A stretch of DNA of 64,000 nt from Carbonactinospora thermoautotrophica (GCF_001543895.1 NZ_JYIJ01000017.1:186001-250000), one strand, 5' to 3'; shown: positions 1 through 64,000, numbered from the stretch's first letter. The notes: generated from the sequence alone by a model not told the origin. Program-made: numbers and translations.

Positions 1-53
1 CGAGCTGGAGAAGTGAGAAAACCTCTTGACGAGCTGTTTTACGAGTGAAAGAT

Positions 54-78
54 TAACCGGTAAAATATTTACCTGTTA
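54..78. promoter_or_regulatory. operator-like inverted repeat before the SDR gene
   Basis: Two 11-base arms (TAACCGGTAAA and TTTACCTGTTA) match as an inverted repeat with one mismatch around the spacer ATA. The right arm runs into the ribosome binding site AAGGAG at 78-83. A TTGACG box at 26-31 lies upstream. The size and symmetry are those of a TetR- or MarR-type operator, but the regulator would lie outside the window. This is inference from sequence alone. Confidence 0.5.
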
Positions 79-90
79 AGGAGATGTCTC

Positions 91-855
91 GTGGACCTGG
101 GACTCACCGGCAAGCGTGTCCTCGTCACCGGTGGCACCCGCGGCATCGGCCGCGCCACCACGCTCGCCTTCGCCGCCGAGGGCGCCCGGGTGGCGCTCAC
201 GTACCACTCCTCCGCCGCGGAGGCCACGACGCTGGCCAAGGAGCTGGGCGGCCCCGAACGGGCGCTCGCCGTGCCGTACGACCTCACCGACCTCGCCTCG
301 GTCGAGGCCGCCGTGCGGACCGTCGAGGCGGAGTGGGGCGGTGTCGACGTCCTGGTGGCCAACGCCGTCCGCTGGGGTACACGCCCGCCGGACCAGCTCC
401 CGCCGTTCCAGGACATGCCCCTGGAGGAGTGGCTGCCCGTGCTGCGCCGCGGCAACCTGGAGGGCCACATCCGCACCGTCCAGCTCGTCCTCGGCGGCAT
501 GCGCGAGCGCGGCTGGGACCGGATCGCGCTGATCTCCTCCAACCTCGCCCGCGACGGCATGCCCGGCTCGGAGTTCTACGGCGCCGCCAAGGCCGGCCTG
601 CTCGGCTTCGCACGCGGCCTCGCCTGGGACGCCAGCCCCGACGGCGTGCTGGTCAACGTGGTCGCCCCCGGCCTCACCCTGACCGAGCGCGCCCGGACCG
701 CGCTGCCCCGGACGGTCCTGGACCGCGAGGCCGGCTTCACCCCCAGCCGCCGGCTCAGCACCCCCGACGACCTGGCCCACACGATCGTGTTCCTCTGCTC
801 GGCCGCGAACGGCAACATCACCGGCGAGTACATCAGCGTCGCCGGCGGCCGGTGA
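91..855 (+). CDS. SDR family NAD(P)-dependent oxidoreductase
   Basis: A 254 aa classical short-chain dehydrogenase/reductase. The Rossmann nucleotide motif VTGGTRGIG lies near residues 13-21, the catalytic serine region is ALISSN, and the active-site YGAAK gives Tyr and Lys. The C-terminus ends with the usual GEYISVAGGR. Length fits the family (about 250 aa). The GTG start at 91 has AAGGAG 7 bases upstream. The substrate cannot be told; FabG-like names should be avoided. It stands alone, between an operator-like repeat and a strong terminator, so it is probably a single-gene regulated unit. Confidence 0.9.
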   Translation: MDLGLTGKRVLVTGGTRGIGRATTLAFAAEGARVALTYHSSAAEATTLAKELGGPERALAVPYDLTDLASVEAAVRTVEAEWGGVDVLVANAVRWGTRPPDQLPPFQDMPLEEWLPVLRRGNLEGHIRTVQLVLGGMRERGWDRIALISSNLARDGMPGSEFYGAAKAGLLGFARGLAWDASPDGVLVNVVAPGLTLTERARTALPRTVLDREAGFTPSRRLSTPDDLAHTIVFLCSAANGNITGEYISVAGGR

Positions 856-860
856 GGCGT

Positions 861-894
861 CGCCCGGGCCGCCTCGCCCGAGGCGGCCCGGGCG
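861..894 (+). terminator. strong hairpin after the SDR gene
   Basis: Two perfectly complementary 16-base GC-rich arms with a 2-base loop begin 6 bases after the SDR stop codon. There is no long T-run, as is common in actinobacteria. Confidence 0.75.
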
Positions 895-1079
895 GAAATC
901 AGGGCTTGGCGCGCAGCTCCCCGTCGAGCACGGTCACCGCGTGGCCGGTGAGCGTCACCCGCGCACGGCCACCTCGCCGGTGCGCGCCGACACCTGCACC
1001 CCGACCGTGCTCCGGCCCACGCGCTCCGCCCAGTACGGGCCGAGGACGCAGTGGGCCGAGCCGCCCGACCGTGGCGACT

Positions 1080-1379
1080 TCACAGCGGGCCAGGATCGAA
1101 GATCGCGTGCGTGCCGACCCGGCGCCAGATCACGTGCGGAGTGCCAGGCTGCTGTTCTGGGCCGTACTGCCAGGTGGCCCGGCCGTCCGGCGCCCAAGTC
1201 ATCTCGTAGACGCCGGGGGCGCCCTGCACGCGCTTGACGCGCAGGCCGGGGCGGAACCGCCCGGCGGCGAGGTCGGGGATGAACTGATCCCATACGACCT
1301 TCAGGAATCGGGCGCGGTCCTCAGCGGTCAGCTTCTTGAAGTCCCGGTCGAACCGCGGCGTGGTCTCGAACGTCGGCAC
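1080..1379 (-). CDS. RelE/ParE-like toxin of a putative toxin-antitoxin pair
   Basis: A 99 aa protein. The N-terminus MPTFETTPRFDRDFKKL followed by a helix (DRARFLKVVWDQFIPDL) and basic beta strands (LRVKRVQGAPGVYEMTW, IWRRVGTHAIF) is the layout of RelE/ParE-fold ribonuclease or gyrase toxins. The start is GTG at 1379, two bases after the stop of the AbrB-type gene, so the two are co-transcribed with the putative antitoxin first. Which target it hits (ribosome-bound mRNA or gyrase) cannot be read from the sequence. It could also be an inactive relative. Confidence 0.65.
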   Translation of the reverse strand: MPTFETTPRFDRDFKKLTAEDRARFLKVVWDQFIPDLAAGRFRPGLRVKRVQGAPGVYEMTWAPDGRATWQYGPEQQPGTPHVIWRRVGTHAIFDPGPL

Positions 1380-1381
1380 GG

Positions 1382-1699
1382 TCAGGCGTCCTGCTCCGCG
1401 TCCGCCTCAGCGTGCAGCTTCTCCAAGTGGTCGAGGAACGCGGCCTCCGTGTCGAAGCGAGTGCCCTGCCCGGCGGCGATCTGCTCGCTGGCCTCCCGCT
1501 CGCCGTCCTGCCACTCAGCCGTCCAGAACCAGCGCTGGTCGGCCGGGACCGAGGTCATGCCACGCAACAGGACCTCGCCCTCCTCGGTGATGGTGAACTC
1601 GACCTCGTCACCCTCGGCGATGTGCAAGGCGTCGCGCACCTCCGGCGGCAGGGTGAGCTGGCCCTTGTGCCGCAGGCGTGCTCTGGCTCTGGTGGTCAT
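1382..1699 (-). CDS. AbrB/MazE/SpoVT-fold DNA-binding antitoxin
   Basis: A 105 aa protein whose first 50 residues form a swapped-hairpin AbrB-like DNA-binding domain (MTTRARARLRHKGQLTLPPEV, DALHIAEGDEVEF). The acidic C-terminal half would be the toxin-binding part. I chose the ATG at 1699 because GGAGG lies just before it and the AbrB domain normally begins there; an in-frame ATG at 1756 adds 19 residues with no domain support. It overlaps no other gene and precedes the RelE-like gene by 2 bases. AbrB-type antitoxins more usually partner MazF or PIN toxins, so this pairing is slightly unusual. Confidence 0.75.
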   Translation of the reverse strand: MTTRARARLRHKGQLTLPPEVRDALHIAEGDEVEFTITEEGEVLLRGMTSVPADQRWFWTAEWQDGEREASEQIAAGQGTRFDTEAAFLDHLEKLHAEADAEQDA

Positions 1700-1833
1700 G
1701 CCTCCATAGTGAGTCAGAAATTCCAACTTTCGAACTGGACTCGTTAAGTGGTCCACTAGCGGCCTGCGGCAAGCCCTGCACGACGCCTGACCCGCCGGCC
1801 AGGCCCTGCGTGCCGCATTCGATACGGCTGGGT

Positions 1834-3249
1834 TCAGCCAGTAGGCGCCGACGACCCCGCATCATGACGCGGGACCGCCATGCGCGGGGCGAGCGCCGCG
1901 CCGGTCAGGGCGATCGCGATCGTGATCGCGAACACCAGGGAGAACACCCCCGCGTCCTGCCCGGGAGCGGTGTGCAGGGCACTGAACAGGCTGCCGTTCA
2001 ACGCGGTGAACACCACCGAGAAGAACGCGTCGCTCACCTGGAGGGCCGCCGAGTTCGCGCCCTGCTGCTCCGGCGGGGACGCCCCCAGGGCGAGCACGTT
2101 CACGCTCGGCAGCGCGATCCCCATGCCGAACCCGGCCACCACCCAGCTCGCCGCGGCCACCACGAACGGCAGCGGCGAGAACACCGCGACGATCAGCCCG
2201 GCCAGGCCGAGCGCCACCAGCAGGAACCCGCCGCGCACCAGGGCCTGACGCGAGTACCGCAGGTTCGACCGGCTCTGGTACCACGAGCCCAACGACCAGG
2301 TGACCGCCCCGCCGGTCAGCGCCATCCCGGCCACCAGCGCGCTCTGACCGTGCTGGGTGACCAGCATGAGCGGCACGAACGCGTCGGCCGGCATGAACGA
2401 CGCGGCCACCACGCCGCGCATCAGGATGATCGTCGGCAGGCCGCGCTCCGCCCGCAGCGTCCCGGGCGGGAGCAGCCGCGGCACGGTCAGCGCCAGCAGG
2501 ACCACCGCGACCACCAGGGCGACCAACCCGCCCAGCCGCCGCTCCTGCCCCGCGTACTGGAGCAGCGCCACGCCGACGGCCGCGCCGAGCGCCAGCCAGG
2601 TGCGTCCGTCGGTCCCGGCGGCCGGTCCCGCGCCCGGCGCGCCCAGGTCCCGCAGCCGCGGCCACATCATCACCAGCGGCGGCACGACCAGCACCGGGAT
2701 GGCCAGGAACACCCACCGCCACCCCAGGTGCTCGGCCACCCAACCGGACAGCGCCGGCCCGGCGACCGACGGGACGACCCAGGCGCTGGCGAACGCGGAG
2801 AACACCTTCGGACGCAGTTGTTCGGGGTACGCCCGCGCCACCACCACGTACAGCGCCACGATCGCCAGCCCGCCGCCGAGCCCCTGCACGGCGCGGCCCG
2901 CGACCAGCACGAGCATGTGCCCGGCCACGCCGGCGATGACCAGCCCGGCGCCGAACGCGACCACCCCGCCCACGGCCGGCAGCAGCGGGCCGGACCGGTC
3001 CGAGACCTGGCCGGCCCAGACCATGCCGAACAGGCTCGCCGTCAGGTACGCGCTGAACGCCAGCCCGTACAGCGGCACCCCGCCGAGGTCCCGCGCGGCC
3101 ACCGGCATGGCGGTGCCCACCGCCATGGCCTCGAAGGCGATCAGGAAGATCACCGAGACCGTGCCGAGGGTCAGCCAGCGGTGACCCGGCGCGAGGACGC
3201 TTCGGGGCGGTTCGGACAGCTCGGTCTCGGGCGTCGTCGTGGCGGTCAC
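1834..3249 (-). CDS. MFS transporter
   Basis: A 471 aa integral membrane protein with 12-14 hydrophobic helices and the MFS cytoplasmic-loop motif near residues 75-90 (GMVWAGQVSDRSGP, a form of GxLaDrxGrr). Length and the RAVQGLGGG stretch resemble DHA2-type drug or metabolite exporters. It lies 69 bases downstream of the molybdopterin subunit gene on the same strand and may be read through from that operon, which would fit a role in moving a purine-like substrate or product. Specificity is unknown. The divergent promoter question does not arise, since the AbrB/RelE-like pair is also on the minus strand downstream. Confidence 0.85.
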   Translation of the reverse strand: MTATTTPETELSEPPRSVLAPGHRWLTLGTVSVIFLIAFEAMAVGTAMPVAARDLGGVPLYGLAFSAYLTASLFGMVWAGQVSDRSGPLLPAVGGVVAFGAGLVIAGVAGHMLVLVAGRAVQGLGGGLAIVALYVVVARAYPEQLRPKVFSAFASAWVVPSVAGPALSGWVAEHLGWRWVFLAIPVLVVPPLVMMWPRLRDLGAPGAGPAAGTDGRTWLALGAAVGVALLQYAGQERRLGGLVALVVAVVLLALTVPRLLPPGTLRAERGLPTIILMRGVVAASFMPADAFVPLMLVTQHGQSALVAGMALTGGAVTWSLGSWYQSRSNLRYSRQALVRGGFLLVALGLAGLIVAVFSPLPFVVAAASWVVAGFGMGIALPSVNVLALGASPPEQQGANSAALQVSDAFFSVVFTALNGSLFSALHTAPGQDAGVFSLVFAITIAIALTGAALAPRMAVPRHDAGSSAPTG

Positions 3250-3318
3250 GGACCCACGGTACGAGAGCGCGCAACCGGTTTTCGATCAGCCGCCGGCATA
3301 CGTCCTTGGTCCTGAGCC

Positions 3319-5655
3319 TCACTGCGCCCGCTGGCCGGCCAGGGGCAGCGCGATGTCCTGCGGACGGATCGGCATGCGCGGCAGCTCCAGCCCGGTGGCG
3401 TTGCGGATCGCGGCGGCGATCGCGGCGCCCACGCCGATGATCGGCGGCTCGCCCGCGCCCTTCGCCCCGAACGGCGCGCCCGGCTCCGCCTCCTCGACCA
3501 GCGCGGCGATCCGCACGTCCGGGGCGTCCACCGCGGTCGGGATCAGGTAGTCGGTGAACGACGGGTTCAGCACCTGGCCGCGCGCGGAGATCAACTCCTC
3601 CAGCACCGCCCCGCCCGCGCCCTGCACGACCCCGCCCTCGATCTGGCCGGTGAGCTGGAGCGGGTTGAGCACCTTTCCGACGTCCTGGGCGGTCGTGACC
3701 TCGACGACCCGGACCAGGCCCAACTCGGGGTCCACGTCGACCACGGCGCGATGCGCCACGAACGCGAACCCGGCGAACGCATCCCCCTGCCCGTTCGCGT
3801 CCAGCGGGGTGGTGGGCGCAGGCCGGTACGTGACCGTCTCCTCGATCACCCGCCCGGCGACCGCCTCGGCCAGCGTCATGCGGACGATCCCGTCGTAGGA
3901 GACGATGTTCCCGTCCCGGATGCGCAGCAGCTCCGGGCTCATTCCCAGCCGCTCCCCGATCGGGGCGAGCAGTTTGCGCCGCACCGCCTTGGCCGCCTGT
4001 TCGATCGCCCCGCCCGAGACCCAGGTCTGCCGGCTGCCCACCGAGGGGCCGGAGGAGCCGGAGCCGGTGTCGGCCGGGCCGAGCTCGACCTGCTCCACGC
4101 CCAGGATCTCCTGGACGATCTGCGTGGCCAACGTCAGGAACCCCTGGCCCACCTCGGCCGCCGCGCAGGTCACCAACGCGACGTCGTTCTCCAGCCGTAC
4201 GGTCGCGGTCGCGTAGTCCTCGTACCCCTCGCTGCCGAGCAGCCCGACGATGCCCACCGCGAACCCGGTGCCGCGCCGGATCGTCGGCAGCTCCGCGGTA
4301 CGTCCCGCCCCGCCCGGCAGGATCGCGGGCGGCGGCTTGGGGATCGGCTGCGGCATGGGCGCGTCGGCGCACGCCTGGAGCAGCTCACGGACCGGGGCGG
4401 GGCTGTTGACCACCTGCCCGGTGATCAGCACGTCGCCGGTGGACAGCGCGTTGCGCAGCCGCAGGTCCACCGGGTCCATGTCGAGCGCCGCGGCGAGCTT
4501 GTCCATCTGCGCCTCGTACGCGAACGCCACCTGCACCGTGCCGTGCCCGCGCATCGATCCGGCGGGCGGGTTGTTGGTGCGGACGACGTACCCGTCGATG
4601 TGCGCGTTCGGCACCACGTACGGTCCGGCCGCGAAGCAGCACGCCTGGGCGAGCACGGACGCGGAGGTGGCCGCGTACGCGCCGCCGTCGAGCAGGATCT
4701 GTGCCTCTACCTTGACCAGCTTGCCGTCGCGGGTGGCGTGGTGCCGGTAGCGCATCCGCGCCGGATGCCGGTGCGGGTGCCCGCAGAACATGTCCTCGCG
4801 GGACTGGATCATCTTCACCGGTCGGCCGGTCTTCAGCGCCAGCAGGGCCAGCTGCACCTGCATGGCCACGTCCCCCCGCTGCCCGAACGCGCCGCCCACG
4901 CCGGCCAGGGTGAGCCGCACCTGGGAGGGCTCCAGGCCCAGGCACTGCGCGACCTGGTCGCGGTCGGAGTGCAGCCAGGTGCTCGCCACGTACAGCTCGA
5001 CGTGGTCCTCCCCGGGGATCGCCAGACCCCCTTCCGGGCCGAGGAACGCCTGATCCTGCATGGCGACCTCGTACAGGCCCTCCACCACCACGTCCCCGGC
5101 GGCGGCCGGGTCGCCGTGCCGGATCTCCAGGTGCCGGATCACGTTCCCGTCGAGGTGGATCGGCTCGGCGGTGAACGCCTTCTCCGGGTCGGTCACCGGC
5201 TCGAGCAGCTCATAGTCCACCCGGATGCGCGCGGCCGCGCGGCGGGCGGCCGCCGGGTGCTCGGCCGCGACCGCGGCGACCGGCTCCCCGTAGAACCGCA
5301 CCACCTCATGCGCGAACACCGGCTGGTCCACCAGTTCCACGCCGAAGTACCCGTACCCGGGCAGGTCCTCCTGCGTGATCACCGCGTGCACGCCCGGCAC
5401 GCGCAGAGCCTCACTGCAGTCGATCGAGCGGATACGCGCCGACGGGTACGGCGAGCGCAGGACCTCCGCCCACAACAGGCCGTCCGCCCAGATGTCGGAG
5501 GCGAACACGAAGCTCCCCCGCGCCTTGCCCAGGCCGTCCGGACGCAGCACGTTCCTGCCGATCCCGAACTCCTCCGCCGGCTGCTCCGCCTCCGGTGGCC
5601 TGCCGGGCTCGGCGCCGGCCTCCGGCTGGTACTCCGGCATCTGGTATTCCGTCAC
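3319..5655 (-). CDS. xanthine dehydrogenase family molybdopterin-binding subunit
   Basis: A 778 aa large subunit of a three-part molybdenum hydroxylase. An acidic, disordered N-terminus of about 28 residues precedes IGRNVLRPDGLGKARG, the usual start of the aldehyde oxidase/xanthine dehydrogenase a/b hammerhead. Cofactor loops are recognisable: GVGGAFGQRGD, GSMRGHGTVQVAF and DPVDLRLRNAL. The C-terminal KGAGEPP carries the glutamate used as catalytic base in the family. It follows the FAD and 2Fe-2S subunit genes in one operon (29 bases after the 2Fe-2S gene). Substrate is probably a purine or other N-heterocycle, but a carbon monoxide dehydrogenase role is unlikely because the CODH loop (VAYRCSFR type) is absent. 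Confidence 0.9.
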   Translation of the reverse strand: MTEYQMPEYQPEAGAEPGRPPEAEQPAEEFGIGRNVLRPDGLGKARGSFVFASDIWADGLLWAEVLRSPYPSARIRSIDCSEALRVPGVHAVITQEDLPGYGYFGVELVDQPVFAHEVVRFYGEPVAAVAAEHPAAARRAAARIRVDYELLEPVTDPEKAFTAEPIHLDGNVIRHLEIRHGDPAAAGDVVVEGLYEVAMQDQAFLGPEGGLAIPGEDHVELYVASTWLHSDRDQVAQCLGLEPSQVRLTLAGVGGAFGQRGDVAMQVQLALLALKTGRPVKMIQSREDMFCGHPHRHPARMRYRHHATRDGKLVKVEAQILLDGGAYAATSASVLAQACCFAAGPYVVPNAHIDGYVVRTNNPPAGSMRGHGTVQVAFAYEAQMDKLAAALDMDPVDLRLRNALSTGDVLITGQVVNSPAPVRELLQACADAPMPQPIPKPPPAILPGGAGRTAELPTIRRGTGFAVGIVGLLGSEGYEDYATATVRLENDVALVTCAAAEVGQGFLTLATQIVQEILGVEQVELGPADTGSGSSGPSVGSRQTWVSGGAIEQAAKAVRRKLLAPIGERLGMSPELLRIRDGNIVSYDGIVRMTLAEAVAGRVIEETVTYRPAPTTPLDANGQGDAFAGFAFVAHRAVVDVDPELGLVRVVEVTTAQDVGKVLNPLQLTGQIEGGVVQGAGGAVLEELISARGQVLNPSFTDYLIPTAVDAPDVRIAALVEEAEPGAPFGAKGAGEPPIIGVGAAIAAAIRNATGLELPRMPIRPQDIALPLAGQRAQ

Positions 5656-5684
5656 CGCTCACCCCCTCTCGCCTCGGCGCCGTG

Positions 5685-7595
5685 TCATCCCTCGGCTTCA
5701 CCCGCCCGTTCCCGGACGACCATCCGGACCGCCTCGAAGATCCGGGCGTACCCGGTGCACCGGCAAAGATTCCCGGCCAGTGCCTCACGGATCTCGAACT
5801 CTTCCGGCTCAGGGTTCCTGCTCAGGAGAGCATGCACCGCCATGACCATGCCCGGCGTGCAGAACCCGCACTGAACCGCGCCGGCCCGGACGAACGCGTC
5901 CTGGATGTCCGACATCCCCTCCTCCGGCGGCGTGACCCCCTCGATCGTGGTGATCGCCCGCTTCTGGGCGGTGACGGCGAGCACCAGGCAGGAGTTGACC
6001 AGCATGCCGTCGACCAGCACCGAGCAGGCGCCGCACTGCCCGTGCTCGCAGGCGTTCTTCGTGCCGAACAGGTCCAGTCGCTCCCGCAGCACGTACAGCA
6101 GGCTCTCCCCCAGCCAGGCGTTCTCGACCACGTACTCGTCGCCGTTGATCCGCAACTGGTAGGAGACGGTGGGCAGCGGCTCGGGCTCCTCGCCGGGACC
6201 GCCCGGCTGCTCCGGGGGGCGTGGGTCGGTCTCGGCGGCGCTCCGCGCGCGGGGCACCTGCGGCGTCCCCGGCCCGCCGGGGGGCGGGTAGCCCTCGCCC
6301 GGTTCCGCGTGCCCGCCCGGTTCCGGCCTGCGCGGCTCCGGCACGCGCGGCGTGCCCGTCCCGCCCGGGCCGCCTTCCACGCCGGTTGCCGGCTCGGTCC
6401 ATGTCGCACCGCCCGGCGTTCCCGGTGCCGCGCCCGGTATGCCGACCGGGTCCTGGTACGTTGCCGCCAGGCCGGCCGGCTGCTCCACCGGGGCATTCGG
6501 GGGGAACGTCGCGCCGGGGTACCGCGCCGCGGGATGGTGCGGGTCGGCGGGGAAGGGCTGGGTCGGCTCCGGCACCGACTGGGCGGGCACGACACCAGCG
6601 GGCGCGTCGCCGCCCGCCTCGGCCGGCCGCGCGTCGGGCGGAAGCGTCCCGGCCAGCTCGGAACGCCACTGGAAGCCCGGTTCCGCCGGCCCGGGGCGCC
6701 ACCCGGCGGAGACGGCGTCCCCCAGGGGCGCAGCCGGGGGGTTCGCCGGCTCCCGGTGGCCACCCGGCCCGGCGTACGCGGCGGGCTCCCCGGTTGCCGA
6801 GGACGCGGGCGGCACCGCCGCGGCGGGAGCGCCGGGGATGTCTTCCAGCGGGCTGCCCTGGGCCGTCGCGTTCCCGGGCCAGTTCACCCCGGCCGACCAC
6901 CATGGCTCCTCACCTGCCGGGCTGCTCGGTGTGGGCGGGGTGATCGGCGGGACGAACACACCTGTCGGCGGCGTCTCCGCCTCGGCGAACGCCACCGTCG
7001 TGTCCCGCGCAGTGGCGCCACCCGGCGGCGTGCCCGGTCCGGGGGGCTCGAACCCCTGGCCTCCCGGAGCGTCATGCCCAGCCACCGTGGCGTACGGACC
7101 GCCGGCACGGCCCGGCTCACCCGGAACACCCGGATCAGCGGGAACGCCGGGCACGGCCTGGGCGTCGGGCTCACCGGGAGCCGGCTGGCCCGGCCACCAG
7201 GCAGGGTCCCCGGCGGCACCCGGGTCGCTCCAGGTCGGCCCATAGGGCGGGAAGGCGGGGTCGCCCGGATCCGGGGCCGTGGACCCGGCGCCGGGGTACG
7301 ACGCCGAAGGCAGGACGCCGGCCCCGGTGGGGCCGTCCGGGTGGGGAAGCCCGGTCCCGGCCGCGCTGGAAGGTGCTTCCCCGCCAGGGACGTACGCCGG
7401 GCCCCACCCGTTCGACGCCGCTTCGACGCCAGGGGCGGCGCCGGCCGGCGGGACGCCCGGGTCGCCGGCGGACGCGGGCGCGCCGTCGCCGGGCAGGCCG
7501 GAAACGTGCTGGGCCGGGGGCGGGACGGGTGGCGTGCCAGCGCCGGACGGCTGCCCGACGCCGGGCGTGGGGTCCGGGCTGGTCATGTCGTTCAC
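5685..7595 (-). CDS. 2Fe-2S subunit of molybdenum hydroxylase with very long Pro/Gly-rich extension
   Basis: A 636 aa protein. Only the last 165 or so residues are the enzyme subunit: plant-type ferredoxin cluster (CEHGQCGAC plus a later Cys) and a four-helix second-cluster domain with CGFCTPG and CRCTG. The preceding roughly 470 residues are low-complexity, rich in Pro, Gly, Ala and acidic residues, with no recognisable domain. Free-standing family members are about 160-200 aa. The start is GTG at 7595, with GAGGAG 8 bases upstream; an ATG at 7586 is possible. The frame is open and strongly actinobacterial in codon use throughout, so the extension looks translated. Electron transfer runs from the Mo site through both clusters to FAD. 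Confidence 0.85.
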   Translation of the reverse strand: MNDMTSPDPTPGVGQPSGAGTPPVPPPAQHVSGLPGDGAPASAGDPGVPPAGAAPGVEAASNGWGPAYVPGGEAPSSAAGTGLPHPDGPTGAGVLPSASYPGAGSTAPDPGDPAFPPYGPTWSDPGAAGDPAWWPGQPAPGEPDAQAVPGVPADPGVPGEPGRAGGPYATVAGHDAPGGQGFEPPGPGTPPGGATARDTTVAFAEAETPPTGVFVPPITPPTPSSPAGEEPWWSAGVNWPGNATAQGSPLEDIPGAPAAAVPPASSATGEPAAYAGPGGHREPANPPAAPLGDAVSAGWRPGPAEPGFQWRSELAGTLPPDARPAEAGGDAPAGVVPAQSVPEPTQPFPADPHHPAARYPGATFPPNAPVEQPAGLAATYQDPVGIPGAAPGTPGGATWTEPATGVEGGPGGTGTPRVPEPRRPEPGGHAEPGEGYPPPGGPGTPQVPRARSAAETDPRPPEQPGGPGEEPEPLPTVSYQLRINGDEYVVENAWLGESLLYVLRERLDLFGTKNACEHGQCGACSVLVDGMLVNSCLVLAVTAQKRAITTIEGVTPPEEGMSDIQDAFVRAGAVQCGFCTPGMVMAVHALLSRNPEPEEFEIREALAGNLCRCTGYARIFEAVRMVVRERAGEAEG

Positions 7596-7647
7596 CGTCG
7601 CTCTCTCCTCGGGTCTGCTCGCGTGCACTCCCTGGTTGCGGGCGCCG

Positions 7648-8499
7648 TCATCTTGTCGGTAGGGCGCGGCGGAGTGCCCGCGCGGCGCACACGGCGATGA
7701 CGTGCCTGCGGTACGCGGCGGGCGCGCGGTAGTCGTCCACCGGGTCGAGCTGACGCGCCACGAGCTCCCCGAACCGGTCGTACACACCCGGGTCGGCGAC
7801 GCGGCCGACAACCCAGTCGATGGCGGTGGCCAGCCACTGCTCGGCCTCGGTCAGGCGGACCGGGGCGGGGGCGACGGCTCCGGCCGCGCAGCCGATGTAC
7901 CGATGATCGAGATCGATCACCAGGGCGAAGCTGGCGACCGTGGGGGCGAGGGCGTTGCGCCGGCCCACCTTGATGAACTCCTGGGGGCCGCGGGTGAGCG
8001 GAACGCGGACGCTCACCACAAGCTCCCCCGGGAGCAGGGCGGGGCGGCGCCGCCCGGCGAGCAGCTCGCCGAGCGGAACCTCGCGCCACCCGCGCGGGCC
8101 GCGGCAGGTGACGACGGCGCCGAGGGCCGTGAGCGCGGGCAGCAGGTCGCTGGTCGGCGCGGCGGTGCCGATGTTGCCGCCCAGCGTGCCGACGTTGCGG
8201 ACCTGCGGGGAGCCGACGGCGCGCGCCGCCTGGGCGAGGGCGGGTGCGAGCACGGCCAAGTCCGGGTGGCTGAGCTGCGCGAACGTAAGGTTCGCACCGA
8301 GCAGGAGGTGACCCTCGCGGACGGTCCAGCCGGCCAGCTCCGGCACGTCGGCGAGGGCGACCACGGCGCGCGGCAGGAGCAGGCCGGCGTTGATCTCGAC
8401 CATCAGGTCGGTGCCGCCGGCGATGGCGAGGGCACCGGGCGTGGCGCTGAGCGCCTCGACCGCCTCGTCCAGCGACCTCGGCATGCTGGCCAGGTTCAC
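7648..8499 (-). CDS. FAD-binding subunit of xanthine dehydrogenase family enzyme
   Basis: A 283 aa medium subunit. AIAGGTDLMVEI matches the FAD pyrophosphate loop (AGGTD) and VGSPQVRNVGTLGGNIGTA matches the isoalloxazine-side loop (RNxGTxGGN). The length fits the family. I chose GTG at 8499 (VNLASMPRSLDEA), preceded by AGGGG at 8 bases; an upstream in-frame start at 8589 would add 30 residues of low-quality sequence. It is the first gene of the minus-strand operon, followed 52 bases on by the 2Fe-2S subunit. Confidence 0.85.
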   Translation of the reverse strand: MNLASMPRSLDEAVEALSATPGALAIAGGTDLMVEINAGLLLPRAVVALADVPELAGWTVREGHLLLGANLTFAQLSHPDLAVLAPALAQAARAVGSPQVRNVGTLGGNIGTAAPTSDLLPALTALGAVVTCRGPRGWREVPLGELLAGRRRPALLPGELVVSVRVPLTRGPQEFIKVGRRNALAPTVASFALVIDLDHRYIGCAAGAVAPAPVRLTEAEQWLATAIDWVVGRVADPGVYDRFGELVARQLDPVDDYRAPAAYRRHVIAVCAARALRRALPTR

Positions 8500-8953
8500 G
8501 CCGCGAACCCCTGTCCTCCTCCGTAACGCGTGTGCCACATCCGGACGTCCGGAACCCGCAACGCCACCTGCTGACGTGGGCCCCGCCATCGTGCCACAGC
8601 TCGCCAGGGTGACTGGGTGGGAATCCCGATGCCCGTGTCGCGCGGGTTCATCACCGCTGCCTGGGCGTCTCGCCAGCCCAGGTCGCCCAGGGCTCCCGTT
8701 GGCCCGCGGGACACTTCACCCTCGCCGTGCCGGAGCCCGTTGCCTTGGGCGCCCTGCCCTTCCCACCGCTCCCGGGACGCGCGACACGGCCGGGTCGGAG
8801 CGGGGCGCGCCCGCAGAACGGTCCCGGCCCACAGACGACGGGGGTGGCCCACGACCGTCACGCCCTGCCGGGCGGCACACGACATCGGGCAGCGCGCACC
8901 GGGCGTGACAGCCGCGGTCGCCGATCGCTCGTCCCGGCGGGATCCTGACCGGG
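8500..8953. other. intergenic region without a supported gene
   Basis: It lies between the start of the FAD-subunit gene and the end of the metalloprotease gene, both on the minus strand, so it should hold the promoter of the molybdoenzyme operon and the terminator of the protease gene. Open frames here have no ribosome binding site or recognisable domain. I see no strong hairpin. Confidence 0.5.
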
Positions 8954-9967
8954 TCAGCTGCGGAATGCCCGCCAACTGTCCACCATTCGCTGCACCTGGC
9001 CCTTGGTGAACCGGACCATGCACGTGTCACTGCCGTAATCCATGTAGTTGTCGACCGAATCGCGGCCGGGCTCGTGGCAAGTGTCCTGCCAGGGCGGGCA
9101 GCCGGTGGCGGGCTTGGCCTGAGGAGGCGTGTCGGGGACGTAGTCACCTGGTTCGTCGCAGCCGCTCTGGAACGTGTGCAGCAGGCCGAGCCAGTGCCCG
9201 ATCTCATGGGTGCCGGTGTCGCCCTGGTTGTAGCCCTGGCGGCCGCCGCCGGGCAGACTGTCGTACGCGAGCACGACGCCGTCGCGGGTCGGGTCGTTCT
9301 GGTACTCGTGCGGGTACGTGGACCAGCCGAGCAGTTGGGAACCGGTGTCGACCGTGTACAGGTTGAGGGTGTCCGGACCGCCGCGGCGCAGCTTGGACTT
9401 CATCGCGTACTCCGCGCTGGTGCCCGGCTGGGTCTGGTTGAACCAGGCCGCGTTGTCGGTGTAGGTCACGCCCTTCAGCACGAAACGAAAGGGAGAGACG
9501 GCGGCGCCCTTGCCTTCCCTGCCCCCGTGCGCGGCGTTGAGATGCGAGATCTGTCGCTCCACGGTCCTGCGGCTCAGCTTGCCGGTCGACCCGCTGTGGA
9601 TCACGTGGACGTAGACCGGCACCCGGATGGTCTGCGGCGCCCGAGCCCGCTCGTCGTCCGGCCTCCGCGCGCGAAGCGCGACACGCAACGCCCGTTCGAG
9701 CTCGGCGGCCTGCACCGCACTGAGCTGATCGGGGTCGCGCGGGGTGATTCCTGGCCCGCGCCCCGCCGCCCGCGCATCGACGCACGGCTGGCCGACCGGG
9801 CGAGCCGGTCTGGCGGCGGAACCGACAGCAGAACCGTCGGCGGTGACCGGCTCACCCGGGGCCGACGGTCGGCGGGCTGACTCGGGCTGGCCCAACAGGA
9901 GGAACGCCCCGAGCACACCCGCGCCGAACAACCGGAAGCAGTACGCGGAATCCGGCAGGTGTCGCAC
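8954..9967 (-). CDS. secreted zinc metalloprotease, pappalysin-like (M43)
   Basis: A 337 aa protein with an N-terminal hydrophobic segment (residues about 10-28) acting as signal peptide or anchor, then a Pro/Arg-rich linker. The catalytic motif HEIGHWLGLLH (residues 254-264) is the extended metzincin HExxHxxGxxH, and NYMDYGSD supplies the Met-turn. Cysteines in the last 70 residues (SGCDE, TGCPP, DTCHE, DTCMV) would form disulphides, fitting an exported enzyme. The start is GTG at 9967 with GGGGAGG 7 bases upstream. This is the cytophagalysin/ulilysin-like branch. Substrate is unknown. Confidence 0.88.
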   Translation of the reverse strand: MRHLPDSAYCFRLFGAGVLGAFLLLGQPESARRPSAPGEPVTADGSAVGSAARPARPVGQPCVDARAAGRGPGITPRDPDQLSAVQAAELERALRVALRARRPDDERARAPQTIRVPVYVHVIHSGSTGKLSRRTVERQISHLNAAHGGREGKGAAVSPFRFVLKGVTYTDNAAWFNQTQPGTSAEYAMKSKLRRGGPDTLNLYTVDTGSQLLGWSTYPHEYQNDPTRDGVVLAYDSLPGGGRQGYNQGDTGTHEIGHWLGLLHTFQSGCDEPGDYVPDTPPQAKPATGCPPWQDTCHEPGRDSVDNYMDYGSDTCMVRFTKGQVQRMVDSWRAFRS

Positions 9968-10121
9968 TGGATAACCTCCCCGTGACAGCGCCGCGCCGGT
10001 CGCGACGCTCGGGGAAGAAGTTAGATCAAGCCGCCGGATTCGGCGCGCTTTACAGCGCTACCTGGGGATAACTCCCGGATTCCACGCTCGAACGGGTGAA
10101 CAGGCTGTGGACAACGAGGAT

Positions 10122-10418
10122 TCAGGATCCCTGCCCGGACCCGCCGTCCCCGTCGCCTTCGCCCTTCGGGATGCTCTCGTAGATCTCCTTGCACACCGGG
10201 CACACCGGGAACCGCTTCGGGTCCCGGTTCGGCACCCAGACCTTGCCGCACAGCGCGATCACCGGCGTGCCGGTCACCGCGCTCTCGACGATCTTCTCCT
10301 TGCGGACGTAGTGCGCGAAGCGCTCATGGTCGCCCTCGTCGTACGCGTACTCGGTCCGCTCCTCGGTGATCGTGCCGAGCCCGTGGTCCAGTTCCGGGGA
10401 TTCCTGCGGAGTGGTCAT
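10122..10418 (-). CDS. DUF3039 family protein
   Basis: A 98 aa acidic protein. The central VTGTPVIALCGKVWVP and RFPVCPVCKEIYE carry three cysteines (C...CxxC) typical of the actinobacterial DUF3039 family, likely a small metal site. The tail is Gly/Asp/Ser rich. Function is unknown. It is well isolated: 154 bases from the protease gene and 214 from the YqgE gene. Confidence 0.8.
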   Translation of the reverse strand: MTTPQESPELDHGLGTITEERTEYAYDEGDHERFAHYVRKEKIVESAVTGTPVIALCGKVWVPNRDPKRFPVCPVCKEIYESIPKGEGDGDGGSGQGS

Positions 10419-10632
10419 ACGGTGAGTTTAGGTCGCCCGGCCGCACAACGGCCGCACAACGGAGCCCGCACGGCGCGGTGCCCGGGCCGCCGGCCCGGGC
10501 ACCAGGCGGCGTCGGTGTCGCCGCTCCCTCCGAAGGCGGCGGCCAGGTGGTCGAGCCGCTGCTCGCGCGGGGCCGGACATCACCCGCGGAGCCCGCGTCA
10601 GGGGGCCGGACCACGGCTCGCCCCGGCGCCGC

Positions 10633-11208
10633 TCAGTTCAGCGTCGGGTCCTCCAGGTACGTCGACAGCAGCGCCAGCTCGCTGCGCTGCCGCCGCAGCA
10701 CGTCCCGCCACAGCCGCTCCGGCCGGAGGCTGAACGCGTCCTGCGGCTCGGCGTCCACCACGTACCAGGCGCCCTCGCGCAGCTCCTGCTCCAGCTGGCC
10801 GGGACCCCACCCGGAGTACCCGGCGAAGATCCGCAGCGACCCCAGCTCGGCGGCCAGCACCTCAGGCGGTGCGTCCAGGTCGACCAGGCCGAGCCCGCCG
10901 TACAGCCGGCGCCAGCCCAGCGGCTCGGCGCTGCCGGGGACGACGGCGAGCCCGAGGGCGGAGTCGAGCGACACAGGACCGCCCTGGAACAGCACCTGCG
11001 GCCCGGTGACCAGCTCGGACCACAGCGGCAGCACCTCGGTGACGTCCACCGGGGTGGGCCGGTTCACCACGACGCCGAGCGCCCCGTTCTCGTCATGGTC
11101 GAGCATCAACACGACCGCGCGCGCGAAGTTCGGATCAGTGAGGGTAGGCGCCGCGACCAGCAGCTTTCCCTGTAGCGATGCGCCGTTCACTCCCCCATGA
11201 TCTCCCAT
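10633..11208 (-). CDS. YqgE/AlgH family protein
   Basis: A 191 aa protein of the DUF179 (YqgE/AlgH) family. LQGKLLVAAPTLTDPNF at the start, then VVLMLDHDENGALGVVVNRPT and FQGGPVSLDSALGL, are family hallmarks. I chose ATG at 11208, preceded by GGAGAGGG; an upstream start at 11241 adds 11 residues before the conserved region. The family is widespread, with no settled biochemical role. The AT-rich stretch at 11434-11530 may belong to its promoter region. Confidence 0.88.
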   Translation of the reverse strand: MGDHGGVNGASLQGKLLVAAPTLTDPNFARAVVLMLDHDENGALGVVVNRPTPVDVTEVLPLWSELVTGPQVLFQGGPVSLDSALGLAVVPGSAEPLGWRRLYGGLGLVDLDAPPEVLAAELGSLRIFAGYSGWGPGQLEQELREGAWYVVDAEPQDAFSLRPERLWRDVLRRQRSELALLSTYLEDPTLN

Positions 11209-11433
11209 GCTCGGCGGCCCTCTCCTTGAATCTCTCGGCATGCCTGGGAGAACCCCACCAGTTCAAGAGGGTACGGCGCTGACCTTGGACAGTCGTACGG
11301 CGTGGGGCGTCGCGACGGTCCCCGGCGCGACTCCCCACGCGGCCCGGGACGACGGGACTCACCCGCTCCGCGTAACGGGCCGGGGAACCCCGCCACGGTT
11401 ACCTACCCGGTAACCCTTGCGCGAGGTGCGGAA

Positions 11434-11530
11434 ACGCCCATGACAACTAATTTAGTTAATACGGCAAATGGTGTAATACGTACTTTTTGGGTTGTTTTTT
11501 CGCATGACTTCCTTCTAAGTTCCATATCGG
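11434..11530. other. AT-rich island in a 527-base gene-free stretch
   Basis: The stretch 11209-11735 has no supported gene. Within it, about 100 bases drop to roughly 40% G+C, including runs such as TTTTTT and the perfect inverted repeat AACTAA-T-TTAGTT near 11445-11457. A second inverted repeat (GGTTACC/GGTAACC) lies at about 11397-11415. This could be the YqgE promoter region or a nucleoid-protein site. A 52-codon open frame from ATG 11441 uses a TTA codon and is not convincing as a gene. Confidence 0.4.
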
Positions 11531-11677
11531 CCAGACAGCGATCTCCGACCATCAGTCGAGGGCCGGGGCTTCGGCCCCTCCGAAAGAAACCCTCATGACC
11601 CCGGCCGACTGGGGCCGGTTCCGACCAGCGCCGGAAGACCGTCCGGGCTGGCATAGATAGGGGTCTGCTCACCCCGG

Positions 11678-11714
11678 CGGGCCCGTCTCCCCCGCACCCA
11701 GGGAGACGGGCCCG
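11678..11714 (-). terminator. terminator after the malic enzyme gene
   Basis: A perfect 14-base stem (arms 11678-11691 and 11701-11714) with a 9-base loop lies 22 bases past the malic enzyme stop codon on the minus strand. Confidence 0.75.
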
Positions 11715-11735
11715 CACCCGTGTCCGGGCCGCAGC

Positions 11736-13124
<1,389 letters not shown>

Positions 13125-13495
13125 CGGCTGCCGACCCTCCTCCAGGCTGAAGCTGCAGTACCTGAGAATGCTGCCAGCACTCGGCGAGCACCCGAAAAAC
13201 GCTCGCCCGCACGGGACAGCGCCGGACGGGACAGCACCGGACGGCTCAGCGATGCACCCTCCCGGGTGACCGCTTCGTGGACCCTCTGGGCATTCGCCCG
13301 TCGCTGGCGTAGACTGATTTGCGGTCGCAGTTCGTTGTTGGTGTTACAACGCCCGCGGAAACGTCCGTGGGCGCTTTTGTTGCCGGGCCCTGCGCCTGGG
13401 CGGCACCGCAAGGAACGACCGGCGTCCGTGTCGGACGGACGTTAGCAGTGACGCTGGTCGTGGGGGCAACCCCACCAGTTAGGAGTGACAGAAAG
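13125..13495. promoter_or_regulatory. divergent promoter region and long leader of the cold shock gene
   Basis: The stretch separates the malic enzyme gene and the cold shock gene. TAGACT at about 13311 is a plausible -10 element for the plus strand, which would give a leader of roughly 180 bases. The leader has a hairpin at 13350-13373 (arms GCCCGCGG and CCGTGGGC, one G-U pair) followed by GCTTTT, so it looks like a terminator or attenuator placed upstream of the gene. Long structured leaders are usual for cold shock mRNAs. Confidence 0.5.
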
Positions 13496-13699
13496 ATGGC
13501 CCAGGGCACGGTCAAGTGGTTCAACGCCGAGAAGGGCTACGGCTTCATCGCGCAGGACAACGGCGGCCCAGACGTGTTCGTGCACTTCAGCGCGATCGTC
13601 GGCGACGGCTACCGCACGCTGGAAGACAACCAGCGTGTCGAGTTCGAGATCACGCAGGGTGCGAAGGGCCCGCAGGCCGACCGCGTGCGCGCCCTCTGA
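13496..13699 (+). CDS. cspA: cold shock domain protein
   Basis: A 67 aa single cold shock domain. RNP1 (KGYGFIAQ) and RNP2 (VFVHFSAI) are intact and the start [17 protein letters not shown] is typical. It binds single-stranded nucleic acid and acts as an RNA chaperone. The ATG at 13496 has TAGGAGTG upstream, and a long leader and a strong terminator flank it. The symbol denotes the family only; several paralogues are usual in actinobacteria. Confidence 0.95.
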
Positions 13700-13738
13700 C
13701 GCAGATCTCTCCGCGAGTAAGTCTCAATAGGTAAATCA

Positions 13739-13780
13739 CGGCGCCGGCCCCCAGGTGTCTCCACCTGGAGGCCGGCGCCG
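13739..13780. terminator. bidirectional terminator between csp and ADP-ribosylglycohydrolase genes
   Basis: Near-perfect 19-base arms (13739-13757 and 13762-13780) around a 4-base loop sit between two converging genes. Confidence 0.8.
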
Positions 13781-13846
13781 TTCCCGTACCGGCCGGCGGT
13801 CCCGGCCTCGACGGCTTCCCGGGAGAGCGTTCCCGCCGCGACACGC

Positions 13847-14887
13847 CTACAGCCAGCCCTCCCAGGCGTCGGCCAGGCGCTGGATGCGGTCGCGGTACTC
13901 GATCCGCCGGGCCCAGTCGGCCGGCCAGGCCGCAAGCCCGTGGCGGGCGCCGGCGAACGCCCCGGTCAGGCAGGCGATCGAGTCGGAGTCGCCGCTGGTC
14001 ACCGCCGCCCGCCGGAGCGCGGCGACCGGGTCGTCCGGATACAGCAGGAAGCAGTACAGGCCGGTCGCCAGCGCCTCCTCCGCGATCCAGCCCTGACCGG
14101 TGGCCAGGCACGGGTCCTGCGACCGGTCGGCGTGGGCGAGCGCGTCCTCCACGCGGGCCAGCGCCTGGTCGCACTCGACCCAGCCGGCCTCGATGAAGTC
14201 CTCCGGGCTGGCCGCGCCCGCCCGGCGCCACAGCTCGCCCAGCCACGCGTGGTGGTACACCCGGCGCTGGCTGCGCCCGTACTCGCGCAACTGGGGCACC
14301 AGCTCGCCCGGCTCGCACCCCACGGCCAGGAAACACACGGCGAGCGCGGTCAGTTCGGCCGCGGCCAACCCGGTTGGGTGCCCGTGGGTCAGGCCGGCCT
14401 GCAGCTGCGCGGCGCCGGACCGCTGCACCCCGTCGAGCCCCGGGACGAGCGCGATCGGGGCGACCCGCATGTTAGCGCCGCACCCCTTGGACTCGATGAT
14501 CGTGGCGCGATGCCAGGGGTACCCCTCTGCCAATCCCCGGCAGGCGCGCATGCAGGTGTTGCCGGGCGCGCGGTTGTTGTCCGGGCTGTACAACCAGTCG
14601 ACGAACGTCTTGCGCAGCTCCTGCTCGAACAGCTCGGGGGTGAACCCGCCCGGCCCGTCCGCGCACGCGGCCAGCAGCGCCTCCCCCACGGCGAGCGCCA
14701 TCTGGGTGTCGTCGGTCACCTGGGCGGGGTCGCCCGGCAGGTCCGCCGGGCCGTCCGGGCCGTACCTCGCCGTGATGAGGTCGACCGACATGAACTCGGT
14801 CGGCCCGGCCAGCGCGTCCCCGAAGGCGCTGCCGTACAGCGCCCCGGCCACCGGGAGCCGCCCCGGATCCACGGGCTGGGTCTCCAT
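13847..14887 (-). CDS. ADP-ribosylglycohydrolase family protein
   Basis: A 346 aa protein of the DraG/ARH fold. The N-terminal GALYGSAFGDALAGPTEF, the metal site VTDDTQMALAVGEAL, the NTCMRA region and the C-terminal SGDSDSIACLTGAFAGA (second Asp-rich site) are all present, so both magnesium sites look intact. It probably removes ADP-ribose from a protein or small molecule. I chose ATG at 14887, preceded by GGGGAGG at 7 bases. The frame stays open far upstream, but that region is promoter and the antisense of the lipoprotein gene. Confidence 0.9.
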   Translation of the reverse strand: METQPVDPGRLPVAGALYGSAFGDALAGPTEFMSVDLITARYGPDGPADLPGDPAQVTDDTQMALAVGEALLAACADGPGGFTPELFEQELRKTFVDWLYSPDNNRAPGNTCMRACRGLAEGYPWHRATIIESKGCGANMRVAPIALVPGLDGVQRSGAAQLQAGLTHGHPTGLAAAELTALAVCFLAVGCEPGELVPQLREYGRSQRRVYHHAWLGELWRRAGAASPEDFIEAGWVECDQALARVEDALAHADRSQDPCLATGQGWIAEEALATGLYCFLLYPDDPVAALRRAAVTSGDSDSIACLTGAFAGARHGLAAWPADWARRIEYRDRIQRLADAWEGWL

Positions 14888-15205
14888 GCGATTCCTCCCC
14901 TCGCTTCGACAGCGATCATGCCAAATCTCGACGCGCCAGCCCCGGCATTCAGGCCGGCGTCGTCCGAGCGGCAGGAGCGGGTGCGGGATCCGCCCGGCAC
15001 GTTCGGGGCTACCGGCCGGTCCGCGGGACGGCACGGTGTGGCGCTGCCGCATCGGTACGAACCCCCGGCCGGTACCAGTGTTCGCCGGCACATCCCCACG
15101 CGGTGGCCAGCTGTCTGATGAGTGATGGCCCGGACGGACCACCGAGTGCCACCCGTGTTCCCCGGAGTCCGCTCTCGGGCGGAGCGTCGGAGAAAGGACC
15201 CGCAC
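14888..15205. promoter_or_regulatory. divergent intergenic region
   Basis: This 318-base stretch separates the ADP-ribosylglycohydrolase gene (minus) and the lipoprotein gene (plus) and must carry both promoters. I recognise no clear -10/-35 pair, repeat or small gene in it. Confidence 0.4.
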
Positions 15206-16078
15206 GTGAAGAAACCGACCATGGTCGCCCTGGCCGCCCTGGCCGTCGGCGCGGTCTCGCTCCTCACCGGCTGTTCCAGCGTCAGCACCGAGATCGACCA
15301 GGTCGCCCTGCACTACACGGGCGGTCCCTTCCAGGACAAGCACTACGCCGACTTCGTGCCCCCGGGCGTCTCCGGTCGCCTCGACGGCCCCGGCGACAAG
15401 CACTACGTCTACCCCTACGGGCAGCGCACCTACACCTTCGCCAAGACCAACGCGGAGGCTCCACCGCTGTCGATCGTTTCCCGCGACAACGTCACCCTCA
15501 CCGTCACCGGCCAGGTGCTGTTCACCCTCAACACCAAGCCCGAGGTGCTTCGCCAGTTCCACGAGCGCATCGGCATGAAGTACAAGGCGTGGGAACCCGA
15601 AGGCTGGCGGCGGATGCTCGCCGACTACGTGCTGATCCACGTCGACCGCGCCCTGGACGGCACCGCGCAGCGCTACGGCTGGAAGGCCATCTACAACGAC
15701 CCCGCGGTCCGGAACGCGTTCGAGAAGGACGCCGCCGCCGAGGCCGTCAAGCGGGTCCGCGAGGCCACGGGCGGGGAGTACTTCTGCTCCCCCACCTACA
15801 CCGGCACCGGCCCGTGCGGCGACCTGGTGATCACCATCCAGAAGCCCGAGCCCCCGGCCAAGCTCGTCGAGGCGCTCGCCGCCGAGCAGGCCGCCATCCT
15901 GCAGAACGAGGCACAGAAGAAGATCAACCAGAAGGTCGCCACCGAGATGGAGTCCATCCGCCAACTGGTGGCGGTGCTCGGCCCCAACGGCGCCGTGCTC
16001 TGGAAGGCCATCCAGGACGGGAAGATCACCGTCGTCCCCGTTCCGCAGGGCGGCAGCGTCCAGGTCTCGCCGCGGTAG
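15206..16078 (+). CDS. lipoprotein with SPFH/band 7-like domain
   Basis: A 290 aa exported lipoprotein. MKKPTMVALAALAVGAVSLL is a signal peptide ending in the lipobox LTGC. The mature part (DQVALHYTGGPFQDKHYADF, VTGQVLFTLNTKPEVLRQF, then a helix rich in Ala, Glu and Gln: ALAAEQAAILQNEAQKKINQ) follows the strand-then-coiled-coil plan of band 7/prohibitin proteins, although it faces outside rather than the cytoplasm. The GTG start at 15206 has AGAAAGGA at 7 bases. The function is unknown, possibly membrane scaffolding. A terminator follows. Confidence 0.8.
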   Translation: MKKPTMVALAALAVGAVSLLTGCSSVSTEIDQVALHYTGGPFQDKHYADFVPPGVSGRLDGPGDKHYVYPYGQRTYTFAKTNAEAPPLSIVSRDNVTLTVTGQVLFTLNTKPEVLRQFHERIGMKYKAWEPEGWRRMLADYVLIHVDRALDGTAQRYGWKAIYNDPAVRNAFEKDAAAEAVKRVREATGGEYFCSPTYTGTGPCGDLVITIQKPEPPAKLVEALAAEQAAILQNEAQKKINQKVATEMESIRQLVAVLGPNGAVLWKAIQDGKITVVPVPQGGSVQVSPR

Positions 16079-16120
16079 AAAACCCGCACCGGGCGGCCTG
16101 GCGTCGAACCGGTCATGAGG

Positions 16121-16157
16121 AGGCCCCTGGAATCCGGGCGGATTCCAGGGGCCTTTC
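16121..16157 (+). terminator. terminator after the lipoprotein gene
   Basis: Perfect 14-base arms at 16121-16134 and 16141-16154 with a 6-base loop, followed by TTTCC. Confidence 0.85.
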
Positions 16158-16540
16158 CGATGTCGTGACCGCCCCACTGCCGGCGCTCCGGTTTTTCGCT
16201 GCCGGACGCACTCGGTTCAGGCCGGCCGCGTGCCCAGGGCGAGGATGTCGAGGTACTCGCGGACCGCGCGCTGGGCGGGCCGGTGCTCCCGCAGCACGCC
16301 CGCGAGGCGCTGGCCGCGATCGAGGAGGCCCGGCGGCAGCGGGGGTGGGCGCCATGGGGGCGTGTGGCGGGCAGGTGGCCGGTGAGCGCGTGCGGGACGC
16401 TCACCGGCCACGGTTGGGTGGCGGGCCGTGCGGGCGGTTTCTCTCGGGTCACCAGGGTTGCGGGGGCGTGGGTTGAGCCGGTGGCGCGGGAGTCCGGGCC
16501 CGCACGGCCCGCCGGCTCCGGTGGCGTCGGCTTTGGCCGC

Positions 16541-16588
16541 GTCGAGTGTGCGTGTCGTCACACGCGTGTGACGACACGCACACTCGAC
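16541..16588. terminator. 48-base perfect palindrome
   Basis: Arms 16541-16564 and 16565-16588 are exact reverse complements without a loop. It lies between the module A operon terminator and the region to the left, and a near copy lies at 41066-41111. It could be a transcription terminator for leftward or rightward transcripts, or a protein or recombination site. Confidence 0.55.
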
Positions 16589-16589
16589 G

Positions 16590-16637
16590 AAAAGCCCGGC
16601 CGGCGGGGCACCACGGGGGACGGTGTACCGGCCGGGC
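16590..16637 (-). terminator. intrinsic terminator of the module A small-gene operon
   Basis: On the minus strand the arms GCCCGGCCGG and CCGGCCGGGC enclose a 24-base loop and are followed by TTTT. Equivalent sequence follows the 35 aa gene in modules B and C. Confidence 0.75.
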
Positions 16638-16693
16638 CGGGGCCGGCCCCGCCCCGGGGAGGCGGCGAGGGTCGGGGCGCCCAGGGGCGTGGT

Positions 16694-16801
16694 CTAGCGG
16701 GGCAACCAGCCCAGGGCGTACAACAGGGCGGGCAACGCGAGCAGGGCCAGGCCGACCAGCAGGATCAGCGTGACCTTGGCTTCACGGCTGAGCCGGGGCA
16801 T
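16694..16801 (-). CDS. 35 aa single-span membrane protein (module A)
   Basis: MPRLSREAKVTLILLVGLAL begins a 35-residue protein that ends in ALGWLPR. A basic N-terminus, one 20-residue hydrophobic helix and a short C-terminus make a bitopic mini-protein. Its ATG lies 20 bases inside the 3' end of the zinc-knuckle gene, so the two are likely translationally coupled. Two other copies in the window (33585-33692, 41226-41333) have the same length and the same SREA-V-LIL-GLALLALP pattern with many synonymous differences, which strongly supports coding. I recognise no named family. A membrane anchor or toxin-like peptide are both possible. Confidence 0.75.
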   Translation of the reverse strand: MPRLSREAKVTLILLVGLALLALPALLYALGWLPR

Positions 16802-16982
16802 CGGCACCGTCTCCCCCGTACAGGGCTTTGATCTGCTGCGGTGTCAGCGGCAGCGAGCACGGGCCGCACGGATTCCCGTTGACCTGCCCGGTGCCGTGGC
16901 AGGTGGCACACGCGGGGTCGACGACGGCACGGGTTCCGGTCGTCCGCGCCACCTCCGGACGTTCCTCTTGCGGTCTGGTCAC
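16782..16982 (-). CDS. small CxxCHGTG zinc-knuckle protein (module A)
   Basis: A 66 aa protein. The core ACATCHGTGQVNGNPCGPCS holds two CxxC pairs, the first in a CxxCHGTG setting like one zinc module of DnaJ, followed by a short helix (LTPQQIKALYG). I chose GTG at 16982 with GGAAAGG 7 bases upstream; an ATG at 17021 is possible. Homologues in modules B and C share VVDPACATCHGTG and PCGPCS. Here the two partner genes seen upstream in B and C (DUF5999 and the 80-86 aa gene) are missing, and the gene is divergent from the regulator at 17163. Probably binds zinc; the role is unknown. Confidence 0.75.
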   Translation of the reverse strand: MTRPQEERPEVARTTGTRAVVDPACATCHGTGQVNGNPCGPCSLPLTPQQIKALYGGDGADAPAQP

Positions 16983-17162
16983 GTCTATGCCTTTCCATGA
17001 TCTGTTCCGAGCCTCGGCCATCCGCGTGACGATCTCCAGCCCTCCAGGCGCGTCATCGCCCTCCCCACGCCGGCCCTCGGGTTGGCCCTTTTCACCCCCT
17101 TCGTCCTCCGCCGTCGCCTATCCTGCCGCCCACGATCACCACAAGCGGCTACAGGGGGATGC

Positions 17163-18596
17163 ATGGGCATCGACCGTCAGCCGAATACGGCATTACGCGC
17201 CGTGCGGATAGCGCGGAACGAGTCGCAACGGGAGTTCGCCGAAGCCGTCATGGCGAAAGCCCGGGAGATGGGCCTCAACCTGGCCTGTGACGAGAAGCGG
17301 GTCGGCCGGTGGGAACGCGGCGAGGTCAGCTGGCCGACCCCGGCGTACCGGCGTGTCCTCAAGGCGCTCACCGGCAAGGACGCGGCCGAGCTGGGGTTCC
17401 GTTACCAGCCGCGGGAGGAGCGCGACGCCGAGCCGGGCAACCACGGGCAGGCCGACGCCCTCGCTGGCGAGGGGTACGCCGGAAGGGTAGGCGCGGGGGT
17501 GGTGACGCCGGCACCTCACGTGCCTACCGTGGAAACGCGCCCGCCGATCAATGGCGACCCCGGGGGGCACGAAACCGTCGAGATCCTGGTCATGACCCCG
17601 GAGGGAGGCCTTCAGATCATGAGCATCCCACGCCGGACCTTACTCGCCGCCGCCGTGGCCACACCGTTCCTACCGGCCATGCCGGCCCACGCCGCCGGGC
17701 CGGTCCCCAGCATGGACACGGTCGACTACCTGCGCGAGCTGCTGCCGCGCCTGGCCAGCCTGGACCAATCGCTCGGCGCGCGGCTCGTCCTCGGCACCGC
17801 GCGGGAACAGGTCGCCCTCGCCGAGGAGTTGCAACGGCACGCCCGCGGCGAGCTGCGCGCCGAACTGTTGCGCCTCGCCGGCCGCTACGCGGAATTCGTC
17901 GGCTGGCTGTATCAGGACTCCGGTGACCTGCCGTCCGCGTGGGCCTGGTGCAGCAGGGCGCACGACTACGCGGTCGAAGCCGACGACCCGGTGCTGGCCG
18001 CTTTCGTGATCGCTCGGAAGGCGTTTGTCTCCCTGTACCAGCAAGACAGTGCCCGCGTGGTCGCGCTGGCCCAGCGGGCACGCCAGCAGGCTCCCGAACT
18101 GCCGCCGCGCCTGGTTGCCTACACGTGGCAGCAAGAGGCATGCGGGTACGCGCTCGACGGTGACCTCTCCGGGGCCGAACGGGCGATGGAGCAAGCCCAC
18201 CGCGCGGTCGAGGCGGCCGAGGACCACGACTCCGACGCGGCCCGCGATGTCGCCGGGTTCTGCACCACGGGGTCGCTGACGGTATGGCAGGCATGGTGCT
18301 ACCGCGAGCTGAACCGACCGGACCAAGCAGTCAACCTTTACGAGCATGTCGTGAACGCATGGCCGGGGCACCGGCGACGGGGCCAAGGCCGTCTGCTGTC
18401 GTCCATGGCCGTCACGTACGCCGAGGCCGGCGAGCCGGAGCAGGCCGCGGCGACCGCGCGGGAAGCGCTGCCGATCGTGGCCGGCACCCGGTCGGCGCTG
18501 GCTCGTGAGGAGCTGCGCCGGCTCCAGACCGCGCTCGCGCCGTACGACGTCGAGCCGGTGCGCGAGCTCATGCCGGCGCTCGCGTCGGTCAGGTAG
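17163..18596 (+). CDS. XRE-type regulator with internal RR-x-x-L segment and TPR-like C-terminus (module A)
   Basis: A 477 aa protein. Residues 5-75 form an extended helix-turn-helix (TALRAVRIARNESQREFAEAV, KRVGRWERGEVSWPTPAYRRV). After a variable linker comes IPRRTLLAAAVATPFLP near residue 160, which resembles a twin-arginine signal but sits mid-protein. The remaining 300 residues are helical, tetratricopeptide-like repeats (LDQSLGARLVLGTA, ARVVALAQRARQQAPEL, DQAVNLYEHVVNAWP). Start ATG 17163 follows AGGGGG. A paralogue of the genes at 28191 and 34818. It likely senses a ligand or peptide through the repeats and controls the neighbouring small genes and tgm-like genes. Confidence 0.85.
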   Translation: MGIDRQPNTALRAVRIARNESQREFAEAVMAKAREMGLNLACDEKRVGRWERGEVSWPTPAYRRVLKALTGKDAAELGFRYQPREERDAEPGNHGQADALAGEGYAGRVGAGVVTPAPHVPTVETRPPINGDPGGHETVEILVMTPEGGLQIMSIPRRTLLAAAVATPFLPAMPAHAAGPVPSMDTVDYLRELLPRLASLDQSLGARLVLGTAREQVALAEELQRHARGELRAELLRLAGRYAEFVGWLYQDSGDLPSAWAWCSRAHDYAVEADDPVLAAFVIARKAFVSLYQQDSARVVALAQRARQQAPELPPRLVAYTWQQEACGYALDGDLSGAERAMEQAHRAVEAAEDHDSDAARDVAGFCTTGSLTVWQAWCYRELNRPDQAVNLYEHVVNAWPGHRRRGQGRLLSSMAVTYAEAGEPEQAAATAREALPIVAGTRSALAREELRRLQTALAPYDVEPVRELMPALASVR

Positions 18597-18623
18597 GGAG
18601 CCGCTGCCCCGAGGGCGGCTCCC
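18596..18623 (+). terminator. terminator after the module A regulator
   Basis: Arms GGGAGCCG and CGGCTCCC, the first overlapping the TAG stop codon by one base. Confidence 0.6.
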
Positions 18624-18762
18624 CTGTTCGCTGTCTGCCCTCGGGGGACGCGGGCACGGCGAAGGCCCCTTGGTGATCCCTTCGAGGGAGGGCCAGGGTG
18701 GTTCGGTACGGGGCGGCGGGTCGCGATAACTGATGCGTCCTTCGGGTCGAAAAGGAGCGATC

Positions 18763-19014
18763 ATGACCGTCAACCCGCTCACCTGGCCGGAGTACGTGCC
18801 GACCGGTTACGCCCCGTCCCCGTGGGGCCTGCGGCGGGCGCAGCCGCTCACCCAGGCCAACGGCAGTGCCACGGTCGTCCTGGACGAGAACCAGACCGAT
18901 CGCTGGTGGTTCCTGGAGTGCGACCCCAACGGCCAGTGGGCCTTCGCCCAGGACAAGACCGGGATGCCGATCGCCGCCGCGTTCGCCGACCTCCTCACGG
19001 CAGGACGCGCCTGA
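18763..19014 (+). CDS. fusion of TgmA-like precursor N-terminus with TgmB ATP-grasp C-terminus
   Basis: An 83 aa protein. Residues 1-48 (GYAPSPWGLRRAQPL, ATVVLDENQT) resemble the ATP-grasp-modified RiPP precursors of the TgmA type. Residues from DRWWFLECDPNGQWAF to the end (GMPIAAAFADLLTAGRA) match the extreme C-terminus of TgmB-type ATP-grasp peptide maturases, which end in a form of FLECNPNGQW...IAAALADLL. So a tgmA-tgmB pair seems to have collapsed by an internal deletion of about 270 codons. ATG at 18763 has AAAGGAG. Whether the product is made or used is unknown; it cannot be a working ligase. It follows the XRE regulator, as tgm systems often do. Confidence 0.65.
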   Translation: MTVNPLTWPEYVPTGYAPSPWGLRRAQPLTQANGSATVVLDENQTDRWWFLECDPNGQWAFAQDKTGMPIAAAFADLLTAGRA

Positions 19015-19123
19015 CACCGCGACAGCACCCGCCACGACCGCCCGCGAAAGGCGGCCGTGGCGGGTTCATTTCGCGCGGGCGACCTCGGACAGCGTGCGGT
19101 GGGCACCGGCGCGCGAGGTCGAC
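18914..19123. repeat. left bracket repeat of the RiPP-like cluster
   Basis: About 200 bases made of the TgmB-like 3' end, a hairpin terminator, and the last 20 or so codons of an RNase H gene on the minus strand (ending ARAK, stop at about 19067). It matches 26722-26925 at roughly 85-90% identity by eye. The RNase H piece is cut off here, whereas the right copy continues into an intact gene. Confidence 0.8.
19028..19064. terminator. hairpin in the left bracket repeat
   Basis: Fifteen-base arms (19028-19042, 19050-19064) with one G-U type mismatch. It would once have separated converging tgmB and RNase H genes. Compared with the right copy at 26830-26865, both arms differ in a paired way (ACG/CGT here, ATG/CAT there). 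Confidence 0.65.
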
Positions 19124-19294
19124 GTTCCCCGACGGCCTTCGACCCACGGTGCCTTCAGTCGGGGGAAACGAGCAGATAATCCCATTACAAAAGCACTTGC
19201 CGACAAACATCCCGATTTCGGGAATAGTCTTGACCGAGGTCGCTACCCACGGCAAGACTTATCGCACAACCAGTGAACAGAGGGGGGAGTCATC
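19124..19294 (+). promoter_or_regulatory. upstream region of the RiPP-like operon
   Basis: This is lower in G+C than the surroundings and holds the perfect inverted repeat TCCCGA-TT-TCGGGA at 19210-19223, a possible operator, with TTGCCG at 19197 and TAGTCT at 19225 as imperfectly spaced promoter-like boxes. No other small gene with a good ribosome binding site is evident. Confidence 0.45.
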
Positions 19295-19411
19295 ATGGCG
19301 CAGCAGTCCGCGCGCGAAGCGGCCAAGCGTGATGTCCGGACCGCGCAGTCGTCCAAGAAGACGTGGCGTCGGCCGCAGTGGCGGGCGCGGAACGTCCGTA
19401 CGCACTGCTAG
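19295..19411 (+). CDS. 38 aa candidate RiPP precursor peptide
   Basis: MAQQSAREAAKRDVRTAQSS begins a 38 aa, very basic peptide that ends in NVRTHC; the second half holds two Trp, one Pro, seven Arg and a single, C-terminal Cys. ATG 19295 follows a strong GGGGGGAG at 5 bases. It is the first gene of an operon with a PqqD-like protein and two radical SAM enzymes, where a precursor is expected, and its stop lies 5 bases before the oxygenase start. Residues 1-20 would be the leader and the Trp/Arg/Pro-rich tail the core. I know no family match. A chance open frame cannot be excluded, but the ribosome binding site and the position argue for it. Confidence 0.6.
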   Translation: MAQQSAREAAKRDVRTAQSSKKTWRRPQWRARNVRTHC

Positions 19412-19416
19412 TTCCC

Positions 19417-20139
19417 ATGGTCGCCGGCCATCGCCAACTCAGCCGGCCGCACGTCGTCCACCCTGAGACCGACCGCGTACCTCCCGACACGTTTCCGGGG
19501 CAACCTGTTCTGCGCGTGGAGAATTTCTTCCGCCCTGATGTCGCAGACGCGCTGCTCCGCTTCCTAGCGTCCGCTGTCGAGTACGAACGGGTCGAGTACG
19601 GGGACCTGACATGTCTGTGGCGTGCGCGAAGACCGCTTGGCGAGGAGTACTTCGGGCCTCTCGTCATGCGGCAAGGGCAAGAACCAGATCCGCTCGCTCT
19701 TGATGCTCTGGCGGTGTTCGAGAGCGAGTGGTTTCTGCGCTGGCTGTCTCGTCTTACCTGCGTCGACGTTTGTTTCCTCCGACCGCCTACCCCATACCGC
19801 CTTGATCCAGGAGACCGGATCTGCCTGCACGATGACATGTCAGATCCGACGCATGCAGTGTCCGTCGCGCTGAATCTCACACCCGGCTGGCGTGCCGGTG
19901 ACGGCGGCGAGACGCGGGTAGGCCGAGTGACCGGGAAGTTTCCAGCACCGACTCCTGCCGATTGCCCGATCGACCTGCATCGGTGGGAGGTGGCATCGGA
20001 CAGCCAACTTCTGGTGCCGGTGTTCAACTCGATCCTGGTTCTGCGCTTGGGATACGAGTTCGCCCACGGGGTCGAGCCCGTCGCCGGCGACCGCTCTCGG
20101 TACTCGGTCACTACGATCTACGGCCATGCCCTTGCCTGA
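19417..20139 (+). CDS. 2-oxoglutarate/Fe(II)-dependent oxygenase
   Basis: A 240 aa protein with a jelly-roll dioxygenase pattern: HxD as HDD (His138, Asp140), a distal His (Ala-His217 in EFAHGVEPV) and Arg228 eleven residues later for the 2-oxoglutarate carboxylate. The RVENFFRPDVADALLRFL start is prolyl-4-hydroxylase-like. ATG 19417 directly follows the candidate precursor stop; an in-frame GTG at 19363, inside the precursor gene, is an alternative. Neither has a strong ribosome binding site. It probably hydroxylates the peptide or a precursor amino acid. G+C is visibly lower than in the flanking chromosome. Confidence 0.75.
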   Translation: MVAGHRQLSRPHVVHPETDRVPPDTFPGQPVLRVENFFRPDVADALLRFLASAVEYERVEYGDLTCLWRARRPLGEEYFGPLVMRQGQEPDPLALDALAVFESEWFLRWLSRLTCVDVCFLRPPTPYRLDPGDRICLHDDMSDPTHAVSVALNLTPGWRAGDGGETRVGRVTGKFPAPTPADCPIDLHRWEVASDSQLLVPVFNSILVLRLGYEFAHGVEPVAGDRSRYSVTTIYGHALA

Positions 20140-20161
20140 GGACGTTTGGGAAGGACAACGA

Positions 20162-20458
20162 GTGGAAGCTATGAGCAAGATCGCCCTTGCCTCGCACGTG
20201 GTCTGCCGGAACACCTCCGGCTCGCTGCGGATGCTGTTCGACCGGGACAAGGGCGTGATGTACGAGCTGAACGAGAGCGCCTCCTCGGTTGTGGGCCTGC
20301 TGGCCGAGAGGCCGCAGACGTTGGAGGAGCTGCTCGACGCATTGACGCAGGAGTACGACGCCCCACGCAACGTGCTCGCCGAGGACGTCGCGCTGCTCAT
20401 CGAGGACTTCCGCAACGCCGGGTTAGTCGAGGTCGAGACGGTCAACCGAGAGGCCTGA
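20162..20458 (+). CDS. PqqD family peptide-binding protein (RRE)
   Basis: A 98 aa winged-helix PqqD-like protein: MLFDRDKGVMYELNESASSV, then LLAERPQTLEELLDALTQEY and VALLIEDFRNAGLVEV, the usual three-strand plus helices arrangement. Members bind leader peptides and present them to a radical SAM enzyme. GTG 20162 has AAGGA at 6 bases; an ATG at 20171 or one at 20126 overlapping the oxygenase are alternatives. It ends one base before the SPASM radical SAM gene, its usual partner. Confidence 0.85.
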   Translation: MEAMSKIALASHVVCRNTSGSLRMLFDRDKGVMYELNESASSVVGLLAERPQTLEELLDALTQEYDAPRNVLAEDVALLIEDFRNAGLVEVETVNREA

Positions 20459-20459
20459 C

Positions 20460-21614
20460 ATGCTCACGGCGGAGGACTACCAGCTTCCCGAGCTCAAGAT
20501 CCCGATCTTGGTGCAGCTCGGCCTCACGTACCGGTGCAACCTGAAATGTTCGCACTGCTACGCCCTCTACCGAAGAGACCGCGACGAGTTCACGTTCGAT
20601 GAGGTCGAGCGCCTGACGGACGAGCTGTGCCAGGCGGGAAGCTGTTCGCTGGTGTATTCGCACGGCGAGAACATGATCCGCCGCGATTTTCACGACATCG
20701 CCGCCTTGTTCCGGGACCGCGGCTTCTACCAGACCCTGATGCTCAACGGGTACTACGTCCGCTCAGCCGAGGACGCCGTCCGGCTGAAGGAAGCGGGTAT
20801 CAACCGCGCGATGGTGTCGCTCGACAGCACCGACCCCGCCACCCACGACCGGGTCCGCGGCCGCCAAGGCGCCTTCCAGACCGCGGTACGGGCGTTGGCG
20901 CTGCTGAAGGAGGCGGGAGTTCCCACGGTCGGCTTTTCCACAACGATCGACACGCACAACTATGCCGACGTGGAGAAGATCGCGGCGTTCGCGGCCGAGC
21001 TGGGCGTGGACGCGGTGAGCTTCATGCAGAACCGCTACAACCGCAAGAACGTCTTCGACCGTTCGGTCTGGCCGCGCTACCGGGATGTATGCGCCCGGCT
21101 GTATGAGCTGATCCTGCGCTATCGCGGCCGCCTCGATGTCTACACCCACGACCCGTTCATGCTCACCCTGCTCGACGAGCGGCTGGACGATCCGCAGGAG
21201 CGAGCCGACTTCATCGGCGCGAACCTGTGCAACGTCGGAACGAGCATGGTCTCCATCGACCCGGTCGGGAACGTGACGGGATGCAACTTCATCGAGGAGA
21301 CGGTCGGCAACGTCCGCGAGGAGCCCTTCGCCGTGATCTGGGAGCGGCTGGTCGACCGGTACTCCGACGCCAAGGAGCCGCCCACCGGACCGTGCGTCAG
21401 CTGCTCGGTGTCGGGCTCGTGCATGGGCGGGTGCAAGGCGTTCCACTACAGCGGCAAGTACGACGAGCGGTGCGGTGCCCAGCGGTTCGGCGACGACCAG
21501 CCGCACGGGTTGCCCACGTCCCAGGTCACGATCAGCGCGCCAGAGCCGCAGCGCGCCCCTGGCGTGTTCTTGGGGATGCCGCGTCCCAGGGCACGGTCAA
21601 CGCGGGGGAAGTAG
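20460..21614 (+). CDS. radical SAM/SPASM domain peptide maturase
   Basis: A 384 aa enzyme. Cys26-x3-Cys30-x2-Cys33 in TYRCNLKCSHC bind the SAM iron-sulphur cluster. The C-terminal SPASM region has NLCNVGTS, VTGCNF, GPCVSCSVSGSCMGGC and ERCGA, enough cysteines for auxiliary clusters. With the PqqD-like gene immediately upstream this is the standard pair of a radical SAM RiPP pathway, forming cross-links, thioethers or epimers on a small peptide. The last 40 residues (Pro/Arg rich) look unstructured. Confidence 0.88.
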   Translation: MLTAEDYQLPELKIPILVQLGLTYRCNLKCSHCYALYRRDRDEFTFDEVERLTDELCQAGSCSLVYSHGENMIRRDFHDIAALFRDRGFYQTLMLNGYYVRSAEDAVRLKEAGINRAMVSLDSTDPATHDRVRGRQGAFQTAVRALALLKEAGVPTVGFSTTIDTHNYADVEKIAAFAAELGVDAVSFMQNRYNRKNVFDRSVWPRYRDVCARLYELILRYRGRLDVYTHDPFMLTLLDERLDDPQERADFIGANLCNVGTSMVSIDPVGNVTGCNFIEETVGNVREEPFAVIWERLVDRYSDAKEPPTGPCVSCSVSGSCMGGCKAFHYSGKYDERCGAQRFGDDQPHGLPTSQVTISAPEPQRAPGVFLGMPRPRARSTRGK

Positions 21615-21619
21615 GGGCG

Positions 21620-23008
21620 ATGCGCGTCTTGTTCGTCAATCCGCACTACACCTACGACCCCTTCACCCTGCTGCTGCATCCGTCCCTCGCCTACGGCTAC
21701 ATGGCCAACCAGCTCAAGGCGAGAGGCCACGACGTCGTCCACGCCGACCTGCCCTTCGAGGGGAACTCTCCGGAGCGGGTCGTGGATTATCTGGAGGACT
21801 ACCGCCCGGACATCGTGGGCGTGACCTGCGTGGCCCAGAGCTACTACCACGCCCTTCAGATCGCGCAGGTCGTAAAGTCCTGGAACCAGACGCTTCCTGT
21901 CGTCTTCGGGGGACCGCACGTGTCGTTCATCCCGTCCGAGTGTCTGGAGCGGCATCGGTGTGTGGACTTCGTGCTGCTCTTCGACGCCGAGCACAGCATG
22001 GCTGACTTGGTCGACGTCCTCGCCGCTGGTGGTGAGCCAGCCGGCCTGCGCAAGGTGCCGGGACTCGCCTACCGGGAAGGGCCGGCGGTACGGGTCACAG
22101 CGCCGGAGCCTCCCGCGAGCGACCTGGACCAGTACGGGATCCCCGACCGGTCGATCTTCGACATGGAGCGGTACCGGCGCTACGACTACGAGACCGTGGT
22201 GATGACTGCCCGCGGCTGCCCGAGCCGGTGCGCGTTCTGCTCCACCACGGCGGCCGGACGCGCGGCGCGCTGGCACAGCCCCCGTCACGTGGTCGACGAG
22301 ATGGAGCAGGTCATCGAGCTGGGGTTTGAGTCCATCTTCTTCGGGGACGACACGTTCTCCGGCAACCCCCGCCGCGCGATCGAGATCTGCGCCGAGATCA
22401 AGCGTCGCGGCATCGACATCCCTTGGACGAGCAACATGCGCGCCCAGGACGCGCGGCCGGAGGTGCTCGACGCGATGCGCGAGGCCGGCGCCTACCGCGT
22501 CTTCGTCGGGTTCGAATCCATCCAGACCCACACCCTGCACCTCGTGAAGAAGGGCACCTCGCCGGAGCGGCTGTACAAGACCGCACGTCGGATCATGGCC
22601 CACGGGCTGGAGCTGCATGCCTCGTTCATCGTCGGCGCGCCAGGAGACACCCACGAAAGCCTGGCCGCTACCCTGGACTACATCCGCATCGTCAATCCGA
22701 CGATCGCGACGTTCAACGTCATGGAGCCTCGGCCGGGCACGGACGTCTACCACAATCCCGCCAAGTACGGGATCACCATCCCCAATCCCTACTGGTACGA
22801 GACCACAGACTGGCTGGACCTGCCGGTTTGCCACACCGAGACACTCACGCAGGAGGAGATCCGTTCCTGGGTGCATCGCTGCTACGAGGAGTTCTGCAGC
22901 GCCGACTTCCGCTCGGAGGAGAAGATGTCGGCGCTCGAACCCGTGCGAGCCGCCTGGGACGCCGCGGCGGAATCCGTCCAGCGGCACCTGCCACTCCTGC
23001 CGGCGTGA
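21620..23008 (+). CDS. cobalamin-binding (B12) radical SAM enzyme
   Basis: A 462 aa protein. Residues 1-140 form a Rossmann-like B12-binding domain (MRVLFVNPHY, DIVGVTCVAQSYYHALQIAQ, PVVFGGPHVSF). The radical SAM core follows, with Cys200-x3-Cys204-x2-Cys207 (CPSRCAFCS), IFFGDDTFSGNPRR and VGFESI. Such enzymes often methylate unactivated carbons or rearrange rings. AGGGG precedes ATG 21620, five bases after the previous stop. In this cluster it could C-methylate the peptide or make a building block. Confidence 0.87.
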   Translation: MRVLFVNPHYTYDPFTLLLHPSLAYGYMANQLKARGHDVVHADLPFEGNSPERVVDYLEDYRPDIVGVTCVAQSYYHALQIAQVVKSWNQTLPVVFGGPHVSFIPSECLERHRCVDFVLLFDAEHSMADLVDVLAAGGEPAGLRKVPGLAYREGPAVRVTAPEPPASDLDQYGIPDRSIFDMERYRRYDYETVVMTARGCPSRCAFCSTTAAGRAARWHSPRHVVDEMEQVIELGFESIFFGDDTFSGNPRRAIEICAEIKRRGIDIPWTSNMRAQDARPEVLDAMREAGAYRVFVGFESIQTHTLHLVKKGTSPERLYKTARRIMAHGLELHASFIVGAPGDTHESLAATLDYIRIVNPTIATFNVMEPRPGTDVYHNPAKYGITIPNPYWYETTDWLDLPVCHTETLTQEEIRSWVHRCYEEFCSADFRSEEKMSALEPVRAAWDAAAESVQRHLPLLPA

Positions 23009-23018
23009 GCAGCCGAGG

Positions 23019-24035
23019 ATGAGCGCCCTCCGCGTCGGCATCATCGGCACCGGCCTGGCCGCCAACTCGCACGCCTTCGACATCCTCTCCAGCGACGATC
23101 TGGAACTCGCCGCGGTGTGCTCCCGGCGCCCGGAGCGCGCCGTTTCGTTCGCGGCGCGATTCGGCGCCGAGCATGTTTTCGCCTCTGTTGAGGAGATGCT
23201 TCGGTCCGGGGCGTGTGAGGCGGTTGTCGTGGCGGTGCCGCCACAGGTCGTCCTGGAGATCTCCCGGGCGGTCCTGGGGTACGGGTATCCGGCGCTTGTC
23301 GAGAAGCCGGTCGCGACCTCGACGCAGGCCCTCGACAAGCTGGCGGCTCTCGCCGAAGCCTCAGGAGCGCCGGCGGTGGTCTGCTTCAACCGGCGGTACC
23401 AGCGGCATGTGCGCGCGGCGGTGGAGGCCGTGAGGGCGGGAACCATCGGGTCCGTGCGCCGCTTCGCGGCCCGCTGGGTCGGCCCCTACGCCAGCCGGTA
23501 TGCCGCCGACGCGCCGACCTACCGATCCCAGGCACGGAACCGCCACGGGCTGTTGCCGGACACCGGCAGCCATATCCTCGACCTGCTCGTCTGGGCTCTC
23601 GACACTCCCTTGACCGTCGAGAACTGCGTCCTGAACCGCAACGAGCGCGGCGCGGATGTCGGCTTCACCGTCACGCTGCGCCTCGGCACCCAGGTACGCG
23701 CCTGCATCAGGGCCAGCGACGAAGCCAACCAGCGGACTGAGCAGCGCCGGGTCGAGTTCGAAGCCGACCACGGGGCGATCGTCGTGGGCGACGACGGCAC
23801 CGCCATCACGACCAGCGACCGCACGGAGTGGATTCCTGCCGAGGAGACCCACCGACCCGTGGACGACCTGGTCGCGCTTCACCACGGCGAACCAGTGCTC
23901 GGCGCGACCCTCCACGATGCTTTGAGGATCAGCCGGTTGCTCGTCGAGGCGTACGACTGTGCCGGTGCTTCTGGGGTCAAGCGGTGGGGACGGCCACGAT
24001 TCAAGCCGTGGGGAAGGTTGAACGGGTCATGTTGA
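23019..24035 (+). CDS. Gfo/Idh/MocA family oxidoreductase
   Basis: A 338 aa NAD(P)-dependent oxidoreductase. GIIGTGLAANSHAF is the Rossmann loop, VEKPVATS holds the conserved EKP lysine, and TGSHILDLLVWAL fits the catalytic D-x3-H region (DTGSH). Usual substrates are sugars, inositols or nucleoside-like compounds. It begins 10 bases after the B12 enzyme and overlaps the next gene by 7 bases (ATGTTGA), so it belongs to the operon. This enzyme suggests that part of the product is a small carbohydrate-like or amino-acid-like unit, not only a modified peptide. Confidence 0.85.
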   Translation: MSALRVGIIGTGLAANSHAFDILSSDDLELAAVCSRRPERAVSFAARFGAEHVFASVEEMLRSGACEAVVVAVPPQVVLEISRAVLGYGYPALVEKPVATSTQALDKLAALAEASGAPAVVCFNRRYQRHVRAAVEAVRAGTIGSVRRFAARWVGPYASRYAADAPTYRSQARNRHGLLPDTGSHILDLLVWALDTPLTVENCVLNRNERGADVGFTVTLRLGTQVRACIRASDEANQRTEQRRVEFEADHGAIVVGDDGTAITTSDRTEWIPAEETHRPVDDLVALHHGEPVLGATLHDALRISRLLVEAYDCAGASGVKRWGRPRFKPWGRLNGSC

Positions 24036-24607
24036 TCGTGGTCGAAGGGCCGTCGGGCGTGGGCAAGACGAGCCTGGCGCAGGCGCTGCCGGGCGCGGTC
24101 CACGTCTCTGAGACCGGAGCCTCCAGTCCCGCACCGTGCCTCGCCGACTTCACCCGCCACCATCTGCACTGCCTCGCCCCGATCGAACGGTTTCTCCTGT
24201 ACGCGGCTCGTACCGCCGTCAAGGCCCGCACGGCCGCGCGGACGCTCGCGGGCGGCAGCGGGATCGTCGTCGTGGATCGTTTCGAGGCGTCGCTGTACGT
24301 CCTCGGCACCGTCACCCTGCGGCTTGCCCCAGACTTCGTCACGGCTCTCCTCGGCGGGCACCTCGCCCACGGCCTGACACCCGACCTGACGGTCTTCCTC
24401 GACTGCGACTATCGCACCTATCGACAGCGCGCCGAACGCCGCGGTGACGGGTTGCTCCTGGACGCAGCCGGGTACGAGCAGCAGCGCAAAGCCTTCCGCC
24501 GGTGGTTCGAGCGGCAGGAGGCCCCGAGCCTGTGGGTGAACACGAGCGACCTCCCACTTGCCGAGCTCAGTCACAAGGTCCTCGCGAACATCGCGAGATG
24601 CCTATGA
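24029..24607 (+). CDS. thymidylate kinase-like P-loop protein
   Basis: A 192 aa protein. The Walker A loop GPSGVGKT lies at residues 7-14, VVVDRFEASLYVLG holds a DR(Y/F) element like that of dTMP kinases, and FLDCDYRTYRQRAERRGDG resembles the lid region. The lid and thymidine-pocket residues differ from housekeeping dTMP kinase, so the substrate may be another small molecule. The start overlaps the previous gene and the end overlaps the next (ATGA), so it is translationally coupled both ways. Confidence 0.75.
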   Translation: MLIVVEGPSGVGKTSLAQALPGAVHVSETGASSPAPCLADFTRHHLHCLAPIERFLLYAARTAVKARTAARTLAGGSGIVVVDRFEASLYVLGTVTLRLAPDFVTALLGGHLAHGLTPDLTVFLDCDYRTYRQRAERRGDGLLLDAAGYEQQRKAFRRWFERQEAPSLWVNTSDLPLAELSHKVLANIARCL

Positions 24608-25140
24608 CAGCTCCAGGGCGTTTCGTACTCACGGGCGGGCATGGGGTCGGCAAGAGCTCGCTGATCCGCGCGCTCGAAGCCCGAGGCGAGGCGGTTGCCT
24701 ACGAAGCGGCACAGGACGTGCGGCTGCGCCTTGAGGCGGAGGGTGTGCCCTTTCCCGCCGACCGGGACGACTTCGAGAGCCTATGCCTCGCGCTGCACCG
24801 GCAACGGGAGGAGCGGGCCAGAACGTGGGGCAAGCGGGTCTTCTTGGACCGCGGTGCCCCGGACCACCTCGTCTACGCCGAACTCGGCCACTGGCCGCTG
24901 TCATCCGAGGAGATCGAGTACTGCCTCGCGGCCCGCTACGACGCGGTCTTCCTCGTTCTCCCACACGAGCGAACAGCAGCGACGATGACCAAGAGCGAGA
25001 CTGTCTTTTCGGAACGACTGACGCGCGCGCTGCGCGAGATGTACGCCGAGCGGCTCGGCATGGTCGTCCATGAGGTGCCGCCGGGCACCCTCGCGCAGCG
25101 GGTACGCTGGGTTCTGGATCTGTGTACGAACGCCCGGTGA
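24604..25140 (+). CDS. AAA_28-like ATP-binding protein
   Basis: A 178 aa P-loop protein. FVLTGGHGVGKSSLIRAL (Walker A, residues 11-18), then a YEAAQDVRLRLEAEG helix, a VFLDRGAPDHLVYAEL element and VFLVLPHER as Walker B strand, match the AAA_28 (NadR/Ttd14-like) group of small kinases or GTPases. The start is coupled (ATGA overlap), with an ATG at 24598 also possible. Together with the kinase before it, it may phosphorylate a pathway intermediate. Substrate is unknown. Confidence 0.75.
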   Translation: MTAPGRFVLTGGHGVGKSSLIRALEARGEAVAYEAAQDVRLRLEAEGVPFPADRDDFESLCLALHRQREERARTWGKRVFLDRGAPDHLVYAELGHWPLSSEEIEYCLAARYDAVFLVLPHERTAATMTKSETVFSERLTRALREMYAERLGMVVHEVPPGTLAQRVRWVLDLCTNAR

Positions 25141-25411
25141 GGTGAACCTTAGTGGCTGACGCACTGCGCGGCCGGGCGTCCGGGTCGAGCAGGATGATTT
25201 TCGACGCTGCGAGCCGGAGCCCCCGGCGCATGACGGGCGCGCTGCCCACGCTGCAGGGCGCCAGGTGCCATGGCGGCGCGCGTCACCATACCTCCGTTCC
25301 GTCCGTCTGAGACGCGACGTTCATGCATACGGGGCAAGCTCGCTGTCGCTCATCCGCGCCACGCTCCACACTCGTGCCGTTCGACCCTGCGACTCTAGGA
25401 AGAGGACGACG

Positions 25412-26719
25412 TTGGCCGACCTGCTCCCTGTGAACCCGTATCGGGGCACTCGTGACTTCCTGCCGGAGGAGATGGCCGTCCGACAGGCCGTGTTCTCGAA
25501 GTTCTACAAGGTCATCGAAACCTACGGTTTCCAGCGATACGACGGCCCGCTGCTGGAGCCGGCGGAGATCTACGAGGCCAAATCCGGCCGGGAGATCGCC
25601 GACCAGCAGCTGTACACACTCACCGACCGCTCAGGCCGCCGGCTCGCGCTTCGGCCGGAGATGACCCCCTCGGTGGCGCGCATCGTGGCCCGGTTCGCGG
25701 GCCAGCTGGACTTCCCCTTGCGGTGGTACAGCCACGTCAACTGTTTCCGCTACGAACGCCCGCAGCGCGGCCGGGTCCGCGAGCACTGGCAGATCAACTG
25801 CGACATCTTCGGGTCGGAATCCGAGGTTTGCGAGATCGAGATCTTCGACCTCGTCCACGACCTCATGGCCGCCGTCGGCGCCACCCGGGAGCAGTACGTC
25901 CTGCGAGTGAACTGCCGGGTGATCGCCGAGTCGGCGATGCGCCACATCGTGGGTGTGCCCGAGGAGAGCCTGCCGCAGGTCTTCCAGGTCGTGGACCGGT
26001 GGGAAAAGGTCACCGAGGAAGAACGGGTCGCCGACCTCGCCGAGGCGGGTCTGGACGACAAGCGGATCGAACGGCTCAATGAGGTCCTCACCGGTGACGG
26101 CGGCTTCGTTGACGAGCTGCCGGCGGACGAACTGGCCGACTCCAACATCGCGAAGCTGCTCAAGCGCGACGAGCGCAATCTCTTCAAGTTCGACCCGCTG
26201 ATCATCCGGGCCTTCGAGTACTACACCTCGACCGTCTTCGAGGTCTTCGACACCGATCCCGTCAACCGCCGTTCCCTGTTCGGCGGCGGCCGCTACCGGG
26301 ACCTCGCCGGGCTGTTCACCACCCAGAAGATCCCCGGCATCGGCTTCGGGATGGGCGACGTCACCGTGCTCGATTTCCTTGAGACCCACGGCCTGCTGCC
26401 GACTCCCCGCATCGGCAGCGACGTCGCCGTCATCCCGGTCAAGGCGCAGCTGAACGAAGCGGCTCGCACGGTGACCCGCTCCCTGCGCGCAGCCGGGATC
26501 AAGACCATCCTTCCGCTGGTCGAACGCTCGCTGTCTGCCGAGATGAAGCGAGCCGGACGCAACGGCTGCCGCGCGGCCGTCATCATCGGTGAGAACGAGT
26601 GGCATCGCCGCGCCGTCACCGTGCGAGACATGCGCACCGGCGAGCAGTCCGAAGTGCCCTCAGATCAGGTCGTCGACCGGGTCACGCAGATTTTGCAAGC
26701 CGAACCGGGAACGGACTGA
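25412..26719 (+). CDS. histidyl-tRNA synthetase paralogue
   Basis: A 435 aa class II synthetase of the HisRS family: GTRDFLPEEM at residue 12, motif 2 FRYERPQRGRVREHWQINCD, the HisA-type element RAFEYYTSTVFEVF with its catalytic Arg, and GGGRYRDLAGLF. Motif 3 reads GIGFGMGDVTV, without the arginine normally found in GxGxER. The C-terminal anticodon-binding domain is present (DVAVIPVKAQLNEAA). TTG 25412 has GGAAGAGG upstream. It stands 271 bases after the AAA_28 gene, as the last gene of the cluster, and a housekeeping hisS should exist elsewhere. It may be a resistance copy, or make His-tRNA for peptide tailoring. The stop lies only a few bases before the right bracket repeat. Confidence 0.85.
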   Translation: MADLLPVNPYRGTRDFLPEEMAVRQAVFSKFYKVIETYGFQRYDGPLLEPAEIYEAKSGREIADQQLYTLTDRSGRRLALRPEMTPSVARIVARFAGQLDFPLRWYSHVNCFRYERPQRGRVREHWQINCDIFGSESEVCEIEIFDLVHDLMAAVGATREQYVLRVNCRVIAESAMRHIVGVPEESLPQVFQVVDRWEKVTEEERVADLAEAGLDDKRIERLNEVLTGDGGFVDELPADELADSNIAKLLKRDERNLFKFDPLIIRAFEYYTSTVFEVFDTDPVNRRSLFGGGRYRDLAGLFTTQKIPGIGFGMGDVTVLDFLETHGLLPTPRIGSDVAVIPVKAQLNEAARTVTRSLRAAGIKTILPLVERSLSAEMKRAGRNGCRAAVIIGENEWHRRAVTVRDMRTGEQSEVPSDQVVDRVTQILQAEPGTD

Positions 26720-26724
26720 CCGGA

Positions 26725-26820
26725 ATGCCACCCAACGGCCAGTGGGCCTTCATCCAAGAGAAGACCGGGATGCCGATCGCCGCCGCGTTCGCCGACCTCC
26801 TCGCGACAGGACGCGCCTGA
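26725..26820 (+). pseudogene. truncated TgmB-like ATP-grasp C-terminus
   Basis: Only the last 30 codons remain (NGQWAFIQEKTGMPIAAAFAD and on to TGRA). The upstream junction has a one-base deletion relative to the left copy, which breaks the LECDPN frame. An ATG at 26725 exists by chance, without a ribosome binding site of its own. It is the remnant left at the border of the inserted cluster. Confidence 0.65.
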
Positions 26821-26829
26821 CACCCCGTG

Positions 26830-26865
26830 CCCGCCATGGCCGCCCATGCGGGCGGCCATGGCGGG
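26830..26865. terminator. hairpin between tgmB remnant and RNase H gene
   Basis: Perfect 15-base arms (26830-26844, 26851-26865), serving the converging HisRS/tgmB-remnant side and the RNase H gene. Confidence 0.75.
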
Positions 26866-26866
26866 T

Positions 26867-27478
26867 TCACTTCGCGCGGGCGACCTCGGACAGCGTGCGG
26901 TGGGCGTACCGGCGCGCGAGGCCGATGGCTTCTTCCCAGCTGAAATACCCGTTCAGGGTGCGCAGCGCGAGCTTGGCCATGGAGTCGGCCACCTCGTTCA
27001 GCGGGTGCCCGGCATGGCCTTTGACCCATTCAACCTTGTACCGGCGTGGGTTGCTCGCGAGCTTGCGGGAGAGCTTCACGAGCGTGGGTGTCCGGCCGTT
27101 CTTGCGGTACAGGGTGTACCCGTCGGGGTAGATGAGGTTTCCTCTACGCCATGCGCGCAGGTACTCCACGGCGTCCTGGGAGTCGCACAAGATGATGAAT
27201 GGATGGTTGCCATCGCTCTCGATGGCGACGTTCACGGTGCGGAGCTCCGCGACCAGCGTCTGGGCTGGGCCGACGATGCGCTCAGGGTGCGGGAAAGCGC
27301 CGAGGCCGAACCGGCCGGCGGTGGTCACGAACGCGTAGCCGACACGCCCGTTCTGGGTGGCGGCGTCGGTCGCCACCACGATCGGACCTTGGTCTGCCAG
27401 CGTGAATCCTTCCAGCGTCTCCTTGTGGTGGAAGTTGAACCACTTGGGCCGCCGCCGAACACTCTCTCCCCGCTTCAT
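26867..27478 (-). CDS. RNase H family protein
   Basis: A 203 aa protein. All four acidic residues of the RNase HI active site are recognisable: IVVATDAATQNGRVGYAFV (Asp38), AELRTVNVAIE (Glu), FIILCDSQDAV (Asp) and VEWVKGHAGHPLNEVADSM with the final Asp and the WVKGHxGHxxN signature. It degrades RNA in RNA:DNA hybrids. ATG 27478 has AAAGG at 5 bases; the frame remains open to an ATG at 27574 in an AT-rich segment holding repeated GATATCAACATATCAAC-like words. The extreme 3' end is duplicated at 19067-19123. Confidence 0.85.
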   Translation of the reverse strand: MKRGESVRRRPKWFNFHHKETLEGFTLADQGPIVVATDAATQNGRVGYAFVTTAGRFGLGAFPHPERIVGPAQTLVAELRTVNVAIESDGNHPFIILCDSQDAVEYLRAWRRGNLIYPDGYTLYRKNGRTPTLVKLSRKLASNPRRYKVEWVKGHAGHPLNEVADSMAKLALRTLNGYFSWEEAIGLARRYAHRTLSEVARAK

Positions 27479-27699
27479 CGCCGCCTTTCGATCGTGTAAC
27501 TTGATCATTATCGCGGCAGCGGCCGACGTTGATATGTTGATATCGCCCACCAGGCGACTCAGCTCATGGGTCATCCGCTGAGCGGTTGGAAGCGATCAGG
27601 ACGCTCTGATAATCAAGAGACGCCTGGTTAGACAGGCCAGCTCGGCCGCTGGCCACATCCCGCGAATCGAACCGCTCCGCACGAGGGCGGGGCGGTTGT

Positions 27700-28173
27700 T
27701 CATGTCGCGCTGGACTCCAACACCATCATCTCGAACACGGGGGAATCCGGGTACGGCTGTTGCCGGCCGACGATGCGGTATCCCCAGCGTTGGTACGCGG
27801 ACCGGGCCGGGGTGTTGTCAGGGCGCACCGTCAGGGTGAAGCGCATGCCCGGGTGCGCGGCGAGCAGTTCGGCGTGCATGGCTCGGGCGATACCGCGACG
27901 GCGCCGGTCCGCCGCGACGACCATGTCGTTGATGGCGAACGTACGGTCGCCACTCTCTCGCGTGAACTCCTCTGGCAAGGGCGGCTCGACCTTCGACCAC
28001 CAGCGCGCGCCCGGCGGCAACACGTACCCGTAGAGGAATCCGACCAGGCGGTCGTTCTCACGGGCCACGATCAGTTGATAACCCGGTGCCGCGCGGTACC
28101 CGTCGAGCCGTTGGAGGAATCGTTCACGCGAGTAGAACGGGTTCGACGCCTGCGGCTCCTGCGCGCCGTACAC
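27700..28173 (-). CDS. GNAT family N-acetyltransferase, possibly 5'-truncated
   Basis: A 157 aa GNAT with an intact acetyl-CoA motif (VVAADRRRRGIARAMHAEL) and a normal C-terminal SAYQRWGYRIVG. The frame extends upstream of the GTG at 28173 through ELADLYCAVYGAQE, which looks like genuine GNAT sequence, but meets a TGA inside the 3' end of the regulator gene and offers no other good start or ribosome binding site. So the first strand may be lost, or translation may be coupled to the regulator stop at 28191. It follows an XRE regulator, as does the GNAT at 36316. Confidence 0.65.
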   Translation of the reverse strand: MYGAQEPQASNPFYSRERFLQRLDGYRAAPGYQLIVARENDRLVGFLYGYVLPPGARWWSKVEPPLPEEFTRESGDRTFAINDMVVAADRRRRGIARAMHAELLAAHPGMRFTLTVRPDNTPARSAYQRWGYRIVGRQQPYPDSPVFEMMVLESSAT

Positions 28174-28190
28174 CGCGCAGTACAGATCCG

Positions 28191-29483
28191 CTAATTCTTC
28201 TTCGGCGAGCTGCCGCGCGCGTGCGCTTCAAGTTGTTCCCGCCATACCCGCGCGGCGCTGCTCTCCCCTACCGGGAGCGTCGCCAGCATGCGTACTCGGT
28301 GGGTTACCCGGTGAGACGACAAGCAACCCAATGTAGGCAGCACAGCAGCGACGACATCTGCAGCTCCTTGCACGTCGCCGCTGCGCACCATCACCTCTGC
28401 GAGGAGCAGATTCCAGAGGACATGGGATCGCAACGGCAAAGAGGGGTCAGCAGCCGCATAGCACACTGAGTTCTGGGCCTGTGCCCAATCGCCGAGGTCG
28501 GCCGCGACTCGTCCGGCCGCTCCGACTAGCTCGCTCTCGTTGAAGAACATGGCCCAGTCCGGATCTGTCCCGGCACGTTCGTAGGCGTCCATCGCACGCC
28601 GCATCGCCGCGTTGGCTTCGCGTTCCGCGCCCAGCAGCGCCCACGCTTGGGCTTCCCGTACTGCCAGCAGCGACGCGACACGACCTGTTCGAGGAGTGTG
28701 TTCCGCACCGAGACGTGCCAGGCGTACGGCCTCATGAAGGCGGCCGAGACGGGCGGACTGCTGGCTCATCGAGTTGGCAGCACACGCGACGATTGCGTGG
28801 TCTCCGGCGAGCTGGGCCAGGAAAAGCGCTTCCTTGTACAAGTAGCGAGCACGGCTCTGGTTGCCGATATCGAACTGCATCACCCCGGCCAGCACGTATG
28901 ACCAGGCAGCGGCGGATTGCAGGCCCGGCGTGTCTACGCCAACTTCAAGTTGTCCGGTTAGCTCCTTAAGTTGAGCCTCGGCGAGGACGACGAGTTGTCC
29001 AGCGCCGAACTTGCGCATAAGGCCCTGCAACTGCGCCAGGGTGCGTTCGGCGTCCTCCACGTAGGCGTTGACGGCCTTCTTACCGTCGCCGGGTGACAGC
29101 GGCGTAGGAGCGGCCATCGCCAAGGCGCCGGCCAGGAATTCGCGTCGCTGCACGGGGTCCTCCAGGTCGCGCGTGGAGTCCACCGTAGGCGCGCCGACCG
29201 GCCTTGGCGACACCGTTCGCCTGCGGGTGCTGCGCGGCGGGTGGGGCCGAAAACCCAGCGCCGTGCAGGGCATTCCCGTCACGGCCTCCAGCGCCCGCCG
29301 GTACCGGCCCTGCGGCCACTGGACATCGCCGGCTTCCCATTTCGCGACCAGCCGCACGTCGCAGCGTAACTCGTCGCCGGCCGCCTCCCCGGCCCGGTTG
29401 ATCGCGGCGGCGAACTCTCCCTGCCCCATGTTCAGCGACTCGCGCACACCGCGCAGGACGTCGTTCGGCGTTCTTTCGTGCAC
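28191..29483 (-). CDS. XRE-type regulator with internal RR-x-x-L segment (module D)
   Basis: A 430 aa paralogue of the module A regulator. The helix-turn-helix (NDVLRGVRESLNMGQGEFAAA, RLVAKWEAGDVQWPQGRYRR) comes first, then a Pro/Arg-rich linker, then VQRREFLAGALAMAAPTPLS, again Tat-signal-like but internal, then tetratricopeptide-like helices (ARYLYKEALFLAQLAGDHAI, EAVRLARLGAEHTP). I chose GTG at 29483 with GGGGGAG just upstream; a start at 29549 or 29693 is possible. It is followed by a GNAT gene, and the divergent side holds a relic of the 80-86 aa gene, mirroring module B. Confidence 0.82.
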   Translation of the reverse strand: MHERTPNDVLRGVRESLNMGQGEFAAAINRAGEAAGDELRCDVRLVAKWEAGDVQWPQGRYRRALEAVTGMPCTALGFRPHPPRSTRRRTVSPRPVGAPTVDSTRDLEDPVQRREFLAGALAMAAPTPLSPGDGKKAVNAYVEDAERTLAQLQGLMRKFGAGQLVVLAEAQLKELTGQLEVGVDTPGLQSAAAWSYVLAGVMQFDIGNQSRARYLYKEALFLAQLAGDHAIVACAANSMSQQSARLGRLHEAVRLARLGAEHTPRTGRVASLLAVREAQAWALLGAEREANAAMRRAMDAYERAGTDPDWAMFFNESELVGAAGRVAADLGDWAQAQNSVCYAAADPSLPLRSHVLWNLLLAEVMVRSGDVQGAADVVAAVLPTLGCLSSHRVTHRVRMLATLPVGESSAARVWREQLEAHARGSSPKKN

Positions 29484-29755
29484 TGGCTCCCCCGACGGAC
29501 TTGATCCTGCCGCGTCCTTGTCTTCCGCCGAGTATCGGATTAAGAACATTCCACCGCCAATCACCCTGCGGAATGACATGGAAAAGGCCGGGGAACGGCC
29601 AACGGAACACCGTCGAAACGGCAGGCGCGGCAAGGGCACGGTGATCGCGAACCGACCACCACCGCGTGGAGGCAACAGCCAATGCTCGGTCACCAGAGCA
29701 TGCGCCAGACACGCGCCGAGGATTCCCGCACACTCGACCAGACCGCATCCCGCGT

Positions 29756-29833
29756 GTGGTCAGCGTCGAAGAGTACCTGCAGCGCATCCGCGTCGGCGCG
29801 CACATCCAGAACGATGACCTTCGCGCGACCACT
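29756..29833 (+). pseudogene. relic of the module 80-86 aa gene (module D)
   Basis: VSVEEYLQRIRVGAHIQN followed by DDLRA resembles the module B protein (TLEEYLQWVRASAHIPNPT...GDLRA) with a three-residue gap, and the DNA is alike as well (for example GAGTACCTGCAG and GCGCGCACATCC). It is divergent from the regulator at 28191-29483, the expected place. The upstream DUF5999 gene and the downstream small genes are gone; the sequence runs into the MazG-like pseudogene on the opposite strand. Confidence 0.5.
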
Positions 29834-29842
29834 GTCCTCGAC

Positions 29843-30436
29843 CTAGTCGATGACGGGATCGCCGACGCGTCGGCGGCCGATGAGGTTGCGGAACGTCGGG
29901 ACCAGCCCAGACACGCGGCGTAGGAGAGATGGAAGACGTCGTGCCAGCGATAGCCGATGTCCTCGTACGCCTTGTCCGACAACGAGTCGCCAACTGGCTG
30001 CCCGTCCATCTCCATCACCACATCGCCACGCGAGGCGCCCACTCCTCCTCGACGAGCCGGAAGTGGATCTCGAAGGTGCGGGGCAACTGCTCATGGGGTG
30101 GGAAGTTCTCGTCGAACAGCCCCACGGTCGTGGTGGCTCCCGGTGCGGGGTGCAGCCAGCGTTCCCGGGTCTTGACGAGGTTGCGGTGCGCGACCTCATC
30201 CAAGGACAGCCCGAACCAGGTCGCGATGATCGCGACAGGATGTCGCCGAGGTCGTCCGCGATGCGTTCGACGAAGCCGGTGTGTGCGTCCCCGTCGCGCA
30301 GGTGCTTCTTGTACTCGGTCAGCAGCGTGCCGGCCTCGCTGGCGAGGCCGAGCAGCGAGACGAACAGCGGGTCGCGGTCGACACCGGCACGCTGGTCGGT
30401 GAGCGCGGTCTGTTGCTGAAAGTGCGCCAGGTCCAC
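29843..30436 (-). pseudogene. MazG-like nucleotide pyrophosphohydrolase, frameshifted
   Basis: Three frames must be joined to read one protein: VDLAHFQQQTALTDQRAG...ERIADDLGDIL, then IATWFGLSLDEVAHRNLVKT...FRLVEEE, then MDGQPVGDSLSDKAYEDIGY...YAACLGWS, then PTFRNLIGRRRVGDPVID. Breaks lie near 30244 (about seven bases lost), 30026 (one G lost in a run) and 29899 (one C lost), and a TAG ends it at 29843. GTG 30436 keeps a good AGGAG. The original would have cleaved noncanonical nucleoside triphosphates, fitting the neighbouring dTMP-kinase-like and exonuclease genes. Confidence 0.7.
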
Positions 30437-30459
30437 GGTGTCACTCCTATCCGGCTCGT

Positions 30460-30825
30460 TCAGATGTCCGCGAAGGCGGTCGCCGTGTCGAGGGCAGCGC
30501 TGATCGTGTCCAGGGCGTCGTCGGTCAGGGCGAGTTCGGCCGCGCCCAGGTTCTCCTCCAGATGGGCGACCGACCGGGTGCCGGGGATGGGCAGCATGAC
30601 CGGGGATCGGTGCAGCAGCCACGCCAGCGCGAGCTGAGCCGGGGTCACACCGAGGTCCACCGCGCGCCGTAGGACCCGTTTGGCCTCTTCCGGGTCGTCG
30701 GGGTGGTACCAGTGACCGGGGCCGGTTAGCTGCATCGAGCCGAAGCCGAATCGGTGCACTGGCAGATCCCCGCCGATGCGGAAGGTGCCACTGCACGTCG
30801 CCGGCTTGGTGGTCATGGTGGTCAT
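30460..30825 (-). pseudogene. aldo/keto reductase remnant with large internal deletion
   Basis: A 121 aa open frame joins the N-terminus of an aldo/keto reductase (FRIGGDLPVHRFGFGSMQL, DPEEAKRVLRRAVDLG) directly to its C-terminus (TPAQLALAWLLHRSPVMLP, IPGTRSVAHLEENL) at about 30647. Roughly 190 residues, including the catalytic Asp, Tyr, Lys and His, are missing. The frame is preserved. Its start overlaps the kinase stop (ATGA), so it is still within the operon. It cannot be an active reductase. Confidence 0.7.
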
Positions 30826-31478
30826 TCCTGTGCTTCCCTCGCCTGTGCCGGGACCACCGGCTTCGCCTCGGCCTGGAGTTGGTCGATGTGCCGGTGGATG
30901 ATGGCGGCCACGGTCTCGGCGTCCTGCTGACTGGTGTCCAGCCGCAGCACGCGAGTTCCAGCCGCGGCGAGCATGTCGGCCGCCTCCTCGTACAGCGCCG
31001 CCTCTCGGGCACTGATGTCGGGACGGCGCTGGTAGTGGTTCTTCGCCCCGCGGGCGGCGAGCCGCGCGGCGAGCACACCCGGCTCGGCGGTGAGGATCAC
31101 CGCGAGATCGGGCGGGTCGGCGTGCGCGTTGACCTGGCGCAGCCAGTCCAGCTTCATGCCGTCGAGCTGCTGCATGACCAGCCCGGCCGCCAGGTACCGG
31201 TCGCTGATCACGATCTCCCCGGCGGCGGCCCTCGGGCGGATCACACGTTCCAGGTGCAGGTAGCGGTCGGCGGCGAACAGGCAGGCCAGGATCGGTCCGG
31301 AGCTGGAGCCGACGGCGTCGTAGGCGAGGCGGCCCAGGTGACTGTCGGTCGGCTCGGCGGTCAGGTGATGCGCGACGCCGACGGCGGTGAGGCGTTCGCC
31401 GAGCCGCCGCACGGTAGTGGACTTGCCCACGCCGCTGGGCCCGTCCACGCTCACGAACAGCCCACGTCTGGTGTTCAT
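30822..31478 (-). CDS. thymidylate kinase-like protein
   Basis: A 218 aa member of the dTMP kinase family. DGPSGVGKSTTVRRLGERL (P-loop, residues 13-21) and IVISDRYLAAGLVMQQLDGM (DRY motif) are well conserved, and the length is right for the family. It lies in an operon after the DEDDh exonuclease (21-base gap) and before the aldo/keto reductase remnant (4-base overlap). The housekeeping tmk is probably elsewhere; this copy may act in nucleotide salvage or on a modified nucleotide. It is not closely alike the kinase at 24029. Confidence 0.82.
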   Translation of the reverse strand: MNTRRGLFVSVDGPSGVGKSTTVRRLGERLTAVGVAHHLTAEPTDSHLGRLAYDAVGSSSGPILACLFAADRYLHLERVIRPRAAAGEIVISDRYLAAGLVMQQLDGMKLDWLRQVNAHADPPDLAVILTAEPGVLAARLAARGAKNHYQRRPDISAREAALYEEAADMLAAAGTRVLRLDTSQQDAETVAAIIHRHIDQLQAEAKPVVPAQAREAQE

Positions 31479-31499
31479 CGTCCCCCCGGATGGTCGGGT

Positions 31500-32114
31500 C
31501 TACTCGAACAGCCGCGGCTCCGGCTCGGGTGCGGTGGCGGGCAGGGCTCCGGCCTCGCGCAGCTCCTCGAAGGTGCGCGGCGCGCCGTCGGGCGCGGTGG
31601 CCAGGCGCGTGAACAGTCGCGCGGTCACCAGCACGTCGTAGGCGGCCCGGTGCGGCTGGAGTCCCGCCGGCAGGTCCTCGGCCAGGTCCAGGGCCGCCAC
31701 GAGGGCGCCGAGCCGGTATGAGCCCATCGTGGGCAGGAGGCGCCGCGCGAGCCGGAGGGTGTCGATCGCCACCGGCGGGACCCAGCCGGGCAGTTTGCGG
31801 CACAGCACGCCCAGGTCGACGCGCACGTTGTGCCCGACCACCACGGCGTCGCCCAGGTGGGCGAGCACGGCACCGCGGACCGCCTCGAAGCTTGGTGCGT
31901 CGGCGAGATCCTCGTTGCGGATCCCGTGGATGCGGCGCGCCATCGGGGTGATCGGCGTTTGCGGGCGGACCAGCCACGCGGTCGGCTCGCCGATCCGCCC
32001 GCCGGCGATGGGAAGGACGGCCAGCTCCACCAGGTCCGGGGGCTGCTGGCCGTTGCCTTCCACGTCCACGACCACGTAACGCATCTCCGGCCACGGCCGG
32101 GCGGATTCACTCAT
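31500..32114 (-). CDS. 3'-5' exonuclease, DEDDh (DnaQ-like)
   Basis: A 204 aa exonuclease. YVVVDVEGNGQ carries the first Asp and Glu, VVVGHNVRVDLGVL the second Asp, and QPHRAAYDVLVTARLF the His and final Asp, so the DEDDh set is complete. It is alike the polymerase III epsilon domain but free-standing. ATG 32114 overlaps the end of the radical SAM gene by 8 bases, preceded by GTGGAGT. It probably trims single-stranded DNA or oligonucleotides. Confidence 0.85.
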   Translation of the reverse strand: MSESARPWPEMRYVVVDVEGNGQQPPDLVELAVLPIAGGRIGEPTAWLVRPQTPITPMARRIHGIRNEDLADAPSFEAVRGAVLAHLGDAVVVGHNVRVDLGVLCRKLPGWVPPVAIDTLRLARRLLPTMGSYRLGALVAALDLAEDLPAGLQPHRAAYDVLVTARLFTRLATAPDGAPRTFEELREAGALPATAPEPEPRLFE

Positions 32115-33284
32115 GCGGGGACTCCACGCTGCTCGATCCGGTGTCCGGCCACCCGATGTCGGCGCGCCCATGGCGCCGGTGCCGGTGGGGGTGGCGCACG
32201 TCGTGGATCTGGAACCCGAGCGAGTGCTGCAGAAAGTAGCGCGGCTGTTCCTCTAACCCGGCCACGACCGCGGCCCGCTCGGAGACCTCGACCACCTGGA
32301 AGTCTTCCCCCTCGGGCAGCCGCGCGGCAATCTCACGCAACTCCTCCGCCGAGGGGACGCGGTGTGCCACGGCGCACCGGTCGAGCTGCTGGGTCGGGCA
32401 GATGTCGCACAGCTCCCGGATGCCGTAGTGGCCGTTGTAGTCCGGCTCCCCGTGGACGAACGAGACCGCGCAGCTGGTCTTGCGGAACAGCGGCCCGCCG
32501 TTACCGGTCCGGAACGCCTCCAGCACGCGCTTCTCGAGCGTCTCGGGCACGATCTTGCGCCGGGCGGTCTCCCGTACGGCTCGGGCAGCCCGTTTGCCCG
32601 GTAGTAGGCGGCGATCTCATCCCGGTAGAACAGCCCGGTGAACACGGTCGCGTGCGCGACCCGGCTCAGTTCGACCGCGCGGATCAGGTGCTCCGGGGAG
32701 TCGTTCAGGCCGGGTACGAGCGGCCGCCAGTACAGGACCGCCCGGTACCGACCGGCCAACTGGGCGGCGAGCCGCAGCGACTTCTCCGCGACCTCTTTGG
32801 GGAACGGCTCGATGCGCTGGTCGTCGATGCCGGAATAGGTGAACAACAGCGTCACCCGCAGGTTGCCCAGCGCGTTCAGCCGCACACAGTCCTCGGCGTC
32901 CACCCGATAGCGGGTGATCACCAGCACATGGTTGCGCAGGCCGCGCTCGTCCAGGTCCTCCAGCACCGCGAACAGGTGGTCTTTGACCTTTGGCAGGAAC
33001 GGGTCGGTGGCGCGGTTGAAGATCTGCAACGGTGTGACGTCCGGCTGGAAGTACCGGTGGTTCACCAGCAGCTCAACCGCCTCAGCATCGGTCATCAGCG
33101 CCCGGGGTTGGCGCATGTCCCACGCGCCGTAGACGTGGCGGATGCAGTACGCGCAGTCCAGCGGACAACCCATCACATGATTCAGCGACAGCCCCGACTT
33201 GCGGTACTCCACCACCTCCTTCGCGCGCTCCGATAACCGGGCGACCTGCTCGACGGACAGCAAGGGCACGAACGTTCTCCTCAT
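32107..33284 (-). pseudogene. radical SAM protein interrupted by one frameshift
   Basis: The first part (33284 to about 32573) has GCPLDCAYCIRHVYGAWDM, the SAM cluster CxxxCxxC, then DVTPLQIFNRATDPFLP and TLLFTYSGIDDQRIEPFPK, resembling spore-photoproduct-lyase-like radical SAM proteins. At the G run 32571-32573 the frame is lost; one extra G would continue into ETARRKIVPETLEKRVLEAF and on to a C-terminal part with CDICPTQQLDRC. Conservation on both sides of the break suggests a recent mutation or a sequencing error. ATG 33284 has GGAGG upstream. It heads the operon with the exonuclease and kinase. Confidence 0.75.
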
Positions 33285-33430
33285 CACTTCCTCCAAGTGC
33301 GCAGCCGACGAATCCGAGCCCGCAGGCGGCCTTCGGAACGATCCGAGGGTGGGCGCGCCTCAGGCCTCCGACACCGCACTACCAGGTCAATGGCTAATTT
33401 CGGTGTCCGTTTTGTCCCACGGTCCGTAGG

Positions 33431-33475
33431 GGCCGCCCGGCGCCCGGGAGGCGTGGGCATGGGCGCCGGGCGGCC
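33431..33475. terminator. hairpin between the radical SAM operon and module B
   Basis: Perfect 14-base arms (33431-33444, 33462-33475) with a 17-base loop, in the roughly 300-base gene-free stretch 33285-33584. The conserved module terminator (arms GGCCGG/CCGGCC type, about 33480-33524) follows it. Confidence 0.65.
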
Positions 33476-33584
33476 GGGGCCCGGCCGGCGGGGCACCACG
33501 GGGGACGGTGTGCCGGCCGGGCCGTCGGGGGCCGTCCCCGCCCCGGGGAGGCGGCGGGAGTCGGGACGGCCCAGGGGAGAAGGT

Positions 33585-33692
33585 CTAGCGGGGCAACCAG
33601 CCCAAGGCGTACAGGAAGCCGGGCAACGCCAGCAGGGCCAAGCCGATCAACAGGATCAGCGTGACCTCCGCTTCACGGCTAGGCCGGCGCAT
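33585..33692 (-). CDS. 35 aa single-span membrane protein (module B)
   Basis: Begins MRRPSREAEVTLILLIGLAL and ends ALGWLPR, 35 residues in all, with one membrane helix (about residues 9-28). The ATG lies 14 bases inside the end of the zinc-knuckle gene. Compared with copy A it has amino-acid changes only at a handful of positions while many third positions differ, which indicates purifying selection on the peptide. Confidence 0.75.
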   Translation of the reverse strand: MRRPSREAEVTLILLIGLALLALPGFLYALGWLPR

Positions 33693-33834
33693 CGGGCACC
33701 TTCTTCCCGTACAGGAACGCGATCTCGCTCGGGGTCAGCAACAGCGAGCACGGCCCGCAGGGATGGCCGTTCACCTGGCCGGTGCCGTGGCAGGTGGCAC
33801 ACGCGGGATCCACGACCGCGCGCGGCTCGGTCAC
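33679..33834 (-). CDS. small CxxCHGTG zinc-knuckle protein (module B)
   Basis: A 51 aa protein with ACATCHGTGQVNGHPCGPCS (two CxxC pairs) and a C-terminal helix LTPSEIAFLYGKK. The GTG start at 33834 overlaps the stop of the 86 aa gene as GTGA, so translation is coupled. It is the shortest copy and shows that the conserved unit begins right at AVVDPAC. Probably binds one zinc ion. No established family name comes to mind beyond its likeness to a DnaJ zinc module. Confidence 0.78.
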   Translation of the reverse strand: MTEPRAVVDPACATCHGTGQVNGHPCGPCSLLLTPSEIAFLYGKKVPDAPA

Positions 33835-34091
33835 CCCTGCCACCCCCACTGCCGGGCATGGGCCTCCACGCTGGCCCGGATCTGCGGGTGGGTTTCCAGC
33901 AGGCTCACCACCAGACCGGCCAGCAGGCCGGTCCACTGCTGGTAGGCGCGCAGGTCACCCAGGGTCGGGTTGGGGATGTGCGCGCTGGCCCGGACCCACT
34001 GCAGGTACTCCTCCAGCGTGGGCTGGCCGACGGGCGGGGTCGGGTAGTGGGCCGCCCGGCCGTTCGGGCTCGGCTCCACAGGGATGGTCAT
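33831..34091 (-). CDS. 86 aa module protein of unknown function (module B)
   Basis: An 86 aa protein: a disordered Pro-rich start, then TLEEYLQWVRASAHIPNPT, LRAYQQWTGLLAGLVVSLL and HPQIRASVEAHARQWGW, which look like three amphipathic helices. The module C homologue (41472) shares the pattern (S/T)(L/V)EE(Y/F)LQ-VR, NPTL-DL-AY, LL-THPQ(I/V)RASVE-H--(Q/T)WGW. The ATG overlaps the DUF5999 stop (ATGA). I recognise no characterised family. Confidence 0.75.
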   Translation of the reverse strand: MTIPVEPSPNGRAAHYPTPPVGQPTLEEYLQWVRASAHIPNPTLGDLRAYQQWTGLLAGLVVSLLETHPQIRASVEAHARQWGWQG

Positions 34092-34345
34092 GCCGGTACC
34101 TCCTCCAGGGTCCGGACGGGGGTTGGGGCAGGGGTGGATGGCACGCGCTCCTGCCGCTGGTGGTGGCCGGTGGGCCGGTGCGGGGGGATGGTCGTGCCGT
34201 CCGGCAGCAGCTCGCCGGTGTCCTCGAACACCACCACCCCGTTGCACAACAGGCTCCACCCCTGCTCCGGATGGCACACGACCGTCCGCGCGGCCTCCCG
34301 ATCCGGCGCATCCGCCGACGGACACGGCGGGATGTGCAGGCACAT
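34088..34345 (-). CDS. DUF5999 family protein (module B)
   Basis: An 85 aa protein beginning MCLHIPPCPSADAPDREAAR, with CHPEQGWSLLCNGVVVFEDT and GELLPDG, the hallmarks of the actinobacterial DUF5999 family (three or four cysteines, two in a CPS-type N-terminus). It is the first gene of the coupled small-gene operon, divergent from the regulator at 34818. I chose ATG 34345 because the conserved family starts there; GGGAGG is 11 bases upstream. Function is unknown. Confidence 0.8.
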   Translation of the reverse strand: MCLHIPPCPSADAPDREAARTVVCHPEQGWSLLCNGVVVFEDTGELLPDGTTIPPHRPTGHHQRQERVPSTPAPTPVRTLEEVPA

Positions 34346-34817
34346 GGGAAACAGCCTCCCTTCTGGGTTTGGGGAAGGTGTCCCGGCCGGCCCCGAGACC
34401 GGCCGGGACACCCCGGGCTGGGAGCCTCCGGCGTCCGCCTGCGAGACACAGCACGGACGCCGGGGTCACGGGACCCCTCTCCGTAGGCCGCGACGCGGTT
34501 CGCATGACACCGACACGCGGCTTCTTCCAGCAGCGTCCATGCGTACGTTCCGCTTCGCCTACGTCGGCGAGTTGTCGACGCCCGGTGCGTAGGCGTCGGC
34601 CCGTGAGATTCGCGGACACGCAACCGGTCGGCAACCGGCTGAACCTGCGGATCCGTATCCGGCAAGGAGGTGTTCCGCAGCCCCTGCGGAGGGGCAGGCC
34701 ACTGCCGCAGCCGCTGCGGAGGAAGCAGCTCCGGCCAGATCCGAACGGGTGATCAGGTCGCTACTGGCCAGCTACCGTGAGGTGTGAACGGTGGGCTCGC
34801 GCAGAGGGGGAGCCGGC
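34346..34817. promoter_or_regulatory. divergent control region with two CCGCAG-N3-CTGCGG operators
   Basis: This 472-base stretch separates the module B operon (minus) and its regulator (plus). Two perfect inverted repeats, CCGCAG-CCC-CTGCGG at 34675-34689 and CCGCAG-CCG-CTGCGG at 34705-34719, are spaced 30 bases centre to centre, about three helical turns, and a CTGCGG half-site lies near 34645. They are about 100 bases before the regulator start, the place expected for autoregulation by the XRE protein. Confidence 0.6.
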
Positions 34818-36296
34818 ATGACCGTCGACTACAGGTCCGGCCAGGTACAGGCGCTGCGTGACAGGGCCGCGCAGGAGCAGTGGCCGGTTTCGCGGTTGGC
34901 GCGCGTGTTACACGAGCGGCTCGGTGTGAGCCTGCTGCGGGCGTGGCGGCTGGCCCATAACTGTTCCCTGTCAGCTACGGCTGAAAAGCTGGGTGAAAGC
35001 GGCCTGCATGTCAGCGGCGACACGGTCGGCCGGTGGGAAACCGGTGAGACCACCCCGGGTCTGAGGGAAGTGGACGCGCTGTGCCGCCTGTATCGCACGA
35101 ATGCCCAACAACTCGGGCTGCTGGGCGACTACACCCCTGAAGGCTGTGTAAATTCCACGCCCTTTCCGGCCAGCAGCGTGACATCCTGCGCTCCGGGCCT
35201 CGGGGCATCGTCCGTTGTCCCGGCCTGGGGTGGTTCCCTGGACCATGATCGAAAAGAGGAGGGCGCCGTGGGCGGCTTGACGCGTCGGACCATCCTGCAC
35301 AGCATCGCGGTGATGGGGGGCGCCGTGTCCGCGCCCATCCAGCAGGCCGCGAGCAGCCTGCGTGACCGGCTGGACGCGTTGTTCGACACCTCTCACATCA
35401 GCGACCGGACCGTCACCCACTGGGAACGGATCGCCGACAACTACGGCAGGACCTACCAGACAGTGCCGCCGCTGCCGCTGCTGTGCGACGCGCTCCGCGA
35501 CCTGGCGCACCTGGAGGTCGTGCTGGAGCGTCGCCAGCCCCTGGACTACCAACGGCGCCTGCTCCAGGTCAGTGCCCGCCTGTCCGCGCTGGTCGGCGTC
35601 CTCATGATCGACCTCGGCGACTACCGGGAAGCCCGCGACTGGTTCCACACCGCCTCCCTCGCCGCGGACGAGACCGAGGACCGGACCTTGCGCGCCTGGG
35701 TCGCAGCCCGCGCCGCCCTGGTTCCCCTGTACGCCGGGGACCTGCACGGGGCGGCCCAGGACGCCCAGGACGCCGCCCGGCTCGCTGGCCGTCAACCGTG
35801 CTCCGCCCTCGCGCTCGCGGCGATCACACAGGCCCGCGCGCTCGCCCAGCTCGGCTCAAGCGCCGAGGCCCGCAAGGCCCTGGAGACCGCCCATGCCGCC
35901 TTCGACCACATCTCCCGTGAGCAGAGGGAAGACACGCTGTTCGGGTACACCGAGCGACAACTGCACTTCCACACCGGCAACGTCTACGCGCACCTGGGCG
36001 CGCTGGACGAAGCCGAGGAAGCCCAGCGTCACGCCGCGGCCCTGTACTCCCCGGAGGAGTACCTCGACCCTGCCTTGATGGGCTTCGACCGGGCCTTGGT
36101 CCTCCTGAAAAGAAGCGAGCTGGACGAGGCCTGCCGGCAGGCCACCCTCACGCTCACCAGGCTGCACGAGCCCCAGCGCACCAGCATCGTCACCAGCCGC
36201 GCACGAAGCGTTCTGCATGCCATCCCGCCCAGCGAGCGGAAGCGGCCCGCGGTACGCGACTACCAGGAAGTCCTCGCCCTCACCCCAGCCGCTTGA
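34818..36296 (+). CDS. XRE-type regulator with internal TRRTIL segment and TPR-like C-terminus (module B)
   Basis: A 492 aa protein. The helix-turn-helix near residues 35-90 includes LSATAEKLGESGLHVSGDTV and GRWETGETTPGLREVDALC. GGLTRRTILHSIAVMGGAVS near residue 160 is again a twin-arginine-like, hydrophobic internal stretch. The C-terminal 320 residues are tetratricopeptide-like (LVGVLMIDLGDYREARDWFH, HTGNVYAHLGALDEAEEAQR). ATG 34818 follows GAGGGGGAG. It is divergent from the DUF5999 operon and 19 bases upstream of a GNAT gene. Likely controls the module and itself through the repeats at 34675-34719. Confidence 0.85.
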   Translation: MTVDYRSGQVQALRDRAAQEQWPVSRLARVLHERLGVSLLRAWRLAHNCSLSATAEKLGESGLHVSGDTVGRWETGETTPGLREVDALCRLYRTNAQQLGLLGDYTPEGCVNSTPFPASSVTSCAPGLGASSVVPAWGGSLDHDRKEEGAVGGLTRRTILHSIAVMGGAVSAPIQQAASSLRDRLDALFDTSHISDRTVTHWERIADNYGRTYQTVPPLPLLCDALRDLAHLEVVLERRQPLDYQRRLLQVSARLSALVGVLMIDLGDYREARDWFHTASLAADETEDRTLRAWVAARAALVPLYAGDLHGAAQDAQDAARLAGRQPCSALALAAITQARALAQLGSSAEARKALETAHAAFDHISREQREDTLFGYTERQLHFHTGNVYAHLGALDEAEEAQRHAAALYSPEEYLDPALMGFDRALVLLKRSELDEACRQATLTLTRLHEPQRTSIVTSRARSVLHAIPPSERKRPAVRDYQEVLALTPAA

Positions 36297-36315
36297 GGCC
36301 GCCGCCGACGCAGCC

Positions 36316-36807
36316 ATGGGCGAGTTCCAGCTACGCGCCTACCGTGCCGAAGACCACGACCAGGTCCTGGCCCTGCACCGCACTGGACTCGCCCACGTCG
36401 GCATCCGGCCCGGTGACGGGATCTACTACGAACACGACCTCACCGACCCCGACACCTTCCGCAGCCTCTACCTTGGCGCCAGGTCCCGATTCCTCGTCGG
36501 TGAACACCACGGTCGCCTCATCGCGATCGGCGGACTCAAACAGATCGACGACCGCACCGCCGAGATCGTCCGCATGCGCGTGCACCCCGACTTCCAGGGG
36601 CGCGGCTTTGGCCGGCGGCTCCTCGTCGCGCTTGAGGAGGAGGCCCACAGCCTCGGCTACCACGTGATCCAGCTCGACAGCAGCAGCCTGCAGCAGCGGG
36701 CTGTCCACCTGTACCGAAGTCACGGCTACCAGGAAACCCACCGCCGGCAAGTAGGCGGCGCCGAAGTGATCTATTTCCGCAAATACCTGCCAAGGCAGTC
36801 GCGCTGA
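36316..36807 (+). CDS. GNAT family N-acetyltransferase
   Basis: A 163 aa GNAT. MRVHPDFQGRGFGRRLLVAL is the acetyl-CoA-binding motif A, and IQLDSSSLQQRAVHLYRSHG is motif B. The start ATG 36316 lies 19 bases after the regulator stop, so the pair is co-transcribed. The GIRPGDGIYYEHDLTDPDTF insert is not typical of ribosomal acetyltransferases and suggests a small-molecule or amino-acid substrate. Confidence 0.83.
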   Translation: MGEFQLRAYRAEDHDQVLALHRTGLAHVGIRPGDGIYYEHDLTDPDTFRSLYLGARSRFLVGEHHGRLIAIGGLKQIDDRTAEIVRMRVHPDFQGRGFGRRLLVALEEEAHSLGYHVIQLDSSSLQQRAVHLYRSHGYQETHRRQVGGAEVIYFRKYLPRQSR

Positions 36808-36910
36808 TGGAGGCCGTGTCGGTCCAGTGGCCGATGCTCTCCCCGTCCGGATCCGTTCCGCCACCGGTTGACGCCGGCAAGGGTGAAACCGGGAGGTGAA
36901 GGAGGCTTAC

Positions 36911-38042
36911 ATGACAGTGGCGTATGAGGATCTGCCGCCCCGGCGGTTGGGCGAAAGCGGGATCGAGGTGTTTCCGCTCGGGATGGGTTGTTGGGCGATT
37001 GGCGGCCCGGACACCAACCTGGGGCTGCCCATGGGCTGGGGTACTGCGGATGATGACGCGTCGCTGCGCGGCCTGGTTCGGGCGTTCGAGCTGGGTGCGA
37101 ACCTGTTCGACACCGCCGATGTGTACGGGCACGGGCGTTCGGAGCGGCTTTTAGGACGCCTCCTGCGGGAGGTGCCGCGTGAGCGGGTGGTGGTCACCAG
37201 CAAGGTGGGGTACTTCGCCGGCACCGCGCCGAACGCGTATTCCCCGCTGCACATGCGCCACCAGCTGGAGCAGACGCTGGAGAACCTGGGCACCGACTAC
37301 CTGGATGTGTACTTCCTGCACAACTTCCACTTCGGACCGGGCGACGAGTACCTGATGCCGGCGGTGGAACAGATGCGCCGGTTCCAGACCGAGGGGCTGG
37401 TGCGCGCGGTGGGGATGCGCGGCCCGCACCGATTCGCGGTCGAGCGGCTGACGGTGGCCAAGGGTGAGCGCGCCGACAAGTACGCCCGGTTCCGGCGGGT
37501 GTTCGAGGTGGTGCGCCCGCAGGTGCTCGCCGTGCGGTACAACGCGCTGACCCCCGACACCCCGCAGGGTGGGGAGGACATCTTCGCGTTCGCGGCCCGG
37601 CACGGGGCGGGGCGTGTTGATCAACAAGCCATTGGCGCAGGGCCTGCTGACCGGCAAGTACGACCCGGCCTCACCTCCGGTGTTCGGCCCGGGTGATCAC
37701 CGGGTGCGCAAGCGGCGGTTCACCCCGGCGGCGCTGCGACTGATCGACGCCGAGTTGGTGCCGCTGCGGGAACGGTTCGGACCGCGGCCGGAAGACCTTG
37801 CGCGGGTGGTGTTGCGGTACTGCCTGCAGCGCGCGGACAACGCCGCGGTGCTGGTCGGATTCACCACCCCGGAGCAGGTGGAGGCGAACTTCACGGGCCT
37901 GGGCGAGCCGCTGTCAGCCGAGGACCTGGAATTCGTGCGCGAGCACATGGGAACGCTGCGCCAGGCGCTGGACGCGACCGGGGAGGTCTTCACCGACGAG
38001 GTAGCCGCCCCGACGATCGGAGTAGGCCGCGATGAGCGGTGA
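36911..38042 (+). pseudogene. aldo/keto reductase with a single-base frameshift
   Basis: The first part reads RLGESGIEVFPLGMGCWAIG, NLFDTADVYGHGRSERLLG (catalytic Asp and Tyr) and RVVVTSKVGYFAG (Lys), to DIFAFAARHGAG. At the G run 37609-37612 one extra G shifts the frame; the rest (GVLINKPLAQGLLTGKYDP, NAAVLVGFTTPEQVEANFTG) continues in the next frame to 38042. All catalytic residues are otherwise intact, so this is a recent mutation or a sequencing error. ATG 36911 has GGAGG at 5 bases. Its end overlaps the next gene by 11 bases. Confidence 0.78.
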
Positions 38043-38877
38043 CGGCCAGCTGTCGCTGCTCGCCCCGCAGGTTCCGGTACGGCGGGCGACGCCCGGGCAG
38101 TTGCGGCTGGTGACCTGGAACGTGCAGCACTCCGCCCCGCAGCGCGCCCGCCGCCAGGTCGCCTGGCTGGCCGAGCGCCCCGAGGCGGACGTGGTGGTGC
38201 TCACCGAGGTCACCGACTCCGCCGGCGGCCGTGCCCTGATCCGGGAGTTGGCCGACCGCGGCTATCAGGTGATCGCCCCAGCCGACACGGGTGGGGACTA
38301 CCGGGTGGTCCTCGCCGCGGCGTCCGGTATCGACCTGCACGCCGTCGAACACCCGGTGCCGGTGCTACCGCACCGCCTGGTCACCGCCCGGCTGCGCCTG
38401 GGCAGGCGCACAGTCGGCGTCGCCGGGCTGTACGTGCCCTCGCGGGGGCCGCAGGAGCGCCGCAACGAGGCCAAACGCGCCTTCCAGGACGCGGTCAGCG
38501 CCTGGCTGCCCCGGCTGCGCGAGGACCTGGGGGACGGGCCGGTGGTGGTCGCCGGGGACCTCAACGTGCTCGAACCCGGCCACCAGCCCCACTACCCGAT
38601 CTTCGGCGACTGGGAGTACGCCTTCTACCGCGACTTCGCCCGCGCCGGCCTGGTCGACGCGTTCCGCGCCCTGCACCCGGAAGCGGTCGAGCACTCCTGG
38701 TACGGCCGAGCCGGCAACGGCTACCGGTTCGACCACGCCTTCATTGGCGCCCGCGATCTGGACCGGCTCCAGGCCTGCCACTACCTCCACCAGCCCCGGT
38801 TGGGCGGGCTGAGCGACCACGCCGCCCTGGCCGTCGTGCTCACCCTCGACGAGTCCCGCACCGCCCCGGCCGGATAG
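38032..38877 (+). CDS. endonuclease/exonuclease/phosphatase family protein
   Basis: A 281 aa protein of the exonuclease III-like fold: RLVTWNVQHSA, VVVLTEVTD (metal-binding Glu), VAGLYVPSRGP, VVVAGDLNVLEPGHQP (GDxN), YRFDHAFIGARDL and LSDHAALAV (SDH). All active-site elements are present. It could cut DNA at abasic sites or cleave a phosphodiester or lipid phosphate. ATG 38032 lies inside the end of the aldo/keto reductase gene, so the two are coupled. Confidence 0.85.
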   Translation: MSGDGQLSLLAPQVPVRRATPGQLRLVTWNVQHSAPQRARRQVAWLAERPEADVVVLTEVTDSAGGRALIRELADRGYQVIAPADTGGDYRVVLAAASGIDLHAVEHPVPVLPHRLVTARLRLGRRTVGVAGLYVPSRGPQERRNEAKRAFQDAVSAWLPRLREDLGDGPVVVAGDLNVLEPGHQPHYPIFGDWEYAFYRDFARAGLVDAFRALHPEAVEHSWYGRAGNGYRFDHAFIGARDLDRLQACHYLHQPRLGGLSDHAALAVVLTLDESRTAPAG

Positions 38878-39075
38878 CCCGCGCCGCTTCCGTCGACTAC
38901 GTGCTGTAGCCGGGCAGTCCTCGGCGCCGTGCTGCTGACCACCGGGCCCACCTTTCGGGGACGGCCGTGATCCGTCACACCCATCGTCGATCACTCTCCG
39001 TGTCCACACGGTAGTGCTCGCCGTCGAACCCGCAACACCAAAACAGGGAGAACCCATGACACACCGCGCCCGCTT

Positions 39076-39241
39076 AGAGCGTGTTGCGGAACCGCTGTTC
39101 GATCAGCGAGCCGGTCATCCGCGCCACGTCGGCAAGGCGGAGGACAAGCCTCGTACCGGGTCGTACGTGGCTTGTCCGACAACGCAGCCGGCGTGGATGC
39201 GGGGGCCGGCGAGCCGGACAAGTGGTTTCGCAACACGCTCT
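39076..39241. mobile_element. 166 bp MITE-like element
   Basis: Eighteen-base terminal inverted repeats (AGAGCGTGTTGCGGAACC at 39076-39093; the reverse complement with one mismatch at 39224-39241) enclose about 130 bases without a gene. It lies in the gene-free stretch 38878-39242 and its right end abuts the IS element with one base between. GAGCGTGTTGCG-type ends are known from IS5-like elements of actinomycetes. I see no clear target duplication. Confidence 0.6.
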
Positions 39242-39242
39242 C

Positions 39243-40790
39243 AGCTTGCGATTTAACCCGTACCGCTGGCAGCGGTGTGGGTTTTCTTGATTGCGGGGTG
39301 GCGTTGAGCTGGTCTTGTTCGGCTGCCTTTGGGTCGGCCGGGGCCGCGTCCGGAGGGTTTCGGCGGACTGGCGGGGGTGCCGATCGCGGGGTGGAGTCGC
39401 AGAAAACCTCGTCGGACGCGGGTCGGGGTGAGTTTGGTCGGCGGCAGTGGTCGTTCCCAGGGCAGTCGTTGGTCCGCGACGGCGGTGCGGGCCAACCGTA
39501 GCTGGGTGTAGGCGGCCACGATGATCCAGGTCCACCGGTCGGCCTGCTCGGGGGTACGCACCGCCGGGATGACCCAGCCCAGGGTGTTCTTGACAAAGCG
39601 CAGGGTGTGCTCGATGTCGAAGCGGCGCACGTACGCCCGCCACAACACGTCCAGGTCCGCACTGCCAGACCCGGCCCACCACAGCCACAGGGCCTTGTTC
39701 CGCCCGCACGCCGTGGGCAGGCGTTGCACCTGGACCCGCACGATCGTGCCGGGCACGATCGGTGGGACGGCGCCGGTGTGCCGGCCCCGGCCGGCGAGTT
39801 TGGGGTGCAGCCCGGACCAGGCGCGCACGGTGACCGTGCCGTATTGGGTGTCGCGGCAGGTCAACTGGGCGGTCGGCGGCGGCCAGGTGGCCGGGTCAGC
39901 GCAGGCGAACCGTGCGCCGTGCCGCCGCGGACGCCCACCCACGCCCGGGAGGCGCGGTGGCGGGTCGGCGTAGAAGACCCGGTCAGCGCGGATCCGCACC
40001 AAAATCTGCACGTCCTGCCCGGCCAGGCCTTCGCTCAATGCGATCGGGTCATAGCCGGCATCGAACACAAACAACGGCCGCTGCGCCACGCCGCCGGCGG
40101 CCAGTCGCTCGGCCACCGCGGTGACCTGCCTGACCGTCACGTCGACGGCGTCCTCGTGCGGATGGATGCGGCACACGTCGACCGGAGCGGTCCACGAGTC
40201 GGGCCGCCACGACAACTGGGCGACCCACTGATACGACCAGCCCGCCACGATCGGCTGCCCCGCCGAATGCCGCGAGGGGTGATAGTAGAACCCGCGGCCC
40301 GGGCTGGTCTCCGCGTCGCAGCGCACCCACGTGCTGGCGTCCACCGCGAACACCGGCGGCCAGCCGGCCGGACGGTGCGCCGCCAGCAGGTCCCGCACCG
40401 CATCGGTGTCGACATCACCCTCGGCGAGAGCCGCATACAGGCTGCCGTGCCCACGCCGAAACAGCGGCTCCAACGACAGGTGCGGCAACGAGGTCACCGG
40501 CCCCGCCGAACCCAGCAACGCATCACCGAGCTCGAACAACGCGTCCCGGCGCCGGCGCAGACATCCGTACCAGCCCCGGCGGAACGCCACCAGCGCGGCC
40601 CGGGCGTCCCGCCGGGGCGGGGCGGGCAGCCTCAACCCGCCCGGATAGTCCACAATGGCAGTCACGGCCACCGCCCATCAACGAGATCCTTCAGCAGAAC
40701 TCGAAGATGATCAGGGCGGTGGCCGCCTCACGCCACGCCGACACGCCGGACGACGCGTGCACAGGCGCCCCCCAGGTTAAATCGCAAGCT
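39243..40790. mobile_element. insertion sequence with 16 bp terminal inverted repeats
   Basis: AGCTTGCGATTTAACC at 39243-39258 is the exact reverse complement of 40775-40790. Between them is a single transposase gene on the minus strand whose stop codon lies inside the left repeat. Total 1548 bp. No obvious target-site duplication is visible next to the ends. The right end interrupts the long repeat region shared with module A (40850-41463 begins 60 bases further). Confidence 0.8.
39253..40671 (-). CDS. DDE transposase, NF041680-like
   Basis: A 472 aa transposase. A DDE triad is recognisable as VFAVDASTW, FVFDAGYD and FDIEHTLRFVKNTLGW, with ADLDVLWRAYVRRFDIEHTL typical of the actinobacterial family annotated as NF041680. 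The C-terminus is basic and Pro-rich. It appears full length with no frameshift, so the element may be active or recently so. Confidence 0.85.
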   Translation of the reverse strand: MAVTAIVDYPGGLRLPAPPRRDARAALVAFRRGWYGCLRRRRDALFELGDALLGSAGPVTSLPHLSLEPLFRRGHGSLYAALAEGDVDTDAVRDLLAAHRPAGWPPVFAVDASTWVRCDAETSPGRGFYYHPSRHSAGQPIVAGWSYQWVAQLSWRPDSWTAPVDVCRIHPHEDAVDVTVRQVTAVAERLAAGGVAQRPLFVFDAGYDPIALSEGLAGQDVQILVRIRADRVFYADPPPRLPGVGGRPRRHGARFACADPATWPPPTAQLTCRDTQYGTVTVRAWSGLHPKLAGRGRHTGAVPPIVPGTIVRVQVQRLPTACGRNKALWLWWAGSGSADLDVLWRAYVRRFDIEHTLRFVKNTLGWVIPAVRTPEQADRWTWIIVAAYTQLRLARTAVADQRLPWERPLPPTKLTPTRVRRGFLRLHPAIGTPASPPKPSGRGPGRPKGSRTRPAQRHPAIKKTHTAASGTG

Positions 40791-41065
40791 TAGACGGCTG
40801 CGATCCTCTCGCCGTTGTTCACGACCCCACCGCCGCGTACGACCGGCTGCTGGCCGCGATCGCGGAGACCTGGCGGCAGCGGGGGGTGGGCGCCATGGGG
40901 GCGTGTGGCGGGCAGGTGGCCGGTGAGCGCGTGCGGGACGCTCACCGGCCACGGTTGGGTGGCGGGCCGTGCGGGCGGTTCTCTCGGGTCACCAGGGTTG
41001 CGGGGGCGTGGGTTGAGTTGGTGGCGCGGGAGTCCGGGCCCGCACGGCCCGCCGGCTCCGGTGGC

Positions 41066-41111
41066 GTCGAGTGTGCGTGTCGTCACACATGTGACGACAC
41101 GCACACTCGAC
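41066..41111. terminator. 46-base near-perfect palindrome
   Basis: Exact 22-base arms at 41066-41087 and 41090-41111 around CA. It corresponds to 16541-16588 and differs from it only at the centre. Confidence 0.55.
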
Positions 41112-41113
41112 GG

Positions 41114-41161
41114 AAAGGCCCGGCCGGCAGGGCACCACGGGGGACGGTGTACCGGCCGGGC
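41114..41161 (-). terminator. intrinsic terminator of the module C small-gene operon
   Basis: Arms GCCCGGCCGG and CCGGCCGGGC (41118-41127, 41152-41161) followed on the minus strand by CTTTCC; the same arrangement as after the 35 aa gene of module A. Confidence 0.7.
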
Positions 41162-41225
41162 CGGGTGGGGGCCGTCCCCGCCCCGGGGAGGCGGCGAGGG
41201 TCGGGGCGGCCTGGGGTGGGTGGCT

Positions 41226-41333
41226 TCAGCGGGGCAGCCAGCCGAGCCGGTACAGCAGGGCGGGCAGCGCCAGCAGGGCCAGGCCGAGGATGAGGATCAG
41301 CGCGACCTCGGCCTCACGGCTGAGCCGGCGCAT
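41226..41333 (-). CDS. 35 aa single-span membrane protein (module C)
   Basis: Begins MRRLSREAEVALILILGLAL and ends RLGWLPR. Same length, same helix and same start position (ATG 20 bases inside the zinc-knuckle gene) as in module A. Three copies with one length and mostly synonymous changes make this a real gene. The arginine-flanked helix would put the N-terminus inside the cell. Confidence 0.75.
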   Translation of the reverse strand: MRRLSREAEVALILILGLALLALPALLYRLGWLPR

Positions 41334-41475
41334 CGGGCACCCTCTCCCCGTACAGGGACGCGATCTCGCTCGGGGTCAGCAACAGCGAGCACGGGCCGCA
41401 CGGGTTCCCGTTGACGGTGCCCGTGCCGTGACAGGTAGCGCAGGCGGGGTCGACGACGGCGCGCATCCCGGTCAT
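41314..41475 (-). CDS. small CxxCHGTG zinc-knuckle protein (module C)
   Basis: A 53 aa protein: MTGMRAVVDPACATCHGTGT, then PCGPCS and the helix LTPSEIASLYGER. The ATG at 41475 overlaps the stop of the 80 aa gene (ATGA). Four conserved cysteines and a histidine next to the second are the probable zinc ligands. Nearly the same as the module B copy in its last 25 residues. Confidence 0.78.
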   Translation of the reverse strand: MTGMRAVVDPACATCHGTGTVNGNPCGPCSLLLTPSEIASLYGERVPDAPAQP

Positions 41476-41714
41476 TCGCGCCACCCCCAGGTGTGGACAT
41501 GCCGTTCGACGCTGGCGCGGACCTGCGGGTGGGTGGCGAGCAAGCTGAGCAGCACCTCGGTCGCGCTGTTGAGCCACTTGGGGTAGGCCGTCAGGTCCCG
41601 CAGGGTCGGGTTCGGGTGCTGCGTCCAGGCACGGACCTGCTGCAGGAACTCCTCCACGCTCACCGGGCGGGAGGCCCCGTTCTGCTGAGTGGATTCCGGC
41701 TGAGGGACGGTCAC
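41472..41714 (-). CDS. 80 aa module protein of unknown function (module C)
   Basis: An 80 aa homologue of the module B 86 aa protein: SVEEFLQQVRAWTQHPNPTL, LLSLLATHPQVRASVE and HVHTWGW. Predicted all-helical and soluble. GTG 41714 overlaps the DUF5999 stop (GTGA). Coupled between DUF5999 and the zinc-knuckle gene exactly as in module B, which argues for a conserved protein set rather than chance neighbours. Confidence 0.75.
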   Translation of the reverse strand: MTVPQPESTQQNGASRPVSVEEFLQQVRAWTQHPNPTLRDLTAYPKWLNSATEVLLSLLATHPQVRASVERHVHTWGWRE

Positions 41715-42076
41715 GCCGGCACCTCCCCACCACGCTGGGCCGGGATCCGCACCGGCAGCGGGCCAGGGTCGGGCACCAGGTGGATTCCGGGACCAGGGGC
41801 AGCCGGTCGACCACGGTGAAGCGCGTCGCGTACCCGCTCAAGGGCCGCGCCGCTGACCATCCCACCCCTGCCTTGGACGAGGTTCCGCAACCGGTCGGTG
41901 GGCCGGTGCGGAGCGGTGATCGTGCCGTCCGGCAGCAACTTCCCGGTTTCCTCGAACAGCACCACCCCGTTGCACAACAGGCTCCACCCCTGCTCCGGAT
42001 GGCACACGACCGTCCGCGCGGCCTCCCGATCCGGCGCATCCGCCGACGGACACGGCGGGGTGTGTGGGCAGATCAT
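41711..42076 (-). CDS. DUF5999 family protein (module C)
   Basis: A 121 aa protein. MICPHTPPCPSADAPDREAA and CHPEQGWSLLCNGVVLFEET are almost identical to the module B copy, but the C-terminus is about 36 residues longer and Pro/Arg/Gly rich, with no likeness to B. ATG 42076 follows GGGGGA. It heads the minus-strand operon, 265 bases downstream of an HTH regulator on the same strand. The gap holds TTGTTTACAACCGCAAAC-like sequence (about 42296-42313), a possible operator. Confidence 0.8.
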   Translation of the reverse strand: MICPHTPPCPSADAPDREAARTVVCHPEQGWSLLCNGVVLFEETGKLLPDGTITAPHRPTDRLRNLVQGRGGMVSGAALERVRDALHRGRPAAPGPGIHLVPDPGPLPVRIPAQRGGEVPA

Positions 42077-42341
42077 GCTTTCCCCCGCCACTGCTTCGGG
42101 GAAGCGGGTACCAAAGCGGGTCACGCTGCCTTCGGACAGTCGACCGGCAGCCCCAGATGATGCTGCGGCCGACGCGCAGTACGAGGCCACGGTGGCGGAA
42201 CTGGTCGTGCTGTGGTGCCGTGTCGCGGGCATGTCGCTCCTTCCGTCGCATCGTTGCGTGGGCCGCGATGGACGCTAGAGCGACTCCGGCGAAGATTGTT
42301 TACAACCGCAAACTCGCGCGAAATTGTCCTATTCGGGCTGG

Positions 42342-43604
42342 TCAGAAAAGATCAGACCGCCGGCCGGCGATACCCATCCGGTAGGCCATGCCACGCAGTT
42401 CCCGGCCCCCGGCCTCGCGGCGGGCCCGCCGCAGCATGTGCGCCACCACCTCGCGCACCATCGGATTGGTGCGGATGCGCTGGGGGGCGAGTCGCTCAGC
42501 GGTACGAAGCGCCCTGAGCGCTTCCTGATCGCGTCGGCCCATCTGGGCAAGTCCTCGCCCCAAGTCGGCGAAGTAGGTGGCTTGGCGGCCCACCGAGTTA
42601 ATCGAGGGGATCGCGAAGAGGTCCGCCCGCTCGCGTTGGGCGATCTCGACGGCCTTTCCGCCGTCGCGCAGCTCCACTGCTGTGGAGACGCGGTGGATGC
42701 CGACGTTCGTGGGGCCGAAGTTCAGATACAGACTGGTGGTCTCGCCGGTGTGCGTGGCGATGTCGGTGGCGATGGCGAGGTGGTCGGCGGCGTCCTGGGG
42801 GTTGCGCAGGGTGGAGAGGGTGGTCGCGGCGAGCAGGTTCAGCTCACCGAGCAGCGCCAGGGCGTCGGGGTTGGCAGTATGCGGGGCGAGCTCGTCGGCG
42901 GCCTGTCGCGCGAACACGAGAGCTTTCTGCCGAGCCTCGTGAGCACCGGCCGAGAGCAGCACGTGGGCGCGGGCGTGCGCATGGAGCGCGTGGTAGAGGG
43001 GGTCGTCGAGCTGGCGCACGAGGCGTTCGACGTGGGTGACGGCGATCCACGCCAGGTCGGGCACGCCCAGGTACTTGAGGAGGAGCGTGCAGGCTGGATG
43101 GTAGGCGTGGATGGCTAACCGGATCGCTTCGGCGCGTTCCGCGCCGATACTCTGGTCGATGGCCGCGTGCAGCTCGCGGATCAGCCGAGGCAGTCGTGAC
43201 CCTAAGGTCGCGTAGTCGCAGGCATGGTACAGCTGGTTGGCCTCAGTGACCGCGTCGCGCAGCAGGGGCAGCGGACGCGGAGTCGTCTGCTCGAATGGAT
43301 CGCCGCAGGAGACGTCCATGAGCGCCAGCCGGATCGCGGTCAAGGAAGCGTGCGCCTGCGACTGCGTGGGGTCCATGGGCGGGTAGGGCTGACCGGTGAG
43401 CTCGGTCGGCGACACCTCCAGCGCGTCGGCGATGGCCGTGATGTGCCCGATGTTGTCCAGGCGTCGTTTGCCGTTCTCCACCAGCGACAAGAACCCCTTG
43501 GACAGCCCTGCCCGGTCGGCGAGCTGCTGCAACGTCAGCCCGCGGTACCTGCGGCACTCCCTGACCCGTTGGCCAATCAGCGCATGCGCGTCCTCGTTCG
43601 GCAT
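42342..43604 (-). CDS. XRE family regulator with TPR-like C-terminus (module C, proximal)
   Basis: A 420 aa protein. A textbook N-terminal helix-turn-helix (VRECRRYRGLTLQQLADRAG, LSKGFLSLVENGKRRLD) is followed by about 330 residues of helical repeats, ending ARREAGGRELRGMAYRMGI. It lacks the internal RR segment of the other modules. It is a paralogue of the adjacent 43680-44873 gene in the same orientation (75-base gap). The closeness to the DUF5999 operon suggests it controls it. Confidence 0.85.
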   Translation of the reverse strand: MPNEDAHALIGQRVRECRRYRGLTLQQLADRAGLSKGFLSLVENGKRRLDNIGHITAIADALEVSPTELTGQPYPPMDPTQSQAHASLTAIRLALMDVSCGDPFEQTTPRPLPLLRDAVTEANQLYHACDYATLGSRLPRLIRELHAAIDQSIGAERAEAIRLAIHAYHPACTLLLKYLGVPDLAWIAVTHVERLVRQLDDPLYHALHAHARAHVLLSAGAHEARQKALVFARQAADELAPHTANPDALALLGELNLLAATTLSTLRNPQDAADHLAIATDIATHTGETTSLYLNFGPTNVGIHRVSTAVELRDGGKAVEIAQRERADLFAIPSINSVGRQATYFADLGRGLAQMGRRDQEALRALRTAERLAPQRIRTNPMVREVVAHMLRRARREAGGRELRGMAYRMGIAGRRSDLF

Positions 43605-43679
43605 CGCGACCCCGTCGTGATCTTCCCGTTTCCCCTTACGGTACGCCCAAATCGACCCGCGCGGCCGCTACTGGCCAGA

Positions 43680-44873
43680 TCAGCCCAGGCCCAGCCGACG
43701 TGCGATTCCGCGTAGCTCGCGCCCGCCGGCCTCGCGTCGTGCGTGGCCCATCATGTCCGCCACCAGCTCCCGCACCAGGGGATCAATCCGGATGCGGAAG
43801 GCAGCCGCATCTTCAGCACGCAGCAGAGCTCGCAACGCGTCGTCGTACCGGTCCACCAGGGCATACGCGCGGGCGAGCCCGGTATAGTACGCAGCCACCT
43901 GCTCGCCGGGCACGAGCCTGCCAGGATCGGTGCTGCGGGCTGACTCCACGGCATCAGCCCCATGCCCGAGCTCCACCAGCACCCCCAGCCTCCACACCCC
44001 GAGCGTCTCGGGTCCGAAGGCCAACCCCCAGCCGTCAGCGTTGTCGCCGCTCACGCGGTCGGCCACAGCCTCCGCGTCGCGGAGAAACCCGAACGCGGCC
44101 TCCGGCCGGTTGAGGGCTGCGGCGGCGAGGCTCGCCGTCGCTAGCAGCATCCCACACAGCCGCATCACGCCACGGTCCCTCGAGGCGTCCTGCCCGGCGA
44201 CCGCACGACGACAGATTTCGACCGCGCGAGCCCGCGCACCTATTGCCAACAGAACATCCGCGCGGCGCAACTCCACCAAGCCCGCAGCGGCCTCACCCGC
44301 CCTGCGAGCCGCGTCCGCCATGCGTTCAACGCACGTCCACGCCAAGTCAACGACCCCCAGGCGGGTCAACAGCACCGCCGTGGAGTCACATGCCTCGACC
44401 AGCAGCTGCCATGGCCCCGCCGCAGACTCCTCCCGCGCCGCGACGATCAGATCGGCCAGCAGGTCGGGCAGCCTCCGCGCCAACTCCTCATCCGCACCGT
44501 ACAGGCGCAACCGGGTTGCCTCAGCCACCCTCTCCCCAAGCTCACCCCGCCTGCGTGGCACCTGACCCAACTCGGAAGAACCCGCCTCCAACAGCACCCG
44601 GCGAATCCGCACCACCGCCGCGCCGACACGCGAGTCCCCTGGATCGGCCGGCAGGTACGGCTGGCCCGCCAACTCGCATGCGGGCACCTCCAGCACGTCC
44701 GCCACCTGCGCGACCTGCCACCAACGCTCGAACCGTTGCTCGCCACGCTCGGCCTGCGCCAAAAATCGCTGCGGCAAACCCGACCGAGCCGCGAGCTCAT
44801 CCACGCCCAGGCGGCGATGCCGCCGCCATGCACGCACCCGCTCACCGATCATGCCGCTCGGCTCACCGGACAT
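43680..44873 (-). CDS. XRE family regulator with TPR-like C-terminus (module C, distal)
   Basis: A 397 aa paralogue of the gene just downstream. The helix-turn-helix (VRAWRRHRRLGVDELAARSG, LPQRFLAQAERGEQRFERWW) and the C-terminal ARREAGGRELRGIARRLGLG correspond, while the middle has diverged. I chose ATG 44873, with GGGAGG close upstream; a start at 44900 is possible. Two tandem members suggest a local duplication with separate specificities. Confidence 0.82.
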   Translation of the reverse strand: MSGEPSGMIGERVRAWRRHRRLGVDELAARSGLPQRFLAQAERGEQRFERWWQVAQVADVLEVPACELAGQPYLPADPGDSRVGAAVVRIRRVLLEAGSSELGQVPRRRGELGERVAEATRLRLYGADEELARRLPDLLADLIVAAREESAAGPWQLLVEACDSTAVLLTRLGVVDLAWTCVERMADAARRAGEAAAGLVELRRADVLLAIGARARAVEICRRAVAGQDASRDRGVMRLCGMLLATASLAAAALNRPEAAFGFLRDAEAVADRVSGDNADGWGLAFGPETLGVWRLGVLVELGHGADAVESARSTDPGRLVPGEQVAAYYTGLARAYALVDRYDDALRALLRAEDAAAFRIRIDPLVRELVADMMGHARREAGGRELRGIARRLGLG

Positions 44874-45025
44874 CGTGCCTCCCGTCCCGCCTATCGGCAC
44901 AGCACGGTACGCAGACCCTGCAGGGCAGAAAAACGACTACGGTGTGACCTGCACGACAACGACCGGCCAGGTGGTCAGGGCCTTCGATTGGGCGCAGCAA
45001 ACGAACCGCGCTCGCCTCGTGGGTA

Positions 45026-45157
45026 ATGGCGATACGCGGCCTCCGAAATCTCAAGCTCGTCACCACGGCCGAGGAGGTCCCGGACCCGCTGTACGACACG
45101 ATCGCGCTGGAGGTTGGGCTGCGGAGCCTGCTGGAGAAGGAGAACGACGGGCAGTGA
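45026..45157 (+). CDS. 43 aa small protein coupled to the methyltransferase gene
   Basis: MAIRGLRNLKLVTTAEEVPD begins a 43 aa acidic peptide (to LLEKENDGQ). Its TGA overlaps the methyltransferase GTG (GTGA), the usual form of translational coupling. Codon third positions are G/C rich from PDPLYDTIALEVGLRSLL on. No strong ribosome binding site precedes the ATG, so a different start is possible. I recognise no family. Confidence 0.45.
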   Translation: MAIRGLRNLKLVTTAEEVPDPLYDTIALEVGLRSLLEKENDGQ

Positions 45158-45900
45158 CAGGGGATCTTGAGGCGGCGAACATCGCCTACCGGCACCCGGA
45201 GCTGTACGACCAGCTGCACGCCGACCCCGGCCACGCCAAGGCCCGGATCGTCGAGGCCCTGATCGACGCCCACGGGCCGGCCGGCGCGCGCACCCTGCTG
45301 GATGTCGGCTGCGGCACCGGCCACGACCTGGAGTACCTCGCCAAACGGTTCGCGGTCGTCGGCGTGGACGCCCAACCCCGCATGGTCGCCTGCGCCCGGC
45401 GGGTACGGCCCGGCCTGGACCTCCGCGTCGGCGACATGCGCGACCTCCGCCTCGACCGGACGTTCGACACGATCACCTGCCTGGGGTTCACCCTCGCCTA
45501 CCTGCACACCACGCCCGAGCTGCGCTCCGCGTTCGCCACCTTCGCCGCGCACGCCCACCCCGGCACCCTGCTCGTCCTCCAGACCCCGGTGGCCCCCGTC
45601 CCCCCGGGCCCGCCGCGCACCGCCCGGGTCGAGGTCGCCGGCCGGCCCGCCCGGGTCACCACCAGCTACACCTGGGACCTGCGCACCCAGACCACCACCC
45701 TGCACCGCCGGTGGGAGTTCGACGACGGCGAGACCGCCACCGACCTGATCCGACGACGGGTGATCTTCCCCCGCGAGCTGGAACTCCACCTCAACCTGGC
45801 GGGGTTCGAGCTGCTGGACGTCTTCGATGACCCCGCCGACCGGAGCAAAGTGCTCACCGGCCCCGCCGCCTACACCACCGCCCGCTACCTCGGAAGCTGA
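45154..45900 (+). CDS. class I SAM-dependent methyltransferase
   Basis: A 248 aa methyltransferase. LLDVGCGTGHDLEYLAKR (motif I, SAM binding), VVGVDAQPRMVACAR (motif II), LRVGDMRDLRL and FDTITCLGFTLAYLH are clear. The N-terminal YRHPELYDQLHADPGHAKAR is typical of small-molecule N- or O-methyltransferases of the DesVI/TylM1-like group. GTG 45154 is coupled to the small gene before it. Tgm systems carry a methyltransferase (tgmC), and a tgmB relic follows here, but I see no proof that they belong together. Confidence 0.85.
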   Translation: MTGDLEAANIAYRHPELYDQLHADPGHAKARIVEALIDAHGPAGARTLLDVGCGTGHDLEYLAKRFAVVGVDAQPRMVACARRVRPGLDLRVGDMRDLRLDRTFDTITCLGFTLAYLHTTPELRSAFATFAAHAHPGTLLVLQTPVAPVPPGPPRTARVEVAGRPARVTTSYTWDLRTQTTTLHRRWEFDDGETATDLIRRRVIFPRELELHLNLAGFELLDVFDDPADRSKVLTGPAAYTTARYLGS

Positions 45901-45989
45901 GTTCAAACCTGGCGGCAGCGGGAACCACACCGGCCAGACCCGCAGCCTGACGGCAGCATGACCCGGCTTCAACAGGGCACGGCTCGTCT

Positions 45990-46125
45990 AGCAGCCGGTC
46001 GAGCCGCTCGGTGAGGTGATCGAGGCCATGCGCGCCTACCTCGACCGGTTCGGGCTGGCGTTCAGCGCGTTCGATTTCGCGGTCGACCGCGCCGACCGCT
46101 GGTGATTTCTGAAGCGCGACCCCGG
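45990..46125 (+). pseudogene. TgmB-like ATP-grasp fragment with internal stop
   Basis: MRAYLDRFGLAFSAFDFAVD, then RADRW, a TGA at 46103-46105, then FLKRDP matches the C-terminal part of TgmB-type maturases (LxxFGLxFGAFDFAVDxxGRWWFLECNPN), the TGA replacing the second Trp codon. The upstream part is missing beyond EVIEA. It is the main recognisable content of the gene-free stretch 45901-46217. Confidence 0.6.
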
Positions 46126-46217
46126 CGAAGGCACCGATGCGAGGCACCTCAAGCGCCTACGCACGCAGGGCTGGGCCACCACCAAGCGGCGTGAGACCCC
46201 GTCAGCGCTACCTGCGC

Positions 46218-46724
46218 TTACTCGCACTCCACGTGCCGCAGACGGCGTCCCGCGATATCAGCCGCGCTCAGCTCGAGCTGGCAGACCGGGCAGGTCCCGT
46301 CACGACCGCTACGACCGACCCACACATCGACGCCCTGCCGTGCCAATTTGGTGAACGGTTTGATCAAGCGCTCCGCCACCAGCGCCTGCTGGCGCTTCCG
46401 GCTGGCCCGCAACTTCTGCACCACCGGCTCGGTGAGCTTCCAGGCCTCGCGCGCCTGCTTTCGCGCCTTGGGGACCCGCCGTGCCCTGAGCATGGCCTGG
46501 GCCTTGCTCAGATGCTTCCCCGCATCAACCAGCGCCCAGACCTGCTTGTCGCTCAGAAGCTGGGCCTGGGCGCTCTCGAGTCCGAACAGGGACGGCACCC
46601 GTGGCCGCCGAGGCTCCCGGAATTCCCAGGTGGGATCCCTACGGCTGCCCTCGCCGTCGCTGCTTCCCCGCGTTGCCGCGACCATCTGCCGGCGACGCTC
46701 GGCTTCCCAGTCCAGCCTGCTCAT
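46218..46724 (-). CDS. hypothetical protein with C-terminal CPVC...H..C site
   Basis: A 168 aa basic protein: a charged start (MSRLDWEAERRRQMVAATRG), a helical region rich in Lys, Arg and Ala (KHLSKAQAMLRARRVPKARK, probable coiled coil), and a tail DGTCPVCQLELSAADIAG with RLRHVECE that would form a small zinc site (CxxC, His, Cys). I chose ATG 46724, preceded by a GGGGGCGGG stretch. I recognise no family. Nucleic-acid binding is plausible from the charge. Confidence 0.6.
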   Translation of the reverse strand: MSRLDWEAERRRQMVAATRGSSDGEGSRRDPTWEFREPRRPRVPSLFGLESAQAQLLSDKQVWALVDAGKHLSKAQAMLRARRVPKARKQAREAWKLTEPVVQKLRASRKRQQALVAERLIKPFTKLARQGVDVWVGRSGRDGTCPVCQLELSAADIAGRRLRHVECE

Positions 46725-46808
46725 CCCGCCCCCATAAGTCTGTTCCCCAGGCCTGCCAGCGCCCATCCGGCCGGGCGCACGCCTGGCCGCTCTGCTCGCT
46801 CACATGCA

Positions 46809-46842
46809 CGAGAGGCCGGTCCCCGCGGGGACCGGCCTCTCG
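46809..46842 (-). terminator. terminator after tmRNA
   Basis: A perfect 34-base palindrome (17-base arms) lies 45 bases past the tmRNA 3' end. Confidence 0.75.
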
Positions 46843-46886
46843 GCATTCTGCGAAGAGTCTCCGTTCATCCTACGAAGACCCCCAAG

Positions 46887-47260
46887 TGGAGGTGGCGGGA
46901 ATCGAACCCGCGTCCTTTGGCACCGAACCAGGGCTTCTCCGGGCGCAGCCTGCTGTTGTTGTTACTCGGCCCCAGCGATCACGCAGGCAAGTCGCTGACG
47001 GGCCCAGCCGCTGTGCGCTGTCCCCGCAGGACCCCGCGGCCGGGTCCCTGGGTGAGCCTCCTCGCTGATGCCAGCATCCGGGCTGGAGGCGAACCCGGGC
47101 TGACAGACTTCGTTAGCTCCCTTGCTCAGGCAGCAAGGGCGAAGTCGGCGCGCTTAGCGTTGGCGCTTATTTTTTCGCGGCGACTTTTTACGAGGGGGAC
47201 GCCGCCTTCCTCGGCCCGCTTCCCCTGATCCGACGACCAAAGTCGAAACCGTTCACCCCC
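46887..47260 (-). ncRNA. ssrA: transfer-messenger RNA (tmRNA)
   Basis: About 374 nt on the minus strand. The 5' end GGGGGUGAACGGUUUCGACU and the 3' TPsiC arm plus acceptor (GGUUCGAUUCCCGCC, then CACCUCC and discriminator A) form the tRNA-like domain with a 7-base-pair acceptor stem, one G-U. CCA is not encoded. The tag reading frame near 47127-47165 gives ANAKRADFALAA then UGA, ending in the protease signal ALAA. Together with SmpB, encoded 1.2 kb away, it rescues stalled ribosomes. Confidence 0.93.
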
Positions 47261-47455
47261 TATGCGATTGTCAAGCACCCCGGGGCTTCACGCCCCGGCA
47301 TCTCTTAACCGTACACAACTAACGCGGCCGATGCCCAACGGATTCCCGCCGGGTCCGGATCGGTTCCCGGGCACCCCGGCGAAGCGACCCCGGCTACCCT
47401 CCGGACTCCCGCCCGGTACAGGCTGAGAGCGTGTTGCGACCGGAGGAGAGCATCC

Positions 47456-48445
47456 ATGACGAGAACGCCCGGGACGGGTGAGATGCCCGTGGACATCGTC
47501 GTCGACGGCGGCGGTTCGGGTACGCGCATCGGCCTGGTGCACGGCGGCGAGCTGGTCCTCACCCGCCGGGCCGACACCTGCAACCCGCGCGTCGTCGGCG
47601 AGGAGGTGGCCTGGCAGCGGCTGATCGACCTGCTGAACTGGGCCGCGGCTGGGGTCGAGAACATCCGCTCCACGTGCCTTGCGCTCTCGTCGGTCTCCAC
47701 CCCTCGGGAGGTGGCCGACGCGGCGCGGCTGCTGGCCGCCCGGCGTGCCGAGTGCGCCGCGCTGCGGGCCGGGACCTGCTGGCTGATGAACGACGTGGTG
47801 CCGCTGGCCTGCCACGCCGGGTGCGGGGTGGCGATCGTCTGCGGCACCGGGGCGAACTTCGCCGCGCTCGGCCCGGACGGCACCTGGGCCCAAGCCTCCG
47901 GGCTGGAGTACATCCTGGCCGACGAGGGCAGCGGCTGGGACCTGGGCGTGCGGGCGCTCCGGGCGGTCACCCGGGCCGCGGACGGCCGCGGGCCGGCCAC
48001 GCTGCTGTCCCGGCTGGTCCCGGTCGCGCTCGGCCTGCCCGCCGACGCCACCCTCGAGGACCTGCACGAGGTGGTGTACGCCGAGGGCGGGCGCAAGTCG
48101 CTGGTCGCCCGGGCCGCCCCCGCCGTGCTGCGCGCGGCGGGCGAGGGCGACCCGGTGGCGCGCGACCTGGTCGAGTACGCCGCCAGGGAGCTGCTGCTCG
48201 GGGCCGAGGCGTGCGCCCGGCGCGCGGGCCTGCCCGCCGGCTCCCCGGCCCGGTACACCGGCTCGCTCCTGCTCGGCGACGAGCCGGCGCTGCGCGAGGC
48301 GCTCGTCCCGCTGCTCAAGGCCAGCCCGTTCGCGTTCGAGCCGAGCCCTGGCACCGACCCCCTGGAGGGCGTGCGCGCGCTCGCGCTGCGCCTGAACGCG
48401 GGGGAGGTCGACCTGGACCGGGTCCCGCTGGCCGCGCGGGTGTGA
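47456..48445 (+). CDS. BadF/BadG/BcrA/BcrD ATPase family protein (N-acetylglucosamine kinase-like)
   Basis: A 329 aa ASKHA-fold kinase. VDGGGSGTRIGLVHGGELV is phosphate-1, MNDVVPLACHAG and VCGTGANFAAL are connect-1 and phosphate-2, and ILADEGSGWDLGVRALRAVT carries the DEGSG motif typical of N-acetylglucosamine kinases of this group. The ATG has GGAGGAG upstream. Converges on smpB. The short repeat GAGCGTGTTGCG just before the ribosome binding site equals the end of the MITE-like element at 39076. Confidence 0.83.
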   Translation: MTRTPGTGEMPVDIVVDGGGSGTRIGLVHGGELVLTRRADTCNPRVVGEEVAWQRLIDLLNWAAAGVENIRSTCLALSSVSTPREVADAARLLAARRAECAALRAGTCWLMNDVVPLACHAGCGVAIVCGTGANFAALGPDGTWAQASGLEYILADEGSGWDLGVRALRAVTRAADGRGPATLLSRLVPVALGLPADATLEDLHEVVYAEGGRKSLVARAAPAVLRAAGEGDPVARDLVEYAARELLLGAEACARRAGLPAGSPARYTGSLLLGDEPALREALVPLLKASPFAFEPSPGTDPLEGVRALALRLNAGEVDLDRVPLAARV

Positions 48446-48454
48446 CCGGGCCGG

Positions 48455-48925
48455 TCAGCCCACGTACCGGCGGGACATCGCCCGGGCGGCCTCGCGCGCG
48501 GCCTGCTTCTCGGCCAGCGCCCGCCGCTTGTCGTACAGCTTCTTACCGCGGGCGAGCGCCAGCTCGACCTTGGCGTACCCGTCCTTGAAGTACATCGACA
48601 GCGGGACCAGCGTGAGGCCGGTCTCCTTGGTCTTGCCGATCAACCGCAGCAGCTCGTGCCGGTGCAGCAGCAGCTTGCGGTCGCGGCGTGGCTCGTGGTT
48701 GGTCCACGACCCCTCGGAGTACTCCGGGATGTGGGCGTTCTTGAGCCAGGCCTCGCCGTCCTTGATCACCGCGTACGCGTCGGTGAGGTTGGCTCGTCCG
48801 GCCCGCAAGGACTTCACCTCGGTACCGGTGAGGACGATCCCGCACTCATAGGTGTCCTCGATGTGGTACTCGTGGCGGGCCTTCCGGTTCTGGGTGATGA
48901 GCTTGCGTCCGCGTTCCCGTGCCAC
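48455..48925 (-). CDS. smpB: SsrA-binding protein SmpB
   Basis: A 156 aa Smp[61 protein letters not shown] and the basic tail [15 protein letters not shown] (decoding-centre helix) are all present. GTG 48925 lies 3 bases after the protease stop, so translation is probably coupled. It binds tmRNA and places it in the ribosome A site. Its RNA partner ssrA is encoded downstream on the same strand. Confidence 0.95.
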
Positions 48926-48927
48926 CT

Positions 48928-50133
48928 CTAGCCGCGACCCTTCGTGTCGCCGCCGAGCGACGCGAGCAGGCCGCGCAGCACCTCCAGCGCGCGCTGCTCG
49001 GCGACCTTCGGGTCGGTGGTGTCCACCGGGATGTCCGGCTCGACGCCGACGCCGTCGATGTACCGGCCCTTGGGCGTGCGGTACCACCCGACGGTGAGCT
49101 GGATCGCCGAACCGTCGGACAGCCGGGAGGGCTCCTGGACGGAGCCCTTGCCGAAGGTGCGCGAGCCGATCACCAGCGCGCGATGGTGGTCCTGGAGCGC
49201 GGCCGCCACGATCTCGGCGGCACTCGCCGTTCCTCCGTTGACCAGCACCACGATACGCGTTGTCCGGTCCCCACCGGGACGCGCGTACAGCGTGCGGCTG
49301 CCGTCGGCTCGGCTCTGGTAGGAGACCACGGGACCGCCGTTGAGGAACGCGCTTGTCACGTCGACGGCCTCGTCCAGCAGGCCGCCCGGGTTGTCGCGCA
49401 GGTCCAGCACCACGCCGCCGCGGTGCTGTTCGGGGTGTTCCGCCAGGGCCTGGCGCACCTGCTGGCCCACACCGCGGGTGAACGACGCGATCCGGATCTT
49501 GGTGACGGGGGCGCCGCCGACGCCCCGCAGCCGCTGGACGGTCACGTCGTCGGTGCTCATCAGGGTCCGGGTCAGGGTGGCGGTGTACCGCCGGCCGTGC
49601 CGCGCGAAGACGATCTGGACCTTGCTGCCGACGGGACCGCGCAGCGCGGACACCACGTCCTCCACGGTGCGTCCGGCCACCGGCTGGCCGGCGACGCTGA
49701 CCAGCTCGTCCCCGGCCGCGATCCGCACGCCGGCCGCGGGCGAGCCCGGCTGGACGCTCGCCACCCGGATACGGCCCTGCGGGCTGCGCCGCAGCCACAG
49801 GCCCACCCCGCTGTAGTGGCCTTCCAGGGCCGAGGCGTAACCGTCGAACTCCGAAGGCTGGTAGAACGCGGACCACTTGTCCCCCAGGGCCCGCAGCATG
49901 CCCTCCACCGCCGCCCGTTCCAGCTGCTGGCGGTCCACCGGGCGGGCGGCCTCGGCGGCGATCCGCTGGGCGGCCTCGTCGAGCAGCCCGGTCTCCGGCT
50001 GTCTTCGGGGGGGCGGGGGGTTCTCACTGCCCAGGATTCCGGTGACGACTCCGCCCCCGTAGGCGAAGGCGACCGCGGTCACGATCGCGGCCCCTCGTCT
50101 CAGTCGTCTGCCTGATCCCGAGATCGTGGACAT
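48928..50133 (-). CDS. S41 family C-terminal processing peptidase
   Basis: A 401 aa exported protease: an N-terminal membrane segment ([20 protein letters not shown]), a helical N-domain, a PDZ domain ([39 protein letters not shown]) and the S41 catalytic domain with [16 protein letters not shown] (Ser) and [10 protein letters not shown] (Lys). It acts outside the membrane on misfolded or signalling proteins. Start ATG 50133 is placed just before the membrane helix. In the ftsEX-smpB neighbourhood this is its usual place in actinobacteria. Confidence 0.9.
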
Positions 50134-50273
50134 GGCTCGGAGTGTACGGCGCGTCCTGTCATCCGGCACCGGTCCGAGGGGGCCGGTATGACCGACACCA
50201 CAGGTCTGGGTGGTTTCCCTGTCCGCTGTTCGGGTGATCCGGCGGGCGGACGTCCATGGGGACGGTCGAGTGG

Positions 50274-51512
50274 TCACAGCCAGCCCAGGGGGTTGACGAA
50301 CTCGCCGTCGACCATCACCTCGAAGTGCAGGTGCGGGCCGGTGGACCAGCCGGTGTCGCCCGAGCGGGCGAGCGTCTCCCCGCGGGTGACGCGCTCCCCC
50401 GCGTGGACGAGGAGCTGGGAGAGGTGGCTGTAGGTGGTGACGACGTACCTGCCGCCCACGTACCCGTGGGAGACGACGACCCGGTAGCCGTACCCGCGGC
50501 TCTGCCCCGCCCACAGGACGCGCCCGCCGGCCGCCGCCCGTACCTCGGTGCCCATGGGGACGCCGAAGTCCGTGCCGGTGTGCAGCCGCCACTCGTGCAA
50601 CACCGGGTGGAAGCGCATGCCGTACGGCGAGGTGATCGGGCCGGGCACCGGGCGGGAGAGCCAGCCGTCCCGCTGGGACGAGCCGGACACGCCGCGCGCC
50701 TCCCGCGCCATCAGCCCGCGGACCTGGGCGGCCAGGCGGAGCTGCTCGGCGCGCATCTCGCGGTAGAACGCCAGATCGATGGCGCGCTCGGCCTCGGCGA
50801 CCCGCAGGGCCTGCTGGCGCTGGGCGACCAGGGCCTCGACCCGCTGCTCGGCGGCCCTCGCCCGGGCGGCCAGTTCCTGGGTGCGGGCCACCTGCTGGGA
50901 CGCCGCGGCGCGCTGCTGCTCCACGGCCCGGCGGTGCGCGGCCAGCTCCGCCTCCTTCGCGGCGAGTTCCGCCCGCTGGCCGCGGAGCCGGTCGAGGGTC
51001 GTGTTCTGGGAACGGACGATCGCCCTCGCGTACTCCAGCCGCTCGACGAACTCGGTCGGGGAATCCGCCTCCAGGGCCGATCCCATCAGGCCGAGCCCGG
51101 CCAGCGGCCCGCTGCGGTAGGCGGCACGCGCGAAGTTGCCGGTCTCGGTGCGGGTGGCGGCGATCTCGTCGACGACGCGGCGCAGCGCGTGCTCCGCGGC
51201 CTGCTCGGCGGCGGTGACCTCGGCCAGCCGTTGCCGCAACTCGGCCTCGCGCGCCCGGGCGGCGAACAGTTGGCCCTCGACGGCGGCGAGCGCGGCGCGG
51301 GCGGCCGGGAGCTGAGCCTCCGCCGCGGTGTACGCGGCGGTGGCCGCGGCCAGGCGCCGGGACGACTCCTGCAGCTCGGCCTGGGCCACGGCCAGCCGGC
51401 GGTCGACCAGCTGCTTGCGTTCCTCGGGACCGGAGTCCGCCCGCACCGGCACCAACCCCACGACGAGCAGCGCAGCGGTGGTCAGACCGGCGGCGATCAG
51501 CCTCGCGCGCAT
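50274..51512 (-). CDS. EnvC-like M23 family metallopeptidase with coiled coil
   Basis: A 412 aa secreted protein. MRARLIAAGLTTAALLVVGL is a signal peptide, followed by about 230 residues of Ala/Glu/Arg-rich coiled coil, then a LytM domain (ITSPYGMRFHPVLHEWRLHT, GTDFGVPMGTEV, STGPHLHFEVMVDGEFVNPL) with the zinc ligands H..D and HxH in place. This is the plan of EnvC/RipC-type proteins recruited by FtsX to drive wall cleavage at division, and ftsX is the next gene upstream. An in-frame GTG at 51545 is an alternative start. Confidence 0.87.
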   Translation of the reverse strand: MRARLIAAGLTTAALLVVGLVPVRADSGPEERKQLVDRRLAVAQAELQESSRRLAAATAAYTAAEAQLPAARAALAAVEGQLFAARAREAELRQRLAEVTAAEQAAEHALRRVVDEIAATRTETGNFARAAYRSGPLAGLGLMGSALEADSPTEFVERLEYARAIVRSQNTTLDRLRGQRAELAAKEAELAAHRRAVEQQRAAASQQVARTQELAARARAAEQRVEALVAQRQQALRVAEAERAIDLAFYREMRAEQLRLAAQVRGLMAREARGVSGSSQRDGWLSRPVPGPITSPYGMRFHPVLHEWRLHTGTDFGVPMGTEVRAAAGGRVLWAGQSRGYGYRVVVSHGYVGGRYVVTTYSHLSQLLVHAGERVTRGETLARSGDTGWSTGPHLHFEVMVDGEFVNPLGWL

Positions 51513-51622
51513 GATGTGTCTTCGCACCTTGGGCACACTCGTCACATTGGCACTATGGACAAAGGTGATATGTCACATTTCATGCGGATATAAACACACC
51601 GAACCGGTGAAGTTGGCTCACG

Positions 51623-51654
51623 CGCGACGGTGAGCCACGCGGCCCACCGTCGCG
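51623..51654 (-). terminator. terminator after ftsX
   Basis: Perfect 10-base arms (51623-51632, 51645-51654) lie 7 bases past the ftsX stop codon, separating ftsEX from the M23 gene. Confidence 0.65.
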
Positions 51655-51660
51655 TCAGGG

Positions 51661-52566
51661 TCAGACCTTCAGGTACTTGCGCAGCGAGATGAACGACGCC
51701 GTGGCCGCGAGCACCACCCCGGTGCCGATGAGGACCGGGATCGTGGTCAGCACGGCGTCCCAGCCGATGAACGAGGTGAACTGGAACGTCGGGCGCAGGT
51801 AGTTGTCGATCAGGAACACGTAGATCAGGCAGATGGCGCCCGCCGCCACCAGGCCGCCGATCAGGCCGGCGACGACCGCCTCGGTGATGAACGGTAGCTG
51901 GATGTAGAAGTTGGACGCGCCGACCAGCCGCATGATGCTGGTCTCCCGTCGCCGGCTGAACGCGGCCACCCGCATGGTGTTCATGATCAGCAGCACGGCG
52001 ACGAACAGCATGGTCACGGCGAGGAACAGGGCCAGCACCTCGAACCCGCGCAGCACCTTGAAGAACTTGTCCAGCACCTGGCGCTGGTCCTGGACGTCGT
52101 ACACGCCGGGCCGGCCGGCGAAGGCGCTGGCCACGATCCCGTACTTGGTCGGGTCGGACAGCTTCACCCGGAACGACTCAGGCAGCTGGTCCGGCGTGAT
52201 GTTCTGCGCCAGCGCGGTGTCCTTCAGGTCCTCCTGGAAGTGCTGGTACGCCTGGGCGTGATCCTCGTAGTAGATCTCCTTGACGGTCGGCTTCAACCGC
52301 TCCAGGTCCTGCCGAATCTGTTCCCTCTGGGCCGGGGTCACCGCGCCGTTGCAGCTCGGGGTGCGGTCGTCCTTGTTGCACAGGAAGATCGAGACCTCGA
52401 CCTTGTCGTACCAGAAGTTCTTCATGGCGTCGACCTGCTGCCGGATGAGCAGGCCGAACCCGAACAGACCCAGGGACACCGCGACGCTGATGATGACCGC
52501 GATGGTCATCGTCAGGTTGCGGCGAAGCCCGATGCCGACCTCGCTGAGTACGAAATGAGCGCGCAT
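51661..52566 (-). CDS. ftsX: cell division protein FtsX
   Basis: A 301 aa permease-like protein: a first membrane helix (TMTIAVIISVAVSLGLFGFG), an extracellular domain of about 140 residues with two cysteines (FLCNKDD, PSCNGAV), then three helices around residues 170-290 and the SIMRLVGASNFYIQLPFITE coupling segment. It spans the membrane with FtsE inside and a hydrolase outside. It starts 19 bases after ftsE. Confidence 0.95.
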   Translation of the reverse strand: MRAHFVLSEVGIGLRRNLTMTIAVIISVAVSLGLFGFGLLIRQQVDAMKNFWYDKVEVSIFLCNKDDRTPSCNGAVTPAQREQIRQDLERLKPTVKEIYYEDHAQAYQHFQEDLKDTALAQNITPDQLPESFRVKLSDPTKYGIVASAFAGRPGVYDVQDQRQVLDKFFKVLRGFEVLALFLAVTMLFVAVLLIMNTMRVAAFSRRRETSIMRLVGASNFYIQLPFITEAVVAGLIGGLVAAGAICLIYVFLIDNYLRPTFQFTSFIGWDAVLTTIPVLIGTGVVLAATASFISLRKYLKV

Positions 52567-52585
52567 AGCTTCCTAGGGATTGCTG

Positions 52586-53278
52586 TCAGCGGGTCTGGTA
52601 GCCGTACACACCCCGCGACTGGTCACGGACGAGGTTGCCGCCTTCGAGCTCGATCACGCGCTTGCGCATCTGGTCCACGATGGCCTGGTCGTGCGTGGCC
52701 ATCAGGACCGTGGTGCCCGTCCGGTTGATCCGGTCGAGCAGCTTCATGATGCCGACGCTGGTGAGCGGGTCCAGGTTCCCGGTGGGCTCGTCCGCGATCA
52801 GGATCAGCGGGCGGTTCACGAACGCCCGGGCGATGGCGACCCGCTGCTGCTCACCGCCGGACAGCTCGTCCGGCATCCGCCCCTCCTTGCCGGCCAGGCC
52901 CACCAGGTCGAGCACCTCGGGCACGACCTTCTTGATCGTGCTCCGCGGCTTCCCGATGACCTCCAAGGCGAAGGCCACGTTCTCGAACACGGTCTTGTTG
53001 GGCAGCAGCCGGAAGTCTTGGAAGATCGTGCCGATCTGGCGGCGCAGCGCTGGCACCTTCCAGTTGGACAGGCGCGACAAGTCCTTGCCCAACACGTGGA
53101 TCTGACCGGACGTCGGTTTCTCCTCCTTGAGGATCAACCGTAGGAACGTCGACTTGCCAGAACCGGAGGCGCCGACCAGGAAGACGAACTCGCCCTTGCC
53201 GATCTCCAACGTGACGTCGTTCAGGGCGGGCCGGCTCTGGTTCGGGTAGACCTTGGTGACGTTCTGGAATCGGATCAC
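52586..53278 (-). CDS. ftsE: cell division ATP-binding protein FtsE
   Basis: A 230 aa ABC ATPase. Walker [10 protein letters not shown] (residues about 37-45), Q-loop [12 protein letters not shown], signature [14 protein letters not shown], Walker [15 protein letters not shown] and switch His in LMATHDQ are intact. Forms a complex with FtsX to regulate wall hydrolysis at the septum. Confidence 0.95.
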
Positions 53279-53553
53279 GACTTCATCACTTCCGGCCGGG
53301 TCGGGGGCAGTGCGGCCGCTTCCAGGTCCGGACCGGACCGGCTCGGCGACCAGTGCCGGCCCGAACCGCGGGTGATCCCGCAGTGGGCCGGCACAGCGGT
53401 TGGCCAGATGACGAGTTTACGGAGTCCCCGGACCGTGGGGCGGAGCAGCCAAACGCGCCAGAGTGATCGGCGAGTGATCGATGCGGTGCGGGCCGCAGAC
53501 CTGCCGCTCCTGGCCGGTACCGGCCAGGAGCCGGTGCGAGCTCCCAGACGAGC
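53279..53553. promoter_or_regulatory. upstream region of ftsE with 26-base palindrome
   Basis: The 329-base gap before ftsE contains a perfect 26-base palindrome at 53506-53531 (arms GCTCCTGGCCGGT and ACCGGCCAGGAGC). The ftsEX promoter must lie here. I recognise no other gene. Confidence 0.5.
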
Positions 53554-53581
53554 CGAGGCCCCGGGGTGTCCCGGGGCCTCG
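53554..53581 (-). terminator. terminator after the LGKTG protein gene
   Basis: Arms CGAGGCCCCGG and CCGGGGCCTCG with a 6-base loop, 27 bases past the stop codon. Confidence 0.75.
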
Positions 53582-53607
53582 AGCTGCGAAGGGTACGAGT
53601 ACGAAGA

Positions 53608-54342
53608 TCAGTTCGGGTGCTTCATCCGCCGGACGGCGAACAGCGCGGCGGCGCCGGCCGCGAGGACGCCCGCGCCGCCCAGGGCGAGCAGGCCGCCGGT
53701 GAACCCGGTCTTGCCCAGACCGCCCTGGTTGGTCGTGCCATCAGCCACCGGAGCGGTCGGGGTCGGCGTGTCCTTCGGGTTGCCCGGCTCGTCGTCGGTG
53801 GAGCCACCCGGGTTGTTCGGGCTCTTCTCCCCCGCTGGGGGCGCCGGCTGCGCCGGCTCGTTCGGCTTGCCGGGCTTCTCGGGCTCGTCGGACGCGCCCG
53901 GGTTCGGCTCGTCCGCCTCGCACTCGACCCAGAACACCTTGTGCTTGCCGTTCCCGTTGTCGCCGACCACCTTCCAGTTCAGTTTGTAGTGACCGTCAGG
54001 CAGCCGGATCGTGTCGGTGTGGGCGTTGCCGTCCGGGCCCAGCACCAGCGTGCCGCTGGTGCCCTGGAGGTCCTTCGTCGGAGCGTGGCCGACGATCTCC
54101 CACTCGACGGCCTGGCCCGGGTCGAAGCCGAACGCGTCCAGGTAGAACTGGCACACGTGCGGCTCGTTGCGCCGGTCCTCGACCGGGGTGCCGACCTCGT
54201 GGATCTTCACCGTGCCTTTGGCGCGCTCGGTCGGCTGCGAGTCCGGCTTGGTGGCGTACGCCACGCCCGGGGATGTCAGGGCGACGCCGCCCGCGACGAG
54301 CACCGCGCCGAGGACTCGGGGCGCAGTGCTGCGCCATGCCAT
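53608..54342 (-). CDS. putative cell-wall-anchored surface protein (LGKTG sorting signal)
   Basis: A 244 aa exported protein. A signal peptide (VLGAVLVAGGVALTSPGVAYA) precedes a domain of about 110 residues (VCQFYLDAFGFDPGQAVEWE, LPDGHYKLNWKVVGDNGNGK), then a Pro/Glu/Asn/Thr-rich stalk and a sortase-like tail: GGLGKTGFTGGLLALGGAG, a hydrophobic helix and the basic end RRMKHPN. LGKTG departs from LPxTG and LAxTG, so anchoring is likely but not certain. I chose ATG 54342; a TTG at 54351 closer to GGGGG is possible. Its neighbour at 54798 has the same plan. Confidence 0.72.
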   Translation of the reverse strand: MAWRSTAPRVLGAVLVAGGVALTSPGVAYATKPDSQPTERAKGTVKIHEVGTPVEDRRNEPHVCQFYLDAFGFDPGQAVEWEIVGHAPTKDLQGTSGTLVLGPDGNAHTDTIRLPDGHYKLNWKVVGDNGNGKHKVFWVECEADEPNPGASDEPEKPGKPNEPAQPAPPAGEKSPNNPGGSTDDEPGNPKDTPTPTAPVADGTTNQGGLGKTGFTGGLLALGGAGVLAAGAAALFAVRRMKHPN

Positions 54343-54724
54343 GCGAATCAACTCGTAAACCCCCAAAGTAACTAGACAGAGGGCGGTCGTTCTTCGCCTC
54401 TGGCTACGGGGATATCGACACTCCACGAGAGCCGTTACGGACCGTGCGAAATCTTTATGCGCTTGAGGCCAAAGGACCTCGCGACGGTGACGTCGCGGAA
54501 CCGGGGCGGTTTCCGGATTCACTCCCTATGGGCAGGAGGGTCTTCCTCACCCGAGTACGCAGCCGCCAGGCGGCGACCAGCGCCGAGCAGCGGGAGGCCG
54601 CCCGGTCTCGGCGACCGGTCGCGGGACAGCCTGATCGCGTTGCTGGTCCCGCCAGCGCGGCGTGGCGTGACACGAAGGTCCACAGATGACAGGTCGACGC
54701 CCAGCGCGGCGCCGGCCGGGAAAC
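54343..54724. other. intergenic region upstream of the LGKTG protein gene
   Basis: The segment holds short AT-rich words (about 54405-54465) that could be promoter elements for the minus-strand gene. No gene with a ribosome binding site and recognisable product is visible on either strand. Confidence 0.4.
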
Positions 54725-54761
54725 CCCGTGGCCCCCGGGCTGGCTGCCCGGGGGCCACGGG
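54725..54761 (-). terminator. terminator after the LAKTG protein gene
   Basis: Perfect 16-base arms (54725-54740, 54746-54761) with a 5-base loop; TTTCC follows on the minus strand. Confidence 0.85.
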
Positions 54762-54797
54762 TGAAGGGAGAGAAGAGAGAAGGGAAAGGAAACTTTG

Positions 54798-55391
54798 TCA
54801 GCCGCGCCAGACGGTGATCCGACGAGTGCCGTACATGGTCGCGGCACCGGCCAGCACCAGCAGCCCGCCGACGGCCATCATGTCCGGCACCTGCAGACCG
54901 GTCTTGGCCAGGGACTTCCGTCCCTCGGCCCGGGCGTCCTCGCGGGTGTCACCGACGGCCGCGTCGCCACCGGCGGCCGCGTCGTCACCGATGTTGCTCT
55001 GCGGCTCGCCCTGACCCGGCGCAGGCTGGCCGTTGTCGCCGCTCCCGTTGTCGCCACCGGGGTTGGCCGGGCTCGGCAGGTCCGGCCCCTGGCTCGGCGG
55101 CGGCTCCGGGCTCGACGGCGGCTCCGGCAGCGTCGGCCCCGGGCTCGACGGCGGCTCCGGGCTCGACGGCGGCTCCGGGCTCTGGTCCTCGCCAAACAGG
55201 ACGTCGGTCACGCCGTCCACCACGCCGCCGACGAGGCCAGGCTGCTCCTGGTTGGCGTTCGCGCCCAGCGACGAGGCCGAACCGGCCCCGCCCTCAGCGG
55301 CGAGCGCGGAACCGGTGAAACCCAGAGCCAGGCCGGCCGTCAGCATGACGACGCCAGCGACTCCGGCCACCCTCCTGGTTCTCGTGGCCAT
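54798..55391 (-). CDS. sortase substrate surface protein with LAKTG motif
   Basis: A 197 aa exported protein. Signal peptide MATRTRRVAGVAGVVMLTAG to ALA, a short domain, then a repeat region of PEPPSS(P) units (about residues 65-100) and Asn/Gly/Asp-rich stretches. The C-terminus has SLAKTG, a helix (MMAVGGLLVLAGAATMYG) and TRRITVWRG, matching the LAxTG class E sortase substrates of high-GC actinobacteria. GGGGGA lies 6 bases before ATG 55391. Probably a wall-linked spacer or aerial-surface protein; function is unknown. Confidence 0.8.
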   Translation of the reverse strand: MATRTRRVAGVAGVVMLTAGLALGFTGSALAAEGGAGSASSLGANANQEQPGLVGGVVDGVTDVLFGEDQSPEPPSSPEPPSSPGPTLPEPPSSPEPPPSQGPDLPSPANPGGDNGSGDNGQPAPGQGEPQSNIGDDAAAGGDAAVGDTREDARAEGRKSLAKTGLQVPDMMAVGGLLVLAGAATMYGTRRITVWRG

Positions 55392-55938
55392 GAACAATCC
55401 CCCATTTACCTGGATTCTGGTGGTCGGCGCCCAAGGGCGCCGCGAGTGCGACCGTGCGGGAGACTCACCGACCCCGCCTGGCTGACGGAGCCCGGCAGGC
55501 CCCCCGAAGATCCCACCCTGTGATGAACGAAAGTACCTCGCGTGGGTCACACGCGTCGATCGGGGGCACCGCCGGACCGGAACGCGCGGGTCGACCGCGG
55601 TGAGATCCCCCCGCGGACGCGGTTCCCGGCGGGAGCGTGCCGCTCAGCGGCGGAGGGTCCAGCGAGCCGGGCTCGCCCGCCCCAAAACCCCCGTGTCACG
55701 GGGAGAACACTAGCTCACGCATGCCACGGCACAAGGGTGATCGTCATTTCTCCGCCAGGTCCCGGGTCCGTGCCGTCTCGCTGGCGTCCCACGCCGCCGC
55801 GCCCCGGACACCGTGGGTAGGAGGAGGCCACCTCAGTCACGGGTGACGATCCCGGTGACCGGTCCTGGTCGTCCGGCGGACAGCTCCGGCGGAAACGTGC
55901 CCCCGCCAGGAGGCTGGGGTCTCGAGGAAGCTGGGGTC
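55392..55938. other. intergenic region without a supported gene
   Basis: This 547-base stretch between prfB and the LAKTG gene holds the latter's promoter. A 17-base tandem duplication built on GCTGGGGTCTC lies at about 55913-55940, just past the prfB stop codon. Open frames lack ribosome binding sites and recognisable domains. Confidence 0.45.
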
Positions 55939-57066
55939 TCAAGCCCGTGTCGCCTGCTGCTGTTGCTGCTGCTTGCGGCGCCACCGGATGCCGGCCTCGA
56001 TGAAGTCGTCGATCTCGCCGTCCAGGACGGCCGCGGTGTTGCCGGTCTCGTGCTCGGTCCGCAGGTCCTTGACCATCTGGTAGGGGTGCAGCACGTACGA
56101 GCGCATCTGGTTGCCCCAGGAGCCGCCGCCGTCGCCCTTGAGCGCGTCGATCTTGGCCTGTTCCTCCTGGCGCTTGCGCTCCAGCAGCTTCGCCTTGAGG
56201 ACCGCCATCGCGGTGGCCTTGTTCTGCAGCTGCGAGCGCTCGTTCTGGCAGGACACGACGATGCCGGTCGGCAGGTGGGTGATGCGGACCGCGGAGTCGG
56301 TGGTGTTGACGCCCTGGCCGCCGGGGCCGCTCGACCGGTACACGTCGATGCGGATCTCGTCCTCGGGGATCTCGATGTCGTCGGTCTGCTCGACGACCGG
56401 GATCACCTCCACGCCGGCGAACGAGGTCTGGCGGCGCCCCTGGTTGTCGAACGGCGAGATCCGGACCAGCCGGTGCGTGCCCTGCTCGACCGAGAGCGTG
56501 CCGTACGCGTACGGCGCCTTGACCGCGAACGTCACCGACTTGATGCCGGCCTCCTCGGCGTAGGAGGTGTCGTAGATCTCGACCGGGTAACCGTGCCGCT
56601 CCGCCCAGCGCGTGTACATGCGCAGCAGCATCTGGGCGAAATCGGCGGCGTCCACCCCGCCCGCCTCGGCGCGGATGGTGACCAGCACCTCGCGGGCGTC
56701 GTACTCCCCGTTGAGGAGGGTACGGACCTCCATCTCGTTGACGTCGCGGGTCAGGGCGGCCAGCTCCCGCTCCGCCTCGGCCAGGGTCTCGGCGTCGTTC
56801 TCGGCCTCGGCCAGCTCGAAGAGCACCTGCAGGTCCTCCAGGCGCTGGCGCAGTCCCTGCACCTTCCTGAGCTCACCCTGCAGGTACGACAGCCGCTGGG
56901 TGACCTTCTGGGCGCGCTCCTGATCGCTCCACAGGTCAGGTGCCGCCGCTTGCTCGCTGAGCTCGTCGATCTCCTGGCGCAGCTTGTCGACGTCGACAAC
57001 CGCCTCGATCGACGTCAAGGTCTGTTCGAGGTCCTTCAGCGCTTGGGTGTGATCTGCGGCAGCCAC
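55939..57066 (-). CDS. prfB: peptide chain release factor 2
   Basis: A 375 aa RF2: the catalytic SGPGGQGVN loop, the SPF codon-recognition triplet in [12 protein letters not shown] and the N-terminal helical domain ([20 protein letters not shown]). It ends translation at UGA and UAA. The gene is read in one frame; the programmed +1 frameshift site of many prfB genes is absent. GTG 57066 is chosen by family alignment, without a clear ribosome binding site. The C-terminus ends in a run of six Gln. Confidence 0.93.
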
Positions 57067-57207
57067 ACTTGAAAGCGTACGCGACTCAGCGAAGTACTTC
57101 GTCCCGGCGCCCCCGGCCCGCCATATCCCCGCAGAACCCGGACCGCTGCTCACCGGGCTGCCGCCACGGCCGGTGCCCGCCACAGCGCCTCCGGCCAAGG
57201 CGCCCGA

Positions 57208-59268
<2,061 letters not shown>

Positions 59269-59406
59269 CGCTACTCCGTACACGGACCCGAGATATCCAG
59301 ACCCAGAGGCTATGCGGATTCCCACGGTGAAAGCGGGAGCCAACGCCGTTCCGCCACGATCCCCTGGTGTCGCGAGGCGAACCGCCGCCCGCGGAGCGGG
59401 CGGCGG

Positions 59407-60852
59407 TTACCCCTGGCCTCCGGGGAGGTTCGGGACCTCCACCCCGAAGTCCGGGATCGACGACGGCAGGTTGTCTCGGGCCCACTGGGCCGCCACGCCG
59501 AGGATCACCGCGAGGATCGCCAGGAAGAGCATGAGCTTGAACACCTTGCGCGCGACCCACCAGAGGAACCGGCCGAGCAACGACCGCCGCGGACGCGGCG
59601 GCGGGGCCGGGGGTCTCCTCCGGGCCGGCCCGGGTGGCCCGGGTGGCGCGGGTGGCGGGGCCGGGGCCGGGGACGCCGAGGTGCGCGCCGGCACAGCGGG
59701 TGGCGGCGCGGCCGGGTACGCAGGAGGCGGCGCGGGTGGCGGCGCGGGTGCCGGGCGTGAGCGGACGGCCGGGTATCGCGCGGGCGGGTACGCATCCGGC
59801 GGGTAGCCGGGCGCACCGGGCCAGGTCCGCGGCGGTGCCGGCGGCGTCGGGTCGAACCGCCTGGTCTCCCCGGGCCTGCCGATGAGCTGCGTGGCCCCCG
59901 GCTGGGGCAGCACCCGGGTGCCGGCGGCGCCTTCCGCCGGCGGCTCGAACACCCTGGTCGCCCCGTCCCCCGCGTGCGGCTCGCCGTCCCGTGTCCCGGA
60001 GCCCGACACGGCCAGCGGTGTGGTGAGATCCGCCGGTATACCGGCCGCGAACCCACGCAGCCGAACGGCCAACTCCTCGGCGCTCGGCCGCTCCTCCGGT
60101 TCCTTGGCCAGGCAGCGGCCGACGACCGACCACAGCTCCACCGGCATCTCCTCGGGCCGCACCGCCGGCTCCTCCAGGTGCATGCGCAGCACGGCGATGG
60201 GGTTGTCGCCGGAGAACGGGGTACGCCCGCTGACCAGCTCGTACAGCACGATCCCGGCCGCGTACACGTCCACCGCCGGGCCGGCCTTGCGGCCGATCGT
60301 GATCTCGGGCGCGATGTAGCCGGGGGTGCCCAGGAACGCGTGCGTCCTGGTCAGGGTCGGGCCGTCGCCGCTCTGGGTGAGCCGCGCGATGCCGAAGTCG
60401 GTCAGCATCGGCCGCTGCTCCCCGTCGCGGGACATGAGCACGTTGGCCGGCTTCAGGTCCCGGTGCACGACGCCGGCGGCGTGCGCGACCGCCAGCGCGT
60501 CGGCCACCTCGGCCATGAGGCGGGCCGCCTCGGCGGGCGGCAGGGGACCGCGTTCCCGGAGGTACCCGCGCAGGGTCGGGCCGTCGATGAGGTCCATGAC
60601 CAGGGCGAGCACGTTGCCCTCGGCGACGAGGTCACGTACCCGGACGATGTTGCGGTGCCGCAGCTTCAGCAGCACCGACCGCTCGCGCAGGAACCGGGTG
60701 ACCAGCTCGGTGTCGCTGAGCAGGTCCTCCTTCAGGAGCTTGATCGCCACGGCCTCGCCGGTCTCGCGGACGACGCCGCGCCACACCGTGCCCATGGCGC
60801 CGCTGCCCAGCGGCTCCTCGAGCTCGTACCCGCTCCCGATCCACCTCCCCAA
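59407..60852 (-). CDS. membrane-anchored Ser/Thr protein kinase
   Basis: A 481 aa protein. The kinase domain (residues about 9-265) has GSGAMGTVWRG, AIKLLKEDLL, VVHRDLKPANVLM, LTDFGIARL and GTPGYIAPE. A Pro-rich juxtamembrane region of about 150 residues follows, then a helix (FKLMLFLAILAVILGVAAQW) and a short external tail of about 25 residues, too small to be a sensor. TTG 60852 has GGGGAGG at 6 bases. It is alike the kinase downstream and divergent from an FHA-domain gene, a common kinase/phospho-reader pairing. Confidence 0.88.
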   Translation of the reverse strand: MGRWIGSGYELEEPLGSGAMGTVWRGVVRETGEAVAIKLLKEDLLSDTELVTRFLRERSVLLKLRHRNIVRVRDLVAEGNVLALVMDLIDGPTLRGYLRERGPLPPAEAARLMAEVADALAVAHAAGVVHRDLKPANVLMSRDGEQRPMLTDFGIARLTQSGDGPTLTRTHAFLGTPGYIAPEITIGRKAGPAVDVYAAGIVLYELVSGRTPFSGDNPIAVLRMHLEEPAVRPEEMPVELWSVVGRCLAKEPEERPSAEELAVRLRGFAAGIPADLTTPLAVSGSGTRDGEPHAGDGATRVFEPPAEGAAGTRVLPQPGATQLIGRPGETRRFDPTPPAPPRTWPGAPGYPPDAYPPARYPAVRSRPAPAPPPAPPPAYPAAPPPAVPARTSASPAPAPPPAPPGPPGPARRRPPAPPPRPRRSLLGRFLWWVARKVFKLMLFLAILAVILGVAAQWARDNLPSSIPDFGVEVPNLPGGQG

Positions 60853-61048
60853 CGAAGCCCTCCCCGGCAGACGTGTCTTTCCGACCAGACTAGGGCCTGG
60901 CCGGGGCCGCGGTGGCGCCCGCCGCGCGGCCCGCTTCGCGCAGCGGCGGGAAATCGTCGAGTGCGCAAGGACTTCCGTGGATTCCGCGGTGAGACAATGG
61001 CGCGTAGCGGTCCGCTACCGCCGCCCGAGGGAGGGAACCCGCCGCAGC

Positions 61049-63649
61049 ATGCAGCTCCGGTTCACCGTCGCCGCGCCACGCCTGGGCCGGGAGCCGGTCG
61101 ACGTGCTCCTCTCCGCCCCGGCCGGCACCCGGCTCGGCCAGGTCGCCGACGCGCTGCGCCGCGCGGTGCGTACGCCGTTCGGTCGCCTGTACTGCGGTGA
61201 TCTGCTGCTTCCCGACGACGCGCCGCTGGGCGTTCCCCCGCTGGTGCACGGCGCGCTGGTGACGATCGACGCCCCCGGCCCGGCCTGGCCCGTGCCCGGC
61301 GCGCTGGAGCTGCGCGTGGTGAGCGGCCCGGACGCGGGCGGCGTCCACCTGCTGCGGTCGGGCGAGGCGACGATCGGCCGCCAGGCGGACGTGCGCCTCG
61401 ACGACCCGGACGTGTCCCGGCGGCACGCCGCGCTGACCTGGTCCGGGGACGTCGTGCGGGTCCGCGACCTCGGCTCCACGAACGGCACCCTGCTGGTCAC
61501 CGCCGCCGACGTGGTCCAGGTGGGCCCGGAGCCGGTGGAGCTGCCGCCCGGGGCGCTGCTGCGCGTCGGCGAATCCCTGCTCGAGGTGGCGGTCGGCGCG
61601 CCCGTGGCGGAGCCGCCGCCCGGTGACGGACGTGGACACCTGTACGTGACTCGCCAGGTCCGCCCGCCCCTGACCCCGCGAACGGTGCGGATCAAGCTGC
61701 CGGCCGGGTCCGCGCTGCGCCGGCTGGTGGCCCGCTGGAGCGCCCGCGACGAGGTGGCCGAGCGGCTGCGGCACGACGAGGACGTGCGCGAGCAGGTCCG
61801 GGACGCGCTCGCCGAAGAGGTACGGCTGCGCCGCGAGGCCGCCCCGAGCCCGGCGGAGCTGCTGCTCACCGCGCTCGGCCGGGGGCCGCGGCTGTGGGAG
61901 CGGTCGGTCGACGCCGGGATCGTGGTCCGCTTGGGCGTGACCGGCCTGCCGTCCTGGGTGTCGGTGCAGTCCTCGACGGAGCACCGGACGCTGACCGCTC
62001 CGTACGTGCCGGTCACCGTGGACCTGCGCGCGGCCGGCACGCTCGGCCTGGCCGGTCCCCGCACCCGGGTGGACGGCGTGGCCCGCTGGGTGGTGGCCCA
62101 GGTGGCGGGCTGTTACTCACCGGCTGAGGTAGGGCTGGCGATCGCCGTCGGCGGCGGGGACCCGGCGGCCGGCTGGTGGTGGGCCCGGTGGCTGCCGCAC
62201 CTGGGCGAGGCGCGGCTCGGCCTGGGCGGCGAGGCGACCCGACTGCTGGAGGCGCTGGCGGTGGGCGCGTCGCAGGACGCGGACACCCGCCCGCTCGTGC
62301 TCGTCACCGACCTGGCCGGCCATCCGGCGCTGGGCGAGTTGCCGTCGCACGCGTGCGCGGTCGTGCTCACCGACGACGCCGATCGACTGCCGGCGACCTG
62401 CGCGGCGCGCGTCCTGGTGACCGGGGAGGTCGGCACGCAGCTGCGGATCGAATGGCCCCTGGCGGAGCAGGACGGGGCGACCGGCGCGGCCCGGGCGGCG
62501 CCGCTGCCCGGGCCGCTGGCCGACGTGCCGGTCGAGTGTGTGTCGGCGGCCTGGGCCGAGCGGTACGCGCGGGCGCTGGCGCCGCTGCGCGAGGCGCCGC
62601 AGCAGACGCGGATGACCCAGAAAACGCTGTCCGACCAGGTGGACGGGGCCGGCGAACCGGTGCGGCTGGCGCGCCTGCTCAAGCTGGACCCGCCTCGGGG
62701 GGCGCGGGGGGTGTCCCCCCGCACGGCGTGGAGCGAGCGGGTCGCCGCCCTGTGGCGGGGCGGCCGCAAGCCGATGGTGGCCGTGCTGGGTGCTGCGGAC
62801 GACCGCCCGTACCCGGTGGACCTGCGCGCCGAGGGGCCGCACGCGCTGTTCGTGGGCCCGGCCGCGAGCGCCCTGCTGCGTGCCGTGCTCGTGTCGCTCG
62901 CCGCGACGAACCGCCCCGCCGAGGTGGGGTTCGCCCTCCTGCCGGGCACGGCGGCCCTGGACGGGCTCCCCCACTGCGTGGGCAGCCTGCCGCCGGGAGA
63001 AGGGGCGCGGAGCCGCATCCGCGCCGAGCTGGCCCGGCGGGAGGAGTTGCTCAAGGACGCCGGGGTCGACGACTACCCGGCGTACCGGGCGGCCGGACAC
63101 CGGCTGCACCGCCTGGTGATCGCGGTGGACGACCTGAGCGGCCTGGCCGGACGCGACCCGGCCCTGCTGGACCTGCTCCAGGACGCCGCCGGGGACGGCC
63201 ACCGGCTGGGCGTGCACCTGCTCTGCGCCACCAGCCGGCTCACCGACGCGCTGCGGCCGGTGCGGGACCTCGCCGACCTGCGCGTGGTCGCGGGCCCGGC
63301 GGAGCCCGCGGCGGTCCGGGAGACGCTCGGCGTGGACCGGCCGGTGACCGGCCACCGGGCGTACGCGCGCAGCGGACCCGGACCGGTGGTGACGTTCCGG
63401 TACGCGACGGTGGACACCTGCCCCGGCGAGCCGGCCGTGGCGCCGCTGGACTGGGCGGCGCTGACCGGGGCGGCGCTGACCGGGGCGCGCGCCGTGGACC
63501 CCGGGAGTGACCTCGCCCTGCTGGTGGCGGCGGTCGCGGAGGCCGCCCGCGCCGAGGACGTCCCCCCTCCCCTGCCCCTGGCCACGGGCTGGCAAGGTGG
63601 CGGATGCGCGCCGGAATACCCCGGGAATCCGCCGCCCGGGCCGGGTTAG
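61049..63649 (+). CDS. FHA domain protein with degenerate FtsK/SpoIIIE-like ATPase region
   Basis: An 866 aa protein. After an N-terminal ubiquitin-like segment (EPVDVLLSAPAGTRLGQVAD) there is an FHA domain near residues 95-175 (ATIGRQADVRLDDPDVSRRH, DLGSTNGTL) for binding phosphothreonine. The rest follows the plan of FtsK/EccC-type proteins, but the P-loop position reads LFVGPAASALLRAVLVSLA, without the GxxGxGK(S/T) lysine; a Walker B-like VIAVDDLSGL remains. So it may not hydrolyse ATP at this site. It is divergent from the two kinases, which may phosphorylate its partner. The ribosome binding site is distant (GAGGGAGGG, about 12 bases). Confidence 0.8.
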   Translation: MQLRFTVAAPRLGREPVDVLLSAPAGTRLGQVADALRRAVRTPFGRLYCGDLLLPDDAPLGVPPLVHGALVTIDAPGPAWPVPGALELRVVSGPDAGGVHLLRSGEATIGRQADVRLDDPDVSRRHAALTWSGDVVRVRDLGSTNGTLLVTAADVVQVGPEPVELPPGALLRVGESLLEVAVGAPVAEPPPGDGRGHLYVTRQVRPPLTPRTVRIKLPAGSALRRLVARWSARDEVAERLRHDEDVREQVRDALAEEVRLRREAAPSPAELLLTALGRGPRLWERSVDAGIVVRLGVTGLPSWVSVQSSTEHRTLTAPYVPVTVDLRAAGTLGLAGPRTRVDGVARWVVAQVAGCYSPAEVGLAIAVGGGDPAAGWWWARWLPHLGEARLGLGGEATRLLEALAVGASQDADTRPLVLVTDLAGHPALGELPSHACAVVLTDDADRLPATCAARVLVTGEVGTQLRIEWPLAEQDGATGAARAAPLPGPLADVPVECVSAAWAERYARALAPLREAPQQTRMTQKTLSDQVDGAGEPVRLARLLKLDPPRGARGVSPRTAWSERVAALWRGGRKPMVAVLGAADDRPYPVDLRAEGPHALFVGPAASALLRAVLVSLAATNRPAEVGFALLPGTAALDGLPHCVGSLPPGEGARSRIRAELARREELLKDAGVDDYPAYRAAGHRLHRLVIAVDDLSGLAGRDPALLDLLQDAAGDGHRLGVHLLCATSRLTDALRPVRDLADLRVVAGPAEPAAVRETLGVDRPVTGHRAYARSGPGPVVTFRYATVDTCPGEPAVAPLDWAALTGAALTGARAVDPGSDLALLVAAVAEAARAEDVPPPLPLATGWQGGGCAPEYPGNPPPGPG

Positions 63650-64000
63650 GATTTCCACCGCGACGAAATTTCCCGGCCTTTTTGAGAACCAGGTTTAGGC
63701 CAGCTTGGTGACGGGTAAAAAATTTGCTTTTCAAGCGGCCCGTCAACCCCGGCCGATCCGGTTCGACGGCTCCTCGCGGCCCGTTCCCGCCTGACCGCTC
63801 GCGCAGCGCGATCCTCCAGCCGAGGGGTCAGGTAACGCGGCTCATTCGATCAGGTAACAGAGTCACAGACATAGGTCACGCGACGATCACAAATCTTGCC
63901 CTCGACTAATGTTCGGCCTTGCATCGAGGAAAGGAAAGTAACAGACGCGTTTGGCAACCGCCGCCGGGGGCGTTCGCGCGTCACCGGCGGCTTTCTCGAC
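63650..64000. promoter_or_regulatory. AT-richer intergenic end of the window
   Basis: G+C drops at 63660-63735 and again at 63835-63945, as in promoter regions. AGGAAAGGAAAG at about 63928-63939 could be a ribosome binding site; a TTG at 63951 opens a frame (MATAAGGVRASPAAFS) that runs off the window. I cannot identify the gene. Confidence 0.4.

Follow-up and report, generated by a model that had tools for sequence, protein, structure and literature searches.

Natural inhibitors are known for several aminoacyl-tRNA synthetases, and one such compound became a drug. The gene clusters of albomycin (AbmK), ascamycin (AcmD), SB-203208 (SbzA) and obafluorin contain a divergent, complete synthetase beside the resident copy of the genome. 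AcmD is a cluster-borne copy that confers resistance, and SbzA, listed among the same cluster-borne precedents, has a biosynthetic role (PMC12945691); AbmK serves in both resistance and biosynthesis (PMC9032320). Microcin C shows that a short ribosomal peptide can be the origin of a synthetase inhibitor, a comparison which concerns the working principle only. In the pathways of mycofactocin and PQQ, a short, invariant precursor occurs together with a PqqD-type partner (PqqD/MftB) and a SPASM enzyme of the AhbD/NirJ/MftC neighbourhood, and these features are shared by the locus described here.

The window, i.e. the whole analyzed stretch of 64,000 nucleotides from Carbonactinospora thermoautotrophica (NZ_JYIJ01000017.1:186001-250000), contains an island in which a second histidyl-tRNA synthetase (HisRS) stands at the end of such a set of genes. 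The following features were found, with positions counted from the first nucleotide of the window:

18915 to 19122, no strand: left copy of an imperfect direct repeat (about 205 bp), aligns with 26722-26925
19295 to 19411, plus strand: precursor peptide, 38 amino acids, C-terminus conserved in all relatives
19417 to 20139, plus strand: 2OG-Fe(II) oxygenase, Pfam PF13640 above cut-off, reading frame open from 19363
20126 to 20458, plus strand: PqqD-family peptide-binding protein (RRE), PF05402 with 57.7 bits (cut-off 23.4)
20460 to 21614, plus strand: radical SAM/SPASM enzyme (Pfam/NCBIfam)
21620 to 23008, plus strand: B12-binding radical SAM enzyme, PF02310 and PF04055
23019 to 24035, plus strand: Gfo/Idh/MocA oxidoreductase (Pfam, fold)
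23985 to 24032, plus strand: C-terminal tail of the oxidoreductase, WGRPRFKPWGRLNGSC, near-invariant, predicted to be disordered, precursor-like
24029 to 24607, plus strand: thymidylate-kinase-like P-loop kinase (kinase 1), PF02223 above cut-off, type A clusters only
24604 to 25140, plus strand: AAA_28 P-loop kinase (kinase 2), PF13521 with 91.9 bits, type A clusters only
25412 to 26719, plus strand: second HisRS of an archaeal-like lineage, TIGR00442 with 332 bits (cut-off 286.75), catalytic and anticodon-binding domains
26722 to 26925, no strand: right copy of the direct repeat, begins 2 nt past the HisRS stop codon

Pfam and NCBIfam profiles agree with the enzyme assignments of an earlier note on this DNA, and the gene order given there, from the precursor through to HisRS, was recovered completely. 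The note had also described a tight packing with mostly overlapping genes. All genes of the island are indeed co-directional and closely spaced; however, the oxygenase most likely starts at the ATG at 19417, 6 nt past the stop codon of the precursor, rather than at 19363 within it, and HisRS starts at 25412 (TTG) or 25430 (GTG), about 270 nt past kinase 2. The PqqD protein may start at the ATG at 20171 instead of 20126. No exporter or protease gene was found inside the island, as the note had stated, and export and proteolysis of the product would depend on functions of the host.

The two repeat copies, whose longest ungapped block comprises 97 nt at 93% identity, enclose a segment of 7.6 kb (19123-26721), which holds exactly the nine genes listed above. 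The left copy contains the end of a gene for a protein of 93 amino acids and matches the 3' end of an RNase H gene, the intact version of which lies to the right of the island. These two genes were probably adjacent before the island was inserted, for example by a single cross-over. The G+C content between the repeats is 66.5%, compared to 71.0% in the whole window and 71.5% in the left flank. The right flank, however, is also low (67.8%). Together with the patchy occurrence described below, the lower G+C content and the flanking repeats support a lateral acquisition of the island and tie HisRS to this unit, which is probably a compact mobile gene set.

Relatives of the island were found by scanning genome contigs with the SPASM enzyme. 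Ten loci were obtained (Nonomuraea, six Nocardia, Saccharothrix, Lentzea and an actinobacterial MAG; locus L094 and L026 are one contig), and two more Nocardia genomes were added. In the window and all 12 further actinomycete genomes, a short reading frame ending in WRRP[QLM]WRARNVRTHC-stop is present, so that a conserved precursor gene stands beside the modifying enzymes in 13 genomes. In the window these last 15 residues are WRRPQWRARNVRTHC (codons 19364-19408); they are nearly invariant across the relatives, with 14 of the 15 positions unchanged. For the last 15 codons, a mean pS of 0.57 and a mean pN of 0.018 were calculated from 11 loci, which shows that synonymous sites are near saturation and that purifying selection is very strong. 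This conservation is not a by-product of an overlapping gene, because the oxygenase gene is located elsewhere in the Nocardia loci, away from the precursor. The precursor varies in length from 20 to 38 residues, with only 20 amino acids in several Nocardia (MAKRPWRRPQWRARNVRTHC), and no separate conserved leader was seen in it. Judged by its sequence, the 38-amino-acid reading frame is a genuine precursor. The proposal that the cluster is of the RiPP type thereby gained firm ground; a search of the neighbourhoods for homologues lacking a conserved short peptide gene had been suggested as its possible refutation, and every locus possessed the precursor.

The genes for the precursor, PqqD protein, SPASM enzyme, B12 radical SAM enzyme and oxidoreductase occur in 10 of 10 scan loci and in both additional Nocardia genomes. 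The oxygenase gene and HisRS recur wherever the sequence reaches far enough, except that no oxygenase match was found in L031. In type A loci (the window, L022, L028 and L029), the oxygenase gene lies between the precursor and PqqD, and the kinases are present. In type B loci (Nocardia), it follows the oxidoreductase and is itself followed by a PhyH-type dioxygenase, and kinases are absent; L025 and L027 possess a carbamoyltransferase and a methyltransferase in addition to PhyH. L031 carries a glycosyltransferase-family-3 gene in place of the kinases. According to the simplest reading of these gene contents, the lineage-specific genes would serve in the tailoring of a small product. The earlier suggestion that the kinases add a small unit could not be upheld for the pathway as a whole, as they do not belong to the core; at best, this function would be lineage-specific.

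The SPASM enzyme is carried by 8 of 150 Nocardia genomes, and among 395 genomes sampled from the class only that of the window itself matched at E <= 1e-35. Genome samples of the order, the class, the Nocardiaceae and the order of Saccharothrix added no new cluster. A tblastn search of plasmids with the SPASM enzyme yielded only matches of about 30% identity (MftC, halophile pseudo-SAM).

Among the modifying enzymes, the PqqD protein represents an RRE-type recognition protein as expected for a RiPP pathway, and it is present in all loci. The B12 radical SAM enzyme is 61-78% identical in all loci, and homologues of the oxygenase occur in all loci except L031 and the truncated L026. The SPASM enzyme retains the CxxxCxxC motif and possesses SHGEN in the position of GGEP, the usual radical SAM motif. 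Its best NCBIfam matches, all below threshold, are AhbD, NirJ2, GeoRSP and MftC. Since AhbD and MftC perform oxidative decarboxylations, a decarboxylation of the C-terminal cysteine of the precursor by the SPASM enzyme is a reasonable guess by analogy.

The oxidoreductases of the relatives are 31-45% identical to that of the window, and their last 16 residues are near-invariant in all loci (W-x-RPR-x-K-x-x-G-R-L-N-G-[SA]-C), with L031 as the most divergent. An AlphaFold model (mean pLDDT 90) predicts the fold of sugar-type dehydrogenases, except for residues 320-338, which are predicted to be disordered. Tail and precursor have in common the WxRP motif at a near-equal distance from the end and the terminal cysteine. 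Among the 221 genes called in the loci, WxRP occurs within the last 20 residues only in the 11 oxidoreductases, and a terminal cysteine in only two other genes. An HMM of the precursor matched the tails weakly (best E 1e-3 in the set of 11; negligible for that of the window), so the resemblance is based on the shared terminal cysteine and on WxRP with its similar spacing from the C-terminus. The tail may serve the shared machinery as a docking peptide, or it may itself be a second substrate; of these, the second is favoured by the conserved cysteine at its end. Neither this precursor-like tail nor the flanking direct repeats nor HisRS as a probable self-resistance copy had been mentioned in the earlier note.

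Every cluster that is covered by sequence up to its end contains a HisRS, and two unrelated lineages occupy the same position. Type A copies (window, Nonomuraea, Saccharothrix, Lentzea and the MAG) are archaeal-like and closest to 1WU7. Type B copies (Nocardia) are 27-29% identical to type A and closest to 6NHI, followed by 3NET and human-type enzymes. Both types exceed the curated HisRS cut-off and retain the core catalytic residues of their class. In 5 of 5 cluster-borne type A enzymes the Asp of GGRYD is replaced, while it is kept in 1WU7 and in a relative linked to aspS. For type B, Pfam detected no anticodon-binding domain, and the AlphaFold model was poor (mean pLDDT 45), with only the C-terminal alpha/beta region modelled fairly.

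Both lineages have relatives in other Actinomycetota that look like ordinary HisRS. Relatives of type B (38-52% identity) were found in 15 of 296 Actinomycetota genomes with one locus each, and a type A relative (40%) adjoins aspS in another genome. The MAG with a type A cluster copy additionally possesses a type B relative between the dTMP-kinase/holB (tmk/holB) pair and topA; the two MAG contigs concerned share an overlap of 145 bp that contains two mismatches. In each cluster genome, at least one further HisRS is encoded elsewhere, and the cluster copy is thus a complete extra synthetase distinct from the resident one, as in the clusters of known synthetase inhibitors. In the genome of the window, a canonical actinobacterial hisS was not found, so that a sensitive resident target is only putative there. 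No tRNA gene was found near any cluster, and hence no dedicated tRNA-His.

These observations make it fairly probable that the island stands for a new RiPP family, with HisRS as the probable target of the product and the cluster copy as a means of self-resistance, possibly with an additional biosynthetic role as in AbmK and SbzA. A HisRS copy which travels with the biosynthetic genes suggests HisRS as the target and the spare copy as protection of the producer, and the interchangeable, complete synthetases of foreign lineages that accompany a resident copy agree with the expectation for self-resistance through replacement of the target. We infer that the precursor is the substrate of the island enzymes, and that HisRS is bound by the product and resistant in its cluster-borne form; the product is perhaps antibiotic-like. 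In such a pathway, the PqqD protein would present the peptide of 20-38 amino acids to the two radical SAM enzymes (SPASM and B12), after which the oxygenase, the oxidoreductase and the lineage-specific tailoring enzymes would process it. Going by the respective protein families, the B12 enzyme would methylate or otherwise alkylate the peptide, the oxygenase would hydroxylate it, and the oxidoreductase would act on an alcohol, carbonyl or imine. The lineage-specific tailoring would be performed by the kinases in the window and by PhyH, carbamoyltransferase and methyltransferase in Nocardia. The product probably derives from the C-terminal Thr-His-Cys end, which, as a conjecture, might be turned into a mimic of histidine or histidyl-adenylate. 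It would most likely be a HisRS inhibitor, and the foreign-lineage cluster HisRS would sustain the translation of the producer as the target copy; it may also provide activated histidine.

The constant presence of HisRS in the complete clusters could likewise be explained if, in the same RiPP pathway, the enzyme were purely biosynthetic, supplied histidyl-AMP or His-tRNA or transferred histidine to the product, and were not the target. SbzA and the dual role of AbmK are precedents for this, and the loss of Asp from GGRYD in the type A copies could also reflect a new reaction. We nevertheless regard this explanation as rather unlikely. Two unrelated lineages with ordinary-looking relatives are more readily understood as interchangeable target copies than as a single, co-evolved enzyme, Pfam revealed no PEARL, cyclodipeptide synthase or other tRNA-dependent partner in the island, and no tRNA gene accompanies the clusters.

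A redox cofactor or signal made in the manner of PQQ or mycofactocin as the product, with HisRS only incidental, appears highly improbable. The short, invariant precursor without a variable core would suit a cofactor, as would PqqD and a SPASM enzyme with MftC, AhbD and NirJ2 among its sub-threshold matches; on the other hand, the distribution is patchy and laterally moved (8/150 Nocardia, 1/395 class genomes), the tailoring genes are lineage-specific, no family of cofactor-dependent dehydrogenases is linked, and HisRS is kept in every complete cluster. Hardly any weight is given to the idea that the radical SAM enzymes and nucleotide kinases form a unit like the prokaryotic viperins, serving in phage defence or in the production of nucleotide analogues. 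PADLOC raised such a defence function by matching pVip to the SPASM enzyme (50.6 bits over 164 residues of this SPASM-domain protein, without a curated cut-off), PDC-M51A to the B12 radical SAM enzyme, and PDC-M51B and VakA to kinase 1. It was set aside because the pVip match is limited to the general radical SAM core, because the Nocardia clusters have no kinases, and because the selected peptide and its PqqD partner indicate a peptide substrate.

If the cluster HisRS is indeed a self-resistance copy, its presence within the cluster offers a direct route to a natural HisRS inhibitor. A more far-reaching proposal, which is quite doubtful, is that the product is the first dedicated natural HisRS inhibitor and that the radical SAM enzymes modify two substrates of the WxRP...Cys-COOH kind (the free WRRPxWRARNVRTHC and the tail of the oxidoreductase), with the activity or loading of the oxidoreductase depending on modification of the tail. 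With its leaderless, near-invariant precursor and an oxidoreductase tail that resembles a substrate, the island would represent an arrangement new to RiPP biology. In the full-text literature searched, no description of the peptide, of the gene combination or of a natural HisRS inhibitor turned up, with subscription papers and preprints largely outside this coverage, and the HisRS inhibitors described there are only histidinol-type analogues and screening fragments; the earlier view that no characterized pathway is known to have this gene set agrees with this search.

The assignment to described RiPP pathways was tried and rejected in each case. The SPASM enzyme is about 31% identical to MftC over 77%; it reaches 128.4 bits against an MftC cut-off of 265, and the precursor ends in THC and is not of the MftA type. 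For PQQ, 98.4 bits stand against a PqqE cut-off of 381.35 and 25.8 bits against a PqqD cut-off of 46. Unlike both pathways, the island has a precursor of different sequence that ends in cysteine, a B12 radical SAM enzyme, a 2OG oxygenase, a tailed oxidoreductase and HisRS. A pearlin pathway would need a peptide aminoacyl-tRNA ligase (LanB-like), which was not seen among the island proteins or the recurrent neighbours scanned. In borosins, too, a modifying enzyme carries a peptide resembling its substrate at the C-terminal end. In the island, no alpha-N-methyltransferase is fused to a core peptide; the tail-bearing enzyme is a Gfo/Idh/MocA oxidoreductase, a free precursor also exists, and modification of the tail is only putative. 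In contrast to microcin C, which targets AspRS, the island has radical SAM chemistry and no adenylating enzyme of the MccB type. From the clusters of albomycin, ascamycin, SB-203208 and obafluorin it differs in that its synthetase, the candidate for resistance, is a HisRS and in that the pathway would start from a ribosomal peptide.

The cluster is bounded exactly by the two copies of an imperfect direct repeat of about 205 bp:

18915-19122, copy of the direct repeat
26722-26925, copy of the direct repeat

A gene of the phage integrase family (L024, the Nocardia kruczakiae locus, 8230-9282) lies immediately upstream of the cluster in N. kruczakiae, which agrees with mobility. Outside of the island, a further, weak radical SAM match was detected at 32256-33296 (minus strand), and the gene at 28194-29693 (minus strand) belongs to a family that is represented five times in the host genome; one of these copies shows 75% identity and contains an in-frame TGA.

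No canonical actinobacterial hisS was found in the genome of C. thermoautotrophica. Apart from the cluster copy, this genome encodes a single HisRS, which belongs to a third lineage (G000:C17:693905-694873; loci L051 and L057) and adjoins a putative rpoB, whereas 14 relatives of the same order possess one HisRS each. In Saccharothrix (L075, G479:C45:116000-135900), two additional HisRS-like genes are separated by about 10 kb, and a long ORF near both resembles a non-ribosomal peptide synthetase. This region is possibly another HisRS-linked cluster.

Both parts of the PADLOC candidate system PDC-M51 showed moderate matches to island enzymes, namely the B12 radical SAM enzyme (21620-23008) and the thymidylate-kinase-like kinase 1 (24029-24607).
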